Part shown: positions 1 to 64,000 of the stretch, piece after piece
Layout of the letters: each line of letters starts with the position of its first letter
Numbering within the stretch: position 1 is the stretch's first letter
NCBI RefSeq assembly: GCF_021462505.1
Contig: NZ_JAKEDV010000002.1
Span: 219,352-283,351 of the forward strand
Direction of reading: 5' to 3'
Source: Thermus brockianus
GTDB lineage: Bacteria > Deinococcota > Deinococci > Deinococcales > Thermaceae
DNA length: 64,000 bases
The notes under the pieces: generated by a model
Told to the model about the DNA's origin: nothing
What the model saw: the letters and a program-made list of their open reading frames with translations, nothing else
Database searches by the model: none
Translations under genes and position numbers: made by a program

Positions 1-5
1 TGCGG

Positions 6-2471
6 GTGGTGGTGGCCCACGAGAACCTGGACTTTGACGCCTTGGGCTCCATGGTCCTGGCGGGGAAGCTCTTCCCGGGAAGCGTCCTTGCCCTGGTGGG
101 GGGCCTCGAGGGGCCCCTAAAGGACCTCGCCCCCCTTTTGGAGGACCGGCTGGACCTGGTTTCCGCCGCCGAGATCCCCTTGGACAAGGTGTCCGAGGTG
201 GTCCTGGTGGACAACGCCCGCCCCGAGCGCATCGGCCCCTTTAGGGCCCTGGTGGGGAGGGTGCCCTTCCTCGTCTTTGACCACCACCCCAAGGCTCCCG
301 GGGACGTGCCCGCCGTGGGGGGAAGGGTGGCGGCGGTGGGGGCCACGGTGAGCCTTCTCCTTCCCCTCCTCCTGGAAAGGGGGCTTGGCCTCACCCCCTT
401 GGAGGCCACCTTGGCCTACGCCGGGGTGTGGGAGGACACGGGGGGGTTTAGCTTCCCCTCCACCACCCCCATGGATCTGGAGGCGGGCCGCCTTCTCCTG
501 GAGATGGGGGCGGAGGCTTGGCGGGTGAGGGAGTGGGTCAGGCCCCACCTCTCCGAGGAGGCCCGGAGCGTGCTGAGGGCGCTCTTAAGGAGCGCCCGCG
601 TGTTGGAGCGGGAGGGCTTCCGCCTCCTCCTCGCCGAGGCCAAGGAGGAGGGGTACGTGCCCGCCCTTGCCCCTTTGGCCCACACCCTCTTGGACCTCCA
701 CGAGGCGGACGGGGTGCTCCTGGTCCTCCGCCTGGGGCGGGAAACCCTGCTCATCGCCCGGAGCAAGTCCCGGCTGGACGTGGGCCGCTGGCTGGGGGAG
801 GTGGGGGGTGGGGGGCATCCCCGGGCGGCCTTTGCCCGGGTGCGGGGGGTTAAGGGGGCGGTGCGGCGCCTCCTCCAAAGCCTTCCCCGCCACCTGGAGC
901 CCGAGCCCACCCTAGAGGAGGCCATGACGGCCCCCGTGGAAACCCTGGCCCCCACCTCGGTGCGGGAGGCCCTCCGCACCCTGGAGGAAAGGGGCTACGG
1001 GGCCATGCCCGTGGTGGTGCCCGAGGGGGAAGGGGTGAGGGTCTTGGGCTTGGCCCGGCGGCGGGACCTGAAGAAGGCGGAGCGGCTGGGCCTTGGGGAC
1101 CACCCCGTGGAGGGGTTTTTGGCCCGGGCGGTGGTCCTCCCCCCGAGGACGCCCCTTTCCCAGGTGGAGCATCACCTGAAGGAAGGGGGAGGGCGGGTGT
1201 TGGTGGGGGAACGGGTGGGGGAAGGGTGGCGGCTTCTTGGCATCTTCACCCGCACGGACCTCTACCGGAGGCGGCCCCTAGGGGAAAAGCCCCTGGGGGA
1301 GAGGATTTTGGAGGCCCTTCCCGAGGGGGCGAGGCGGGTCCTGGAGGCCCTAAGGGAGGCCTTTCCCCAGGGCCTTTACCTAGTGGGCGGGGCGGTGCGG
1401 GATGCCCTTTTGCTGCGCTCGGGGCCGGATATAGATGTGGTCCTGGAGCCGGGGGTTCGGGTGGAGGCGGTGGCCCGCTTCTTGGTGGAGCGTTTTGGGG
1501 GTAGCTTCTCCCTCCACTACGCCTTTGGCACCGGGCGGGTGCGGCTTCCCTTTGGCCTCGTGGTGGACCTGGCGGAAAGCCGGGAGGAGGTTTACCCGTT
1601 CCCCGGGGCGCTACCCAAGGTTCGCCCGGCCCCCATCGCCAAGGACCTGGAGCGGCGGGACTACACCGTGAACGCCATGGCCCTCTCCTTGGCCACCCGG
1701 GAGCTTTTGGACCCCTACGGGGGGCTAAAGGACCTCGAGGCCCGCCTCCTCCGCCCCCTCCACCCCCTTTCCTTCGTGGAGGACCCAAGCCGCATCGTCC
1801 GCGGGGCGCGCCTTGCGGCCCGGCTTTCCTTCCGCTTCGCCGAGGAGGCCCTAAAGGCCCTTCCCCCAGCCCTTCTCCCCGAGGTCTTGAAGACGGCGAG
1901 CCAAAGCCGCCTACGGGACGAGCTCCTTCTGACCCTGGAGGAAGACACCTTTTACCAGGCCCTGGCCCTCTTGGAGGGGTTGGGCGCCCTAAGGCCCCTG
2001 TACGGCCTAAGCCTCCCTCCAAAGGAGCCCTTCGCCCGGCTCAAGCCCCCTGAGGGGCCCCACCCCGAGCGCCTCCTCATAGAGGCGAGGCTTCTGGTCC
2101 TCCTCTTCTTTCAGGAAGACCCCCTGGCCCGGGCCCAGGCCCTTGGGCTTTCCCGGAGGCTTCGGGAGGGGCTTGCCCTCCTCCTGCGGGTTCGGCGGGG
2201 GGAGGAGGTGGAGCGGGAAGCCTTGGCCAACGAGCCCTTGCGAAGCGCCTTCCTCGCCCTTTTCCCCGAGCGGGAAGCGTGGCTTTTGGAAAGGCCCAGG
2301 ACCCTTCGGGGCCGGGACCTCTTGGAGCTTGGCCTGAAACCGGGCCCCAAGGTGGGGGAGATCCTGCGCCGGGTGGCGGAGGCCCGGGCCCGGGGCGAGG
2401 TGAAGACCTTTGAGGAGGAGCTGGCCCTGGCCCGTAGACTGATAGGGGATGGGACTCTTTCCGCTCCTTAA
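6..2471 (+). CDS. DHH phosphoesterase / CBS pair / tRNA nucleotidyltransferase fusion
   Basis: Predicted tRNA 3'-end (CCA or A-adding) nucleotidyltransferase fused to a DHH-family phosphoesterase and CBS domains, 821 aa. The DHH part (about residues 1-295) has an N-terminal DFDALG metal motif, DHH at 92-94 and a DHHA1-type GGGGHP loop near 268. Two CBS repeats follow (about 300-430). The polymerase head starts near 455 with LVGGAVRD and DIDVV, with RRDYTVNAMA near 550. The first base of the window is preceded by an unseen base; a start codon (ATG or GTG) ending at base 2 would give MRVVVAHE, so the true start is probably one base outside the window and GTG at 6 is only the first start visible. 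It overlaps the next gene by 23 nt. Whether it adds CC, A or CCA cannot be told from sequence alone. Confidence 0.9.
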   Translation: MVVAHENLDFDALGSMVLAGKLFPGSVLALVGGLEGPLKDLAPLLEDRLDLVSAAEIPLDKVSEVVLVDNARPERIGPFRALVGRVPFLVFDHHPKAPGDVPAVGGRVAAVGATVSLLLPLLLERGLGLTPLEATLAYAGVWEDTGGFSFPSTTPMDLEAGRLLLEMGAEAWRVREWVRPHLSEEARSVLRALLRSARVLEREGFRLLLAEAKEEGYVPALAPLAHTLLDLHEADGVLLVLRLGRETLLIARSKSRLDVGRWLGEVGGGGHPRAAFARVRGVKGAVRRLLQSLPRHLEPEPTLEEAMTAPVETLAPTSVREALRTLEERGYGAMPVVVPEGEGVRVLGLARRRDLKKAERLGLGDHPVEGFLARAVVLPPRTPLSQVEHHLKEGGGRVLVGERVGEGWRLLGIFTRTDLYRRRPLGEKPLGERILEALPEGARRVLEALREAFPQGLYLVGGAVRDALLLRSGPDIDVVLEPGVRVEAVARFLVERFGGSFSLHYAFGTGRVRLPFGLVVDLAESREEVYPFPGALPKVRPAPIAKDLERRDYTVNAMALSLATRELLDPYGGLKDLEARLLRPLHPLSFVEDPSRIVRGARLAARLSFRFAEEALKALPPALLPEVLKTASQSRLRDELLLTLEEDTFYQALALLEGLGALRPLYGLSLPPKEPFARLKPPEGPHPERLLIEARLLVLLFFQEDPLARAQALGLSRRLREGLALLLRVRRGEEVEREALANEPLRSAFLALFPEREAWLLERPRTLRGRDLLELGLKPGPKVGEILRRVAEARARGEVKTFEEELALARRLIGDGTLSAP

Positions 2472-3054
2472 CGATCCGCCCGTTTTTGTTTTGGCCTTCC
2501 TCTTGGGGGCCTTGGGCCTCATGCTCCACAACCTGGCCCAGGCCTGGCTCGCCGACCGCTACGGGGAGGTGGCCCCCAGGCGCTACGGCTTCCTCTCCCT
2601 GGACCCCAGGGTCCACCTGGAGCCGTTGGGGCTTGTCCTTCTCGTCCTCCTGGGCTTCGGCTGGCCCCGCTTCGTGCCCACGGGGCTTCCTGGGCGGAAG
2701 GGGGCCTTGGTGGCCCTCATGGGGCCCTTGGGCTTCTTTGGGGCCGCCTTCCTCTATGGGCTCCTTTCCCGCTTCCTCCCTTACCCCTTTGGCGAAGGTT
2801 TCCTGGTGGGGGAGCGCCTCATGCTCCTCCACGCCGCCATCTACCTCTTCCCCGTGCCCCCCTTGGACGGGGCCAAGGCCCTTTACGCCGTGGGCGGGCC
2901 GGAAGCCCGGCGGTTTTTAGACCAGCTCGCCAGCTACGGGCCCTTGGGGTTTATCCTCGTTTTCTTGGTCCTCTCCTACACGGGGGTAACGGGGGCGGTG
3001 GTCCAGGGGCTTAGCGGGCTTCTCGGGGGCCTTTACCGGCTACTGGGTTTATGA
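2449..3054 (+). CDS. M50-like membrane protein lacking the zinc-protease motif
   Basis: A 201-aa polytopic membrane protein of the site-2 protease (M50) fold. Compared with its downstream neighbour it has HNLAQ at 27-31 where an active enzyme has HExxH, so the catalytic Glu and the second His are missing. The distal PPLDGAK segment keeps the Asp but has lost the Asn of the usual N-x-x-P motif. It is therefore probably a pseudo-protease. It starts inside the end of the nucleotidyltransferase gene, and its TGA overlaps the next ATG (ATGA), so the genes are translationally coupled. Function unknown; a chaperone-like or regulatory partner of the active paralogue is an inference. Confidence 0.85.
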   Translation: MGLFPLLNDPPVFVLAFLLGALGLMLHNLAQAWLADRYGEVAPRRYGFLSLDPRVHLEPLGLVLLVLLGFGWPRFVPTGLPGRKGALVALMGPLGFFGAAFLYGLLSRFLPYPFGEGFLVGERLMLLHAAIYLFPVPPLDGAKALYAVGGPEARRFLDQLASYGPLGFILVFLVLSYTGVTGAVVQGLSGLLGGLYRLLGL

Positions 3055-3710
3055 TCGCCCTCTTCCAGCAAGATCCCCTGGCCTTCTTGCTAGCCTTCGC
3101 CGCCTTGCTCTTTAGCCTTTCCCTCCACGAGTGGGGGCACGCCTACGCCGCCTTCCGCTTTGGGGACGATACCGCCAGGCGCTTGGGCCGCCTCAGCCTG
3201 AACCCCCTAAAGCACCTGGACCCCTTGGGTACGGCGCTCCTCTTTCTGGTGGGTTTTGGCTGGGCGAAGCCTGTGCCCGTCAACCCCTTAGCCTTCCGCA
3301 CCTACCGGCTTGGCCTTTTCGCCGTTTCCGTGGCGGGGATTGTCCTGAACCTCCTCCTCGCCGTTCTCTTCGCCCTCTTGGTGCGGGGGCTTTATGCCGT
3401 GGACCCTTGGGCCGTGGCCCTGGCCTTCCGGGGGGAGGGGGGTGGGGCGGTGGGGGTGTTGGCGGTGGCCTTCTTCTACGCCAGCTCCGTCAACCTGGTC
3501 CTGGCGGTCTTCAACCTCCTGCCCATACCGCCCTTGGACGGCTCCAAGATCCTGCAAAGCCTCCTGCCCCTTTCCTGGCACCCCCTCTTTTGGCGGCTGG
3601 AGAGCTACGCCTGGCTTTCCTTTCTGCTCCTCCTCACCGTGCTTCGGGGCCCGGTGCAGGAGGTGTTGCGCCTTGCCCGCAGGGTGTTTTTCGGGTTTTT
3701 CTTTGGTTAG
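3051..3710 (+). CDS. site-2 protease family M50 peptidase
   Basis: Intramembrane zinc metalloprotease, 219 aa. HEWGH at residues 26-30 gives the two His ligands and the catalytic Glu; [12 protein letters not shown] near 155-166 provides the distal Asn-Pro and the third, Asp, ligand. Several hydrophobic segments surround these motifs. There is no PDZ or CBS domain, so this is the minimal Rip/YwhC-like group. Substrate unknown. It is coupled to the pseudo-protease upstream through an ATGA overlap. The TAG stop forms part of the putative -10 box of the next gene. Confidence 0.92.
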
Positions 3711-3713
3711 ACT
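3708..3713 (+). promoter_or_regulatory. -10 box overlapping upstream stop codon (leaderless promoter)
   Basis: TAGACT, whose first three bases are the stop codon of the M50 peptidase. Six bases (tttccc) separate it from the ATG at 3720 and no Shine-Dalgarno is present there, which fits a leaderless transcript. No convincing -35 box is seen. Confidence 0.5.
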
Positions 3714-3719
3714 TTTCCC

Positions 3720-3938
3720 ATGCGGACCTTAAGCCTCGTCCTGGTGGTCTTGGCGCTCCTTCTCCTTCTGCCCGCCCTCCTTCCCCTGCTGGGCTGGCTC
3801 AACTGGATGGTCCTCCCCTTGGCCCTCCTGGGGGCGGGGCTTGGGGTGCTCTCAGGGGAGGATAGGGCCTGGAAGCTTGGGCTACTGGTGGTGGCGGTTT
3901 CCGCCCTGCGCCTCCTCTTGGGCGGGGGCCTCCTCTAG
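3720..3938 (+). CDS. small hydrophobic membrane protein
   Basis: A 72-aa protein made almost entirely of hydrophobic segments (roughly residues 3-24, 27-43 and 52-70) broken by short polar turns, e.g. GEDRAWK. It lies 9 nt after the M50 gene and its last 57 nt are antisense to the end of the endonuclease IV gene. No family recognised. Start chosen because of the -10-like TAGACT 6 nt upstream. Likely a real, Thermus-restricted membrane peptide. Confidence 0.6.
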   Translation: MRTLSLVLVVLALLLLLPALLPLLGWLNWMVLPLALLGAGLGVLSGEDRAWKLGLLVVAVSALRLLLGGGLL

Positions 3939-4733
3939 CCAGGCGCGGAGGACCTTTAGGTTCCAGGCGTCCTCCTCTGGGCTTCTTGGGGTTTCCAGGA
4001 CGAAAAGGCGGCCTTCTAGCCTGGGGTCCAGGAAAACCCCTTGGAGCCCTTCGCCGATTTTCCCCTGGAGGAGGTGGGCGTGGTGGTCTATGCGGCTTCC
4101 CAACTCCCCCACGGAGTCGTTCAGGTGGACCACGAGCACCCGCTCCAGGCCCACCGCCTGGTCCAAGGCGGTGAGGACCCCTGCGGGGTCCCCCTTCACG
4201 TCGTACCCGGCGGCGAAGGCGTGGCAAGTGTCCAGGCAGACCCCCATGGGGGTGTCGGCGATGAGCCAGGCGAGGTCTTCAAAGCGCGCCCCCACCTTTT
4301 CCCCGCCCCCGGCGGTGTTTTCCAGGAGGAGGGTGGGGCGGTCCTTGACCCCGGCCAGGCGGAGGGCCTTAAGCGCCCCTTCCTTCACCCGCCTGGGGTC
4401 CCCGGAGCTGGGGTGGACCACCACGTACTCAATTCCCAGGAGGCGGGCCTTTTCCAGGTCGTCCGCCAGGCTCATCACGCTCTTTTCCCATAGCTCCCCC
4501 TCGGCCCCCAGGTTGACCAGGTAGGAGGCGTGGATCACGGCGGGAAGGTCCGCCAACTCCTTGAGGGCCCGGAAGGCCTCCACTTCGCTTGGGGAGAGGG
4601 TACGGGTCTTCCAGCTCCTTGGGCTTTTGGCGAAGATCTGGAAGCAGGAAAGGCCCAAGGCCATGGCCTCCTCCACCGCCCCCGCCACACCCTTCTTCCC
4701 GGCGATGGAGAGGTGGAACCCGTAGCGCCTCAC
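3882..4733 (-). CDS. nfo: deoxyribonuclease IV (AP endonuclease)
   Basis: Class II AP endonuclease of the EndoIV TIM-barrel family, 283 aa, acting in base-excision repair by cutting 5' to abasic sites. Signature elements in order: GFHLSIAG at the N-terminus, [30 protein letters not shown] and VHLNDS followed by [14 protein letters not shown]; these carry the His, Glu and Asp ligands of the trinuclear zinc site. Its ATG overlaps the end of the upstream LysM-RlpA gene by 4 nt, so the two are co-transcribed on the minus strand. Confidence 0.95.
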
Positions 4734-5224
4734 GGGAGCACCTCCAGCCTTACCCGGGTGGCGGACAGGGCCCCGATGGCCTTGGCGGCGGCATAGGAGA
4801 GGTCTATGATGTACCGGCCGCCAAAGGGCCCCCGGTCGTTGATGCGCACCACCACGCTCCGCCCGTTTTTGAGGTTGGTCACCCGCACCCTTGTGCCGAA
4901 GGGAAGGGTGGGGTGAGCGGCGGTGAGGGCGTGCATATCGTAGATTTCACCGCTTGCCGTGCGCTTGCCGTGGAAGCCGGGGCCGTACCATACGGCGAGG
5001 CCCTCTTGGTAGGGGCGGCCGGCGGGGGTGGTGGCCTCCTTAGGGCTTACCCGGAGCACCTGCCCCGGGTGGATGAGGTCCGAGGAGAGGCCGTTGAGGC
5101 GCTTAAGCTCCGCCACGCTTAGGCCGTGGGCCTTGGCGATGCGGAAGAGGGTGTCCCCCTTTTGGACCGTGTAGGTCTGGGCCAGGCTAACCCCGAGAAA
5201 GAGGAAGAAGGCCAGGGGGCGCAC
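4730..5224 (-). CDS. LysM and RlpA-like double-psi barrel exported protein
   Basis: A 164-aa exported cell-wall protein. Residues 1-15 look like a signal peptide cut after LAQ. One LysM repeat ([17 protein letters not shown]...) binds peptidoglycan; the C-terminal RlpA-like barrel has [19 protein letters not shown] and [22 protein letters not shown] with the conserved Asp. RlpA relatives are septal or denuded-glycan lytic transglycosylases; activity here is inferred. It lies directly after the M24 peptidase gene (start base 5224, neighbour's stop at 5225) and overlaps nfo downstream. Confidence 0.9.
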
Positions 5225-6262
5225 CTATACCTCCTGCCATCCCCGGGGGAAGCGGGAAAGGAGCTCCATGCCGTCCTCGGTGATGAGGACGAGCTCCTCA
5301 ATCCGCACCCCACCCAGCCCCGGGAGGTAGACCCCGGGCTCCACCGTGACCACCATGCCGGGCTCCAGAACGTCCTCGGTATACGGGGAGAGGCTAGGCC
5401 CCTCGTGCACGGCAAGCCCCACCCCGTGCCCCAGGGAGTGGACGAAGTAGCGGTCCAGGCCGTACCGCCCAAGCTCCTCCCGGGCGAGGGCGTCCACCTC
5501 CTTGCCGGTGCGGCCGGGTTTTAGGGCCTCGAGGGCCCTTTCCAAGGCAGAAAGCACCGCCTGGAAGGCGGTCTTTAGCTCTCCCTCCACCTTCCCCAGG
5601 GCGAAGGTGCGGGTCATGTCCGAGTGGTACCCCGCCAGCTTGGCCCCGAGGTCCAAGGTGACGAGCTCGCCCGCCCTCAAGGGCTTTTCCGAGGCCCCAG
5701 CGTGGGGAAGCGCCCCCCGCACCCCCGAGGCCACGATGGGGGGGAAGGCCACGCCCTCCGCTCCCCGCCGCCTTAGGAAAAACTCTAGCTCCAAGGCCAC
5801 CTCCCGCTCCTCCACCCCTGGCCTCAAGAGGGAGAGGGCGTGGGCCAAGGCCTCTTCCGCCAAGGCTTGGGCCTTCCGGATGGCCGCCACCTCCTCGGGG
5901 GTTTTCTTGAGGCGGAGGCGCTCCACCACCCCCTTGGTGGGCACCCATTCCGCCGGGGAGAGTTCCCGGAGGCGCTCCAGGGCAGCGTAGGGGAGGTGTT
6001 CCGCCTCAAAGCCCACCCGGCCCCTTAGGCCCTGAAAAAGCGCCTCCTTTTCCTCCCGCCGAAGAACCTTGGCGGGGATGCGGCTTTCCCGTCCCGCCTC
6101 GGGGTAGCGGGGGTCGGTGAGGAGGAAGGCCCCTTCCTCGGCGATGAGGACCTGGGCGTCTTCCGGGTGGGGGAAGCCCGAGAGGTAGCGGACGTTCTCC
6201 GGGCGGGTGACGTAGAGGGCGTCAAGCCCTAGGGGCTCTAGGAGGTTCCTGAGGTCCTGCAC
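5225..6262 (-). CDS. M24 family Xaa-Pro peptidase
   Basis: Cytoplasmic metallopeptidase of the creatinase/aminopeptidase P fold, 345 aa, removing residues next to proline (aminopeptidase P or prolidase; not resolved here). N-terminal creatinase-like domain (about 1-115), then the pita-bread catalytic domain with metal ligands in [19 protein letters not shown] (two Asp), [13 protein letters not shown] (His), TVEPGVY (Glu) and RIEELVLI (Glu). The GTG start lies 6 nt after a TATAGT -10 box and has no Shine-Dalgarno, so the mRNA is probably leaderless. Confidence 0.93.
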
Positions 6263-6268
6263 GGGGGT

Positions 6269-6274
6269 ACTATA
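6269..6274 (-). promoter_or_regulatory. -10 box of the M24 peptidase gene
   Basis: TATAGT on the minus strand, 6 nt (accccc) before the GTG at 6262. It sits in the gap after the Uma2 gene. This is the leaderless arrangement known in Deinococcota. No clear -35. Confidence 0.55.
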
Positions 6275-6277
6275 CCA

Positions 6278-6832
6278 TCACTCCCCCAAGCGCACGCCCT
6301 CGTACAGGGCGGCCACCTCGAGGGTCACCGGGGGGCAGGAAAGGGTGAGGGCGTCCCCCGGTCCCAGGGCCAGGTAACGGAAACCCCCTCCCTCGCGTAA
6401 GTAGGCCTCCAGGGCCACCCGTTCCGTGTGGACCAAGAGGTAGGCGGTTAGGCTCTGAAGGCGAAGGTAGTGCCAAAGCTTTTGCCCTCGGTCCAGCGCC
6501 TCCGTACTGGGCGAAAGGATTTCCACCAGGAGGCAAGGGGCTTCCTCGTAGAGGGGGGAGGAGGAGGGAGCGCAGACCACCATGAGGTCGGGGTAGAAGA
6601 CGGTGTCCTCGGCGACCTTTAGCCTGCGGTCCGCTGCGCAAGCCTCGCACCCCTGGGCCAGGGCGGACGGGGCGAGCCGGAGGAGGAGGCGGGTGAGGAG
6701 TTGGTTGTGGGCCCGCCCGGCCCCGGCCATGGCCCAGAGGGAGCCTTCCACCAGATGGTGGCGCCAAGGACTTGCCTCTTCCAAGCGGAGGTAGGCCTCG
6801 AGGTCCAGCCCTTTGCGGGCGGGCCCGCCCAT
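6278..6832 (-). CDS. Uma2 family (DUF820) endonuclease-like protein
   Basis: A 184-aa protein of the Uma2/DUF820 group, a restriction-endonuclease-fold (PD-(D/E)XK-like) family common in Thermus and cyanobacteria. Family-like features: AHNQLLTRLLLRLAP, then DTVFYPDLMVVC (Asp before the conserved P-D-L) and PCLLVEILSPSTEALDRGQKLWHY, where the Glu and the Lys fit the nuclease pattern. Biological role is not established. It follows ileS by 4 nt with its ATG almost touching the ileS stop, so it is probably expressed by coupling. Confidence 0.85.
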   Translation of the reverse strand: MGGPARKGLDLEAYLRLEEASPWRHHLVEGSLWAMAGAGRAHNQLLTRLLLRLAPSALAQGCEACAADRRLKVAEDTVFYPDLMVVCAPSSSPLYEEAPCLLVEILSPSTEALDRGQKLWHYLRLQSLTAYLLVHTERVALEAYLREGGGFRYLALGPGDALTLSCPPVTLEVAALYEGVRLGE

Positions 6833-6836
6833 GGCC

Positions 6837-9800
6837 TCAGTTTACCCGCTCCAGGCTAAAGCGCGCCCTGCCCTCCTCGTCCGCCACCTCCGTGGTGTAC
6901 CCGGGGAAAAGCCCCTCGCCGAACGCCCGGGCCAGGACCTCCTCGGCGATCCAGGCCCCGTGGCGCCTTAGAGCCTCTTGGTAGGGGCCTTCCGCCTCGT
7001 AGCCCACGCGGATGCGGTCGGAAACCTTTAGGCCCATTTCCTTGCGGGCCTGTTGCAGGTGGCGGATGAGGTCGCGGGCGAGGCCTTCCAGGCGAAGCGC
7101 CTCCGTCACCTCCACCCTAAGGGCCGCCACGTACCCCTCCTTTTCCAGGGCCTCGTACCCCTCGGGGGCCTGGGCCTCTAGGAGCACCTCCTCGGGCAGG
7201 AGGGTGAGGGTTTCGCCCTCCACCTCGAGGGGGATGGCCGCGCCCTTTAGGGCCAGGGCCGCCACCCGCTCTCCCTCCCGCTCCAGGGCTTCCCGGATCT
7301 TGGGGACAAGCCTGCCGTACTTGGGGCCCAGGGCCTTCAGGTTCGGGAGGACGCGGTAGGTGAGGACCTCCTCTCCCGGCTCCAGCACCCGCACCTCCTT
7401 GACGTTGAGCTCCTCGGCGATTTCCTCGGCGAAGTGCTTAAGGCCTTCCCGCTCCAAGGGGGTGGGGGCGGTGACGAGGAGGAGGGGAAGGGGAATGCGG
7501 GTCTTCACCCCGCTTCTCGCCCGGGCCGAGCGGGCAAGCTCCACCACCCGGATCACCGCCCGCATCTTGGCCACGAGCTCCCGGTCCCAAAGGGCCTCCT
7601 CCACCGGGGGCCAGTCCGTGAGGTGGACGCTCTCTTCCGCCCTCGGGTCCACGCTCCGGGCCAGGTTCTGCCAGAGCACCTCGGCGAGGTAAGGGGTGAA
7701 GGGGGCGGAGAGTTTGGCCACGGTGAGGAGGGCCTCGTAGAGGGTAGCGTAGGCCGCTTCCCGGTCCAGGGCGTCCTCGTTTTTCCAGAAGCGGCGCCGG
7801 TTCCGGCGCACGTACCACTGGGAGAGGTCCTCCACCACGAAGTCCCGGATGGCCCGGCTCGAGGTGGTGGGGTCGTAGGCCTCGAGGGCCTCCGTCACCC
7901 GGTGCTTGAGCTCTTGGAGCCGGGCCAAGAGCCAGCGGTCCATCTCGGGGCGGGCCGCGGGCGGGGGCGGGTTTCTGAGGTCCGGGCGGTCCAGGTTGGC
8001 GTAGGTGACGAAGAAGCTATACACGTTCCAAAGGGTGAGGAAGTAGTCCCGCACCGTTTCCCGCACCAGGTTGGGGCCGAAGCGCCGGTCGGCCTCGGGC
8101 GGGGCGGAAACGTAGATGTACCACCTGAGGGCGTCGGCCCCGAACTCCCTCAGGATGTCCCAGGGGTCCACCACGTTCCCCTTGGACTTGGACATCTTTT
8201 GCCCCTTCTCGTCCAGGATGAGGCCGTGGCAGATCACGTTCTTAAAGGCGATGGAGCCGAAGAGCATGACCCCGAGTTGGTGGAGGGAGTTGAACCAGCC
8301 CCTTGTCTGGTCAATGCCCTCGGAGATGAAGTCGGCGGGGAAGCTTTCCCGAAACTCCTCCTGGCCCTCAAAGGGGTAGTGCAAGGAGGCGAAGGGCATG
8401 GCCCCGGAGTCGTACCAGACGTCAATCACATAGGGCACCCGCCGCATGGTCCCCCCGCAGGCGCACCTGAGCTCCACCCGGTCCACGTGGGGCCGGTGGG
8501 GGTCAAAGGGCTCGGGAAGGGGGGTTGTGGCCCTCTCTCTGAGCTCCTGGAAGCTCCCGATGGCCTCCTCCTTGCCGCAGGTCTGGCAGACCCAGATGGG
8601 CAGGGGCGTCCCCCAGTAGCGGTTGCGGCTTAGGGCCCAGTCCACCAGGTTCCTGAGCCACTCCCCGTACCGCCCCTCCTTGATGTGGGGGGGCACCCAG
8701 TGGATCTCCTGGTTTTTCTTGAGGAGCTCCTCCTTGAAGAGGGTGTTGCGGATAAACCAGGTTTCCGTGGCGTAGTACATGAGGGGGGTGGAGCAGCGCC
8801 AGCAGTGGGGGTAGTTGTGCAGGTAGGGCTCCTCCTTAAAGAGGAGGCCCCGCCCCTTTAGGTCCTTGAGGATGGCCCGGTTGGCCTCGCGGAAGAAGAG
8901 GCCTTGGAAGGGCTCCACGAGAAGCCTCCCCTCCTCGTCCACGGTCTTGAGGAGGGGGAGGCCGTAGGCCCTGGCCGTTTCCAGGTCCTCGGCGCCGAAG
9001 GCGGGGGCTTGGTGAACGATGCCCGTGCCGTCCTCCCGGCTCACGTACTCCGCCAGGACCACGAAGTAGCCCTTGTCCAGCCCTTGGGGGTAAGGGGGGG
9101 TGTAGGCCAGGCCCTCCAGCTCCTTGCCCAAAAAGGTCTTGAGGACGGGGGCTTCCTCCCCGAGGAGCTTCCGGCCCAGGCCTTCTTCCAAAATAAGGAC
9201 CTCCTCCCCCACCTGGAAGGCGGCGTAGGTGAACTGGGGGTGGACCGCCGCCGCCACGTTCCCGGGCAGGGTCCAGGGGGTGGTGGTCCAGACGAGGAGG
9301 CTTCCTTGGGAGAGGCCAAGCCGGGCGGGCTCCTTCAGGGGCAGGCGCACGTAGACGGAGGGGTCTTGGATCTCCTTGTAGCCCAGGGCCACCTCGTGGG
9401 AGGAGAGGGGGGTGCCGCAGCGGGGGCAGTAGGGCACCACCTTGTGGTCCCGGTAGAGGAGGCCCCGGTCAAAGAGGTTTTTTAAGCTCCACCAGATGCT
9501 CTCAATGTAGGTGGGTTGGAGGGTGGCGTAGGCGTTCTTCAGGTCCACCCAGTAGGCGATGCGCTCGGTGAAGGCCTCCCACTCCTTCTCGTAGGTGAAG
9601 ACGGACTCCCGGCAGGCCTGGTTGAAGCGTTCAATGCCGTAGGCCTCAATCTCCCGCTTGCTTTTGAGGCCCAGCTTCTTCTCCACCTCCAGCTCCACGG
9701 GAAGCCCGTGGGTGTCCCAGCCCGCCCGGCGGGGCACGTAGTAGCCCCGCATGGTCTTGTAGCGGGGGAAGAGGTCCTTGTAGCTCCGGGCCTGGGCGTG

Positions 9801-9974
9801 GCCCACGTGGGGCATGCCGTTGGCGGTGGGGGGGCCTTCGTAAACGGTGTAGCGGGGGCCCCCTTTGCGTTTTTCCACGCTCTTCTCAAAGATCTTCTCC
9901 CGCTTCCAGAAGGCCAAAATCTCCTCTTCCAGCGCCGGAAAGTTGGGTTCGCCCACTTCCTTGAACATGCCCAC
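6837..9974 (-). CDS. ileS: isoleucyl-tRNA synthetase
   Basis: Class Ia synthetase charging tRNA-Ile, 1045 aa. HVGH at 56-59 and KMSKS near 590 form the ATP site. Between them lies the CP1 editing domain. Cys pairs in CPRCGTP, CWRCSTP and a later CQTCGK...CACGG region look like zinc sites, the last being an unusual insertion. Start is the ATG at 9974 with AGGAGGTGGGC upstream; that Shine-Dalgarno comes right after the terminator T-run of the T-box leader. It heads an operon with the Uma2 gene. Confidence 0.97.
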
Positions 9975-9979
9975 CTCCT

Positions 9980-10010
9980 AAAAAGACGCCCGCGCCGTAA
10001 GGCGCGGACG
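9980..10010 (-). terminator. T-box attenuator terminator
   Basis: On the minus strand CGTCCGCGCC, loop TTAC, GGCGCGGGCG: a 10-bp stem with one G-T pair, followed by TCTTTTT. It ends immediately upstream of the AGGAGG of ileS, so the switch looks transcriptional, though occlusion of the Shine-Dalgarno may add to it. Confidence 0.8.
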
Positions 10011-10272
10011 AAAGCGCTAAGGCTTCCGCGGTACCACCGCGCTTCCTGAGGAAACCCTCAGGCCCTCGTTTGGGCGCTATCACGGGCGCCACCCGGCGGG
10101 CATTACTCGGGGCGTGCCCTTTCCTCCCGCGGCTCCGGGGTGATCTTCCCACCTTCCCGCACCACCGGGCTCCCACCGTCCCCGGCTCGCTTGGGGCTAT
10201 TGGGAAGGGGTACTCTCCCCATCCTCGCCTTTACAACCTCTGCCCCCTGGGGTAAAATCCCCCACTGGCGGC
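9980..10272 (-). promoter_or_regulatory. T-box leader of ileS
   Basis: Minus-strand leader of about 290 nt. It holds the T-box core GGTGGTACCGCGG (plus-strand 10025-10040) inside an antiterminator-like fold closed by AAGCGC/GCGCTT. A candidate specifier codon AUC (Ile) is at 10144-10142 in the context GAAGAUCACC, and an AGAGUA motif lies near the 5' end of Stem I. The leader ends with a terminator hairpin just before the ileS Shine-Dalgarno. T-boxes sense uncharged tRNA; isoleucine control is inferred from the AUC triplet and the downstream gene. Confidence 0.88.
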
Positions 10273-10279
10273 TAAGGCC

Positions 10280-10309
10280 ATGCTAGCAGCCTTTCCCCTC
10301 CCTTGACAA
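10280..10309 (-). promoter_or_regulatory. ileS promoter
   Basis: On the minus strand TTGTCA (plus 10304-10309), 18 nt, TAGCAT (plus 10280-10285). The predicted start is near 10273, in agreement with the start of the T-box leader. Its -35 lies on almost the same base pairs as the -35 of the divergent transaldolase promoter. Confidence 0.6.
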
Positions 10310-10333
10310 CGCCCCGCAGAGGTCTGCTAGACT
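10303..10333 (+). promoter_or_regulatory. promoter of transaldolase-rho operon
   Basis: Perfect -35 TTGACA (10303-10308), 19-nt spacer, TAGACT -10 (10328-10333), giving a leader of about 35 nt that contains AAGGAG before the ATG at 10375. The 19-nt spacer is slightly long. Confidence 0.6.
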
Positions 10334-10374
10334 CAGGCTAAGCCGGTTCGTTTCCCGCACACAAGGAGTGCGCC

Positions 10375-11046
10375 ATGGAGCTTTACCTAGACACCGCCAA
10401 TCTGGAGGAGATACGGGAGATTGCCGCTTGGGGGGTCCTCGCAGGGGTCACCACCAACCCCACCCTGGTGGCCAAGGAGTTCGCCGCCCGGGGAGAGCGC
10501 CTGAGCGAGGAAGGCTTAGTCCAGCACCTTCGCGCCGTGGCCGAGGCGGCAGGGGGCCCGGTATCCGCCGAGGTGACGGCCCTGGAGGCGGAGGCCATGG
10601 TGGCGGAGGGTAGGCGCCTAGCCGCCATCCACCCCAACATCGTGGTGAAGCTACCCACCACCGAGGAGGGCCTTAAGGCCTGCAAGCGGCTTTCCGCCGA
10701 GGGCATACGGGTGAACATGACCCTCATCTTCTCCGCCAACCAGGCCCTTTTGGCGGCGCGGGCCGGGGCGGCGTACGTGAGCCCCTTCCTTGGCCGGGTG
10801 GACGATATCTCCTGGGACGGGGGGGAGCTGCTGCGGGAGATCGTGGAGATGGTCCAGGTGCAGGACCTTTCCGTGAAGGTCATCGCCGCCTCCATCCGCC
10901 ACCCCCGGCACGTGACGGAGGCCGCCCTGCTCGGGGCGGACATCGCCACCATGCCCCACGCCGTTTTCAAGCAACTCTTGAAGCACCCCCTCACGGAGAT
11001 CGGCCTCAAGCGCTTTATGGAGGACTGGGAGAAGGTTAAGCCATGA
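10375..11046 (+). CDS. tal: transaldolase (small, fructose-6-phosphate aldolase-like)
   Basis: Class I aldolase of the short transaldolase subfamily, 223 aa, the usual length. It transfers dihydroxyacetone units in the non-oxidative pentose phosphate pathway. MELYLDTAN at the start, [12 protein letters not shown], and the Schiff-base lysine in NIVVKLPTT (about residue 87) are diagnostic; [19 protein letters not shown] and SPFLGRVDD follow. AAGGAG lies 9 nt upstream of the start. It overlaps rho by 4 nt (ATGA). Activity as transaldolase versus fructose-6-phosphate aldolase cannot be settled here. Confidence 0.95.
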
Positions 11047-12323
11047 GGAGAAAAGCGGAAACCCCCGAAACCCCCCTAACCTACCAGGAGCTTTCCAGCA
11101 AGATCCTGCCGGAACTCCACCTTTTGGCCCAGGAGGCGGGGATTGAGAACTACAAGCGGATGAAGAAGGACCAGCTCATCATGGCCCTCTTGGAGCGGCA
11201 GACGCAAGGGGAGGGCCTGCAGCTGGTCAAGGGCTACCTGGAGATTAGCCCCGACGGCTACGGTTTCCTTACGGAAAACCTTTACAACCTCGAGTCCCGG
11301 GTGGCCATCGTTTCCGCCGGACTCATCCGTCAGTACGCCCTAAGGAGCGGGGACTACATCGTGGGCCGGGTGCGCCCGCCCCGGGAGAACGAGCGCTACG
11401 GCACCCTCCTCAAGGTGGAGGCGGTGAACGACCTAGATCCCGAGGCCGCCAAAAACCGCCCCCGCTTTGACGAGCTGATCCCCCAGTTCCCCGACCGGCA
11501 GATCAAGCTGGAAACCACCCCGGACGAGCTCTCCACCCGGGTCATTGACCTCCTCGCCCCCATCGGCCGGGGGCAGCGGGGCCTCATCGTGGCCCCTCCC
11601 AAGGCGGGGAAGACCACCCTCCTCAAGAAGATCGCCAACGCCGTCCTCAAGAACGAGCCCGACATCAAGGTCATCGTCCTCCTCATTGACGAGCGGCCGG
11701 AGGAGGTGACGGACTTCCGGGAGAGCGTCCAAGGGGCCGAGGTCATCGCCAGCACCTTTGACGAGCCCCCCCAGAACCACATCCGCGTGGCGGAGTTCGT
11801 CCACGAGCGGGCCAAGCGCATCGTGGAGGAAGGGGGGCACGTGATGATCCTCCTGGACTCCATCACCCGCCTGGCCCGGGCCAACAACCTGGTGACCCCG
11901 CCCACGGGGCGCACGCTCTCGGGCGGTTTGGACTCCGCTGCCCTTTACTTCCCCAAGCGCTTCCTGGGGGCGGCGCGGAACATCCGGGGTGGGGGAAGCC
12001 TGACCATCCTGGCCACCGCCCTGGTGGAAACGGGAAGCCGCATGGACGACGTGATCTTTGAGGAGTTCAAGGGCACGGGCAACATGGAGCTCCACCTTTC
12101 CCGCCGCCTCGAGGAGCGCCGCATCTTCCCGGCCATTGACATCCTGAAGTCGGGGACGCGGCGGGAGGAGCTCCTTTTGGGCGAGGAGGTGGTGCACAAG
12201 ATGTGGCTTCTCCGCAAGGTCTTGGCGGACATGGACCCGGCCGAGGCCATGGAGATGCTCCTCGCCCGCCTTGGGCGCACCAAGAGCAACAAGGAGTTCT
12301 TGGCCTCCTTGGCGGCCCGCTAG
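11043..12323 (+). CDS. rho: transcription termination factor Rho
   Basis: Hexameric RNA helicase ending transcription, 426 aa. N-terminal Rho helix bundle ([22 protein letters not shown]...), a cold-shock-like RNA-binding domain ([14 protein letters not shown]), then the ATPase with Walker [14 protein letters not shown] near residue 190 and Walker [14 protein letters not shown]; the [21 protein letters not shown] region carries the Arg finger area. There is no long N-terminal insertion. Translationally coupled to tal; followed by a strong intrinsic terminator. Confidence 0.97.
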
Positions 12324-12334
12324 GCGGTTTTCCC

Positions 12335-12368
12335 CTAGGGGGGCGGGTTTCCCGCCCCCTAGATTTTT
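12335..12368 (+). terminator. intrinsic terminator after rho
   Basis: CTAGGGGGGCGGG, loop TTT, CCCGCCCCCTAG with a single bulged G, then ATTTTTG. It closes the tal-rho operon. Confidence 0.8.
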
Positions 12369-12373
12369 GCCCC

Positions 12374-12404
12374 TTGCGCTTTGGGGGGTGGGGGTTGGTA
12401 TAAT
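12374..12404 (+). promoter_or_regulatory. promoter of LysM-M23 gene
   Basis: Perfect -10 TATAAT at 12399-12404, with TTGCGC 19 nt upstream (12374-12379) as a possible but weak -35. It lies just after the rho terminator; the leader would be about 30 nt with an AGGAGGT Shine-Dalgarno. Confidence 0.6.
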
Positions 12405-12440
12405 CCCCGCCGAGGTTGGGGTTCCTTTAGGAGGTGAACA

Positions 12441-13628
12441 TTGCGGGTATGGGTAGTATGGTGCTTTCTTGCGGTTCCTGCCTTGGCGTTTTCGTATGTG
12501 AAGCCCCTTAGCCCCATTCCCCTGCCGGAGGCCCAGGTGGAGGTGGGGCCGTCCGTGCGCAAAGCGTGGGTGGTGTACACGGTGAAGCCGGGGGATACCC
12601 TGGCGGGGCTTGCCTCTCGCTACGGGGTGGACCCCCGGCACATCATGTGGTCTAGCGGGCTTAAGGACCATCGGCTCCAGGTGGGGCAGAGGCTCCTCAT
12701 CCCCTTGGTGGGGGAGGAGGAAAGGCCTCCCAGGGTGCCACCGGGGGTGGAGGTCTACCGGGTGCGCCCGGGGGACACTCTTCAGGGCATCGCCCGCCGC
12801 TTTGGCGTGAGCGTCCTGGACCTGGTTTCCGCCAACCCCTCCTTGGAAAGCCTGGACCGGTTGGTGGCCGGGAGCACGCTTTACGTACCCAAGCGAGCTA
12901 AGGGGCTTCTTCTCACCCTGGGCGAGGGGCAGACCCTGGTGGACCTGGCGGCGCGCTTTGGGCTTTCCCCGGTCCAGGTGGCCAAGGCCAACGGGGTGGA
13001 GAACCCGGCGGAGCTTAGGCCAGGCGACCTGGTCCTCCTGCCCGGCATCCAGGCCAAAACCACCTATCAAAACCTCCTGGCCAAGCAGGAAGCGGAGCGA
13101 AAGGCCCGCCTCGAGGCGGAAAGGCGCCGCCAGGAGGAGCTAAGGCGCCTGGCGGAGGAAAGGCGCAGGCAACAGGCGCTAGCCCAAACCCAGGCGAGGC
13201 GCCAGGCCCAGGCGGCGAGGCCCCAGGTGCGCCGGGTGAGCTACCAGGAGGGCGGGATGCGTTGGCCCCTCTCCGGCTTCCGCATCACCACCTACTTCGG
13301 CCAGCGGGGGGCCTTCCAGCGCTACCACACCGGCATAGACCTGGCGGCCCCTTACGGCACCCCCATCGTGGCGGCCAAAAGCGGCCAGGTGGAGGTGGCG
13401 GGGTGGAGCTCGGTGGGCTACGGCTTCCACGTGGTCTTGGACCACGGGGGCGGGGTGGAAACCCTCTATGCCCACATGTCCCGCATCGCCGTGCGCCCCG
13501 GGCAGTGGGTGGAGGCGGGGGAGGTGATCGGCTACGTGGGCTCCACGGGCTGGTCCACCGGGCCCCACCTGCACTTTGAGGTGCGGGTGGGCGGGGTCGC
13601 CCGTAACCCCTTGAGCTACCTCCCCTAA
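12441..13628 (+). CDS. LysM repeat M23 peptidoglycan endopeptidase
   Basis: Secreted cell-wall hydrolase or division activator, 395 aa. TTG start at 12441 is set by AGGAGGT six bases upstream. Signal peptide (about 1-17, VVWCFLAVPALAFS). Three LysM repeats (YTVKPGDTLAGLA, YRVRPGDTLQGIA, and a diverged LTLGEGQTLVDLA), then an Arg/Glu/Gln-rich coiled coil (about 212-260). The C-terminal LytM domain has HTGIDLAAPYG, LYAHMS and GPHLHFEVR: all zinc and catalytic histidines are present, so it should be active, unlike many EnvC/NlpD relatives. Confidence 0.94.
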   Translation: MRVWVVWCFLAVPALAFSYVKPLSPIPLPEAQVEVGPSVRKAWVVYTVKPGDTLAGLASRYGVDPRHIMWSSGLKDHRLQVGQRLLIPLVGEEERPPRVPPGVEVYRVRPGDTLQGIARRFGVSVLDLVSANPSLESLDRLVAGSTLYVPKRAKGLLLTLGEGQTLVDLAARFGLSPVQVAKANGVENPAELRPGDLVLLPGIQAKTTYQNLLAKQEAERKARLEAERRRQEELRRLAEERRRQQALAQTQARRQAQAARPQVRRVSYQEGGMRWPLSGFRITTYFGQRGAFQRYHTGIDLAAPYGTPIVAAKSGQVEVAGWSSVGYGFHVVLDHGGGVETLYAHMSRIAVRPGQWVEAGEVIGYVGSTGWSTGPHLHFEVRVGGVARNPLSYLP

Positions 13629-13641
13629 GGGAGGGGAAAGG

Positions 13642-13676
13642 GCCTGGGGGATGGGTCCCCCGGGCTTTGTGCTTTT
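13642..13676 (+). terminator. intrinsic terminator after LysM-M23 gene
   Basis: GCCTGGGGGA, loop TGGG, TCCCCCGGGC (one G-T pair), then TTTGTGCTTTT. Starts 14 nt after the stop codon. Confidence 0.7.
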
Positions 13677-13682
13677 GGCCGC

Positions 13683-13711
13683 TTGACCCCACGGGCGGTA
13701 AGCTTGAGGAT
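13683..13711 (+). promoter_or_regulatory. possible pdxS promoter
   Basis: TTGACC (13683-13688), 17 nt, GAGGAT (13706-13711). The -35 is good and the -10 is poor. It would give an almost leaderless pdxS mRNA if the ATG at 13722 is used. Confidence 0.3.
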
Positions 13712-13721
13712 GGAGGGCGGG

Positions 13722-14603
13722 ATGGAGAAGGGAACCTTCCAGATCAAGACGGGCTTCGCCGAGATGTTCAAGGGTGGGGTGATCATGGACGTGACCACCC
13801 CGGAGCAGGCGGTGATCGCCGAGGAGGCGGGGGCGGTGGCGGTGATGGCCCTGGAGCGGGTTCCCGCCGATATCCGCGCCCAAGGGGGCGTGGCCCGCAT
13901 GTCCGACCCCAAGATCATCAAGGAGATCATGGCCGCCGTGTCCATCCCCGTGATGGCCAAGGTGCGCATCGGGCACTTCGTGGAGGCTATGATTCTCGAG
14001 GCCATCGGGGTGGACTTCATTGACGAGTCCGAGGTCCTCACCCCCGCCGACGAGGAGCACCACATTGACAAGTGGAAGTTCAAGGTGCCCTTCGTGAACG
14101 GGGCCCGGGACCTGGGGGAGGCGCTTCGCCGCATCGCCGAGGGGGCGGCCATGATCCGCACCAAGGGGGAGGCGGGCACGGGCAACGTGGTGGAGGCGGT
14201 GCGCCACGCCCGCACCATGTGGAAGCAGATCCGCCACGTCCAGTCCCTGCGGGAGGACGAACTCGTGGCCTACGCCAAGGAGATCGGGGCGCCCTTGGAG
14301 CTCGTGCGCTGGGTGCATGCGCACGGCCGGCTTCCCGTGGTGAACTTCGCCGCGGGCGGCATCGCCACCCCCGCCGACGCCGCGCTCATGATGCACCTGG
14401 GGATGGATGGGGTCTTCGTGGGGAGCGGCATCTTCAAGTCCGGGGACCCGAAGAAGCGGGCCCGGGCCATCGTGCGGGCGGTGACCCATTACAACGACCC
14501 CGAGGTCCTGGCGGAGGTGAGCGAGGACCTGGGCGAGCCCATGGTGGGCATCAACCTGGACCAGCTCAAGGAGGAGGAGCGCCTGGCCAAGCGGGGGTGG
14601 TAG
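13722..14603 (+). CDS. pdxS: pyridoxal 5'-phosphate synthase, PdxS subunit
   Basis: Synthase subunit of the ribose-5-phosphate-dependent PLP pathway; with PdxT-supplied ammonia it condenses ribose-5-P and glyceraldehyde-3-P. From MEKGTFQIK it is 293 aa, the usual length. The (beta/alpha)8 barrel shows [40 protein letters not shown] with the first Schiff-base Lys, [16 protein letters not shown] and [18 protein letters not shown]. An in-frame start exists at 13683, but only 13722 has a well-spaced GGAGGG. Its partner pdxT is 3.7 kb away, separated by the metal/Na+ cassette. Confidence 0.97.
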
Positions 14604-14604
14604 G

Positions 14605-14964
14605 GTGGCGCAGGCGGTGTGCGGGGTTTACGAGATCCACCCTGAGCGGGTGGAGAAGGCGCGCGCGGCCTTGCCCGAGGAGGCGGTGCTGGGGAAAGCC
14701 GCCCTCCTCCTTAAGGCCCTGGCCGATCCCACCCGGATGCGGCTTCTTTTGGCCTTGAAGGCGGCGGAAGAGCTTTGTGTGTGCGATTTGGCCCTTCTTG
14801 CCGGGGTTTCCGTTTCTGCGGTGAGCCATCAGCTCAGGCTTCTGCGCCAGGCAAGGCTGGTGGCCTTCCGGAGAGAGGGAAAGCAGGTCTACTACCGCTT
14901 GGCGGACGAGCACGTGGAACGGCTTCTTGAGGGGGCTTTGGAGCACGCGGAAGAGAACACTTGA
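14605..14964 (+). CDS. smtB: ArsR/SmtB family metalloregulator
   Basis: Winged-helix dimeric repressor released by metal binding, 119 aa. LADPTRMRLLLALKAAEELCVCDLA contains the Cys-x-Cys (alpha3) metal motif ELCVCD; VSVSAVSHQLRLLRQARLV is the recognition helix; DEHVERLLEGALEHAEE at the C-terminus has the spaced Asp/His residues of the alpha5 zinc site. Having both sets suggests sensing of soft metals or arsenite and zinc-type ions. GTG start one base after the pdxS stop, so it is probably coupled to pdxS. It very likely controls the adjoining P1B ATPase. A characterised T. thermophilus homologue of this arrangement controls arsenic/cadmium efflux. Confidence 0.92.
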   Translation: MAQAVCGVYEIHPERVEKARAALPEEAVLGKAALLLKALADPTRMRLLLALKAAEELCVCDLALLAGVSVSAVSHQLRLLRQARLVAFRREGKQVYYRLADEHVERLLEGALEHAEENT

Positions 14965-14989
14965 CTAGCTACTCAAATGATGCTACCCT
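14961..14989 (+). promoter_or_regulatory. P1B-ATPase promoter with palindromic operator candidate
   Basis: TTGACT (14961-14966, including the TGA stop of the regulator), 17 nt, TACCCT (14984-14989). Between and over them lies an imperfect palindrome bounded by TAGC (14966-14969) and GCTA (14982-14985), the usual position for an ArsR/SmtB operator. The ATG at 14996 is 6 nt after the -10 and lacks a Shine-Dalgarno, so the transcript is probably leaderless. Confidence 0.6.
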
Positions 14990-14995
14990 GGGAAC

Positions 14996-17050
14996 ATGGA
15001 TGCTCACAGGGTTCGCGTGTTCCGGGTGGAGGGTTTGGACTGCGCCGACTGCGCCTTAAAGGTGGAGAAAGCCCTTTCCGGGGTGCCTGGAGTGGTGCAG
15101 GCCCAGGTCAGCTTTGCCAGCGGTAAGGCGTATCTGCACCTCGAGGTTCCCGGGGCGGAGAAGGAGGCGGAAAGGGTGGTTTCCGCCCTGGGCTACCGTT
15201 TGAAGCCTGAAGGGGACACGACCAGGGGTGTTTTGGGACCCTGGCGCTGGGCCTTGGCTTCCGGAGGGCTTCTCCTGGCGGCCTTTTTGGCTTCGCTCTT
15301 CCTCCCCGGCCTAGCCCCTTGGGGCTATCGGCTGGCGGCCTTGGTGGGGGTTTTCCCCCTGGCTCGTCGTGCGGTGGCTGCGTTCCGGCAAAACCCCTTC
15401 AGCATGCAAACCCTGGTTACGCTGGCTACCCTGGGAGCCTTGCTCATCGGGGCGGAGGCCGAGGCGGCGGTGGTGGTCTTCCTCTTCCTCGTGGGGGAGG
15501 TGCTGGAGGCTTATAGCGTGGCCCAGGCCCGCAGGTCCCTTTACGCCCTTTCCGAGCTTCTTCCCAGGCGGGCCTACCGCCTGAAGGAGGGTGGGGTGGA
15601 GGAGGTGCCCCTTAAGGCCTTGAGGGTGGGGGACCTGGTGAGGGTGCCCCCGGGGGAGCGGGTACCGGCCGACGGGGTGGTGGTGTCTGGACAGGCTTCC
15701 GTGGAGGAGGCCGCCTTCACCGGGGAGCCCTTGCCTAGGCCCAAGGGGATAGGGGACCGGGTTTACGGGGGCAGTCTGGTGCAGGAGGGGAGCTTGGTGG
15801 TAAAGGTGGAGCGCCTTCCCGAGGAGGGCTTCCTGGCGGAGATGGAACGCCTGGCGGAGGGGGCCTTGCTTAAGAAGAGCCAGGCGGAGCGGGTGGTGGA
15901 TGCCTTTAGCCGCCGCTACACCCCGGCGGTCCTGGCCCTGGCAGGCTTCGTGGCCCTGGTCCTTCCCCTTTTCCGGGGGGATTTCCTGGGGCATGTCTAC
16001 AAGGCCTTGGGCCTTCTCCTCATCGCCTGTCCCTGCGCTCTGGTGGTGTCGGTGCCTGCGGCCATCGCCGCAGGGGTGGCCCGGGGAGCCAGGGCGGGGG
16101 TGCTCTTTAAGAGCGGGGCGGCCCTGGAGCGCTTGGCTGGGGTTCGCTACGTGGCTTTGGACAAGACGGGAACCCTGACCCTGGGAAAGCCCACGCTGGT
16201 GCGGGTGGTTACCTTTGGGGTTTCGACGGAGGAGGCCTTGGCCCTGGCGAAGGGGGTGGCGGAGGGTTCCTCCCACCCCTTAGCCCGGGCGGTGCGGGAG
16301 GCTTCGGGCCCCAAGGCCTTGCCCTCGGAGGAGCATCGGGCGGTGCCGGGCCTCGGGGCCTTCGCTCGGGTGGAGGGGAAGGAGGTGGGTTTGGTGCGGC
16401 CCGAGGCCTGGGACCTGCCCCCGGAAGTAGAGGCCCAGGTGAAGGCCTTGACGGAGGAAGGCTTCAGCCTTTCCCTCTTGGTTAGGGAGGGGGTTCCCTT
16501 GGCCCTCTTGGCCTTCCAGGATACCCCCCGCCTCGAGGCCCGGGAAGTCTTGGCCGAACTGCGCCGACTGGGCCTTAAGCCCCTCCTGCTTACCGGCGAC
16601 CGGGAGACCTCTGCTTTGGCTTTGGGCACGGCCATAGGGCTTTTTCCTGAGGAAATCCGGGCTGGCCTTTCTCCCGTGGACAAGCTCCGCCTGGTGGAGG
16701 AGTTGGCAGGTAGGGGTGGCGTGGCCATGGTGGGGGATGGGGTGAACGACGCCCCAGCCCTGGCCAAGGCCACGGTAGGGCTTGCCGTGGCCGAGGGCAC
16801 GGAAGCGGCCCTGCAGAGTGCAGACGTGGGGCTTCTGAGCCTTGCCGCCTTGCCCCGGGCCTTCCGGCTAAGCCGCCTGACCCTGGGCGTGGTCCGCCAG
16901 AACGTGGCCTTGGCGGTGGGGCTCAAGGGGCTTATCCTCCTCACCACCCTCATGGGTTACACGGGGCTTTGGACCGCAGTGCTGGCGGACAATGGAGCAC
17001 TCGTGTTGGTGACGGCCAACAGTCTGCGTCTTTTGTGGCGCCGGGTATAG
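14996..17050 (+). CDS. P1B-type heavy-metal efflux ATPase
   Basis: Membrane ATP-driven exporter of soft metal ions (Zn/Cd/Pb group, possibly also involved in arsenic resistance), 684 aa. An N-terminal HMA domain has LDCADC with Cys16 and Cys19. Transmembrane metal site CPC at 345-347 (IACPCALVVSVPAA). Phosphorylation motif DKTGTLT with Asp389, nucleotide-binding GSSHPLA with the P1B His-Pro, and hinge GDGVNDAPAL near 580. Actuator loop AFTGEPLP (TGE). It follows the ArsR/SmtB regulator by 31 nt with its own promoter. ZntA/CadA-like; metal choice not provable from sequence. Confidence 0.94.
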   Translation: MDAHRVRVFRVEGLDCADCALKVEKALSGVPGVVQAQVSFASGKAYLHLEVPGAEKEAERVVSALGYRLKPEGDTTRGVLGPWRWALASGGLLLAAFLASLFLPGLAPWGYRLAALVGVFPLARRAVAAFRQNPFSMQTLVTLATLGALLIGAEAEAAVVVFLFLVGEVLEAYSVAQARRSLYALSELLPRRAYRLKEGGVEEVPLKALRVGDLVRVPPGERVPADGVVVSGQASVEEAAFTGEPLPRPKGIGDRVYGGSLVQEGSLVVKVERLPEEGFLAEMERLAEGALLKKSQAERVVDAFSRRYTPAVLALAGFVALVLPLFRGDFLGHVYKALGLLLIACPCALVVSVPAAIAAGVARGARAGVLFKSGAALERLAGVRYVALDKTGTLTLGKPTLVRVVTFGVSTEEALALAKGVAEGSSHPLARAVREASGPKALPSEEHRAVPGLGAFARVEGKEVGLVRPEAWDLPPEVEAQVKALTEEGFSLSLLVREGVPLALLAFQDTPRLEAREVLAELRRLGLKPLLLTGDRETSALALGTAIGLFPEEIRAGLSPVDKLRLVEELAGRGGVAMVGDGVNDAPALAKATVGLAVAEGTEAALQSADVGLLSLAALPRAFRLSRLTLGVVRQNVALAVGLKGLILLTTLMGYTGLWTAVLADNGALVLVTANSLRLLWRRV

Positions 17051-17051
17051 T
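17046..17051 (+). promoter_or_regulatory. -10 box of nhaA overlapping upstream stop
   Basis: TATAGT, containing the TAG stop of the P1B ATPase. Six bases (aatccc) separate it from the nhaA ATG; no Shine-Dalgarno and no obvious -35. Confidence 0.5.
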
Positions 17052-17057
17052 AATCCC

Positions 17058-18296
17058 ATGCCCGTGCGCAGGTATCCCAGGCTACTAGAGCAGTTTCTTG
17101 AAAGTGAGGCCAAAGGAGGGCTGGTCCTCTTCTTGGCGGCTCTTCTGGCATTTATACTGGCCAACACTCCGGCGGCCACGGTCTATTTTGGGCTACGAGA
17201 AGTTCTGGTGGGTGTTCGTTTTGGCGAGTTTTCATTGGAAAAGCCGCTGCTTCTTTGGGTCAACGACCTCCTCATGGCGTTTTTCTTCCTACTGGTGGGA
17301 CTGGAGCTTAAGCGTGAACTTGTTTCTGGCGAGCTTAAGAATCCCAGGAGGGCTGGGCTAGCCTTGGCAGGGGCGGTAGGGGGGATGATCCTGCCGGCCT
17401 TTTTGTACCTGGCAATCAATCCCAGTCTGCCCGAGGCTCGTGGCTGGGGAGTACCCATGGCCACGGACATCGCCTTTGCCTTGGGGGTTTTGGCTCTGGT
17501 ACCTCGGGTGCCTCTGGGACTTAAGCTCTTTCTCACTGCCTTAGCCATAGTAGATGACCTGGGGGCGGTTTTGGTGATTGCCCTCTTCTACACCGGGGGC
17601 TTAGAATCCCTTCCCTTGATCCTGGCGGTCCTGATCCTGGGTTTTGCTCTTCTGCTCAATCGCCTAGGGGTGTGGCATCTTTGGCCCTACATGCTTCTGG
17701 GGTTACTTCTGTGGTATTTTGTCCTCCAGTCAGGTCTTCATGCTACCTTGGCCGGGGTGCTTTTGGCTTTGGCTGTCCCTCTGCGGCGGGCTAGGGCTTT
17801 CCAGGGGACTACCTCTGCCCAGGACCCCGAGGAGCTGGAGGGGGAGTTGGAAGGCCTCGAGGAGCAGGTGGAGGAAGCGCAAAGCCCCTTGCACCGTCTG
17901 GAACACACCCTTCACCCTTGGGTAGCCTTTGGGGTGTTGCCGGTTTTTGCATTTTTTAATGCTGGGGTTGCCTTGCAGGGGCTGGGGTTTGGTTCCGTGG
18001 CCTGGGGGATAATCTTGGGTCTTCTCTTGGGGAAACCTTTGGGAATCTTCTTTGCTTCCTGGCTAGCGTTGCGGTTGGGTTTGGGCGCCTTGCCCGAAGG
18101 GGTGAACCTAAAGTCCATTGTGGGTGTGGGCTTTTTGGCAGGCATTGGCTTTACCATGGCCCTTTTCATTGCTGGCTTGGCCTTTGAAGGGGGGATGCTG
18201 GACCAAGCCAAGGTGGGGGTACTCTCCGCTTCTCTAGTGGCCGGGTTAGTGGGTGTTCTTTTGGTGCGAGCTTCCCTTGACAGGTCCGAAGCCTAG
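17058..18296 (+). CDS. nhaA: NhaA-type Na+/H+ antiporter
   Basis: Inner-membrane sodium/proton antiporter, 412 aa with about 11-12 hydrophobic segments. Family motifs: NDLLMAFFFLLVGLELKREL, MATDIAFALGVLALV, and VDDLGAVLVIALFY with the paired Asp that bind Na+/H+. An acidic cytoplasmic loop (EELEGELEGLEEQVEEAQ, about 255-275) precedes LHPWVAFGVLPVFAFFNAGV. Third codon positions are visibly less G/C than in the flanking genes (many TTT, CTT, GTT, ATT, AAT), which suggests later acquisition. pdxT follows after 7 nt. Confidence 0.95.
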   Translation: MPVRRYPRLLEQFLESEAKGGLVLFLAALLAFILANTPAATVYFGLREVLVGVRFGEFSLEKPLLLWVNDLLMAFFFLLVGLELKRELVSGELKNPRRAGLALAGAVGGMILPAFLYLAINPSLPEARGWGVPMATDIAFALGVLALVPRVPLGLKLFLTALAIVDDLGAVLVIALFYTGGLESLPLILAVLILGFALLLNRLGVWHLWPYMLLGLLLWYFVLQSGLHATLAGVLLALAVPLRRARAFQGTTSAQDPEELEGELEGLEEQVEEAQSPLHRLEHTLHPWVAFGVLPVFAFFNAGVALQGLGFGSVAWGIILGLLLGKPLGIFFASWLALRLGLGALPEGVNLKSIVGVGFLAGIGFTMALFIAGLAFEGGMLDQAKVGVLSASLVAGLVGVLLVRASLDRSEA

Positions 18297-18303
18297 GTCC
18301 AGG

Positions 18304-18882
18304 ATGAGGGGCGTGGTTGGCGTCCTAGCCCTGCAAGGGGATTTCCGCGAGCACAAGGAGGCGCTTAAGCGCCTGGGGATAGAGGCAAAGGAGGTGCGGA
18401 AGAAGGAGCACCTGGAGGGGCTCAAGGCCCTCATCGTGCCTGGCGGGGAGTCCACCACCATCGGCAAGCTGGCCCGGGAGTATGGCCTCGAGGAGGCCGT
18501 GCGGCAACGGGTGGCGGAGGGGAGCCTGGCGGTTTTTGGCACCTGCGCCGGGGCCATATGGCTTGCCCGGGAGATCCTAGGCTACCCCGAGCAACCCCGC
18601 CTGGGTGTCTTGGACGTGGCGGTGGAGCGGAACGCTTTTGGCCGCCAGGTGGAGAGCTTTGAAGAGGACCTCTTCATCCGGGGCTTTTCCGAGCCCTTCC
18701 ACGGGGTCTTCATCCGCGCCCCGGTCTTCCGCCGGCTGGGGGAGGGGGTGGAGGTGCTGGCGGAACTCCAAGGCCTCCCCGTCTTGGTGCGGCAGGGAAA
18801 GATCCTTGCCAGCGCCTTCCACCCCGAGCTCACCCCGGACCTGCGCATTCACCGCTACTTCTTGGAACTCGCTGGCCTCTAG
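18304..18882 (+). CDS. pdxT: pyridoxal 5'-phosphate synthase glutaminase, PdxT subunit
   Basis: Class I glutamine amidotransferase feeding ammonia to PdxS, 192 aa from [14 protein letters not shown]; an in-frame ATG at 18253 would add 17 residues unlike the family. Motifs: [24 protein letters not shown] (oxyanion region), [11 protein letters not shown] with the catalytic Cys, and [10 protein letters not shown] with the His and Glu of the triad. It lies 7 nt after nhaA with no obvious Shine-Dalgarno, so expression may depend on nhaA translation. Its TAG stop shares a CTAG with the stop of the convergent asnS. Confidence 0.96.
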
Positions 18883-20195
18883 GGCCGCATACGGGTATAC
18901 ATCCGGGGAAAGGGGATGGCTTCCCGCACGTGGGCCAGGCCGCAGATCCAGGCCACGGTGCGCTCCAGGCCGAGCCCGAAGCCCGAATGGGGCACGCTCC
19001 CGAAGCGGCGGAGGTCCAGGTACCACCCGTAAACCTCCTCGGGTAGGCCGAACTCCCGGATCTTCCGCCTTAGGAGTTCCAGGTCGTGGATCCTTTGGCT
19101 TCCCCCGATGATCTCCCCGTAGCCCTCGGGGGCCAGGAGATCGTCGTTGAGGACGAGCTCGGGGTCTTGGGGGTCCGGCTCCATGTAGAAGGCCTTGATG
19201 CGGGCGGGGTAGCGCTCCACGAAGACGGGGCGGTCAAACTGCCGGCTCAAGGCGGCCTCGTGGGGGGCGCCGAAGTCCTCGCCGTAGGGGAGAGGGGGCA
19301 CCTCGGGGTCCTCCTGGCTCAGGCGGTTCACCAGGGCCACCGCCTCCTTGTAGGTGAGGCGGGGGTAGTTCCCTTGGGCGGCGGGTTCCAGGGCCTTGGG
19401 GTCGCGGTCTAGCATCTCCAGCTCCCGCGCCCGCCTCTCCAGCACCCGGGCCACCAGGTAGCGCACCAGCTCCTCCTGGAGGGCCATGTTCTCCTCGTGG
19501 GTCATGAAGGCCACCTCGGGCTCCACCATCCAGAACTCCAGGAGGTGGCGCCGGGTCTTGGAGCGTTCCGCCCGGAACGTGGGGCCGAAGGTGTAGACCT
19601 TGGCGTAGGCCAGGGCCCCGGCCTCGGCGTAGAGCTGGCCCGACTGGGAGAGGTAGGCCTTTTCCCCGTCAAAGAGCTCCACCTCAAAGAGCTCCGTGGT
19701 GCCCTCCACGGCGCTCGGGGTGAGGATGGGGGCGTCAAAGCGCAGGAAACCCCGTTCGCTAAAGAAGTCGTGGATGGCCCGCTCCACCTCGTCCCGGATG
19801 CGCATCACGGCGAAGGGGCGGCGGTGGCGGAGCCAGAGGTGGCGGTGGTCCATGAGGAAGTCAATGCCGTGCTCCTTGGGGCCGATGGGGTATTCCCCCT
19901 GGGGCAGGCTCACCACCTCCAGGCCCTTTAGCAAAAGTTCGTACCCGCCCGGGGCCCTCGAGTCCTCCCGCACCCGGCCAAACACCTTAAGGGCGGTTTC
20001 CTGGGGCAAGTGGTCCGCCTGGGTGAAGACCTCCTCCGGCACCTCCCCCTTCACCACCGTGGCCTGGAGGAAGCCGGTGCCGTCCCGGAGGATGAGGAAG
20101 TGGATCTTGCCCTTGGAGCGCTTCTGGTAGAGCCAGCCCCTGAGCTCCACCTCCTGGTCCTTGTACTGGGCGATCTCGTCAATGAAGACCCGCAT
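18879..20195 (-). CDS. asnS: asparaginyl-tRNA synthetase
   Basis: Class IIb synthetase charging tRNA-Asn, 438 aa. N-terminal OB-fold ([24 protein letters not shown]) binds the anticodon. Motif 2 [21 protein letters not shown] and motif 3 [15 protein letters not shown] form the active site. With AspRS also encoded here, Asn-tRNA can be made directly. The gene belongs to a minus-strand group with a HAD phosphatase upstream (12 nt gap). Its stop overlaps the pdxT stop. Confidence 0.96.
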
Positions 20196-20207
20196 ACGCC
20201 CTGGAGT

Positions 20208-21020
20208 TTACCCGAGGGCGGCCAGGGCTTCCGCCAGGCCGCAGGCGTCCACGGGGGCCACCACCCGCTTGGCCGCCTGCTTTACGCTTAGCGGGGCGTT
20301 CCCCATGGCGATGCCGAGGCCCACCGCCTGGAGGACCTCGAGGTCGTTCTCCCCATCCCCCACCATGGCGCAGGCCAGAAGGTCTAGCCCATAGGCCTCC
20401 GCCACCAAGCGGGCCCCCAAAAGCTTGCCCACGCCCCTTCGGGTGAGGGAAACGAAGCGCACCCCGGGCATCTTGGGGCTTTCGGCCACGTGGGCGGAAA
20501 GCTCCTCGGGCAAGGCATCCAAAAAGGCTCCCAAAGGCGCCTCGGGCCCAGCCAACACCTGGAGGCGTACCAAGGGGCTTGTTAGCCCTAGGAGGTCCGC
20601 CCCCTCCGCCTCCACCCCCAAAAGCCTTTGGTGGGCCTCGAGGAGGGGGCTATCCCCTTCCACGAAAAAGCCCCCGTCGGCGGTGTAGCCCTCCAAGGGG
20701 AGGGAAAGCCTCCGGGCGAGGCGCACCGCTTTCTTGGCCGCCTCCTCGGGCAAGGCCGCCACGAAAAAGGGCCTCGCCTGGGGCTCGTGGGGGTCTTGGG
20801 AAAGGGAGAGGACCACCGCCCCCGACTCAAAGACGTGGAGGCCCTCGGGGTCAAGCCGCCGGGCCAGGCGCAGGGCTTCCCCCCGCCCCGGGCGGCCCGT
20901 GAGGAGGGCGAGGCGCAGGCCCCGGGCCTTGGCCGCCTCCACCGCCGGCCAGACGCACGGGGGTACCCCCTCCTTCCCCACCAGGGTGCCGTCCACGTCC
21001 ACGAAGACCAGGCGCACCAT
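20208..21020 (-). CDS. HAD superfamily hydrolase, Cof/mannosyl-3-phosphoglycerate phosphatase-like
   Basis: Cytoplasmic Mg-dependent phosphatase of HAD subfamily IIB, 270 aa. Motif I VFVDVDGTLV (nucleophile and acid Asp), motif II ALLTGRP, a C2-type cap, then motif III/IV MVGDGENDLEVLQAVGLGIAMGNA. Substrate not deducible; sugar phosphates and flavin phosphates are usual for the group. Its ATG overlaps the last base of the PhzF gene stop. Confidence 0.9.
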   Translation of the reverse strand: MVRLVFVDVDGTLVGKEGVPPCVWPAVEAAKARGLRLALLTGRPGRGEALRLARRLDPEGLHVFESGAVVLSLSQDPHEPQARPFFVAALPEEAAKKAVRLARRLSLPLEGYTADGGFFVEGDSPLLEAHQRLLGVEAEGADLLGLTSPLVRLQVLAGPEAPLGAFLDALPEELSAHVAESPKMPGVRFVSLTRRGVGKLLGARLVAEAYGLDLLACAMVGDGENDLEVLQAVGLGIAMGNAPLSVKQAAKRVVAPVDACGLAEALAALG

Positions 21021-21913
21021 CAGAGCTCGCCCGTGGCCACGATGGCCGCCTCACCCCCCAGCCTCACGGCAAGGGGAACCCCCGTGGGGCTATACTCCAC
21101 CTCCACCTCCACCATCCCCGGGTTGCCCAAGCGGTGGCCCTGGTAGATGGAAAGGTGGACCCTCCCTTCCCGCTTCGGCACCACCCCCGCCCGGGCCAGA
21201 AGCGCCCCCAGGGCGGCGTTGGCCGAGCCCGTCACCGGGTCCTCGGGGATGCCGAGGAGGGGGGCGAAGTCCCGGGCGTAGAAGCTCCTTGGCCCCATGG
21301 GGGCGTAGGCGTGGACCGTGGCCACCTCTAGTTTCCGGGAAATCTCGGCCAGGAGGGCCATGTCCGGCTCCAGGGCGTCCACCACCCCCGGGGCCACCAA
21401 GGGGACGAAAAGGCTCCAAAGCCCCGTGTAGGCCACCCCGTAGGGCAGGCCCCGGTGGAGGTAGCGCTCATCGGAGCCCAAGGCCTCGAGGACCTCCTTC
21501 AGGGCCTGGAAGGGGGGCAGGTCCCGGAACCTCGGGGTGGGCCCCCGCACCCAGGCCTTCCTGGGCTCCCCCGCCTCGTAGGCGATCTCCACCGGGAGGG
21601 CTTCCGCTGGGGTGTGGAGGATGAGGCGCTCGGTGCCCTCGGGGGCGAGGCCCAAGCGCACCAGGGCCAGGCCCAGGGCCACGGCGGCGTGGCCGGAAAA
21701 CTCCACCTCTCCCCCCGGCGTGAAGAAGCGCACGGCGAAGACGGTGCCCTGCCTTTCGGTGAGAAAGGCGGTTTCGGGCTCGGAAAGCCTTTTCGCCACC
21801 TGGCGCATCTCCTCCCCGCTCATCCCCCGGGCGTCCAAGACGATGGCCACGCGGTTTCCCGCCCCCGGGGTGGGGGCGAAGGCGTCCACGAGAACGTAGG
21901 GGATCCTAGCCAT
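21020..21913 (-). CDS. PhzF family isomerase/epimerase-like protein
   Basis: PhzF/diaminopimelate-epimerase-like fold, 297 aa. [21 protein letters not shown] at the start and SEPETAF (catalytic Glu about residue 46) identify the family, followed by [21 protein letters not shown] and [20 protein letters not shown]. Physiological substrate unknown in Thermus. It overlaps aspS by 8 nt upstream and the HAD gene by 1 nt downstream, so they form one transcription unit. Confidence 0.92.
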
Positions 21914-23651
21914 GGCGGATCACCATAAGGCCCAGTTCCCGGAGTTGCTCCTCGGGCACGGGGCTTGGGGCCCCGGTCAAGGGGTCCTTGCCCTCCTTGT
22001 TCTTGGGGAAGGCGATGACCTCGCGGATGGAGGGGCTACCGGTCATGAGGGCCAGGAGGCGGTCCAGGCCCCAGGCGATGCCCCCGTGGGGCGGGGCCCC
22101 GTAGGTGAGGGCCTCGAGGAAAAACCCAAACTTCTCCCTCTGCTCCTCCTCGCCGATGCCCAGGAGGGTGAACATCTTGGCCTGTAGGGCGGGGTCGTGG
22201 ATGCGGATGGACCCGCCCCCCACCTCCACCCCGTTCAGGACCAGGTCGTAGGCCAGGGCCCTAACCTGGCCCGGTGCCGTGTCCAAAAGGGGCAGGTCCT
22301 CGGGGTGGGGGCTCGTGAAGGGGTGGTGCATGTAGGTCCAAGCTCCCCGCGCCTCGTCCCACTCCAAAAGGGGAAAGTCCACCACCCAAAGGAAGCGGAA
22401 GCCTTCCCGGGGCAAGGCCAAGAGGTCGGCCAGGGCGAGGCGCACCTGCCCCAGGGCCTCCGCCGCCACCTTGCGGCTTGCCGCCACGAAGAGAAGGGTG
22501 TCCCCGGGCCTGGCTCCCGTGGCCTGGAGGAGGGCTTCCCGCACCGGATCCAAGAACTTGGCCACGCCCCCGGAGAAGCCCCCCTCCTCCACCCGGGCGA
22601 AGGCGAGCCCCCCCGCCCCGTGGCGCTTGGCCACCTCTTCCAGCTCGGCCACCTCCTTCCGGGAAAGGGCCTTGGGGGCGGAGAGGGCCTTCACGCTTTC
22701 CGCCTGTTGGAAGAGTTGGAAGGGGCTATCCCGGAAGAGGTGGCCCACCTCCTTTAGCTCAAGCCCGAAGCGCAGGTCGGGCTTGTCCGAGCCGTAGCGC
22801 TCCATGGCCTCCCCATAGGGGAGGCGGGGGAAGGGGAGGGGAAGCTCTAGGCCCAAGGCCTCCCGGAAGACGTGGGCCATGAGGCGCTCGTTGAGGGTGA
22901 GGATGTCCTCCACCTCCACGAAGCTCATCTCCAGGTCCAACTGGGTGAAGTCGGGCTGGCGGTCGGCGCGCAGGTCCTCGTCCCGGAAGCAACGGGCGAT
23001 CTGGAAGTAGCGGTCCAACCCCGCCACCATGAGCATCTGCTTGAAAAGCTGGGGGGACTGGGGCAGGGCGTAAAAGAGGCCCGGTTGGTGGCGGTAGGGG
23101 ACGAGGAAGTCCCGGGCCCCTTCCGGGGTGCTCTTGGTGAGGAAGGGGGTTTCCACCTGGACGAAACCTTCCCGGTCCAGGAAGTCCCAAATGGCCTTGA
23201 TGACCCGGTGGCGCAGGCGCAGGTTCTCCTGCATCCGCTTCCTGCGGAGGTCCAGGTAGCGGTACTTTAGGCGAAGTTCTTCGGAAGCCTCCTTGTCCTC
23301 CTCTCCCCGCCAGCCGGCGTCCACCGGGAAGGGCGGGGTCTTGGCCTCGGCCAAGACCTCTAGGGCCTCTAGCTCCACCTCCACCCGGCCCGTGGGCAGG
23401 CGGGGGTTGGGCTCAGGGCGGAGGCGCACCCGGCCCTTGGCCCGCACCACCCACTCGGAGCGCACCCGTTCGGCCACGGCGTAGGCGGGGCTATCCGGAT
23501 GGGCCACGAGCTGCACTAGGCCTTCCCGGTCCCGGAGGTCCAAAAAGATGAGGCCCCCCAGGTCCCGGCGGCGGTTCACCCAGCCCTCCAGGACCACCTC
23601 CTCTCCCGCATGCTCTTCCCTAAGGCTTCCGGCGTAGTGGGTGCGGCGCAT
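21906..23651 (-). CDS. aspS: aspartyl-tRNA synthetase, bacterial type
   Basis: Class IIb synthetase, 581 aa. OB-fold anticodon-binding domain ([23 protein letters not shown]), motif 1 region [20 protein letters not shown], motif 2 [20 protein letters not shown], the bacterial GAD insertion (about 290-415), and motif 3 [15 protein letters not shown]. The GAD insertion marks the bacterial form, which in T. thermophilus is the discriminating AspRS1; the archaeal-type AspRS2 is not in this window. It follows hisS by 24 nt, a common pairing. Confidence 0.97.
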
Positions 23652-23675
23652 AATCCCCCCAAGCTTACCAAGTCC

Positions 23676-24932
23676 TCACGCTAAGGCGGAAAGGAGGAAA
23701 CCGAGGGCTTCCGTCTGGGGAAGCCGCACCTGTTCCCCGGTGGCAAGGCGCTTTAGGGTTACCTCTCCCGCCCTAAGCTCGTCCTCGCCCAGGAAGCCGG
23801 CGAAGGCAGCGTTCCGCTTCAGGGCCTCCTCCACCCCCTTGCCCGGTTTCTTGGGGCTTAGGGCGTACTCCACCCGGAGCCTGGGCCGCAGGCGCTCCGC
23901 CAGGTAGAAGGCCTCGGCCACCGCCTCCTCCGTGAGGGGGATGAGGTAGAGGTCGGGGCCCTTTCCCTCGGGCAGGCCGAAGCCCTCCGCCTCGAGGGCC
24001 AGGGCCACCCGCTCCACGCCGAAGGCGAAGCCCACCCCCGGCACCCTTGGCCCCCCGAGGAGCTCGGAAAGCCCATCGTACCGCCCCCCGCCCCCCAGGG
24101 CGGACTGGGCCCCGATCTCCTCGTGGTGCACCTCAAAGGCGGTGCGCACGTAGTAGTCCAGGCCCCGCACCAAGGCGGGCTCTAGCTCGTAGGGCACGCC
24201 AAGCCGGTTTAGGTGGCGTTCCACCGCCTTCAGGTGGGCCAAGGCCTCCTCCCCCAGGAAGTCCAGCATGGGCCGCACCTTGAGCTCCCGCAAAAGGGCC
24301 TGGTCCTTCTCGTCCTTGGAGTCCAGGATGCGCATGGGGTTGAGGTCAAGCCGCTCCTGGGAGTCCTCGGAAAGCGCATCCCGATAGGGCCCCAAGACCT
24401 CCCGCAGGTAGGCGTTGTACCGGGCCCGGTCCTCCGGATCCCCTACGGAGGAGAGCTTCACGGAAAGGCGCCTTAGGCCCAGCTCCTTGAGGCTTTCGTA
24501 GAGGAGCACCACGGCTTCGGCGTCCAGGATGGGGCTTTCCGAGCCCAGGGCCTCGTAGTTCACCTGGTGGAACTGGCGGTAGCGCCCTTTCTGGGGCCTT
24601 TCCGCCCGGAACATGGGGCCTGCCATCCAAAGCCGCACGGGCTGGGGCCAGACCTTCATCCCGTGCTCCAGATAGGCCCGCACCATGGCGGCGGTGCCCT
24701 CGGGGCGCAGGGTGAGGGAGCGCCCGCCCCGGTCTTGGAAGGTGAACATCTCCTTGCGCACGATGTCCGTGGCGGCCCCTACCCCCTTTTCAAACACCTG
24801 GGTTTCCTCAAAGACGGGGGTGATGAGCTCCATGGCCCCCGCCGCCTCGAGGACCCGCCGGGCGGTGGCCACGATGTGCTGGTGGAGCCGAAGCTCCTTG
24901 CCGAAAAGGTCCTTGGTGCCCCGGACGGCCAT
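23676..24932 (-). CDS. hisS: histidyl-tRNA synthetase
   Basis: Class IIa synthetase for tRNA-His, 418 aa. [11 protein letters not shown] at the start, motif 2 [20 protein letters not shown], the His-specific [14 protein letters not shown] with the catalytic Arg, [15 protein letters not shown], motif 3 [14 protein letters not shown], and a C-terminal anticodon-binding domain ([12 protein letters not shown]...). ATG preceded by GGAAGG and, further up, TAAAGT as a possible -10. First gene of the hisS-aspS-phzF-HAD-asnS group and divergent from a small membrane-protein gene. Confidence 0.97.
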
Positions 24933-24942
24933 ACCCTTCCAC

Positions 24943-24973
24943 TTTACGGGGTAGGAGCCTTGGGTGCTATCCT
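24943..24973 (+). promoter_or_regulatory. leaderless promoter of small membrane protein gene
   Basis: TTTACG (24943-24948) with a 19-nt spacer to TATCCT (24968-24973); 6 nt (cttctc) to the ATG at 24980. No Shine-Dalgarno. It overlaps the divergent hisS promoter area. Confidence 0.45.
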
Positions 24974-24979
24974 CTTCTC

Positions 24980-25309
24980 ATGACCGGGAAGGGGAGGGGG
25001 TTGTTAGCCCTGCTCTACGTCCTCCTCACCCTCGCCGCCTCCACCGGGGTGGCCCTGCAGCTTTACCTCATGCAGCTGCAGAACCCGGGGTTGCGGGGCG
25101 ACCTCTGCCAGGCCCCTGGGGAAGAGGCGGTGGTGGAGCACTCCCCCCTCTGCGGCCTCCAGGTGGCCCCGGGCGGCCCGGTGGTGGAAGCCCCTGCCCC
25201 GCCCCGCCCCCTGGCGGTGGGCCGGGTGCGGCCCGCGCGGCTACCGGGCTACCCCGCCCCCCTTCCCCAGGTCCTGAGCCCCCGGGCGCCCCCCTTCTGC
25301 CGGGCTTAA
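24980..25309 (+). CDS. hypothetical protein with N-terminal membrane anchor
   Basis: A 109-aa protein: basic start (MTGKGRG), one hydrophobic helix (about 8-29), then an exported-type, Pro/Ala-rich tail with three Cys (about 42, 58 and 107). No family recognised. Start supported by the -10 TATCCT 6 nt upstream. It may be a membrane-anchored periplasmic protein; function unknown. Confidence 0.55.
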   Translation: MTGKGRGLLALLYVLLTLAASTGVALQLYLMQLQNPGLRGDLCQAPGEEAVVEHSPLCGLQVAPGGPVVEAPAPPRPLAVGRVRPARLPGYPAPLPQVLSPRAPPFCRA

Positions 25310-25352
25310 GCGGACGTGCGGCCTTAGGACCTCGGACAAAAAGGGGGGATGG

Positions 25353-25946
25353 ATGCGGGTGGTGGTGTTCACGCAAAACCTGGCGCTTTACGCCTTGGTG
25401 GCGGGGGCGCTTGGCAAAGCGGGTTGGCGGGTTTCCTGGAACAGGGGAGATGGGTTAGCGCTGGCGGACCTGGAGCACCTGGCGCAAGGGGAGGTTTTCC
25501 TCTGGCCCACGCCCGGGGGCCTTCGGGCCTATGACCCGAGGCGTTGCGCCTTCCTCACCCGTCAGGACCGGCCGAGCACCCTGCTGGAGGGGCTTAGGGG
25601 GCGCTTGGGCCTTGCGCTTTTGCCGGGGGAGAGGGCGGCCCTTGGGGTTTTGGGCCAAGGGGTGGCCCCGGAAGCGAAGGCCCTGGCGGAGGCCCTCGGC
25701 ATTCCCCCCCATAGGGCCCGGTTTTACCTGAAGGGCTTGCGCCACAAGTTCGGCCTAGCCCTCCAGGACCTCCTCCGCCTCGCCCGGCATCAGGTGCAGG
25801 TAACGGGGCTTCAGGGCCACCCGGATTCGCTTGCCGGGCTCGAGGCGGAGCCTTTCCTGCACGTGCCGAGGAAGGAGGAGCACCAGGGGTATGGGCCCAA
25901 GAAAGCGCCCCCGGTAGGCCAGGCCCTGGGGGTGAAGGCTTTCTAG
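25353..25946 (+). CDS. LuxR/GerE-type HTH regulator with receiver-like N-terminus
   Basis: 198 codons open. Residues 1-85 resemble a degenerate response-regulator receiver domain without a clear phospho-acceptor Asp. Residues about 92-148 ([49 protein letters not shown]) match the four-helix LuxR pattern. Such proteins normally end right after this domain, but the frame continues for about 48 more residues fully antisense to modC; a one-base shift would reach a TAA at 25799. Next to modABC it could be a molybdate-linked regulator (inference). Confidence 0.65.
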
Positions 25947-26780
25947 AACGCCCTCCAGCACGTTCTCTTGGGGGGGCGGGCGGTCTTCCCGCACCACCAT
26001 GACCTCCTCCGCCCGCACCCCAAGCCAAACCAGCTCCCCGGGCCGGGCCCAGGGGGGAAGGGGAAGCTTTAGCGGGACGCCTTTCACCACCACGCCCCCT
26101 TCCCCCACCCGGGCGGGGAAAAGGTTTTGGTAGCCGAGAAGCCGGGCCACCTCCACCCTTTCGGGGGCGGCCATGACCCCTTCCGGGGGGCCCTCCTGGA
26201 GCACCCCCTTCCGCCCCAGCACCACGAGCCAGTCCGCCAGCCCCGCCAAGGTGGGGTCGTGGCTCACCGCCAGGGCGGGGAGGCCTTCTTGGCGGATGAG
26301 GGCGATGAGCTCCGCCACCACCTGGTCCTTGGTGAGGGGGTCCAGGGCGCTCGTGGGCTCGTCCAGGAGGAGGAGCTCGGGGTTGCGCGCCAGGGCCCGG
26401 GCCAGGGCCACCCGCTGCTTCTGCCCGCCGGAGAGGGCGCTGGGGCGCTTGTGGGCGTGGGCCAAAAGCCCCACCCGCTCCAGGAGGGCAAAAGCCTTGG
26501 CCTTAGCCTCCTTTCCCTTTAGGGGAAAGGCCACGTTCTCCCAGGCGGCCATGTGAGGAAAAAGGGCCAGGTCTTGGGGCAGGTAGCCGATGGGCCGCTT
26601 CTCTGGGGGGAGGCCCCCATAGGGCGTGCCCTCGGCGGGGAGGAGGCCCGCCAGGGCCTTGAGGAGGGTGGTCTTGCCCACGCCGCTTCGCCCGAGGAGG
26701 AGGGTGAAGCCCCGGATGCGGAAGCGCACCTCCAGGGCCACGGGGCGCCTTATCCGGTAGTGGACCTCCACGCCCGCCAC
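25755..26780 (-). CDS. modC: molybdate/tungstate ABC transporter ATP-binding protein
   Basis: ATPase of the ModABC importer, 341 aa. Walker [16 protein letters not shown] (about 29-43), Q-loop [12 protein letters not shown], signature [15 protein letters not shown], Walker [14 protein letters not shown], switch His in AVSHDPT, then a C-terminal TOBE-like domain (about 225-341) that binds oxyanion in this family. It overlaps modB by 31 nt. Its last 192 nt are antisense to the LuxR-type ORF. Sulfate is a less likely substrate given the ModA partner. Confidence 0.9.
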
Positions 26781-27427
26781 CTCCTTTCCAGAAGCCGCAC
26801 CCCAAGCAGGATGAGGAGGCTAAGGAGGAGGAGGAAGAGGGAGGCTTTGGCCGCCTCGGCGAAGCGCAGGGCCTGGACCAGGTCGTAGAGGTAGATGCTC
26901 ACCATCTGGGTTTTCCCGGGGATGGACCCCCCCACCATGAGCACCACCCCGAACTCCCCCAGGGTGTGGGCGAAGGCCAGGAGGGTGCCCGAGAGGAGGC
27001 CGGGCCAGACCAGGGGGAAGACCACCCGGGCGTAGACCTTTAGCCGGGGCACCCCCAGGGTGCGGGCCACCTCCAGGAGGCTCCGGTCCAGGCTCAAGAA
27101 GGCTTCCCGGTAGGCGGTGAGGGCGAAGGGGAGGCTAAAGAGGACGCTGGCGAAGAGAAGCCCCTCCAGGCGGAAGGCCCAGGAAACCCCGATGAGCTTG
27201 GTCCAAGGCCCCTCGGGCCCCAGGAAGAGGAGGAGGTAGAAGCCGAGGACCGTGGGGGGTAGGACGAGGGGGAGGAGGAAGACCGCCTCCAACAGGGCTT
27301 TTCCCGGGAAGTCGCGGAAGGCGAGGAGCCAGGCGAGGGGGGTTCCCAAAAGGAGGAGAAGCCCTGCGCTCAAGGAGGCCACCAGGAGGGAGAGGCGGAG
27401 GGCGAGGAAGAACTCGGGCTCGGGCAT
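26750..27427 (-). CDS. modB: molybdate ABC transporter permease
   Basis: Integral membrane permease, 225 aa, with about five or six helices. The EAA-type coupling loop [25 protein letters not shown] contacts Mod[21 protein letters not shown] is typical of ModB. Adjacent to modA (abutting) and overlapping modC by 31 nt. Confidence 0.93.
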
Positions 27428-28294
27428 CTACTCTCCGGGAAGCAGGAAGCCGTAGCGCCTTAGGATAGCCCTACCCTCTTGGCTTCCCACGAAGCGGTGA
27501 AAGGCCAGGACCTCGGGCCTGGCCCTACCTTTGAGGATTACGTAGCTCTGCTCCAGGGCCAGGTGGCTTCCCCAGGGGGGCACCCAGTACACCCCGGGGC
27601 CGGAGAGGCTTTCGTGGAGGACCAGGGGCAGGGCCAAGATCCCCGCCCCCGTGGCGGACAGGGCGAGCTGGGCGGTATGGGCGATGTTTTCCCCGTAGAC
27701 GAACCGGAAGTGGGGTTTGCCTTGGGCCAAGGGGGCGGTGTCCCAGTAGGCCTCCACCCCTTGGGTAAGGCGTTCCCAAGGGATCTCCGCCCAGGAAAGG
27801 GCCCGGAAGGGTTTGGAGATCCCGGGTAGGGTCAGGTCCTTGCGCCGAAGGAGGCCGTAGCGCTCAAGAAGGGTGAGGGCGGCTCGGCCGTAAGGAGCGT
27901 GGATGGGGTTGGCCAGGGCGAGCTGGGTAACCTTCGGGTCTTTCAGGGCCTCGGGTTTGGGCTTTAGGCCGAGCCGCCGGTCCAGCCAGAGGGCAAGGCG
28001 GCCGAGGGCGTAGAGGCGCTGGGTGCCGGGCTCCGCCAGGCCCTTCTCCTCCAGGAGCTTGGGGTAAAGGCTTTCCGCCGAGAAGAAGAGGTCCGCCTCG
28101 AGGCCCTGGGCAAGCTGGGCGTAAAGTTTTCCCGAGGAGCCGAAGGTGAGGAGGACCTCCGTTCCCGGGTGGCGCGCCTCAAAGGTACGGGCGAGTTCCC
28201 CTAGGGCGTAGGTCAGGTCGCTCGCCGCCACCACCCGCACGCTTTGGGCCAGGGCGCCCATCAGGACAAAGGGGAACCAAATCCAGAAGCGCAT
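27428..28294 (-). CDS. modA: molybdate/tungstate-binding protein
   Basis: Exported substrate-binding protein of the importer, 288 aa. Signal peptide MRFWIWFPFVLMGALAQ, then VRVVAASDLTYALGELARTFEARHPGTEV and LTFGSSGKLYAQLAQGLEADLFFSAE, the typical oxyanion-binding half-site with Ser residues. PIHAPYGRAALTLLERYG and VYGENIAHTAQLALSATGAGILAL make the second lobe. AGGAGG lies upstream of the ATG, after a structured leader that may be a Moco riboswitch. Confidence 0.93.
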   Translation of the reverse strand: MRFWIWFPFVLMGALAQSVRVVAASDLTYALGELARTFEARHPGTEVLLTFGSSGKLYAQLAQGLEADLFFSAESLYPKLLEEKGLAEPGTQRLYALGRLALWLDRRLGLKPKPEALKDPKVTQLALANPIHAPYGRAALTLLERYGLLRRKDLTLPGISKPFRALSWAEIPWERLTQGVEAYWDTAPLAQGKPHFRFVYGENIAHTAQLALSATGAGILALPLVLHESLSGPGVYWVPPWGSHLALEQSYVILKGRARPEVLAFHRFVGSQEGRAILRRYGFLLPGE

Positions 28295-28308
28295 GGATTA
28301 CCTCCTTT

Positions 28309-28403
28309 GCCACCGCGGCAGGCGGCGGGGTTGCCCCCGCCACCCCGGGGCCCAAAGGCCCGGCCCGGAAGGCCCTGAGGGTCTATCCGGGCTCGGAGGC
28401 GGC
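28309..28403 (-). promoter_or_regulatory. candidate molybdenum-cofactor (Moco) riboswitch
   Basis: Structured minus-strand leader between a -10 box and the modA Shine-Dalgarno. Closing stem GCCGCC/GGTGGC; right inside it is TCCGAGCC, similar to the GCCTCCG...CC 5' element of Moco aptamers. Inside are a GGGCC hairpin and a 7-bp GGCGGGG stem with a GCAA tetraloop, followed by GCCTGCCG near the 3' side. AAAGGAGG starts directly after the closing stem, so translation could be gated. The match is by eye and partial; another structured leader is possible. Confidence 0.5.
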
Positions 28404-28409
28404 GTCCAT

Positions 28410-28415
28410 TCTATA
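28410..28415 (-). promoter_or_regulatory. -10 box of modABC overlapping upstream stop
   Basis: TATAGA on the minus strand, containing the TAG stop of the uracil-DNA glycosylase gene. It would start transcription at about 28403-28405, where the structured leader begins. Confidence 0.5.
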
Positions 28416-29028
28416 GCAAGGGCTCTTGGCTCACCGCCTTGATCTGCCGGCGCTCCTTGGGAGGGAGGGCGTCCAGGGCCCGCTTCACCTCCTGGATGTC
28501 CAGCCAGGTGAGGTGCTTGGGGCTTCCGGGGGCGCGGCTTGGGTTCCTAAGGAGGTAGGCGGGGTGGAACATGGGGAAGACCCGGATGCCATGCCACTCG
28601 TACCACTTGCCCCGCACCTTGGTGATGGAAACCTTTTCCCCAAGGAAGAACTCCGCCGCCACCGCCCCCAAGGGGACGATGATCTGGGGGGCGATGAGTT
28701 CAATCTGCTTCAAAAGCCACTTGTCCGTGCAGATCTTGGCCTCGTCGGGCAGGGGGGTGCGGTTTCCCGGGGGGCGGCACTTGACGATGTTGGTGATGTA
28801 GATCTCCTCCCGGCGGATGCCGGCGGCCTCGAGGATGCGGTTTAAGAGTTGCCCCGCCTTGCCCACGAAGGGGCGGCCCGTCTTGTCCTCCTCCTCCCCC
28901 GGGCCTTCCCCCACGATCATGAGCTGGGCGTCGGGGTTGCCCTCGCCGAAAACCACCTGGGTGCGGCCCTCCGCCAGGCGGCAGGCGGTGCAGGTCTGGG
29001 CCTGGGCCCTCAGGAGTTCCAGGGTCAT
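28411..29028 (-). CDS. uracil-DNA glycosylase, family 4 (Fe-S)
   Basis: Thermostable base-excision-repair enzyme removing uracil from DNA, 205 aa. Four Cys (13, 16, 84, 100) fit the 4Fe-4S site. Motif [21 protein letters not shown] (family 4 uses Glu in place of the catalytic Asp) and C-terminal HPAYLLRNP are diagnostic. ATG overlaps the upstream small gene by 4 nt. The stop codon is part of the mod promoter. Confidence 0.95.
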
Positions 29029-29393
29029 TGCAGGGACTTACGGGCCTTGCGGGCTTCCCGGCGGATCTTGGGGTCCAGGCCGATCATGAGGAAGAAGTTT
29101 TCCAAGGCGTTCTCCTGGCCCTTGATTTCCGGATAGGCGTCCTCCGGGGTGCCGGTGACGAAGGGCAGGGACTTGTAGAGCTCCAGGGCGTACTGGACCA
29201 CCGCCTCGGGCCCCTCGGCCTCCGCCACCTCCGCCAGCTTGGCGTAGACCTCGCGGCGCGCCTCGGCGTGGCGGCGGAAGACCTCCGGGTTGGGCGTTTC
29301 CGGCGCCCGGAGGACATCCTGCTTGGCGATGCGGCGGTAGTGCTTCAAGCCCCGAACGATCTCCTCCGTGGTCAGCGTGATCTTGAACTCCAT
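29025..29393 (-). CDS. conserved hypothetical protein upstream of uracil-DNA glycosylase
   Basis: A 122-aa, charged, mostly helical soluble protein ([43 protein letters not shown] at the basic C-terminus). No family recognised. It starts after AAAGGAGCGGGG, is coupled to the glycosylase by a 4-nt ATGA overlap, and is divergent from the pseudokinase gene. A role in DNA repair is only guilt by association. Confidence 0.8.
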
Positions 29394-29434
29394 CCCCGCT
29401 CCTTTCCGGCCAAAGGCCCGGCCTTCTTTGGCAG

Positions 29435-29440
29435 ATTATA
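29435..29440 (-). promoter_or_regulatory. -10 box for the hypothetical gene / uracil-DNA glycosylase operon
   Basis: Perfect TATAAT on the minus strand about 42 nt upstream of the ATG at 29393. The -35 region (about 29458-29463) is poor and overlaps the divergent -10 at 29463. Confidence 0.5.
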
Positions 29441-29462
29441 AGCCTCCTCATGGGGGGGTGCG

Positions 29463-29468
29463 TATACT
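29463..29468 (+). promoter_or_regulatory. -10 box of pseudokinase-PEGA gene
   Basis: TATACT, 7 nt before the ATG at 29476. This supports 29476 rather than the upstream in-frame ATG at 29368, which lies inside the divergent gene. Confidence 0.5.
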
Positions 29469-29475
29469 TGGGGGG

Positions 29476-30534
29476 ATGGAGGTTTTGGGCGCATATTGGC
29501 TAAGGCGCATTCTCGCCCGTATTGGAGCCATTACCGTTTACGAGGGCCAAGACACCCGCACCGGCATGCCGGTGATGGTTCTCCAAGGGGCGCAGGGCAA
29601 GCCCCTGGAGGGGGAGGGGCTTCTTCCGGTTTTGCAGGTTCTTCCCGAGGCCTGGGTCCTGGAGTGGCCCATAGGGGCGGTGCCCCTCGCCCAGTACCTG
29701 GGGGTGGCGGACCCGGAGCGGGCGGCGCACTGGCTTAAGGAGGTGGCGGCGCTCCTCCTCACCTTAAAGGCCAAGGGATTTTGGCTTGCCCCACCCCCGG
29801 AGCTTTTCTTAGTGAAGGGCAAGCGCATCTGGTTAGCGGGGGCGGGCATGGAGGCCTTGGCGGGGGAGCCGGAAGGGGCCTTGGTGGCCCTGGCCCGGGC
29901 GCTTTTGGGCGAGCGCTACGCCGAGTTCCCCTTGCGGGACACCCTGGAGCGGCTTGAGCGGAAAGAGGTGGGGCTAGAGGCCCTTTGGGAAGAGGGGTCC
30001 ATCCCACCCCCTGCGCCCCTGCCCGAGCCGGAGGCTCCAGGCCGCAAGCGCCTTCCCGTGGAGCCCCAAGAAGTAGAGGAAGCGGCGCCCAAGGTGGACG
30101 GGGCGGGAGAGGGCCCGCCAGAGCCTCCCCCAAGCCGCCCTAAGGTGATCCGCATAGAGGAGCCCGAGCTTCCCTCCTTCCCCGTGGTGGAACCCAAGCC
30201 CGCTTCCCCTTCCCGGAGGGGGGTTCTCCTCCTCTTGCTTTTGGCCTTGGGGCTTCTTGGAGGGGTTATCCTCTTGCTTCCCCGCGGGGGTTCAGGGGGG
30301 GCATACGTGATGGAGTTCCGCACCGACCCCCCCACGGAAAAGGCGGAGGTCTTCCTCCTCGAGGCCCCCCCAGGCTCCCGCCTGCCCACAGGCCAGCTCC
30401 TCCTAACGGCGCCGGGCCGGGTGGAGTTTGACCAGAAGGGCGTCTACCGCCTGCGCATCCGGGTCCCGGGCCGGGACCCCGTGGACTACCTCCTGGAGGT
30501 GCCTGGCCCACCCCTCACCATCAAGGTACGCTAA
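29476..30534 (+). CDS. membrane-anchored pseudokinase with PEGA-like domain
   Basis: From ATG 29476 the protein is 352 aa. The N-terminal region (about 1-170) resembles a Ser/Thr kinase fold (YWLRRILARIGAITVYEGQD; helical C-lobe) but lacks the glycine loop, VAIK lysine, HRD and DFG motifs. A Pro/Glu-rich linker (about 175-240) leads to one transmembrane helix (about 247-266). The external C-terminus (about 275-352) looks like a PEGA domain. It may relay or sense envelope signals; function inferred from architecture only. Followed by the next gene after 4 nt. Confidence 0.7.
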   Translation: MEVLGAYWLRRILARIGAITVYEGQDTRTGMPVMVLQGAQGKPLEGEGLLPVLQVLPEAWVLEWPIGAVPLAQYLGVADPERAAHWLKEVAALLLTLKAKGFWLAPPPELFLVKGKRIWLAGAGMEALAGEPEGALVALARALLGERYAEFPLRDTLERLERKEVGLEALWEEGSIPPPAPLPEPEAPGRKRLPVEPQEVEEAAPKVDGAGEGPPEPPPSRPKVIRIEEPELPSFPVVEPKPASPSRRGVLLLLLLALGLLGGVILLLPRGGSGGAYVMEFRTDPPTEKAEVFLLEAPPGSRLPTGQLLLTAPGRVEFDQKGVYRLRIRVPGRDPVDYLLEVPGPPLTIKVR

Positions 30535-30538
30535 GGCC

Positions 30539-31135
30539 ATGACCGAGCGCCCCGCCCTTTACCGCTACCGCTATTTCTTCGCCGGGGAGCCCGCTGGGGA
30601 AGGGCGCTTGGAGGTGCGCCCGGGGGAAGGGGGCGTGCGGGCCACCCTGACCGCCGAGCTTCTCCTTCCCCTGCCCAAGGTCCGGCTTCGCTGGCAGACG
30701 GAAACGGACCCCGAGGGCTACTCCCGCTACTTCGCCGAACGGGTGGAGGCGCGGGAGGCCAGGGTCTTCACCGTGGAGCGCCTGGAGGAGGAGGGGGTGG
30801 TCCTGGTGAGCCAGGGCAAGGAGAGCCTGGCCTTGCCCTACCTCACCCCCTACCACGACCCCCTTTCCCTGGTCCTCTACCTGCCCCGGCTATCCCTTCT
30901 GCCCGGGGAGGTGGCCCGCTTCCCCATGCCGGGGGGTAGGGCGTACGTGGAGCGGCTTTCGGACCTCGAGGTGGAGGGGCGGCTTCGCCAACACTACCGC
31001 CTGCGCCCGGGCCTGAGCCTGGTGGAGCTGGAGGAGGGCTTGCCCGTGCGGATGGCCCAGCAGGTGGGCGACCACGTGTTTGAGGCGGTGCTGGAAGGCG
31101 TGGAAGAGGTGAGGAAGCGCCGCCGCTGGGTATAG
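30539..31135 (+). CDS. hypothetical protein, possibly DUF3108-like
   Basis: 198 aa from [22 protein letters not shown]; the upstream in-frame start at 30428 lies inside the pseudokinase gene. Predominantly beta-strand pattern, with a Y-x-Y-x-F-x-G-x-x-A-G opening and [22 protein letters not shown] near the end, loosely like DUF3108 outer-envelope proteins, but no signal peptide. Its TAG stop is inside the -10 of hisD. Function unknown. Confidence 0.7.
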
Positions 31136-31136
31136 T
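31131..31136 (+). promoter_or_regulatory. -10 box of hisD overlapping upstream stop
   Basis: TATAGT containing the TAG of the preceding gene; 6 nt (ggaggc) before the hisD ATG. Those bases also look like a Shine-Dalgarno (GGAGG), so read-through mRNA could be translated by SD and promoter-derived mRNA as leaderless. Confidence 0.5.
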
Positions 31137-31142
31137 GGAGGC

Positions 31143-32381
31143 ATGATTTACCGCGCTGAGGAGGTGAGGGAGCGCTTCGCCCGCCGGGGGTTATCCTTTG
31201 ACCCCACGGTGGAGGAGATCGTCCGGGGCATCCTCCATGCGGTTCGGGAGGAGGGGGATGCCGCCCTGGACCGCCTGAGCCTGGACCTGGACGGCTACCC
31301 CGTGGAGGAGATCCCCAAGAAGGCCTGGCGGGAGGCCTACGATGACCTGGACCCGGACCTCCGGGACGCCTTGGAAACCGCCAAAGAGCGGATTGAGGCC
31401 TTCTACCGGGAGGAGGCCCGGGGGGGGTTTCTGAAGGCCGAGGAAGCGGGGGTCTTGGGCCAGCTGGTGCGGCCCCTTACCCGGGTGGGGGTGTACGTCC
31501 CCGGGGGGAGCGCCCCCCTCCTCTCCAGCCTCCTCATGGCCGTGGTGCCCGCCAAGGTGGCGGGGGTGGCGGAGGTCTTGGTGGCGAGCCCGCCCCGGGT
31601 GCACCCCGGGGTCCTGGCCGCCGCCTGGGTGGCGGGGGCGGACCGGCTTTTCGCCATGGGCGGGGCCCAGGCCATCGCCGCCATGGCCTACGGCACGGGG
31701 CGCATACCCCGGGTGGACAAGATCGTGGGCCCGGGGAACGCCTACGTGGTGGCGGCCAAGCGCCTGGTCTACGGGGTGGTGGGCCTGGATGGCCTGGCAG
31801 GCCCCACGGAAACCCTGGTGGTGGCGGATGGCTCCGCCTCGCCCAAGCTCCTCGCCGCCGACCTCTTGGCCCAGGCGGAGCACGGGCCCGATTCCGAGCC
31901 CTGGCTCCTTTCCCCGGACCTGGCCCTTTTGGAAAAGGTGGAGGCGGAGCTTTACCGGCAGCTTTCCGAGCTTCCCCGGGCGGAGATCGCCAAGAGGGCC
32001 CTGGAGCGGGGGGGGCTTGTCCTCACCCGGGACCTGGAGGAAGCCTTTGCGCTCGCTAACCTCTACGCCCCCGAGCACCTCTGCCTGGCCTTGGCCGACC
32101 CCCTTCCTTGGCTAGGGAAGGTGCAAAACGCCGGGGGGGTCTTCCTGGGGGAGGGAAGCCCCGAGGCCCTAGGGGACTACATCGCCGGGCCCAGCCACGT
32201 AATGCCCACCTCGGGCACCGCCCGCTTCCAAGGGGGCCTTAGCGTGCGGGACTTCCTGAAGGTCATCCCTGTGGTGGGCTTAGGGGATAGGGCGGTGAAG
32301 GAGCTTGCCGCCAAGGGGGCGGTGCTCGCCCGGGCGGAGGGCTTGGAGGGCCACGCCCGCTCCTTGGACCTGAGGCGATGA
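31143..32381 (+). CDS. hisD: histidinol dehydrogenase
   Basis: Last enzyme of histidine synthesis: two NAD-dependent oxidations of histidinol to histidine, 412 aa, zinc-dependent. Motifs: [63 protein letters not shown] with metal/catalytic residues, and APEHLCLAL with the catalytic Glu-His pair. Other his genes are not nearby, so the pathway is scattered. Overlaps the next gene by 4 nt (ATGA). Confidence 0.96.
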
Positions 32382-33175
32382 GGCTTTTTCACGAGCTTTT
32401 GGGACCCGTGGACCTTCCCGACCATTTCGGGCGCATCGTGAGCCTGGCCCCGAACCTCACGGACGCCCTTTTCGCCCTGGGGGTGGGGGATAGGCTCGTG
32501 GGCCGGAGCGCCTTCTGCCACCGCCCGGCCCAGGTCCTCTCCCTGCCCGTGGTGGCCTCCTACACCAAGACCCGCCTGGAGCTCCTGAGGAGCCTTAAGC
32601 CCGACCTGGTCCTCCTCTCCACGGGGGTGCAGCGGGAGCAGGCCCTGAGGCTTAAGGAGGAGGGCTTTCCCGTCTACGCCGTGCCCCTCCCCACGAGCCC
32701 CTACGGCATCCTGGAAAATCTCTCCACCTTGGGGCACCTCTTGGGCCTCGAGGCCGAGGCCACGGGGCTTGCCCACCGCCTGGCCGAGCGCTACGCCGCC
32801 CTTAGGGGCCGGTTTCGCCTGAGGGTCTACTTTGAGATGGACCTGGGCGGGCCCATCACCGTGGGCCGGGGGAGCTACATCGCCCAGGCCCTCCTCCACC
32901 TGGGGCTAGAGCCCATCTTCCTGGACGTGCCCCAGGCCTACTTCGCCCCCGACCTGGAGGAGGTGGCCCGGAGGAAGCCTGACCTCTTCCTCTATGAGCC
33001 CAAGCCCTGGGGGAAGAACCCCTTGGCCAAGGCCAAGGCCCTGGCCGAGGCGCGGGGCTGGACCTTCCCCGTGGCGGCCACGGACGGGGACGAGCTCGCC
33101 CACTACGGGCCCATGTTCTTTGATTTCTTGGAAAAGTTGGCGAGTCGGGTGGAGGAAACCTTAGGGCAGGCTTAA
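32378..33175 (+). CDS. cobalamin/siderophore-type periplasmic-binding-like protein
   Basis: BtuF/TroA-like two-lobe fold, 265 aa: [46 protein letters not shown], and [25 protein letters not shown]. It has no signal peptide and no lipobox, so as written it would stay in the cytoplasm, unlike a transporter binding protein; no ABC permease is adjacent. Could be a cytoplasmic relative with a sensing or corrinoid-handling role (inference). Coupled to hisD through ATGA. Confidence 0.85.
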
Positions 33176-33197
33176 GGCAACGGCAGCAGAGCGGGGG

Positions 33198-33203
33198 TAG
33201 GAT
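33198..33203 (+). promoter_or_regulatory. possible -10 box of subtilase gene
   Basis: TAGGAT, 7 nt (gaggggc) before the ATG at 33211, favouring that start over 33202. Confidence 0.35.
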
Positions 33204-33210
33204 GAGGGGC

Positions 33211-34548
33211 ATGAAGGGGCTTACCTTAAGGAGCGGTTTAGCCTTGTCCTTGCTTCTCTTGGGCGCTTGCGTGCAAAGTCCCCCACCCCCGCCTCCACCA
33301 CAGGCGACCACCTGCACGCCCCGGGCTACGACCCAGACCCTGGCCACCCAAAGCTTGGGAGTGCGGGAGACGCCTCGGGGCCTTGCCGACTTTAGCTACC
33401 CCCATGTCCCAGGGGAGCTTTTGGTGCTCACGGATGGCGTTGCTCCCCAGAGCCTTACGGCCCAGGTGGCGGGTGTGGAACCTTTGGAAGCCCTTCGGGG
33501 AGGGGTTTTGCGGGTCCGGGTTTCCCCAGGGCAGGAGCGGGTGAAGGCGGAGGCACTCTTGCGGGCAGGAGCCCGGTGGGTGCAGCCGAACTATATCTAT
33601 GAACCCCTTCAGATATCTGCCCCCTCTGTTCCCAACGATCCGTTGTATCGCAGCGAACAACGCCCCCAACTCAACAACCTCATGGGCCTCGAGTCCGCCT
33701 GGGGGAGGAGCACAGGGGACCCCAGCCTGATTATCGCCGTGGTGGATACGGGGTACCTCCCTCACCCGGATATGGAAGGTAGGTGGTATCTCCCTCAAGG
33801 TTTCAACCTGGACGTGGCTGATGATGACCAGGACCCTACGGATGACATACCTTCATCAAATGAAAGAGGTCACGGCTTGGCAGTAGCTTCGGTTCTTGGA
33901 GCAGCAACCAATAATGCTTTAGACATGGCGGGCGTCACGTGGAAGGGCAAGGTTCTTCCCCTTAAGGTGGCCCGCTCTAGCGATGGGCAGATGACTACTG
34001 CCACGGTCAGGCAAGCGGTAGACTTGGCGGTAAACCTAGGGGCAAAAGTCATCAACCTTTCACTGGGTGGGCCCGCTTCCGATAGCGTACTGGAAAATTC
34101 GCTGCGAAACGCTAGAAGCCAGGGTGTAGTCCTGGTGGCGGCAGCGGGCAACGATGGGACGGATTGGATACGGTACCCTGCGGCCTCTCCCTCGGTTATC
34201 GCTGTGGGTGCCGTGGATAACAGCAAGAACAAGGCCACCTTTTCCAACTGCGGGCCGGAGCTGGACCTTGTGACCCCCGGGAAGGGGGTGCACGTCCTCT
34301 TCCCGGGTGGTGAGTCCGACACGCTTTCTGGCACCTCCTTCGCTAGCCCCATGGTGGCGGGTGTGGCAGCCCTTTACATGAGCGCCTATCGGGCAGCGCA
34401 CGGGGATTGGCCTAGGCCAGATCAGGTGGAGCAATGCCTGATCCAGACAGCAGAAGACTTGGGGCCCCAGGGGCACGACACAGGTTACGGCTTCGGCCTG
34501 GTGCGGGCGGACCGGGTGATGGCGGACGCCACCCATTGCTTCCCCTAA
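33211..34548 (+). CDS. subtilisin-like serine protease lipoprotein (S8)
   Basis: Exported protease, 445 aa from MKGLTLRSG. Lipoprotein signal with lipobox LLGAC (Cys20), then a poly-Pro stretch. An inhibitor-like propeptide region (about 60-130) precedes the catalytic domain with Asp179 (AVVDTGY), His221 (ERGHGLAVASVLGA) and Ser376 (LSGTSFASPMVAGVAALY). The in-frame ATG at 33202 would add three residues. The middle of the gene uses more A/T-ending codons than neighbours. No C-terminal PPC domain. Likely a cell-surface protein-degrading enzyme. Confidence 0.93.
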   Translation: MKGLTLRSGLALSLLLLGACVQSPPPPPPPQATTCTPRATTQTLATQSLGVRETPRGLADFSYPHVPGELLVLTDGVAPQSLTAQVAGVEPLEALRGGVLRVRVSPGQERVKAEALLRAGARWVQPNYIYEPLQISAPSVPNDPLYRSEQRPQLNNLMGLESAWGRSTGDPSLIIAVVDTGYLPHPDMEGRWYLPQGFNLDVADDDQDPTDDIPSSNERGHGLAVASVLGAATNNALDMAGVTWKGKVLPLKVARSSDGQMTTATVRQAVDLAVNLGAKVINLSLGGPASDSVLENSLRNARSQGVVLVAAAGNDGTDWIRYPAASPSVIAVGAVDNSKNKATFSNCGPELDLVTPGKGVHVLFPGGESDTLSGTSFASPMVAGVAALYMSAYRAAHGDWPRPDQVEQCLIQTAEDLGPQGHDTGYGFGLVRADRVMADATHCFP

Positions 34549-34569
34549 TCCGCCTCACCCACGGGGGTG

Positions 34570-34575
34570 TACACT
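34570..34575 (+). promoter_or_regulatory. -10 box of LCP gene
   Basis: TACACT, 8 nt before the GTG at 34584, in the 35-bp gap after the subtilase gene; no Shine-Dalgarno. Confidence 0.4.
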
Positions 34576-34583
34576 AGCCCTCT

Positions 34584-35735
34584 GTGCGGCGCTTCTTCCT
34601 CCTTGGCCTTCTCGCCCTCCTATTGGCCCTAGGCCTTTGGGCCTACCCCCTTTTGGGGCCCGCGGTGCGCCAGGGGGCGTTGCCCTCCCCGGAGGGCCTA
34701 AGGGAGCCCCTCACGCTTCTCGTCTATGGCTCTAGCCCAGAGTACTCGGGCTACCACAAGAGGGCCCCCGAGCGCTTCCGGGGCCTGGCGGACGCCATCC
34801 TCCTGGTCCGCCTGGACCCTTGGGCGGGGCGGGTGGTGGTCCTTTCCATTCCCCGGGATACCTGGGTGAGCCTGCCCGGCTACGGGTGGCACAAGGTGAA
34901 CGCCTATAGCCCCTTGGGGGGGCCCGGGCTCATGAAGGAGGCGGTGGCGGCCCTCACGGGGGTGCGGGCGGAGCGCTACGTGGTGGTGAGCACCGAGGCC
35001 CTGCGGAGGGCGGTGGACGCCCTGGGGGGGGTGCGGGTGTGCGTGGAGAAGCCCATGCGCTACCGGGATAGCGCCGCAGGCCTTTCCATTGACCTGGAGC
35101 CGGGTTGCCAGGTGCTAAACGGGGCACAGGCGGAAGGGTACCTGCGCTTCCGCAAGGACGCCCTGGGGGACATCGGGCGCATCCAGCGGCAACAGGCCTT
35201 CTTCCACGCCGTAAAGGAGGAAGTCCTTTCCCCCAAAGGGCTCCTTCGCCTCCCGCGGGTGGTGGCGGCGGTGGAGCCTTACGTGCAGACCGACCTCACC
35301 CGAAAGGAACGGGGGGCCATCCTCGGCTTCACCATGAAGCGCCCCGAGCTCGTGAGCCTCCTCCTTCCGGGGCGCTTCGGCGGGGGAGGTTGGCAGGTGG
35401 ACCGGGAAGCCTTGGCCGAGCTCCTCGCCCTCTACTTCGCCGGGAAGGGGGAAGGGGGGGAGGCTTCGCTTTCGGGGAAGCTCGTGGCCGTGGTCTACGG
35501 GCCTGGGCAGGAGGCCCTGGCGGAAAGGGCGCGGGAGCGGCTTCACGCCCTGGGCCTTAGGGTGCTCCTCCACCCCATAGACCTGGCCCCTTCCCGCACC
35601 GAGGTGCTGGAAAACGGGCCTGGCCTCCTGGCGAAGGCCCTTTCCGAGGAGCTCGGGGTGCCTTACCGGATCTCGGGGGAGGCGGTCTTGGGGGCGGACC
35701 TCACCTTGCGGCTTGGCGGGGACGCCTCCTTTTGA
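34584..35735 (+). CDS. LytR-CpsA-Psr (LCP) family cell-wall ligase
   Basis: Membrane-anchored enzyme that attaches anionic or capsular polymers to peptidoglycan, 383 aa. One N-terminal helix (about 4-22), then the LCP catalytic core: LADAILLVRLDPWAGRVVVLSIPRDTWV, WHKVNAYSPLGG, and GYLRFRKDALGDIGRIQRQQ with the Arg/Asp/Lys pyrophosphate-binding residues. The C-terminal part (about 285-383) resembles a LytR_C domain. In Thermus the substrate may be pyruvylated secondary cell-wall polymer for the S-layer (inference). Confidence 0.93.
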   Translation: MRRFFLLGLLALLLALGLWAYPLLGPAVRQGALPSPEGLREPLTLLVYGSSPEYSGYHKRAPERFRGLADAILLVRLDPWAGRVVVLSIPRDTWVSLPGYGWHKVNAYSPLGGPGLMKEAVAALTGVRAERYVVVSTEALRRAVDALGGVRVCVEKPMRYRDSAAGLSIDLEPGCQVLNGAQAEGYLRFRKDALGDIGRIQRQQAFFHAVKEEVLSPKGLLRLPRVVAAVEPYVQTDLTRKERGAILGFTMKRPELVSLLLPGRFGGGGWQVDREALAELLALYFAGKGEGGEASLSGKLVAVVYGPGQEALAERARERLHALGLRVLLHPIDLAPSRTEVLENGPGLLAKALSEELGVPYRISGEAVLGADLTLRLGGDASF

Positions 35736-35753
35736 GTAGGATGGAGCTCGCCC

Positions 35754-35841
35754 GCCGGGGTGGCGGAACGGTAGACGCTGCGGACTTAAAATCCGCTGGG
35801 GGGTTACCCCCGTACGGGTTCGAGTCCCGTCCCCGGCACCA
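35754..35841 (+). tRNA. tRNA-Leu(UAA)
   Basis: 88 nt including an encoded 3' CCA. Acceptor stem GCCGGGG/CCCCGGC, D-arm with GGCGGAACGGTAGACGC, anticodon stem GCGGA/TCCGC with loop CTTAAAA (anticodon TAA at 35787-35789), a long type II variable arm (TGGGGGGTTACCCCCGT) and T-arm ACGGGTTCGAGTCCCGT. Long variable arm plus UAA gives Leu. Confidence 0.96.
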
Positions 35842-35846
35842 CGTCT

Positions 35847-35871
35847 GGCCCCGGTTCCGGGGCCTTCCTTT
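35847..35871 (+). terminator. terminator after tRNA-Leu
   Basis: GGCCCCGG/CCGGGGCC hairpin (35847-35864) with a short TT loop, or a 6-bp stem with a 6-nt loop, followed by TTCCTTT. Confidence 0.6.
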
Positions 35872-35876
35872 ATGCT
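35871..35876 (+). promoter_or_regulatory. -10 box upstream of PD-(D/E)XK gene
   Basis: TATGCT right after the tRNA terminator; a GTG at 35884 follows after 7 nt and is in frame, so a leaderless start there is an alternative to the ATG at 35917. Confidence 0.35.
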
Positions 35877-35916
35877 AGGGCTCGTGGGCGTTCTCACCCG
35901 CTTTTTGGAAAGGACC

Positions 35917-36954
35917 ATGGCCCAGGCCAGGTACGACCTCCTGGGGCCGGGGCGTTTCGTGGCGGAGCTCCCAGAGCTTGGCCTAAAGGTGGAGGCCTCC
36001 CACCTCGAGGCCGCCCGGGAAGCCCTGCGGGAGGCCTTGGAGGCGTGGCTTCTGGAGGCCTTGCGTTCGGGCCTCACGCCCCCTGGCCTCGAGGGGGCCG
36101 AAGACCCCGTGCGGGCCCGCTTCTTCGCCCTGGCCGGGGAGATGTGGCGTCTCCTCAAGGAGCCCCCGCCTCCCAAAGAACTCCCCAAGCCCCAAGAGGC
36201 GCCCAGGCCCCAGGAGCCCGCTCGGGCGAAGAAGTTCGCCTCCATAGAGGAGTGGCTTAGGGGTCTGGGCATCCAGGTGGTGAAAAAGCCCCAAGAGGAT
36301 GAGGAGAAGGAGAAGGTCCTCACAAGGCTTTCCCTCTTCCTGGGCGACCGCTACCCTAGCCTAGAGAAGCTTTACGAGCGCCTGAAACAAAGCCTTTCCA
36401 CCAAGCGCCAGTTTGAGCTCTCCTTGGCGGAGGCGAGCCAGGAGGAGATCGCCAACTCCACCCAGTTCTGCACCATGCTCAAGCAGTACGCCTTCCTCAC
36501 CAGCTACCACTACAAGAGCGAGGAAAGGCGCATCCGGGCCAAGGCCAGCACCGAGGGCTTTGTGCAGAACTTCCTCACGGGGGGTTGGCTGGAGCGCTAC
36601 GTGGCCGAGCGGCTTAGGAAGTTCCTCCGCTCCAAGAACCTGCCCCACGAGGTGGCGATGGGCTACCAGGTGACCCTGCCGGGCGGGGACGCCATGGAGC
36701 TGGACGTGTTGGTGCGGGTGGGGGACCGGGTCTATTGGTTTGAGGCCAAGACGGGGGACTTCCAGGCCCACATCGCCAAGTACGCCGGGCTCAAAAAGGT
36801 TCTGGGCCTTTCCGCCCGGGAAAGCTTCCTGGTCCTTCTGGGCATGGATAAGGGGCGGGCCAAGGAGCTTTCCGCCCTTCATGGCCTTACCGTGGTGAAC
36901 CAGGCGAACTTCGTGGAGGCGTTCCAGGAGGTCCTGGAGGGCAATGCTGCGTAA
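35917..36954 (+). CDS. PD-(D/E)XK nuclease-like protein with DUF1887/Card1-like C-terminus
   Basis: 345 aa from ATG 35917, which has GGAAAGG upstream; in-frame alternatives are GTG 35884 and ATG 35872. Residues 1-80 form a small domain, 83-105 a Pro-rich linker, 110-215 a helical region. The C-terminal nuclease fold has GGWLERYV with Glu226, MELDVLV with Asp263 and WFEAKTG with Glu276/Lys278: a complete E...D...ExK site. The GGWLE...LDVL...EAKTG order resembles the nuclease half of CRISPR-ancillary Card1/Can2 (DUF1887), but no CARF sensor domain or CRISPR locus is present. It overlaps murJ by 11 nt. Target unknown. Confidence 0.75.
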   Translation: MAQARYDLLGPGRFVAELPELGLKVEASHLEAAREALREALEAWLLEALRSGLTPPGLEGAEDPVRARFFALAGEMWRLLKEPPPPKELPKPQEAPRPQEPARAKKFASIEEWLRGLGIQVVKKPQEDEEKEKVLTRLSLFLGDRYPSLEKLYERLKQSLSTKRQFELSLAEASQEEIANSTQFCTMLKQYAFLTSYHYKSEERRIRAKASTEGFVQNFLTGGWLERYVAERLRKFLRSKNLPHEVAMGYQVTLPGGDAMELDVLVRVGDRVYWFEAKTGDFQAHIAKYAGLKKVLGLSARESFLVLLGMDKGRAKELSALHGLTVVNQANFVEAFQEVLEGNAA

Positions 36955-38431
36955 GGTCCTCCTGGTCATGGGGGGCACCTTGGCCTCGAGGGTCTTGGGC
37001 CTCCTGCGCCAGGCGGTCTTCAACGCCCTTTACCCCGATGCCCTCAAGGACGCCTTCAACGTGGCCTACCGGGTGCCGAACCTCCTCCGGGAGCTCTTGG
37101 CCGAGGGGGCGGTGCAAAACGCCCTCATTCCAATCCTGAAAAGCCTGCCCCCGGAAGAGGCCCAGGCCTTCGCCCGCCGCTTCGCCGCCTTCCTCCTCGG
37201 GGTGAACCTCCTCGTCCTGGGCCTGGGCTACCTCCTCGCCCCCTTCGTGGTGGAGCTTTTGGTGGCGGAAGGTAGCCACCTGAGGGAGGAAGGGGCCTTC
37301 CAACAGGTGGTCTACCTCACCCGGCTCCTCCTCCCCTTCCTCCTGGGTATCTCCATGGCCGCCCTCTTCTCCGCCCTATTGCAGGCGGACGAGCGCTTCC
37401 TCCCTTATGCCCTAGGCCCCATCGCCTTCAACCTGGCGGCCATCGGCCTCATGGCCCTCTTCCCTGGGAACCCCACCTTCCTGGGCCTTTCCGTGGCCCT
37501 CGGTGGGCTTTTGCAGGCCGCCATCCAGCTTCCCTTCCTGAAGGGGCTCCGCCTGGAGTGGCGCTGGCACCCCGCCCTGGGCACGGCGCTTCTCCGCATG
37601 GGGCCCTTCGCCTTCACCACCTCCTTGCGGCAGTTCCTGAACCTCGTCCTCACCAACATCCTCACCCGCTACCCCCCGGCGGCGGTCACGGGGTTTTACA
37701 ACGCCGAGGTGGTCTTCCAGATGGCCCTGGGCCTCCTGGCCACGAGCCCGGCCATCGCCTACTTCCCCCGGATGAGCGCCCTGAAGGGAAAAGAGCTCGC
37801 CCGCTTCCTGGAAGCCCCCATCCGCCGCTTCGCCCTGCTCCTTTCCTTGGCGGGTGGGCTTTTGGTGGGGTTGGCTCCCTTCGTCGTGGTCCTCCTCTTT
37901 GGCCTCTTCGGCCCCCTTACCCCGGAAAACCGGGCCTATAGCGCCCAGGTCCTCTCCGCCATGGGCCTGGCGGTGCTCCCTTGGGGGGTGAACACCTTCT
38001 TGCTCCGGGGCCTCTACGCCTTAGGACGGGTGCGGGAGGCGGTGGGGGCGAGCGCCTTGGTCTTCCTGGCCAATACCTTGGGCTACTGGCTCCTTAGGGA
38101 CGCCGGGCTTTTCCTCCTCAACCTGGCCACGGCCTTGGCGGGGTGGCTCGGCTTGGCCCTCTACCTCCGGCTCCTCGCCCGGGAGGGGGTGAGGGTTGGG
38201 GCTTTGCCCCGCTATTTGGGAAAGGCTTACCTGGCGGGGCTTTTGGCCGCACTGCCCGGCCTAGGCCTTGGGGTCTGGGTCCGGGCGGAAAACCCCTTGG
38301 CCGCCTTTGGGTCCTTGGTCCTGGGCGGGGCGGCGGGGGTTGGGGTGTTCGTCCTGGTGGGGAGCCTATTGGGCCTGCCTATTCGGGAAGCCCTTGCCAG
38401 GCTTCTTTCAGCCGGAAATAGAGGGGCTTGA
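36944..38431 (+). CDS. murJ: lipid II flippase MurJ
   Basis: MVF/MOP-superfamily membrane protein moving lipid II across the membrane for peptidoglycan synthesis, 495 aa with about 12-14 helices. N-terminal SRVLGLLRQAVFNALYPDALKDAFNVAYRVPNLLRELLAEG contains the family's arginine-rich first helices and the RxPNLLR(R/E)L-A/E-G motif. VNTFLLRGLYALGRVREAV is also typical. Overlaps the upstream nuclease-like gene by 11 nt and convergently overlaps the next gene by 53 nt. Confidence 0.94.
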   Translation: MLRKVLLVMGGTLASRVLGLLRQAVFNALYPDALKDAFNVAYRVPNLLRELLAEGAVQNALIPILKSLPPEEAQAFARRFAAFLLGVNLLVLGLGYLLAPFVVELLVAEGSHLREEGAFQQVVYLTRLLLPFLLGISMAALFSALLQADERFLPYALGPIAFNLAAIGLMALFPGNPTFLGLSVALGGLLQAAIQLPFLKGLRLEWRWHPALGTALLRMGPFAFTTSLRQFLNLVLTNILTRYPPAAVTGFYNAEVVFQMALGLLATSPAIAYFPRMSALKGKELARFLEAPIRRFALLLSLAGGLLVGLAPFVVVLLFGLFGPLTPENRAYSAQVLSAMGLAVLPWGVNTFLLRGLYALGRVREAVGASALVFLANTLGYWLLRDAGLFLLNLATALAGWLGLALYLRLLAREGVRVGALPRYLGKAYLAGLLAALPGLGLGVWVRAENPLAAFGSLVLGGAAGVGVFVLVGSLLGLPIREALARLLSAGNRGA

Positions 38432-40772
38432 GCCTTAGGGCGAAGGCGGGCTCCTCCCAGGTGGGCCAGGTAAAGCGGATGGGCTTTCCCCCGGGCAAAA
38501 GAAGCCCGATGCCCGCTATGGGAAGGGGCTCGGGGGCATACCAAGCCAGGCGCTGGCTTGGGTCGGCCACGAGGAGCATGCCCCAGGGGAGGCGGAGTTC
38601 CAGGAGGCCTCCTTCCCCCAAGGCGTAGTCCGCCGTGGGGTCCCGCGCCCCCGGGGGGTCCTGGCCCTCTTTGAGGCGGCCAAGCTCGTAGACCACCCTG
38701 GGGTAGTCGGTGCCGTCCCGGCCCGTGCGGCGGCGGTTGGGCTCCAGGAGGAAGGGGACGAAGGGGCCCTCCCCGGGCTTGGTGGGGCCCCGGAAGAGGA
38801 GAAACTCGGTTCCGTTACGCCCCAAGTCCCTTTCCTCAAAGGGATAGTAGCCTTTCTCCACGAGGAGCCTTCTCCCTTCGGCGCCCACCTCCAGGAAGAA
38901 CTCCGCCCCAAACCCCTCCGCCACCCCCACGCCCCCGGGCACCGTATCCAGGTAAAGGCGCAAGGGTAGGGGCCCCCGGTAGAGGAGCCAGAGGTACTCC
39001 GCATCGGCGTGGGCTTTTAGGAAGCGTCCCTCCTCCCGGAGCAAAAAGGGCACACCCTCCCACTCTTCCCCTTTGCCGTCCAAGCGGAAGCCCCCCTTGG
39101 CGGTGGCGGCGAGGAGGCCGTAGTTCTCCTCGGGGTCCAGGAGGTTGTGCCAGAAGGGGTCGCGTTCGGAGGCCTCCCACTCCATAAAGAGCCAGTTGCG
39201 CTTGAACCACTCGTCCATAAGGGCGAAGACCAAAGTGCCTGCCATTCCGGCGGCTTCTGCCTCCTCAAGGAGGCGGAGTAGGCCCTCCGCCTGGGCTTCT
39301 TCCGAATGGCCGCCGTGGTGCCGGCCCTCGGGATTGAAGTGGGCGATGCCCCGGCTGGTGGGGAGACCGATTTCCCCAATGAGGACGGGTTGGTCTCCGT
39401 GGTGTTGGCGGAGCGCCTTTAGGTAGCCGTGGTACCGGGATGGGCCAAAGGGCCCTTGGCTTTGCGCGTAGGAGGGGTCTAGGTTCATGAAGTCAGGGTA
39501 GTAGGGGTAGGCGTGGTAGTTGGCGAAGGTGGTGACGGGGCTACCGGGAAGGGGGCGGATTTTGGCCATATCCAGGCTTACTTCGTCGTTGTTGAACTCC
39601 CGGACCACCCCTTCTTCCGGTACCCTTTCGCCTCGAGCCCGCCTCAGGGCCGCCTCCTCCTCCCGGGTGCTTTCCGTGGGATGGTGGAGGGGGTCCAGGG
39701 TGGGCCAGTTGGAAACGGAAAGGGGCCGCACCGTCCCGTAGGTTTCCCACTCGTAGACGGCGAGCCGGTCCAAGACCTCGGCCAGGTAGGTCTCAAAGGG
39801 GCTTGCCCCGGGGAGGGCTTCCAGGAAGCGACCCCGGTAGGTTCTCCCGGGGTGCCTCCGGTTGTAGGCCGCCACGGAGTAGGGCTCAAACTCCCGCCCC
39901 ACCAGGAGGCCCAGGGTCCAGGGGGATACGTCGGCGGTGTAGTCCCCGTGGGCGTGGCCCGGGCGTGGGGGGCGGCGGAGGTTGCCGTGGAGGGCGTCCA
40001 GGACCTCCCGCCCCTCCAGGAGGAACTTCTCCAGGAAGGGGCCTTCCCAGTCGGGATACCCCTCCTCCTCGGGAAGCTCCGTCCAGACCCCTTGGAAGAG
40101 GTAGAGGGGGCGGTCTTCGTGGAGGCGGTTGTGGTGGAGGAGGGCGCGGTAGAAGGCGGGCGGGAGCAGGGTGTAGGTGCGCACGGCGTTGGCCCCCATG
40201 GCGGAGAGGAGTTCCAGCCAGGCCCGGTAAAGCGCCTCCTCCTCGGGGAACTCGGCGGGGAAGCCGCCGGGGAGGGCTACCCCTAGGTTCACCCCCCGCA
40301 CCCGGAAGGGCTTGCCCGCCACAAAGAAGCGCCCTTCCCGGGCGGCGAAGGGAGGGGGGGCCTTGCGGGCCTTGGGGCTTGGGGGTGGGGGTGGGGGCAG
40401 GGTCTTGAGGAGGGCTTCCGCCTCCTTGTAGCCCTGGCGGGAGGCGGCGAGGAGGGCGCTTCGCGCCCCTTCCAGGTCCCCTAGGGCGCGAAGGGCCAAC
40501 CCAAAGCCGTAAAGGGCCTCGCCTCCCCCCTTCAGGAGGCCCACCAGGCGGCTAAAGGTGAAAAGGGCCTCCTGGAAGCGGCCGAGCCGGTACTGGGCGA
40601 AGCCGGCAAGGAGGAGCGCTTCTTCCGGGGGGTCGTGGTCCTGGAGGAGAGGGGAAAGCGCCTCCAAGGCGGCGGCCATCTCCCCCCGGGCGTAGAGGGT
40701 GCGGCCCTCCTCCAGGGGTTGGGCCAGGGCAAGGCCCAGGAAGAGGAGGAGCTTAGCCGCCCTGCGCCGCAC
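38379..40772 (-). CDS. secreted TPR and glycoside-hydrolase-like protein
   Basis: 797 aa with GTG start. Signal peptide (about 1-17, LLLFLGLALAQ). TPR-type repeats about 20-125 (GRTLYARGEMAAALEALSPL, GFAQYRLGRFQEALFTFSRL, GLALRALGDLEGARSALL), a poly-Pro linker, then a TIM-barrel-like domain about 150-540: RVRGVNLGVALPG, MGANAVRTYTLLPPAFY, VTTFANYHAYPYYPD, and VLIGEIGLPTSRG with a candidate catalytic Glu, typical of GH2/GH5-clan barrels. The C-terminal 230 residues are beta-rich. Substrate unknown, perhaps an envelope glycan. It overlaps the acyl-CoA synthetase gene by 20 nt, in an operon with a kinase. Confidence 0.8.
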   Translation of the reverse strand: MRRRAAKLLLFLGLALAQPLEEGRTLYARGEMAAALEALSPLLQDHDPPEEALLLAGFAQYRLGRFQEALFTFSRLVGLLKGGGEALYGFGLALRALGDLEGARSALLAASRQGYKEAEALLKTLPPPPPPSPKARKAPPPFAAREGRFFVAGKPFRVRGVNLGVALPGGFPAEFPEEEALYRAWLELLSAMGANAVRTYTLLPPAFYRALLHHNRLHEDRPLYLFQGVWTELPEEEGYPDWEGPFLEKFLLEGREVLDALHGNLRRPPRPGHAHGDYTADVSPWTLGLLVGREFEPYSVAAYNRRHPGRTYRGRFLEALPGASPFETYLAEVLDRLAVYEWETYGTVRPLSVSNWPTLDPLHHPTESTREEEAALRRARGERVPEEGVVREFNNDEVSLDMAKIRPLPGSPVTTFANYHAYPYYPDFMNLDPSYAQSQGPFGPSRYHGYLKALRQHHGDQPVLIGEIGLPTSRGIAHFNPEGRHHGGHSEEAQAEGLLRLLEEAEAAGMAGTLVFALMDEWFKRNWLFMEWEASERDPFWHNLLDPEENYGLLAATAKGGFRLDGKGEEWEGVPFLLREEGRFLKAHADAEYLWLLYRGPLPLRLYLDTVPGGVGVAEGFGAEFFLEVGAEGRRLLVEKGYYPFEERDLGRNGTEFLLFRGPTKPGEGPFVPFLLEPNRRRTGRDGTDYPRVVYELGRLKEGQDPPGARDPTADYALGEGGLLELRLPWGMLLVADPSQRLAWYAPEPLPIAGIGLLLPGGKPIRFTWPTWEEPAFALRLKPLYFRLKEAWQGLPE

Positions 40773-42663
40773 GGCGAATGGCCTCCACCGCCTCGGGGTT
40801 TTCCAGGGCGGAGAGGTCCCCGGGGTCCTGGCCCAGGTAGGCGGCCCGCACCACCCGGCGCATGACCTTGGCGTTCCGGGTTTTGGGGAGGTCGGGGACG
40901 AAAAGAACCCGTTCGGGCTTGAGGGGCTTGCCCAAGGCCTCGGCCACCTTCTCCGCCACCGCCTCCGCCAGCTCCGGGTCTGGGGCGATGCCGGGTTTGA
41001 GCACGGCGAAGAGGACGATGGCCTCCCCCTTCACGGGGTGGGGCACCCCGATGGCGGCCGCCTCCTTGAGGGCGGGGTGGTTTAGGGCCGCCGTCTCCAC
41101 CTCCGCCGGGCCTACCCGCTTGCCCGCCACCTTCAGGGTATCGTCGCTCCGCCCCAGGATGAAGTAGTGCCCCTCCTCGTCCAGGAGGGCGAAGTCCCCG
41201 TGGACCCAGACGCCGGGCACCTTGGCGAAGTAGGTGTCCAGGTAACGGGCCTCGTCCCGCCAGAAGCCTTTGGTCATGCCAGGCCAGGGGGCGAGGACGG
41301 CGAGTTCCCCCACCTGGCCCTTCACCGGCCTTCCCGTCTCGTCCAGGACGGCGGCCTTCATCCCGGGTACGGCGGTGTTGAACCCCATGGGCTTGATGGG
41401 CCTTAGGAGGACGTTCCCCAGGATGCCCCCCGAGATCTCCGTGCCCCCGGAGTAGTTGACGATGGGCCGCTTCTCCTCCCCCACCACCCGGAAGAACCAG
41501 AGGTAGGGCTCCAGGTTCCAGGGCTCCCCCGTGGAGCCCAAGACCCTTAGGGAGGAGAGTTCGTGGGCTTTGATGGGCGCTTCCCCAAAGGGGATGAGGG
41601 CCCGCACCAGGGTGGGGGAGAGGCCCAGGTGGGTGAGGCGGTGGGCCTCCACCATCCGCCAAAGCCTTTCGGGGCCGGGGTAGTCGGGGGCCCCGTCGTA
41701 GAGGAAGACCGTGCCCCCGAGGATGAGCCCCCCCAGGATGGCCCAAGGCCCCATCATCCAGCCCAGGTCCGTGAACCAGAAGAGGCGGTCCTCCTCCCGC
41801 AGGTCAAAGAGGAGGGCCATGTCCAAGGCGGCCTTCAGGGGGAAGCCGGCGTGGTAGTGCACGGTGCCCTTGGGCCGGCCCGTGGTCCCGGAGGTGTAGA
41901 TGAGCATGAAGGGGTCCATGCTCTCCATCGCCTCCGGGGGGGAGGCCGTACCGCCCAGATGGGCGTAGTCCGCCTCGCTTCCCTCCAGGGGAAGGCCGAG
42001 CCGCCGCACCACCAGGAGGCGTTCCGTGCCCGAAAGGGCCTGGGCTTTCCGGGCCTCTCCTAGAAGCTCCACCCTTCTTCCCCGCCGGAAGAAGCCGTCC
42101 TGGACGGCGAGGAGCCTGGCCTCGGCATCCTTTAGGCGGATGGCGGCGGCCTCGGCGGCGTACCCGGAGAAGATGGGGATGGCGATGGCCCCAAGCCAGC
42201 AGGTGGCGAGGAGGAGGGTGGCCGCCTCGAGGCCCATGGGCATCCAGATCCCCACCCGTTCCCCCCGGCCCACCCCGAGCGCCTTAAGCCCCGCCGCCAC
42301 CCGGGCCACCTCCGCCCTCAGTTCCCCGTAGGTGAGGGGGCGCACCTGGCCGTCCTCCGTCTCGTGGAGGAGGGCCAGGCGGTCCTCCGGGTGGCGGAAG
42401 ACGGCGTCCACCAGGTTAAGCGTTCCCCCCACGAAAAAGCGGGGGAAGGGGAAGCCCCCTTCTACAACCCTTTCGTAGGGCCTCCGCCACGGGATGCCCA
42501 GGTGGGCGAAGAACTGGCGGTAGAAGTCCTCCGCCTCCTCCACGCTGTAGCGGTAGAAGGCCTCGTAGTCCGGGAAGCCCAGGGCCTCCATGAAGCGGTA
42601 AATCCGGGTGTTCTGGGCTTCCTTAGGGTCTGGGTACCAGACGGGTTCCATCACTTCCTCCAA
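40753..42663 (-). CDS. AMP-forming acyl-CoA synthetase (acetyl-CoA synthetase-like)
   Basis: ANL-superfamily ligase making acyl-CoA from an acid, ATP and CoA, 636 aa. N-terminal ACS-type cap (YRYSVEEAEDFYRQF), P-loop LIYTSGTTGRPKGTVHYHAG, NYSGGTEISGG, VHGDFALLDEEGHYFILGRSDDTLKVAGKRVGPAEVE (hinge Asp/Arg), and TRNAKVMRR with the catalytic Lys. Acetate, propionate or acetoacetate are all possible. Start ATG overlaps the kinase gene by 13 nt. Confidence 0.92.
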   Translation of the reverse strand: MEEVMEPVWYPDPKEAQNTRIYRFMEALGFPDYEAFYRYSVEEAEDFYRQFFAHLGIPWRRPYERVVEGGFPFPRFFVGGTLNLVDAVFRHPEDRLALLHETEDGQVRPLTYGELRAEVARVAAGLKALGVGRGERVGIWMPMGLEAATLLLATCWLGAIAIPIFSGYAAEAAAIRLKDAEARLLAVQDGFFRRGRRVELLGEARKAQALSGTERLLVVRRLGLPLEGSEADYAHLGGTASPPEAMESMDPFMLIYTSGTTGRPKGTVHYHAGFPLKAALDMALLFDLREEDRLFWFTDLGWMMGPWAILGGLILGGTVFLYDGAPDYPGPERLWRMVEAHRLTHLGLSPTLVRALIPFGEAPIKAHELSSLRVLGSTGEPWNLEPYLWFFRVVGEEKRPIVNYSGGTEISGGILGNVLLRPIKPMGFNTAVPGMKAAVLDETGRPVKGQVGELAVLAPWPGMTKGFWRDEARYLDTYFAKVPGVWVHGDFALLDEEGHYFILGRSDDTLKVAGKRVGPAEVETAALNHPALKEAAAIGVPHPVKGEAIVLFAVLKPGIAPDPELAEAVAEKVAEALGKPLKPERVLFVPDLPKTRNAKVMRRVVRAAYLGQDPGDLSALENPEAVEAIRRAAQGG

Positions 42664-43481
42664 AAGGGAAAGCGCTTGGGCTTGGGGGGCTCCTTAGGCT
42701 CCGTGGGCGGGCCTTGGGGGTGGCGGAGCACATCCAAAAACGCCTTCAGGTCCAGGCGCTCCTCGGGGTTCTTGGCGAGGAGGCGCCTCAGGGCCCGGTC
42801 CAGCCTGGAGGGGAGGCTCGTGGGGGGTGGGGGCAGGAGGAGGTGGGCCTGGCGTAGCTCTTCCAGGGTTTCCCCCTTGAAGGGGCGCCTGCCGGTGAGG
42901 AGCTCGTAGGCCATGACCCCGAAGGCGTAGGCCTCGCTCTTGGGGCTTGGACGGCTACCCAGGAAGAGCTCGGGGGCCAGGTAGTGGGGGCTTCCGGCGT
43001 ACTCGGGGCTCGGGTCCTCCAAGGGGCGCAGGGTGCCGAGGTCGCCCAGCTTGTAGTGCTCCCCCTGGACGAAGACGTTGGAGGGCTTCACGTCCTGGTG
43101 CAAAAAGCCCTTCTCGTGCAGGTACAAAAGGGCCTCCCCCACCTGCAAAAGCGCTTTTACCGCCTCCTCCCGGGGCAGGGGGCCGCGGTGGAGGCGTTCC
43201 TCTAGGGTGCCCTCCTCCAGGTACTCCAGGGCCAAGAAGGCCTCCTCCCCCAAGGGCACCCCCGCCAGCCCCCGCACCAGGTGGGGGTGCTTGAGGGAGA
43301 GGGAGAAGGTCACCTCCCGGGCGAAGCGCTCGGAAAGCCTGGGGTCCTGGCGCACCTCCTTTTTGGGGAGCTTCAAGGCCACCTTCCCCAGGCCAGGGGC
43401 CTCCGCCAGGTAGACCTGGGCCGTCTGGCCCAGGCCCAGGAGCATGAGGAGGCGAAAGTCCTTGCGCTTCAGGCTATTCAA
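42651..43481 (-). CDS. Hanks-type Ser/Thr protein kinase
   Basis: Soluble kinase, 276 aa, catalytic domain only: no transmembrane helix or PASTA repeats. Gly-loop LLGLGQTAQVYLAEA, ATP-binding Lys37 in VALK, catalytic loop HQDVKPSNVFV (HRD changed to HQD but Asp, Lys and Asn kept), DLG instead of DFG, and SPHYLAPELF as the P+1/APE region. Probably active. Overlaps the UPF0173 gene by 8 nt and acs by 13 nt, so it sits inside an operon with a hydrolase, acyl-CoA synthetase and secreted glycosidase-like protein. Confidence 0.92.
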   Translation of the reverse strand: MNSLKRKDFRLLMLLGLGQTAQVYLAEAPGLGKVALKLPKKEVRQDPRLSERFAREVTFSLSLKHPHLVRGLAGVPLGEEAFLALEYLEEGTLEERLHRGPLPREEAVKALLQVGEALLYLHEKGFLHQDVKPSNVFVQGEHYKLGDLGTLRPLEDPSPEYAGSPHYLAPELFLGSRPSPKSEAYAFGVMAYELLTGRRPFKGETLEELRQAHLLLPPPPTSLPSRLDRALRRLLAKNPEERLDLKAFLDVLRHPQGPPTEPKEPPKPKRFPFWRK

Positions 43482-44148
43482 GGACCAAGACCCCTCCCGG
43501 CTTCAGGGCGTGCCCCTCCACGCCCCGCTCCCTGGCCTTTTGGGCGAAGGCTTCCCCGTCTTGCTGGATGGGGGGGAAGGTGTTGTAGTGGATGGGCACC
43601 ACCTTCTTGGGCTTGAGGAGGTCCAGGGCCTTCAGGGCGTCCTCGGGCCCCATGGTGAAGTGGTCCCCGATGGGCAAGAAGGCGAGGTCCAGGCCCACTT
43701 CCCCGATGAGGCGCATGTCCGAGAAGAGGGCGGTGTCCCCGGCGTGGTAGATGCGCTTACCCCCAAGCTCCAGGATGACCCCCATGGGCATCCCCCCGTA
43801 GGTGCCGTCGGGGAAGCTGGAGGAGTGCCAGGCGGGGGTCCACTGGAGCCGCCCGCCCTCAAAGCGGTACGTGCCCCCGATGTTCATGGGGACGCTCTTG
43901 GCCCCGTGTTTCTCGGCGTAGGTGGCGATCTCAAAGGTGGAGACCACCACCCCGCCCTTCTTGGAAAGGGCCACGGCGTCTCCGAAGTGGTCCCCGTGGG
44001 CGTGGGTCACCAGGATGAGGTCGGCCTGGACCTCGGCCACGGAGGCCGCCGCCAGGGGGTTGCCCGTGAGGAAGGGGTCTATGATGACCTTGGTTCTGCC
44101 GTCGGAAAGCCAGACCGCCGAGTGGCCCAGGTACCGGATTTCCAGCAT
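43474..44148 (-). CDS. UPF0173 metal-dependent hydrolase (metallo-beta-lactamase fold)
   Basis: 224 aa from MLEIRYLGHSAVWL; longer in-frame starts run into the upstream gene and lack a ribosome site, whereas this ATG has AAAGGAGG upstream. Metallo-beta-lactamase fold with VTHAHGDHFGD (zinc ligands), TPAWHSSS, IYHAGDTALFSDM and VPIHYNTFPPI. UPF0173 proteins have no agreed physiological role. First gene of the operon that includes the kinase. Confidence 0.92.
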   Translation of the reverse strand: MLEIRYLGHSAVWLSDGRTKVIIDPFLTGNPLAAASVAEVQADLILVTHAHGDHFGDAVALSKKGGVVVSTFEIATYAEKHGAKSVPMNIGGTYRFEGGRLQWTPAWHSSSFPDGTYGGMPMGVILELGGKRIYHAGDTALFSDMRLIGEVGLDLAFLPIGDHFTMGPEDALKALDLLKPKKVVPIHYNTFPPIQQDGEAFAQKARERGVEGHALKPGGVLVLE

Positions 44149-44167
44149 AGCCACCTCCTTTAGGGGC

Positions 44168-44173
44168 ACTATA
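44168..44173 (-). promoter_or_regulatory. -10 box of UPF0173 operon overlapping upstream stop
   Basis: TATAGT on the minus strand that includes the TAG stop of the 123-aa upstream gene; predicted start near 44161, leaving about 13 nt with AAAGGAGG before the ATG. Confidence 0.5.
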
Positions 44174-44540
44174 CCGGAGAAATGGCCTGGGCGGAAAGGG
44201 CACGCTCCAGCTGGCGGTGGAAGAGGGCTTCCAGGATTTTGGCAAAGGCCCGCTCGCCCCAGCTTTTTCCCTCCGGCAGGACCAGGGTGAGCTCCAGCTC
44301 CAGTTCCCACCCCCCTGGGGCCCCGTTGACCGAGCCCTCCACCCGGAGGGAGGGGGGAGGGAGGGGCAGGGCCAGGAGGCGGTTCCCTTCCACCCTCGAG
44401 GCGAAGGGGAGGACCAGTTCCCCGAGCACCGGGTTGTCCTGGCGCAGCACCCCACGGAGCTCCGGGCCCTGGAAGTGGACCTCGAGGGGAAGCCCCTGGG
44501 GCGGGGTGCCGTTTAGGTGAAGCCGGAGCCTGGCCTTCAT
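44169..44540 (-). CDS. small conserved protein, possibly DUF3809-like
   Basis: 123 aa from MKARLRLHLNGTPPQGLPLEVHF; the longer in-frame start at 44705 lies inside the upstream gene. Alternating beta-strand pattern with an amphipathic C-terminal helix (SWGERAFAKILEALFHRQLERAL). Resembles small uncharacterised proteins restricted to Deinococcus-Thermus. Coupled to the upstream gene by ATGA. Confidence 0.7.
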   Translation of the reverse strand: MKARLRLHLNGTPPQGLPLEVHFQGPELRGVLRQDNPVLGELVLPFASRVEGNRLLALPLPPPSLRVEGSVNGAPGGWELELELTLVLPEGKSWGERAFAKILEALFHRQLERALSAQAISPV

Positions 44541-44746
44541 CCCTCCACCCACTCCACCCGTACCCGGCCCTCCTTTAGGAGGCGGGCCACCTCGGCATCG
44601 GGAACGTTGAGGAGCCGGGGAAGCTCGCGGAAGCGGGGCGTGGCCGAGGCCAGGCCCACCCGCACGATGAGCACGTCCTCCTCCTCGGCGCGGCCGATGC
44701 GCCACACCAGGTGCTGGCCGAGGAGGTCCAGGAGGTCCTTCTCCAC
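44537..44746 (-). CDS. small conserved protein, possibly DUF3248-like
   Basis: 69 aa, GTG start with GGAGGT about 11 nt upstream. LLDLLGQHLVWRIGRAEEED, VLIVRVGLASATPRFRELPRL and VARLLKEGRVRVEWVEG alternate helix and strand in a compact fold. It looks like a small Deinococcus-Thermus-specific family of unknown function. Overlaps the next gene by 4 nt. Confidence 0.7.
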   Translation of the reverse strand: MEKDLLDLLGQHLVWRIGRAEEEDVLIVRVGLASATPRFRELPRLLNVPDAEVARLLKEGRVRVEWVEG

Positions 44747-44762
44747 CCCTATAGCCTACCTC

Positions 44763-44768
44763 CTTATA
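44763..44768 (-). promoter_or_regulatory. -10 box for the two small genes
   Basis: TATAAG on the minus strand, followed by GGAGGT and the GTG at 44746. No good -35 identified. Confidence 0.35.
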
Positions 44769-44807
44769 CGGGATAAGGAAGTAGGGGCACGGAAACGTGG
44801 GGAGGGC

Positions 44808-44839
44808 TTGGGCGGTACAGGCGTCCAGACGTGTAGACT
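44808..44839 (+). promoter_or_regulatory. possible promoter of the AOR gene
   Basis: TTGGGC (44808-44813), 20-nt spacer, TAGACT (44834-44839). Leader about 20 nt with GGAGGG before the ATG at 44862. Long spacer keeps confidence low. Confidence 0.35.
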
Positions 44840-44861
44840 CGCCTTAGGGACGGAGGGCAAG

Positions 44862-46574
44862 ATGTGGCGGTCGCTTTACCTGGACCTTTCGGCGAAACGG
44901 GCCCGTTGGCAGGAGGTCCCCCCCGAGGAGGTGGCGTGGGGCGGGCGGTACCGCACGGGGAGGATCCTTTGGGAGCGGGAGGCCTACCGCTTTGACCCCC
45001 TTTCCCCGGAAAACCCCTTGGTCTTCGCCATAGGCCCCCTGGCGGGCACGGGGTTTTCCAACGCCAACCGCACCAGCGTGGGCACCCGTAGCCCCCTCAC
45101 CTTAGGCATCAAGGAGGCCAACGGGGGCGGCACCTTCGGCTACGCCCTGGGGCAGCTCAAGGTGGCCCACCTGGTCCTGGAGGGGCAAAGCCCCGAGTGG
45201 GTGGTGGTGCGCCTTACCAAGGAGGGGGAGGTCTTCTTTGACCCGGCGGAGGGGCTCCTGGGCCTGGGGAACTTTGAGGCGGCAAGGAGGCTTTTCGCCG
45301 CCTACGGCCAAAAGATCGCCTTCGCCCTCTTGGGGCCCGTGGGGGAGTACTTGGGGCTCCTTGCGGGCATCGCCTTTTCCGATATAGACGGCCGTCCCTC
45401 CCGCCTTGCCGCCCGGGGCGGGGTGGGGGCGGTCATGGGGTCCAAACGGGTTAAGGCCATCGTGGTGGAGGTGCCGGGGAGGGTGGAGGTCTTTGACAAG
45501 CCCAAGGTCCTGGAGGGGGTGCGCCGCTACGCCAAGCTCCTCCGGGAAGACCCCCTGGTCATGCAGTTCTACAACGCCATCGGCACCATGGGCATGGCGG
45601 ACTTCCAAAACGCCTTTGGGGGGCTTCCCGTGCGCAATTTCCGCGAGGGGCGCATGGCCCCTCCGGAGGCCTTCCGCATGGGCGGGCAGTACATCGCCCC
45701 CCTCAACAAGGCCCGGGGAGGCAAGCACACCCACGCCTGCATGCCGGGGTGCGTGATCCAGTGTTCCAACGTCATCGTGGACGAGAAGGGGGAGGAGGTG
45801 GTCTCCCCTATGGAATACGAAACCATCGGCCTCCTCGGCACCAACTGCGGCCTTTCCGACCCGGACCAGCTGGCAAGGCTCAACCGCCTGGCCAACGACC
45901 TGGGGATTGACACCATTGAAACCGGGGCAAGCCTCGCCCTCTACATGGAAAAGGGCCTGGCCGACTGGGGGGACTACGCCTTCATGGAGGCCAAGCTCAA
46001 AGCCCTCTACGCCCCAAGCGAGGAGGCGCGCCTTCTCGCCCAGGGCACGGCGCGGCTTGGGGAGGCCTTGGGGGTGGGGCGCATCCCCGTCATCAAGCGC
46101 CAGGCCATCAGCGCCTACGACCCCCGGGTGGTGGAGGCCACGGGCATCACCATGATGGTCACCGCCCAGGGGGCGGACCACACGGCGGGCAACGCCCCCC
46201 GCCTGGAAACCCGGGCCATGAAGCCTGAGGAGATCCTCGAGGCCAGCTACCAGGCCCAGGTGAACGCCGCCGCCAACGACAGCCTGGGGCTTTGCGTCTT
46301 CGGGGGGAGCGTCACCAACAAGCAGGTGGCCTTCATGGTGGAAAGCATTAACGCCGCCCTCGGCACCCGCCTTACCCCCGCCTTCTGGCAGGAGCTTGGG
46401 GAGGAGGTCTTGCGGCTAGAGCACCGCTTCAACCACCAGGCGGGCTTCACCCACGAGGACGACCGCCTCCCCGCCTTCTTCTACGAGGAGCCGGTGCCGC
46501 CCAAGAACTACACTGCCCGCTTCCGCCCTGAGGACCTCTCCCCCCTCTACGCCAGGCTCCACGGGGAGGGGTAG
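44862..46574 (+). CDS. tungsten-containing aldehyde:ferredoxin oxidoreductase family protein
   Basis: 570 aa from MWRSLYLDLSAKRARW with GGAGGG upstream; the open frame extends further 5' but over the divergent genes. Family enzymes oxidise aldehydes to acids with ferredoxin, using a W- or Mo-bispterin and a 4Fe-4S cluster. FAIGPLAGTGFSNANRTSVGTRSPLT is the N-terminal cofactor domain; Cys293, Cys297 and Cys301 (CMPGCVIQC) plus Cys478 (LGLCVFGG) fit the cluster, although classic AOR has C-x2-C-x3-C. RGGVGAVMGSKRVKAI is also typical. Physiological aldehyde unknown. It needs W/Mo, which the ModABC system here could supply. Confidence 0.92.
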   Translation: MWRSLYLDLSAKRARWQEVPPEEVAWGGRYRTGRILWEREAYRFDPLSPENPLVFAIGPLAGTGFSNANRTSVGTRSPLTLGIKEANGGGTFGYALGQLKVAHLVLEGQSPEWVVVRLTKEGEVFFDPAEGLLGLGNFEAARRLFAAYGQKIAFALLGPVGEYLGLLAGIAFSDIDGRPSRLAARGGVGAVMGSKRVKAIVVEVPGRVEVFDKPKVLEGVRRYAKLLREDPLVMQFYNAIGTMGMADFQNAFGGLPVRNFREGRMAPPEAFRMGGQYIAPLNKARGGKHTHACMPGCVIQCSNVIVDEKGEEVVSPMEYETIGLLGTNCGLSDPDQLARLNRLANDLGIDTIETGASLALYMEKGLADWGDYAFMEAKLKALYAPSEEARLLAQGTARLGEALGVGRIPVIKRQAISAYDPRVVEATGITMMVTAQGADHTAGNAPRLETRAMKPEEILEASYQAQVNAAANDSLGLCVFGGSVTNKQVAFMVESINAALGTRLTPAFWQELGEEVLRLEHRFNHQAGFTHEDDRLPAFFYEEPVPPKNYTARFRPEDLSPLYARLHGEG

Positions 46575-46577
46575 CCC

Positions 46578-46997
46578 GTGCGGGAAAGGCCTCTTTGGGA
46601 GGCTTCTTTCGCCGGGCTTTCCCCCCTCGCCTTCTACGGGGGGATAGGCCTTCTGGCCGGGGCCTGGGCCCTGGGGGAGGCCCCGGGGTGGTTTTGGCTC
46701 CTCCTCTACCCCTGGTGGCGCCTCCGCCTCGGGTGGCGGGTTTGCCTTTACCCCGGGCGCCTCGTCCTCAAGCCCCCCTTGGGCCTGGCCCGGACCGTGC
46801 CCTGGGAGCGGGTGGCGGGGGTGGAGGTGGGCCTTTGGCCGGGGGGGCCTTTGGCCCGGGCCAGGAAGGCCCTTTTCCTCCTCTTGGAGGACGGGGAGAA
46901 CCTCCCCTTGCCCCTCCCCGAGCCCGAGGCCCTGGCCGAGCGCCTCAGAGCACTTCTAGAAGGGCGAACTTCAGGTAGTGGGTTTCCGGATGGTTGA
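46578..46997 (+). CDS. two-helix membrane protein with PH-like C-terminal domain
   Basis: 139 aa, GTG start 3 nt after the AOR stop. Two hydrophobic helices (about 10-32 and 37-47), followed by a short beta-rich part ([31 protein letters not shown]) resembling bacterial PH (YdbT/YcxB-like) domains. The last 53 nt overlap the 3' end of the convergent methyltransferase gene. Probably co-transcribed with AOR; function unknown. Confidence 0.65.
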
Positions 46998-48090
46998 GGA
47001 GGACGGGGTGGTCAAAGCCCTGGCCCCGCTTCTCCAGGACGCGGAGGGTGCGGTGGGCGTCCTGGGCCGCCTCCCGGAGCATCTCGTAGAAGAGGGGTTC
47101 GGTGAGGTGGTGGCTGCAGCTCGCCGTGGCCAGGATGCCCCCCTCCTTGAGGAGCTTGATGGCCCTCAGGTTCACCTCCTTGTAGGCCCTATAGGCCCGC
47201 TCCACGTCCTTCTTCCCCTTGGCGAAGGCGGGAGGGTCTAGGACGATGAGGTCAAACCGCTCCCCCGCCTTCTCCAGACCCCTCAAGTAGTCAAAGGCGT
47301 TGGCCTCCACCGTTTGGAGGCTTAGGCCGTTGAGGCGGGCGTTTTCCTGGGCCCGCTGGAGGGCTTCCGCCGAGGTGTCCACGCTGATGACCTCCTTGAA
47401 GCCCAGGGCCAGGTGGAGGCCGAAGCTTCCGGCGTAGCTGAAGACGTCCAGGGCCCTTTCCCCCTGAAACGCCTCCATGAGGATGCGGTTGTCCCGCTGG
47501 TCCAGGTAGGCCCCCGTCTTCTGCCCCTCCAGGAGGTCCACCAGGTAGCGCACCTTCCCTTCCCGCACCGCCACCTGCTTGGGCACCTCTCCCAAGAGGG
47601 GGCGGACGTAGAGGGAAAGCCCCTCCAGTTCCCGGCTCTTGGCGTCGTTCTTCGCCAGGACGCTTTTGGCCAGGGGCCTAAGCCTTTCCGCCACCTGGGG
47701 CAAAAGGGCTTCCCAGGCGTGGGCCGTGGCCTGGACCACGGCGTGGCCGGCGTAGTAGTCCACCACGAGCCCCGGGAGGAAGTCCCCCTCGGCGTGGCTC
47801 AAGCGGAAGCCCCCTTCGGGCTCCCTTTCCAGGTGGGGCAGGCGGCGCTTTATGGCGCGGTCCAGGTTCTCCAGGAGGGCTTCCACCGGGTCCAGGGCGG
47901 GCCGGAAGCGGAAGGCCCGCACGGTGAGGTCGCTTTGGGGGTTGTAGAGGGCCAAGGCCAGGAAGCGCTTGCCCCAGTAGACGGGGTAAAGCCCCGGCGT
48001 GTCGGGCCCCGAAACCACATCGCGGCGGAATACCCATAAGTGGCGGGCTAGGAGGCGGGCGGCCCCGCGTTCGTTGACGAGAATCCTCAC
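46945..48090 (-). CDS. rlmO: class I SAM-dependent rRNA (cytosine-C5) methyltransferase, RlmI/RlmO type
   Basis: 381 aa with an N-terminal PUA domain ([25 protein letters not shown]), a central EEHEE-like region, and a Rossmann methyltransferase: [24 protein letters not shown] binds [18 protein letters not shown] is motif IV, and [10 protein letters not shown] holds the catalytic Cys. In T. thermophilus the corresponding protein methylates 23S rRNA (m5C1942), and its gene lies beside the V-ATPase operon as here. GTG start 6 nt after a TATACT -10, without Shine-Dalgarno. Confidence 0.9.
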
Positions 48091-48096
48091 CGCTTC

Positions 48097-48102
48097 AGTA
48101 TA
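48097..48102 (-). promoter_or_regulatory. -10 box of rRNA methyltransferase gene
   Basis: TATACT on the minus strand, 6 nt (gaagcg) before the GTG at 48090; leaderless type. Confidence 0.5.
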
Positions 48103-48117
48103 CTTAGGCGGGGTTGG

Positions 48118-48146
48118 TTGACGCTTGCCCCCGTGGCCGGTATCAT
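48118..48146 (+). promoter_or_regulatory. V/A-ATPase operon promoter
   Basis: TTGACG (48118-48123), exactly 17 nt, TATCAT (48141-48146). Predicted start near 48153, giving a leader of about 39 nt with AAGGAGGGG before the ATG at 48192. Confidence 0.7.
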
Positions 48147-48191
48147 GACCGGCGGGCGCACTTTGCGCATGTTTTCACATAAGGAGGGGCG

Positions 48192-48506
48192 ATGGGAGGC
48201 CTGGGACTTATCAAGACCCTAGCGGAGAAGGAGAAAGAGCTCCTTGCCCGCCTCGAGGCCGCCAAGAAGGAGGCGGAGGACCTCCTTAAGCGGGCGGAGG
48301 CCGAGGCCAAGGCCCTCCTGGAGGAGGCGGAGGCCAAGGCCAAGGCCTTGGAGGCGGAGTTCAAGGAAAAGGAGGCCAGGGAAACCGAAGCCCTCCTGGC
48401 CCAGTACCGCAAGCGGGCGGAGGCCGAGGCCCAGGCGGTGAAGGAGAAGGGCATGGCCCGCCTGGAGGAGGCGGTGAGCCTGGTGCTCAAGGAGGTCTTG
48501 CCGTGA
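48192..48506 (+). CDS. atpG: V/A-type ATPase subunit G (peripheral stalk)
   Basis: 104 aa, almost wholly a heptad-rich coiled coil of Ala, Glu, Lys and Leu (KEKELLARLEAAKKEAEDLL onwards). With subunit E it forms the peripheral stalks joining the A3B3 head to subunit I. First gene of the operon, preceded by AAGGAGGGG. Its TGA overlaps the GTG of subunit I. Confidence 0.88.
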   Translation: MGGLGLIKTLAEKEKELLARLEAAKKEAEDLLKRAEAEAKALLEEAEAKAKALEAEFKEKEARETEALLAQYRKRAEAEAQAVKEKGMARLEEAVSLVLKEVLP

Positions 48507-50461
48507 TCGCTCCCATGGAGAAGCTGCTCCTAGCCGGGCCCAAGGGCCGGGCCAAGGAGCTTCTCCATAGCCTGCAGCAGGCGGGGGTGGTGCACCTGGA
48601 AACCCTCCGGGTGGCGGAGCTTGCGGAGTACAAGCTTTCCCCCGAGGAAAGGGAAGAGCTGAGGCGCTGGGAAGGGGTGGCGGCGGGGGCCGAGCACACC
48701 CTTACCCTCCTAGGCCAGGAGGTGGCGCCTTCCCGGCCTTTCCCGGAGGGCCTCGAGGCGGCGGAGAAGGCCCTTGCCCCCATCCAGGGGCATGCGGAAG
48801 GGCTTTCCCGGCAGATGCAGGAGCTTGAGGAGGAGCTTTCCCTGGCCCAGGCCTACCTGGAGCCCTTGGAGAAGCTCGCCGGTTTGGCCCAGGGCTTGGA
48901 CCAAAGCCCCTTCCTCCGGGTGATCCCCTTCCTCCTCACGGAAAAGGAGTTGCCCTTGGTGGAGGAGGCGCTCCAAAAGGCCTTGGAAGACCGCTTCCTC
49001 CTGGCTAGCGAGCCCTACGCCAAGGGGCTTGCTGCCCTTTTGGTGGTGCACCGCCGGGACCTGGAGGCGGCCAAGGCCGCCCTCTCCCGGGCCGGCATCG
49101 CCGAGCTCCGCCTGCCTGGGGCCTACGGGGAGCTTCCCCTTTCCCAGGCGGCCCGCAGGCTTAAGGAGCGGGCGGAGGCGGCGCCTAGGGAGCTATCCGA
49201 GGTGCGCCAGGCCCTGGCCAAGCTGGCCAAGGAGGCCACCTCCACCCTGCAAAGCCTCTGGACCCGGGCCAAGGACGAGGTGGCCCGGCTGAAGGCCCTA
49301 GAGGAGTTGGCTTCGGGCCGCTTTGGCTTCGCCCTTTTGGGCTACGTGCCCGTGAAGGCCAAGTCCAAGGTGGAGGAGGCCCTGGCCCGGCACAAGGAGG
49401 GGGTGGTCTACGCTTTTGAGCCGGTGGACGAGCACCACGAGGCGGACCGCATCCCCGTGGCCTTGGACAACCCCCCTTGGGTCAAGCCCTTTGAGCTTTT
49501 GGTGAGCTTCCTGAACACGCCCAAGTACGGCTCCCTTGACCCCACCCCGGTGGTCCCCATCTTCTTCCCCTTCTGGTTCGGGATGATCGTGGGGGACATC
49601 GGCTACGCCCTTCTCTTCCTCCTCCTTGGGCGCTGGCTTTCCGGGTTCGTGAAGCGGAACGAGCCCCTGGTCATTGACCTCTTCGCCCTCAGGCTCAAGC
49701 CCCAGGTGATCGGCAAGCTCGTCTACATCCTCAACTGGATGGTCTTCTGGACGGTGGTCTGGGGCTTCATCTACGGGGAGTTCTTCGGCACCTTCCTGGA
49801 GCACCTGGGGGTCTTCGGCACCCCCGAGCACCCGGGCCTCATCCCCATCCTCATCCCCCGCATTGACACCGCCAAGACCGCCAACCTCCTCATCCTCCTC
49901 TCCGTGGCCTTCGGCGTGGTCATGGTCTTCTTTGGGCTCATCCTCAGGGCCTACCTGGGGCTCAAGCACCGCCACATGGCCCACTTCTGGGAAGGGGTGG
50001 GGTACCTGGGCGGGCTTGTGGGCATCCTGGCCCTGGCCGCCTCCTACCTGGGGAACCTGCAGGCGGGGTGGCTTGCGGGCCTCATGTACCTGGGCTTTGG
50101 CGTCTTTTTGCTAGCGGTCCTCATGAGCCGCATCTGGCTCATGATCCCGGAGATCTTCACCCAGGCGGGGCACATCCTCTCCCACATCCGTATCTACGCC
50201 GTGGGGGCCGCAGGCGGCATCCTGGCGGGCCTTCTCACGGACGTGGGCTTCGCCATGGCGGAGCGGATGGGCCTTTTGGGGGCGCTTTTGGGCATCGTGG
50301 TGGCGGGCGTCTTGCACCTCCTCATCCTCCTCCTCACCACCTTGGGGCACATGCTCCAGCCCATCCGTCTTATCTGGGTGGAGTTCTTCACCAAGTTCGG
50401 TTTCTACGAGGAGAACGGCAGGCCATACCGGCCGTTCAAAAGCGTCCGCGAGACGCAGTAA
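48503..50461 (+). CDS. atpI: V/A-type ATPase subunit I (a)
   Basis: 652-aa stator subunit providing the proton half-channels. N-terminal soluble arm (about 1-320, coiled-coil rich, binds the stalks), then about eight membrane helices starting near PIFFPFWFGMIVGDIGYALL. Arg and Glu residues in IRIYAVGAAGG and LHLLILLLTTLGHMLQPIRLIWVEFFTKFGFYEENGRPYRPF match the conserved C-terminal half-channel region. GTG start overlaps the atpG stop. Confidence 0.95.
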   Translation: MIAPMEKLLLAGPKGRAKELLHSLQQAGVVHLETLRVAELAEYKLSPEEREELRRWEGVAAGAEHTLTLLGQEVAPSRPFPEGLEAAEKALAPIQGHAEGLSRQMQELEEELSLAQAYLEPLEKLAGLAQGLDQSPFLRVIPFLLTEKELPLVEEALQKALEDRFLLASEPYAKGLAALLVVHRRDLEAAKAALSRAGIAELRLPGAYGELPLSQAARRLKERAEAAPRELSEVRQALAKLAKEATSTLQSLWTRAKDEVARLKALEELASGRFGFALLGYVPVKAKSKVEEALARHKEGVVYAFEPVDEHHEADRIPVALDNPPWVKPFELLVSFLNTPKYGSLDPTPVVPIFFPFWFGMIVGDIGYALLFLLLGRWLSGFVKRNEPLVIDLFALRLKPQVIGKLVYILNWMVFWTVVWGFIYGEFFGTFLEHLGVFGTPEHPGLIPILIPRIDTAKTANLLILLSVAFGVVMVFFGLILRAYLGLKHRHMAHFWEGVGYLGGLVGILALAASYLGNLQAGWLAGLMYLGFGVFLLAVLMSRIWLMIPEIFTQAGHILSHIRIYAVGAAGGILAGLLTDVGFAMAERMGLLGALLGIVVAGVLHLLILLLTTLGHMLQPIRLIWVEFFTKFGFYEENGRPYRPFKSVRETQ

Positions 50462-50474
50462 AGGGAGGGTAAGG

Positions 50475-50774
50475 ATGAAGAAGCTGCTCGTTCTGGTTTT
50501 GGTAGCGGTGTTCGGCGCGTTGGCTTTGGCGGCGGAGGAGGCGGCGGCCTCCGGAGGCTTGGACCGGGGTCTCATCGCCGTGGGCATGGGGCTCGCCGTG
50601 GGCCTAGCCGCCTTGGGCACGGGCGTGGCCCAGGCCCGCATCGGGGCCGCCGGCGTGGGGGCCATCGCCGAGGACCGGGGTAACTTCGGTACCGCCCTCA
50701 TCTTCCTGCTCCTGCCCGAAACCCTGGTGATCTTCGGTCTCCTCATCGCCTTCATCCTGAACGGCAAGCTCTAA
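50475..50774 (+). CDS. V/A-type ATPase proteolipid subunit L (c ring)
   Basis: 99 aa. A cleavable signal-like N-terminus (MKKLLVLVLVAVFGALALAA), then two transmembrane helices with the proton-binding Glu in LLPETLVIFGLL. It forms the rotor ring, so is needed in about twelve copies per complex. AAGGGAGGG precedes it, and an intrinsic terminator follows immediately after its stop. Confidence 0.95.
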   Translation: MKKLLVLVLVAVFGALALAAEEAAASGGLDRGLIAVGMGLAVGLAALGTGVAQARIGAAGVGAIAEDRGNFGTALIFLLLPETLVIFGLLIAFILNGKL

Positions 50775-50786
50775 GGGGCTTCTTGG

Positions 50787-50815
50787 GCCCTGCCCCAACG
50801 GGGGCAGGGCTTTTT
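50787..50815 (+). terminator. intra-operon terminator after the proteolipid gene
   Basis: GCCCTGCCCC, loop AACG, GGGGCAGGGC, then TTTTT: a perfect 10-bp stem. It lies between the c-ring gene and subunit E within the ATPase operon, so it should partially stop transcription or protect the 5' segment of the mRNA. Confidence 0.8.
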
Positions 50816-50829
50816 CCCAAGGAGGGAAG

Positions 50830-51396
50830 ATGTCTAAACTGGAAGCCATTCTGAGCCAGGAGGTGGAGGCGGAGATCCGCGCCCTTCTGGAGGAGGCCAA
50901 GGCCAAGGCGGAAGCCTTGCGCAAGGAGGCAGAGGCCAAGGCCGAGGCCCTTCTGGCCGCAAGGAAGCGGGCCCTCGAGGCCCAGTACCAGGCCGCCCTG
51001 CGGCGGACGGAAAGCGCCGGGGAGCTCCTTCTGGCCACCGCCCGCACCGAGGCCAAGGGGGAGGTGCTGGAGGCGGTGCGGGCCAAGGTGCGGGAGGCCT
51101 TGGCGGCCCTGCCGGAAAAGCCCGAGTGGCAGGAGGTCCTGAGGAAGCTCGCCTTGGAGGCCCTTTCCGCCTTGCCCGAGCCCAAGGGCTTGGCCTCCCA
51201 CCCGGAGAACCTACCCCACCTGGAGCCCTTGGCCCGGGAAAGGGGCCTGGAGCTTACGGCCGACCCCGCCCTGCGGCTTGGGGTGCGGGCCTTGGGGAAA
51301 GAGGGCAAGACCCAGGTGGAAAACACCTTGGAAGGCCGCCTGGAGCGGGCGTGGGACGCCCTTTCCGCCAGGGTGGCCGCGGTGCTTTGGGGCTAG
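50830..51396 (+). CDS. atpE: V/A-type ATPase subunit E (peripheral stalk)
   Basis: 188 aa. N-terminal coiled coil (about 1-90, EVEAEIRALLEEAKAKAEALR...), then a globular C-terminal domain (KPEWQEVLRKLALEALSALPEP...) that caps the head. Pairs with subunit G. AAGGAGGGAAG precedes the ATG, just after the terminator T-run. Confidence 0.93.
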   Translation: MSKLEAILSQEVEAEIRALLEEAKAKAEALRKEAEAKAEALLAARKRALEAQYQAALRRTESAGELLLATARTEAKGEVLEAVRAKVREALAALPEKPEWQEVLRKLALEALSALPEPKGLASHPENLPHLEPLARERGLELTADPALRLGVRALGKEGKTQVENTLEGRLERAWDALSARVAAVLWG

Positions 51397-51399
51397 GCC

Positions 51400-52371
51400 A
51401 TGGCGGATGACTTCGCCTACCTAAACGCCCGGGTGCGGGCGAGGCGCCAGAGCCTCCTGAAGGAGAGCTTCTTCCAGGAGGCCTTGGACCTGGCCTACCC
51501 CGAGTTCCTCCGCCTCCTTTCGGAAAGCGTCTACGGGGCGGAGCTTGCGGGGCAGGGCCTTCCCGATGTGGACCGGGCGGTGGGGCGTACCCTGGCCCGG
51601 CTGGTGGGGGACCTGCCCGGCCTCGTCACCGGGGAGGCCCGGGAGGCGGTGCGCCTGCTCCTGCTCCGCAACGACCTCACCAACCTGCAGGCCCTCCTGC
51701 GGGCCAAGGCCACGGGCCGCCCCTTTGAGGAAATCCTCCTCCTGCCGGGGACCCTCAAGGAGCCCCTTTGGCGTCAAGCCTACGAGGCGCAGGATCTCCC
51801 GGGCATGGCCCAGGTCCTCTCCGTTCCCGGCCACCCCTTGGCCCGGGCCCTGCGGGCGGTCCTCAGGGAAACCCAGGAGCTTGCCCGGGTGGAAGCCCTC
51901 TTGGCCAAGCGCTTCTTTGAGGACGTGGCCAAGGCGGCCAAGGCCCTCGAGGCTCCCTTCCTGCGGGACTACCTGGCCCTGGAGGTGGACGCCGAGAACC
52001 TGCGCACCGCCTTCAAGCTCCAAGGGCAGGGGGTATCCCCCGAGGGGCTTTTCGTCCGGGGGGGGCGGTTCGTGGACCGGGTGCGCTTCGCCCGGCTCTT
52101 GGAGGGGGACTACGCCGTTTTGGACGAGCTATCCGGCACCCCCTTCGCCCCCTTGGCCGGGGTGCGGGACCTGAAGGAGCTGGAAAAGCGCCTGAGGTGC
52201 CTGCTCCTGAAGGAGGCGCGGAAGGGGGCTTCCGACCCCTTGGGGGTGGGGCTGGTCCTCGCCTACGTGAAGGAGCGGGAGTGGGAGGCCATGCGGCTTA
52301 GGCTTTTGGCCCGGCGGGCCTACTTCGGCCTGCCCCGGGCCCAGGTGGAGGAGGAGGTGGCCTGCGCATGA
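51400..52371 (+). CDS. atpC: V/A-type ATPase subunit C (d)
   Basis: 323-aa funnel-shaped connector between the central rotor shaft (D/F) and the proteolipid ring. Largely helical, three-fold repeated; FAYLNARVRARRQSLLKESFFQEAL at the start and DYLALEVDAENLRTAFKL are characteristic. Starts 3 nt after atpE and overlaps atpF by 4 nt. Confidence 0.94.
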   Translation: MADDFAYLNARVRARRQSLLKESFFQEALDLAYPEFLRLLSESVYGAELAGQGLPDVDRAVGRTLARLVGDLPGLVTGEAREAVRLLLLRNDLTNLQALLRAKATGRPFEEILLLPGTLKEPLWRQAYEAQDLPGMAQVLSVPGHPLARALRAVLRETQELARVEALLAKRFFEDVAKAAKALEAPFLRDYLALEVDAENLRTAFKLQGQGVSPEGLFVRGGRFVDRVRFARLLEGDYAVLDELSGTPFAPLAGVRDLKELEKRLRCLLLKEARKGASDPLGVGLVLAYVKEREWEAMRLRLLARRAYFGLPRAQVEEEVACA

Positions 52372-52688
52372 GGATCGCCGTGATCGCCGATCCCGAGTCC
52401 GCCCAGGGCTTTCGCTTGGCGGGCCTCGAGGCCTACGCCGCCCAAAGCCCGGAGGAGGCCAAGGCCCTTTTGGAGAGGCTGGTGGGGCAAGGGGGGTACG
52501 CCCTGGTGGCCGTGGACCAGGGCCTTCTGCCCGAGCCGGAGAAGGCGGTGGAGCGCCTCATGCGGGGGAAGGACCTTCCCGTCCTCCTGCCCATGGCGGG
52601 CCTGAAGGAGGCCTTCCAAAACCCCGATGTGGAAGGCTACATGCGCGAGCTGGTGCGGCGCACCATCGGCTTTGACATCAAGTTGTAG
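52368..52688 (+). CDS. atpF: V/A-type ATPase subunit F
   Basis: 106 aa, CheY-like alpha/beta fold: MRIAVIADPESAQGFRLAGLEAY, YALVAVDQGLL, LPVLLPM, ending with a helix (YMRELVRRTIGFDIKL). It binds subunit D in the shaft and modulates ATP hydrolysis. ATG overlaps the atpC stop. Confidence 0.94.
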   Translation: MRIAVIADPESAQGFRLAGLEAYAAQSPEEAKALLERLVGQGGYALVAVDQGLLPEPEKAVERLMRGKDLPVLLPMAGLKEAFQNPDVEGYMRELVRRTIGFDIKL

Positions 52689-52700
52689 GATGGAGGGAAG

Positions 52701-54437
<1,737 letters not shown>

Positions 54438-54446
54438 GGAGGGAAG

Positions 54447-55883
54447 ATGGACCTCTTGAAGAAGGAGTACACCGGCGTCACCTACATCTCCGGTCCCCTG
54501 CTCTTCGTGGAGAACGCCAAGGACCTGGCCTACGGCGCCATCGTGGACATCAAGGACGGCTCGGGCCGGGTGCGCGGCGGGCAGGTGATTGAGGTTTCCG
54601 AGGAGTACGCCGTCATCCAGGTGTTTGAGGAGACCACGGGGCTGGACCTGGCCACCACCACGGTGAGCCTGGTGGAGGACGTGGCCCGGCTCGGGGTTTC
54701 CAAGGAGATGCTGGGCCGCCGCTTCAACGGTATCGGCAAGCCCATTGACGGCCTTCCCCCCATCACCCCGGAGAAGCGGCTTCCCATCGTGGGCCTTCCC
54801 CTGAACCCCGTGGCCCGGAGGAAGCCGGAGGAGTTCATCCAGACGGGCATCTCCACCATTGACGTGATGAACACCCTGGTGCGGGGGCAGAAGCTCCCCA
54901 TCTTCTCCGGCTCGGGCCTCCCCGCCAACGAGATCGCTGCCCAGATCGCCCGGCAGGCCACGGTCCGTCCCGACCTCTCCGGGGAAGGGGAGAAGGAGGA
55001 GCCCTTCGCCGTGGTCTTCGCCGCCATGGGCATCACCCAGCGGGAGCTCTCCTACTTCATCCAGGAGTTTGAGCGCACCGGGGCCTTAAGCCGCTCCGTC
55101 CTCTTCCTCAACAAGGCGGACGACCCCACCATTGAGCGCCTCCTCACCCCCCGCATGGCCCTCACCGTGGCGGAGTACCTGGCCTTTGAGCACGACTACC
55201 ACGTGCTGGTGATCCTCACGGACATGACCAACTACTGCGAGGCCCTGCGGGAGATTGGGGCGAGCCGCGAGGAGATCCCTGGGCGCCGCGGCTACCCCGG
55301 CTACATGTACACCGACCTGGCCACCATCTACGAGCGGGCCGGGGTGGTGGCGGGGAAGAAGGGGAGCGTGACCCAGATCCCCATCCTCTCCATGCCCGAC
55401 GACGACCGCACCCACCCCATCCCCGACCTCACGGGCTACATCACCGAGGGGCAGATCCAGCTCTCCCGGGAGCTCCACCGCAAGGGCATCTACCCGCCCA
55501 TTGACCCCCTGCCCTCCCTCTCCCGCCTCATGAACAACGGGGTGGGCAAGGGCAAGACCCGGGAGGACCACAAGCAGGTGTCCGACCAGCTCTACTCCGC
55601 CTACGCCAACGGCGTGGACATCCGCAAGCTGGTGGCCATCATCGGCGAGGATGCCCTCACGGAGAACGACCGCCGCTACCTGCAGTTCGCCGACGCCTTT
55701 GAGAAGCACTTCATCAACCAGGGGCAGCAGAACCGGTCCATTGAGGAGAGCCTGCAGATCGCTTGGGCCCTCCTTTCCATGCTTCCCCAGGGCGAGCTCA
55801 AGCGCATCTCCAAGGACCACATCGGCAAATACTACGGGCAGAAGCTGGAGGAGATCTGGGGCGCGCCGCAGGCCCTGGACTAA
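54447..55883 (+). CDS. atpB: V/A-type ATPase regulatory subunit B
   Basis: 478 aa. Homologous to A but with a degenerate P-loop ([16 protein letters not shown], no GKT), so non-catalytic. [22 protein letters not shown] and [35 protein letters not shown] are typical; the Arg in [12 protein letters not shown] region supports the interface arginine finger. Alternates with A in the hexameric head. AGGGAAG before the ATG. Confidence 0.97.
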
Positions 55884-55892
55884 GGAGGCGGC

Positions 55893-56564
55893 ATGAGCCA
55901 GGTCAGCCCCACCCGGATGAACCTTCTGCAAAGGCGGGGGCAGCTCCGTCTGGCGCAGAAGGGGGTGGACCTCCTCAAGAAGAAGCGGGACGCCCTGGTG
56001 GCGGAGTTCTTCGGCCTGGTGCGGGAGGCTTTGGAGGCCAGGAAGGCCCTGAACCAGGCGGCCCAGGAGGCCTACTCCGCCCTCCTCCTGGCCCAGGCCT
56101 TTGACGGGCCCGAGGGCGTGGCCGCCGCAGGCCTTGGGGTCCCGCCCCTGGAGGGGGTGGAGGCGGAGGTGGAGAACGTCTGGGGGAGCAAGGTGCCCAG
56201 GCTCAAGGTCACCTTTTCCGACAAGGTGGTGCTTTCCCCCGTGGGCACCCCCACCTATACCCTCGAGGCCGCCCGCGCCTTCCGGCGCTACGCCGAGGCC
56301 CTGATCCAGGTGGCCAACACGGAAACCCGCCTGAAGAAAATCGGCGAGGAGATCAAGAAGACCACGCGGCGGGTGAACGCCCTGGAGCAGGTGGTGATCC
56401 CCGGCATCCGCTCCCAGATCCGCTTCATCCAGCAGGTGCTAGAGCAACGGGAGCGGGAGGACACCTTCCGCCTCAAGCGCATCAAGGGCAAGATTGAGGC
56501 CAGGGAACAGGAGGCCGAGGGCACCCGGCCGAACCCACAGCTGGAGATCGGGGCGGGCCTCTAA
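55893..56564 (+). CDS. atpD: V/A-type ATPase subunit D (central shaft)
   Basis: 223 aa. Two long helices (about 1-70 and 130-205) form the antiparallel coiled coil of the rotor: PTRMNLLQRRGQLRLAQKGVDLLKKKRDALV and TTRRVNALEQVVIPGIRSQIRFIQQVLEQREREDTFRLKRIK are family hallmarks. Last gene of the operon; TAAGGAGG precedes it and a terminator follows. Confidence 0.96.
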   Translation: MSQVSPTRMNLLQRRGQLRLAQKGVDLLKKKRDALVAEFFGLVREALEARKALNQAAQEAYSALLLAQAFDGPEGVAAAGLGVPPLEGVEAEVENVWGSKVPRLKVTFSDKVVLSPVGTPTYTLEAARAFRRYAEALIQVANTETRLKKIGEEIKKTTRRVNALEQVVIPGIRSQIRFIQQVLEQREREDTFRLKRIKGKIEAREQEAEGTRPNPQLEIGAGL

Positions 56565-56576
56565 GCCAAGGGAAAA

Positions 56577-56606
56577 CCCCGGGGGGAAGCCCCCCGGGGT
56601 GCCCTT
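56577..56606. terminator. bidirectional terminator between atpD and acnA
   Basis: CCCCGGGGGG, loop AAG, CCCCCCGGGG: a perfect 10-bp stem with CTTTT some bases 3' on the plus strand and, read from the minus strand, followed directly by TTTT. It can serve the convergent atpD and aconitase genes. Confidence 0.75.
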
Positions 56607-56610
56607 TTCC

Positions 56611-59316
<2,706 letters not shown>

Positions 59317-59414
59317 GCGGGCTCCTTTCCCTTCCCCCATGGGGCAAAGGGCTTGAGCAGTCGGTTTGTGGGGGGAAGTGTTCCCGAGGGGGGGCGCCCA
59401 CCCCGGCTTTCCCC

Positions 59415-59420
59415 ACTATA
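59415..59420 (-). promoter_or_regulatory. -10 box of acnA overlapping upstream stop
   Basis: TATAGT on the minus strand, containing the TAG that ends the AhpD-like pseudogene. Predicted start near 59408, giving a leader of about 92 nt for acnA. No clear -35. Confidence 0.45.
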
Positions 59421-59721
59421 ACACCTCCAAAAGGGACGTGGCGTGCCCTAGGACGGCGTTGGCCTGGGCCTGGCAGGCGATTTTTAGGGTTTCCAGGAGC
59501 TCCTCCTTGGAAATGCCGAGGCCCTTGGCCCGGTGGGCCATGGCCTTCACGCACGCAGATGAACCCGTGGCTAGGGTGGTGCCTAGTAAGGATGCGGGTG
59601 CGGGTCCTCTCGTCCAGCGCCCCCTTTTCCGGCTACGGCCGTGTACCAGAAGAAGCCCTGGGGCCTTTTCCGTTAGGAGGGGAATGGCTTCGGGGAGGCC
59701 CTCTCCCAGGTTTTCCCGCAT
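59416..59721 (-). pseudogene. AhpD/carboxymuconolactone-decarboxylase-like gene with scrambled reading frame
   Basis: An open frame of 101 codons whose ends look like a CMD/AhpD-family protein (RENLGEGLPEAIPLLTEKAPG; CVKAMAHRAKGLGISKEELLETLKIA) but whose middle (LLLVHGRSRKRGRWTRGPAPASLLG) is nonsense. The family-like middle exists in the other two frames: GFFWYTAVAGKG in +1 and GALDERTRTRIL in +2, before returning to the first frame at TTLATGSS. Three single-base shifts of one sign would restore it. The second Cys of a redox pair is not evident. Either decayed or affected by sequence errors (a GGGGG run lies at one junction). Confidence 0.7.
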
Positions 59722-59749
59722 GGCCCTTGGCGCCTTTTCGTGGGTGCGA

Positions 59750-59755
59750 TCTATA
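59750..59755 (-). promoter_or_regulatory. -10-like box upstream of AhpD-like gene
   Basis: TATAGA on the minus strand, 4 nt after the stop of the alpha/beta hydrolase gene; a start near 59743 would leave a short leader before the ATG at 59721. Confidence 0.35.
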
Positions 59756-59758
59756 CCC

Positions 59759-60511
59759 TTAGCGTAGGGCCTGGGGTGGGGGAGGGGTGTCCCACCCTAG
59801 GCTTTCCAGGAAGAGAAGCACCTCCTCCTGGATCTCCCGCCAAAGCGCTTCCCGGGGCCTTTGGGCCGGGCGGTCGCCTTTCTGCGGGCCGTAGGCGCCG
59901 AAGCCCGCATGGTTGAGCCCTGGGATGAAGACGATGCGGGCGTTCTTTGGAAGTAGTTTTGCCTTCCCCCGGGCTTCTTCCGGAGGGAGGAGGCCATCCT
60001 CCGTGCCGAAAAGGGCCAGGGTGGGGAAGCTTTCCCCGGAGAGGTCGCCCTCCGGGTAGCTGGCGAAGAGGACCAGGGGGAGCTTCTCCCGGGCGGCGAG
60101 CTCCGCCGCCACCACCCCGCCCAGGCTATGCCCCCCCACCGACAGGGGAAGGCCCGGGTGGGCGGCCTTGGCCTTCAGGGCCGCCTCCTTGGCCAGGAGG
60201 GCGATGCCCGAGGGGACCTTTAGGAGGACCACCAGGTACCCCGCCTTGGCCACGGGGGCCAAAACGGGGGCGTAGGCCAAGGGCTCCACCCGGGCCCCAG
60301 GGTAGAAGGCGAGGAGGGCCTTGGGGCTTTTGGGGGAAAGCTCTAGCCCGTAGGGGGCCTCCTTCACCTCCAGGCCCGTGCCCCTAAGGGCCTCTTTCAC
60401 CCAGGGCTCGGCCTTGAGGGGCCGCAAAAAGTAGAGGCTCACCCCCACGACCCCCAGGGCCAGGAGGGTGGCGGCGAGGAGGAAGAGGAGGAGGAGCTTG
60501 CGGGCGTCCAC
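59759..60511 (-). CDS. membrane-anchored alpha/beta hydrolase
   Basis: 250 aa, GTG start. N-terminal transmembrane helix (about 6-28), then a compact alpha/beta hydrolase domain: GGHSLGGVVAAELA with nucleophile Ser, LALFGTEDGLLPP with the acid Asp, and PGLNHAGFGAYG with the His. Resembles the abhydrolase group of small envelope-facing esterases. Substrate unknown. It starts 3 nt after the RND pump stop and is probably co-transcribed with it. Confidence 0.88.
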   Translation of the reverse strand: MDARKLLLLFLLAATLLALGVVGVSLYFLRPLKAEPWVKEALRGTGLEVKEAPYGLELSPKSPKALLAFYPGARVEPLAYAPVLAPVAKAGYLVVLLKVPSGIALLAKEAALKAKAAHPGLPLSVGGHSLGGVVAAELAAREKLPLVLFASYPEGDLSGESFPTLALFGTEDGLLPPEEARGKAKLLPKNARIVFIPGLNHAGFGAYGPQKGDRPAQRPREALWREIQEEVLLFLESLGWDTPPPPQALR

Positions 60512-60514
60512 GCT

Positions 60515-63500
60515 TCACCTCAGGACGGGCACCTTGGCCCTTCGGCCCTCAAAGGCGTAGAAGGCGGCGGGCACCACGAAGAGGGTGAGGAGGGTGGAGG
60601 AGAGGAGCCCGCCCAGGATGATGACCCCAAGGGGCCTGCGGTATTCCGCCCCTTCCCCCGTGCCCAGGAGGAGGGGGAGGCTGATGATGAGCACGGTAAG
60701 GGTGGTCATGAGGATGGGCCTGAGCCTGAGCCTGGCCGCCTCCACCAGGGCCTCCTTCAAGGGCATCTCCCGCATCCGCTTCACGGCAAAGTCCAGGAGC
60801 AGGATGGCGTTCTTGGTCACGAGGCCGATGAGCATCACCACCCCCAGCACGCTGATCACGTCCAGGCCCGTACCCAGGAGGTAGGTGAGCCAAAAGGCCC
60901 CCACCAGGGCCAGGGGAACGGGGAGGAGGAGGTAAAGGGGGTAGCGCCAGGCGTTGAACTGGCTGGCGATGACCAGGTAGTTGAGGACCAAGGCCAGGAG
61001 GAAGGCCAGAGGGGCCAGGCGGGCGAGCTCCCCGGTGAAGCTCCCCAGGCCCGTGGCCACGAGCTCCACCCCATCGCCCAAAAGCCCCTTCTCCCGGAGC
61101 TCTTGGGTGAGTTCCTGTTGGATCTGGAAGCTTCCTGGGGCGTCGGGGCGTAGGTTGATGTTCACTCCGGCGGCGTAGGCCTGGTTGCGGCGGGAGATGA
61201 GGGTGGGGCCGGGACGCTCCTGGAAACTCCCCAGGCTGGAAAGGGGCAGGAAGGCCTGGAGGGCGGGGGCGTAGACGGGCAGGGAGAGGAGGTCGCCCTC
61301 CCTCCCCAGGCGCAAGGGGTCCATTTGGACCACGATGGGGAACTCCTCCCCGCCCCGGCGGGCCGTGGCCGCCTGGGTTCCCGAAAGGTATAGCCGCAAA
61401 ACCTGGGCCACGTCCTGGGGGGTGAGGCCGGTGCCGGAAAGCCGGGCGGGATCGGGGACGAAGACCCGCTCCCGTTGGGTGGCCTCGAGGGTGCTCTTCA
61501 CGTTCAGCACGTAGGGCTTTTGGGCGATGAGGTCCACGATGGCCCCCGTGCGCTCCTCCAGGAGCTTCCGGTCCGGGCTCACCAGGAAGAACTGCAGATC
61601 GGCGTCCCCCGCCTCGGGCCCCGTCTGGGCCAAGACCCTGAGGTCGGCCCCGGGAAACCCTTTTAGGAGGTCCTTGCCCTCGCGGTTAAAGGCCTCCGTG
61701 AGGGTGAAGATGTCCTCCCGCTCGTGCTTGGGCTTGAGGACGATCTGGAGTTGCACCCTTGAAGGGTCCCCCACCTGGGCGCCCCCCGTGGCGCTTGCCC
61801 CCACGGTGGTCACCACCTGGGCCACGGCGGGGTGGGCGAGGAAGTAGGCCTCCAGGGTCCTGGCCGCCCGGTCGGAGACGGAGAGGGGGGTGTCCTTGGG
61901 GAGGAGGAGGGTGGCGGTGAGGACCCCGGTGTCCGAGCGGGGGGTGAAGTTGAAGGGGATGCGGGGCAGGATGGGAAAGATGGAAAGGAAAGCCAAGGCG
62001 GCAAGCCCTAGGACGAAGCCTGGGCGGGCTAAGGTCCCTTTTAGGGCCCGGGCGTAGGCCTCCGTGAGCCGTTCTAGGCTACTTTCAGCGGCGGCGTGGA
62101 GGCCTCGGGCCACGGCCCCCGCCAGGTCCAAGAGGAAGCGGCCCAGGTAGCGCAGGAGGGCGAGGAGGGCGGGGTAGAGGGGGAGGAGAAGGAGGTAGGG
62201 AAGCCCTTGCCGGTAAAGGAGGAAGGCGGAGAGGAGGCCCAAAAGGAGCCCCGTGGGGCCTCGGTAGCCCCTTCGGTAGGCCCAGCGGAGGTCGGAAGGG
62301 AGTTTCCGCAGGGCCAAGAGGGCCTCCTTAAGGCTCGGGGGCTCGGGGTCGGGGAAGTAGGCCAGGCGGACGGTGAGGAAGAGGAGGGCTTCCAACCAGC
62401 TCACGGCGATGGCCGCCGCCATGCCCAGGCCGAACTGCTGGAAGATCTGGCCGATGATCCCCGGGAGGAAGCTGATGGGGAGGAAAACGGCGAGGAGGCT
62501 TAGGGTGGCCGCCGCCACCGCCACGCTCACCTCGCTGGCCCCCTTCAGCACCGCCTCCTTGAGGCCGTAGCCCATCCTGCGGTAGCGGTCAATGTTTTCC
62601 GCCACCACGATGGAGTCGTCCACCACGATGCCCACCGCCACGGTGAGGGCGAGGAGGCTGATGAGGTTATAGGTGAAGCCCAGGACCCCGAAGAGGAGGA
62701 TGGCCCCGGAAAGGGTGATGGGGATGGCCAGGATCACGGAGAAGACGGAGTTGAGCTTTCCCAAGAAGACGAGGACCACCAGGGATACGGCCAAGGCGGC
62801 CAAGAAGGCCTCCCGCACCGTGTCCTGCACCGCCGCCCGGATGAAGCGGGTGGTGTCCAGGGCCACCTCCGCCTTGTACCCCTTGGGTAAGGGGGTTTCC
62901 TGAAGGGCCTTCCGCACCCCGTCCGCCACGGCCACGGCGTTGGCGTCTGGGGTCTTCACCACGGCCATGAGGACGGCGGGGCGGCCGTTTAGGCGGTTGA
63001 GGGTGGTGGGGCTATCGCTTTCCTCCGCCACCCGGGCCACGTCCCTCACCCGTAGGCCCCGGTTTGCGTCCAGCAGGAGGTTCGCCACCTCCTCCGCCGT
63101 GGCGGGGGTGTTCCTAAGGGTGTAGACGAGGCGCCTTTCCCCCTCCGTGAGGCTTCCCAAGGGGAGGTTCAGGGCCGACTGGGAGAGGGCTTGGACCACC
63201 TGGAGGGGGGAGACGCCCAGGGCCTGGAGGCGGTCGGGGTCCAGGTAGATGCGGATGGCCCGTTTGGGGGCCCCGGTGAGGCGGATGTCCGCCACCCCCT
63301 GGACGAGCTGGAGCTTGGGCTTCAGGGTGCGCTCGGCGTAGCGGAGGACCTGGGAGAGGTCCTCCCCGGGGGCCTCGAGGGCGATGTAAAGGATGGGGCT
63401 CGCCGAGGGGTCAAACTTCTGCACCACGGGGGCGGAGGCGTCCCGGGGGAGTTGCCCCCGGGCGGCGGCCACCTTTTGGCTCACCTCCACCGCCGCCCGG

Positions 63501-63814
63501 TCCACGTCCACCCCCTGCCGGAACTGGACGAAGACCAGGCTGAACCCTTCCGTGGAGCTGGAACCGATGGTGTCCACCCCGCTTAGGGTGGAAAGGGCGT
63601 CCTCTAAGGGCTTGGAAACCTGCTCCGCCACCTCCTCGGGGCCGGCCCCGGGGTAGCTGGTGGAAACCGCCACCACCGGCACGCTGAAGCGGGGAAGGAG
63701 CTCCACCCCAAGGCCCAGGCCCAAAAGGAGCCCCACCAGCACGAGCCCCACGAAGATGGCCGTGGCGAAGACGAAGCGCTCCACGAAGAAGGCCACCAGG
63801 GGGTTTTCCCTCAC
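60515..63814 (-). CDS. RND efflux transporter (HAE1/AcrB-like)
   Basis: Proton-driven inner-membrane pump, 1099 aa with twelve expected helices and two large external loops. PRFSVPVVAVSTSYPGAGPEEVAEQVSKPLE at the start, and VAVGIVVDDSIVVAENIDR with the paired Asp of helix 4, are diagnostic; VVMLIGLVTKNAILLLDFAVK is the matching helix 10/11 area. An insertion of about 70-90 residues (around 495-590) after helix 6 makes it longer than the usual ~1040 aa. Substrate (drug, lipid or metal) not deducible. Overlaps the adaptor gene by 4 nt. Confidence 0.95.
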   Translation of the reverse strand: MRENPLVAFFVERFVFATAIFVGLVLVGLLLGLGLGVELLPRFSVPVVAVSTSYPGAGPEEVAEQVSKPLEDALSTLSGVDTIGSSSTEGFSLVFVQFRQGVDVDRAAVEVSQKVAAARGQLPRDASAPVVQKFDPSASPILYIALEAPGEDLSQVLRYAERTLKPKLQLVQGVADIRLTGAPKRAIRIYLDPDRLQALGVSPLQVVQALSQSALNLPLGSLTEGERRLVYTLRNTPATAEEVANLLLDANRGLRVRDVARVAEESDSPTTLNRLNGRPAVLMAVVKTPDANAVAVADGVRKALQETPLPKGYKAEVALDTTRFIRAAVQDTVREAFLAALAVSLVVLVFLGKLNSVFSVILAIPITLSGAILLFGVLGFTYNLISLLALTVAVGIVVDDSIVVAENIDRYRRMGYGLKEAVLKGASEVSVAVAAATLSLLAVFLPISFLPGIIGQIFQQFGLGMAAAIAVSWLEALLFLTVRLAYFPDPEPPSLKEALLALRKLPSDLRWAYRRGYRGPTGLLLGLLSAFLLYRQGLPYLLLLPLYPALLALLRYLGRFLLDLAGAVARGLHAAAESSLERLTEAYARALKGTLARPGFVLGLAALAFLSIFPILPRIPFNFTPRSDTGVLTATLLLPKDTPLSVSDRAARTLEAYFLAHPAVAQVVTTVGASATGGAQVGDPSRVQLQIVLKPKHEREDIFTLTEAFNREGKDLLKGFPGADLRVLAQTGPEAGDADLQFFLVSPDRKLLEERTGAIVDLIAQKPYVLNVKSTLEATQRERVFVPDPARLSGTGLTPQDVAQVLRLYLSGTQAATARRGGEEFPIVVQMDPLRLGREGDLLSLPVYAPALQAFLPLSSLGSFQERPGPTLISRRNQAYAAGVNINLRPDAPGSFQIQQELTQELREKGLLGDGVELVATGLGSFTGELARLAPLAFLLALVLNYLVIASQFNAWRYPLYLLLPVPLALVGAFWLTYLLGTGLDVISVLGVVMLIGLVTKNAILLLDFAVKRMREMPLKEALVEAARLRLRPILMTTLTVLIISLPLLLGTGEGAEYRRPLGVIILGGLLSSTLLTLFVVPAAFYAFEGRRAKVPVLR

Positions 63815-64000
63815 GGCACCACCTCCACGGGGTCCCCGTCCCTTAGCCCTTCGGGGACGGGGTAGATGACCTTAGCGCCTTCGGGAAGGCCTTCCACCAC
63901 CGCCTTGTCCCCTTCTTGGGCCACCAGGCGCACGGGCTGCTTCTTCGCCCGCTCGCCCTCCAGGAGGTACACCACCCCTTGCCCTTCCTCGGCCCGCACC
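63811..64000 (-). CDS. RND adaptor (membrane fusion protein), C-terminal fragment
   Basis: Only the last ~62 codons are in the window; the gene continues beyond base 64000. The fragment VVYLLEGERAKKQPVRLVAQ and VVEGLPEGAKVIYPVPEGLRDGDPVEVV has the typical C-terminal beta-barrel/MPD signature of HlyD/AcrA adaptors. Its stop overlaps the ATG of the RND pump (4 nt), so pump and adaptor are coupled. Confidence 0.85.
   Translation of the reverse strand, partial: VRAEEGQGVVYLLEGERAKKQPVRLVAQEGDKAVVEGLPEGAKVIYPVPEGLRDGDPVEVVP

Follow-up and report, generated by a model that had tools for sequence, protein, structure and literature searches.

An open reading frame beside acnA in Thermus brockianus is probably what remains of a TTHA0727-type gene

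Introduction

A reading frame that runs uninterrupted from an ATG to a stop codon may encode a protein, or it may have stayed open by chance after the gene that contained it was broken. This question is raised by a frame in a 64,000-nucleotide stretch of Thermus brockianus DNA (the window). The frame retains parts of a CMD-family protein at both ends and reads as something else in the middle. We examined which family the frame belongs to, how it differs at the DNA level from the same gene in related genomes, whether the differences are real, and what lies around it. The features discussed are listed in Table 1.

Table 1. Features of the locus, in window coordinates
Feature	Position	Strand	Basis
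TTHA0727-type CMD-family pseudogene, native extent	59416..59754	-	mutated start codon to TAG stop
Leftover open frame, 101 aa plus stop, internal ATG start	59416..59721	-	ORF list
Site of the native start codon, with ATA here and ATG in G007, G021 and G024	59752..59754	-	alignment
Codon 37: GTA (Val) here, Glu in orthologues (E37V)	59644..59646	-	alignment
Junction of 16-bp deletion relative to ten same-genus orthologues, placement ambiguous by 2 bases	59633..59634	-	DNA alignment
46 bases out of native frame, deletion to insertion	59588..59633	-	frame reading and alignment
Single inserted base (A on minus strand), returning the ORF to native frame	59587	-	alignment
Alpha/beta hydrolase (abhydrolase) gene, TTHA0728-like, upstream of the pseudogene, intact	59759..60511	-	
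acnA (aconitate hydratase) from conserved ATGAAGGAT start; presumably so named, from the look of the sequence	56611..59316	-	
TGTTATAGT, extended -10-like element holding the pseudogene stop codon; putative acnA promoter	59415..59423	-	
Conserved imperfect palindrome, GC-rich, at a constant distance from the -10-like element; putative operator at acnA transcription start	59384..59406	-	

Results

The open frame was confirmed as described in the initial annotation. The site of the native start codon lies 33 bases upstream of its ATG. The pseudogene is the last gene before acnA, and the abhydrolase gene lies on its other side. Reading of the three minus-strand frames placed MRENLGEGLPEAIPLLTEKAPGLLLVHGRS at the start and LLGTTLATGSSACVKAMAHRAKGLGISKEELLETLKIACQAQANAVLGHATSLLEVL at the end of the ORF frame, and PEKGALDERTRTRIL in one of the other two. 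The segment ALDERTRTRIL, with PEKG before it, is a genuine part of the CMD-family protein and lies outside the frame of the ORF. The third minus frame contains GFFWYTAVAGKG; the same DNA in orthologues reads GLLLEHGRSWTFAMPEKG, and no Pfam model matched the 29-residue out-of-frame segment that holds GFFWYTAVAGKG. At this DNA the ORF's own frame begins GLLLVHGRS, compared to GLLLEHGRS in the orthologues, and the match holds up to the deletion. The earlier description of a family signature spread over three frames was therefore sound for ALDERTRTRIL and mistaken for GFFWYTAVAGKG, which is a chance out-of-frame reading without a family motif.

The ORF matched TTHA0727 of Thermus thermophilus (PDB 2cwq) well beyond chance (E 7.1e-36), and an intact orthologue from Thermus sp. 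2.9 aligned to 2cwq over all 117 residues (E 6.1e-63). Against the Pfam CMD model (PF02627) the ORF scored 19.3 bits, under the gathering cut-off of 23, compared to 44.5 bits for the intact orthologue L007. Its best match and its two neighbours, abhydrolase and acnA, assign it to the TTHA0727 orthologue group as a pseudogene. It lacks the unbroken frame, the native start and the W42-P47 segment that a working member of the group requires. The AhpD model TIGR00777, with a cut-off of 191.95 bits, gave the ORF 12.8. AhpD alkylhydroperoxidase, as in Mycobacterium tuberculosis, shares with TTHA0727-type proteins the broad CMD-like structural family; unlike AhpD, TTHA0727 is without the CxxC motif. 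The ORF has no CxxC either: SSACVKAM holds a single cysteine, as do the orthologues at this place. Four matches to other CMD-family genes, on three contigs, remain in the genome. The structure of TTHA0727, reportedly determined by Ito et al. in 2006, is said to be that of a CMD-family protein distinct from both CMD and AhpD.

In what PMC3141380 says of TTHA0727, Ser70 takes the place of the catalytic cysteine of AhpD and the function is unknown. On that account peroxidase activity is not expected, and "AhpD-like" is best read as a family label and not as an activity. The operon list in PMC4948773 includes TTHA0729 (AcrB-type), TTHA0728 (AB_hydrolase_5) and TTHA0727, and as far as that list goes the order in T. 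brockianus (AcrB-type transporter, AB_hydrolase_5 abhydrolase, pseudogene) agrees with it. TTHA0727 of T. thermophilus HB8 is thus an orthologue by sequence, with an agreeing operon place, of a gene whose T. brockianus copy is broken by a 16-bp deletion, a one-base insertion and loss of the start codon, and also carries E37V.

These lesions were defined in a DNA alignment of the locus from ten same-genus orthologues with an unbroken core and two relics, and in a second alignment of four sequences that included the three nearest orthologues. The 16 bp missing in T. brockianus were present, and the extra base was absent, in all ten orthologues, and the same was true of G071, a genome of a neighbouring genus. 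The lesions are therefore two, of opposite sign, involve two frames and sum to -15, which gives 101 residues here compared to 106. The initial annotation had posited three single-base shifts of the same sign, and the orthologue alignment rejected these. Neither indel sits in a homopolymer run. W42, A45, M46, the PEKGALDEKTRTLI segment and E37 were lost or scrambled in the ORF, and its ends were well kept, with 75% identity to the sister protein. AlphaFold models had low confidence for both the ORF (mean pLDDT 65.1) and an intact control (61.5), which fared no better, and neither model enters the interpretation.

The figure of ten intact orthologues is generous, since it includes G009 and G022, which have lesions at their ends. 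In G022 (L009 / L029) the start codon is replaced by AGG, and in G009, Thermus caliditerrae (L014 / L031), the 3' end carries a 28-base tandem duplication, though both were counted as intact.

To describe selection on the gene, G021 and G024 were used to polarise the changes. The gene had 13 nonsynonymous and 10 synonymous changes on the window branch, and the sister branch had 3 and 14 (Fisher p 0.022). Ten ambiguous changes (5 of each class) and the six codons that the deletion touches are left out of these counts. On the window branch acnA showed 5 nonsynonymous and 16 synonymous changes (p 0.036 against the gene), and the intact abhydrolase gene showed 8 and 11, no different from the gene (p 0.54). 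The ratio of 13:10 is also under the neutral opportunity of about 2.4-3.0. A ratio that resembles that of the abhydrolase and falls below neutral suggests either that the loss is recent or that constraint has been only partly relaxed. Recent loss fits best, and the selection counts are not proof of it on their own.

The openness of the frame was assessed by reading orthologues in the frame that the deletion imposes. The homologous 15-codon stretch was free of stops in six of the ten same-genus orthologues; the remaining four (G021, G003, G010 and G016) had a stop. With a GC content of 67% and most orthologues stop-free in that frame, the openness needs no special explanation.

Could the break be an artefact? 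The initial annotation had offered, as one of two explanations, a cluster of sequencing errors at homopolymers. In favour of errors made in sequencing or assembling an intact gene are the small number of indels, only two, the intact neighbouring genes and the draft state of the assembly, which has 24 contigs. The species has a second assembly, G011, which is identical at 3303 of 3303 bases around the gene, the scrambled segment included base for base. Both assemblies possibly come from one laboratory, but elsewhere over 47 kb they differ: the first 20,000 bases held 4 mismatches and the second 20,000 held 0, and of the last 7006 bases 6959 aligned, with 6 mismatches and one gap, so G011 is not a copy of the window assembly. 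In addition, homopolymer errors do not take the form of a 16-bp deletion, and this one is accompanied by the changes at the start codon and E37. The gene is intact in the nearest species, G007, which groups with T. brockianus at 100/99 support in the acnA tree. Together with the G011 identity, this places the break on the species' own branch and leaves sequencing error as a very unlikely cause. The comparison with orthologues in sister species had been suggested in the initial annotation as a check, and its outcome, an intact gene in G007 and ten orthologues without the lesions, favours the other explanation given there: a decaying gene kept open by chance compensation. Lesions that are absent from close relatives and present in a second assembly of the species are those of a bacterial pseudogene.

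Two further explanations would keep the locus functional. The frame could encode a remodelled, shortened protein that begins at the internal ATG and has a new stretch of 15 residues in place of 20. The open frame, the well-conserved ends and the window-branch ratio below neutral are consistent with such a protein; set against them are the loss of the native start, the loss or scrambling of the W42 to PEKGALDEKTRTLI region and of E37, and the Pfam score under the cut-off, and the 3' end may be kept instead for the overlapping acnA promoter. A shortened product with native ends may possibly be made from the open frame; a functional one we consider improbable. Alternatively, programmed frameshifting might yield the full protein at translation, since pieces of the native frame do lie in two frames. 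A frameshift cannot restore 16 missing bases, however, and this explanation, which would also require two opposite shifts inside 46 bases with no slippery run at either junction, was rejected on the missing bases and has almost no probability. Decay of the gene remains the preferred reading.

Across the genus, acnA was present in all 27 genomes, and the TTHA0727-type gene had an unbroken core in 10, was broken in 4 (the window genome, G011, G006 and G019) and was undetected in 13. The abhydrolase gene lay directly upstream of acnA in 11 of the 13 gene-less genomes; in G025 and G005 an abhydrolase match was looked for upstream of acnA and none was found. A minimum of 7 transitions between the intact and lost states was required on the acnA tree. 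A count allowing only losses gave 9, made by hand on this tree, in which some branches are weak. G071 has an intact gene at the same place, which suggests that the gene was probably present in the common ancestor.

G006, Thermus arciformis (L017, L048, L056), and G019 (L018, L032) contain independent relics in which the middle is rearranged or missing. Like the T. brockianus copy, these relics lie at the abhydrolase-acnA locus, with about 30 C-terminal codons left. Their lesions differ from those of T. brockianus, and the match in G006 holds two TAG stops. In G018 (L050) the gene is cleanly gone: the abhydrolase gene ends directly at the -10-like element, and the TAG of this element seems to act as the abhydrolase stop codon.

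The last codons of the T. brockianus pseudogene, GGTGTTATAG, include most of TGTTATAGT. Upstream of acnA, TGNTATAGT was found in 26 of 27 genomes (the exception being G025), among them 12 of the 13 gene-less genomes, and 20,000 simulated background sequences, each of 300 bases, gave no match. In these 26 genomes the element thus has the sequence of an extended -10, with TGN and a -10 hexamer in a conserved position. Downstream, CCGGGG(C/T)GGGC(G/A)C(C/T)CCCC was present in all 27 genomes and, in all 26 that have the -10-like element, began seventeen bases after its first base. In the palindrome form CCGGGGCGGGCGCCCCCCCTCGG, 16 of 23 positions agree with the reverse complement. A genome-wide search with the 23-bp palindrome returned one perfect place, upstream of acnA, and one match with two mismatches; a reversed-pattern control also returned one match. 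The palindrome therefore looks unique to this place in the genome. Folding of the acnA leader RNA gave no sign of structure (z 0.31), and Rfam returned only a sub-threshold snoRNA match. In the two outgroup genomes (L071, L072) the sequence upstream is different and includes TACAAT and a GC-rich stretch.

Judging by their sequence, the -10-like element and the palindrome are probably the acnA promoter and an operator at the transcription start. A wider proposal seems to us about evenly balanced. The pseudogene stop codon would lie in the extended -10 of the acnA promoter; the 23-bp palindrome would be the operator of a genus-wide, undescribed aconitase regulator, a 5' RNA element being the less likely alternative; and the 3' end of the relic would be kept by the promoter of its neighbour and not by a function of its own. 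Judged by the titles and opening lines of abstracts that we searched, no paper dealt with this pseudogene or with an aconitase operator in Thermus.

Discussion

We conclude, with a probability of roughly 0.92, that this locus holds an ordinary, recent, species-level pseudogene of a TTHA0727-type gene in which two indels happen to leave an open frame. The ancestor of the species would have carried an intact gene of 117 residues, of the CMD family, with the abhydrolase gene on one side and acnA on the other. After the split from the G007 species, the start codon would have been lost on the species' own branch, followed by the 16-bp deletion and the one-base insertion, an order of events that we infer, and amino acid changes including E37V would have gathered on the same branch. 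The indels, summing to -15, would let an internal ATG open a frame of 101 codons, with about 15 scrambled codons between native ends. The final codons of the gene were probably retained as part of the putative acnA promoter. From the state of the sequence, it is likely that no functional protein is made from the pseudogene.

The initial annotation rightly suspected a break and was wrong about how many lesions there are, their sign and where they lie. Its warning that an annotator trusting the ORF alone would record a false protein was correct, and the finding keeps a false 101-aa protein out of databases. It also provides a clear case of a pseudogene in GC-rich DNA that stays open through two compensating lesions.

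The conserved putative control region of acnA is of more interest than the pseudogene that overlaps it. A putative promoter element in the stop codon would explain the survival of the last codons, and the conserved element points to a putative aconitase regulator. The repeated loss of the gene in Thermus suggests that many lineages can do without the TTHA0727 family, for which a structure has been solved and no function is known.
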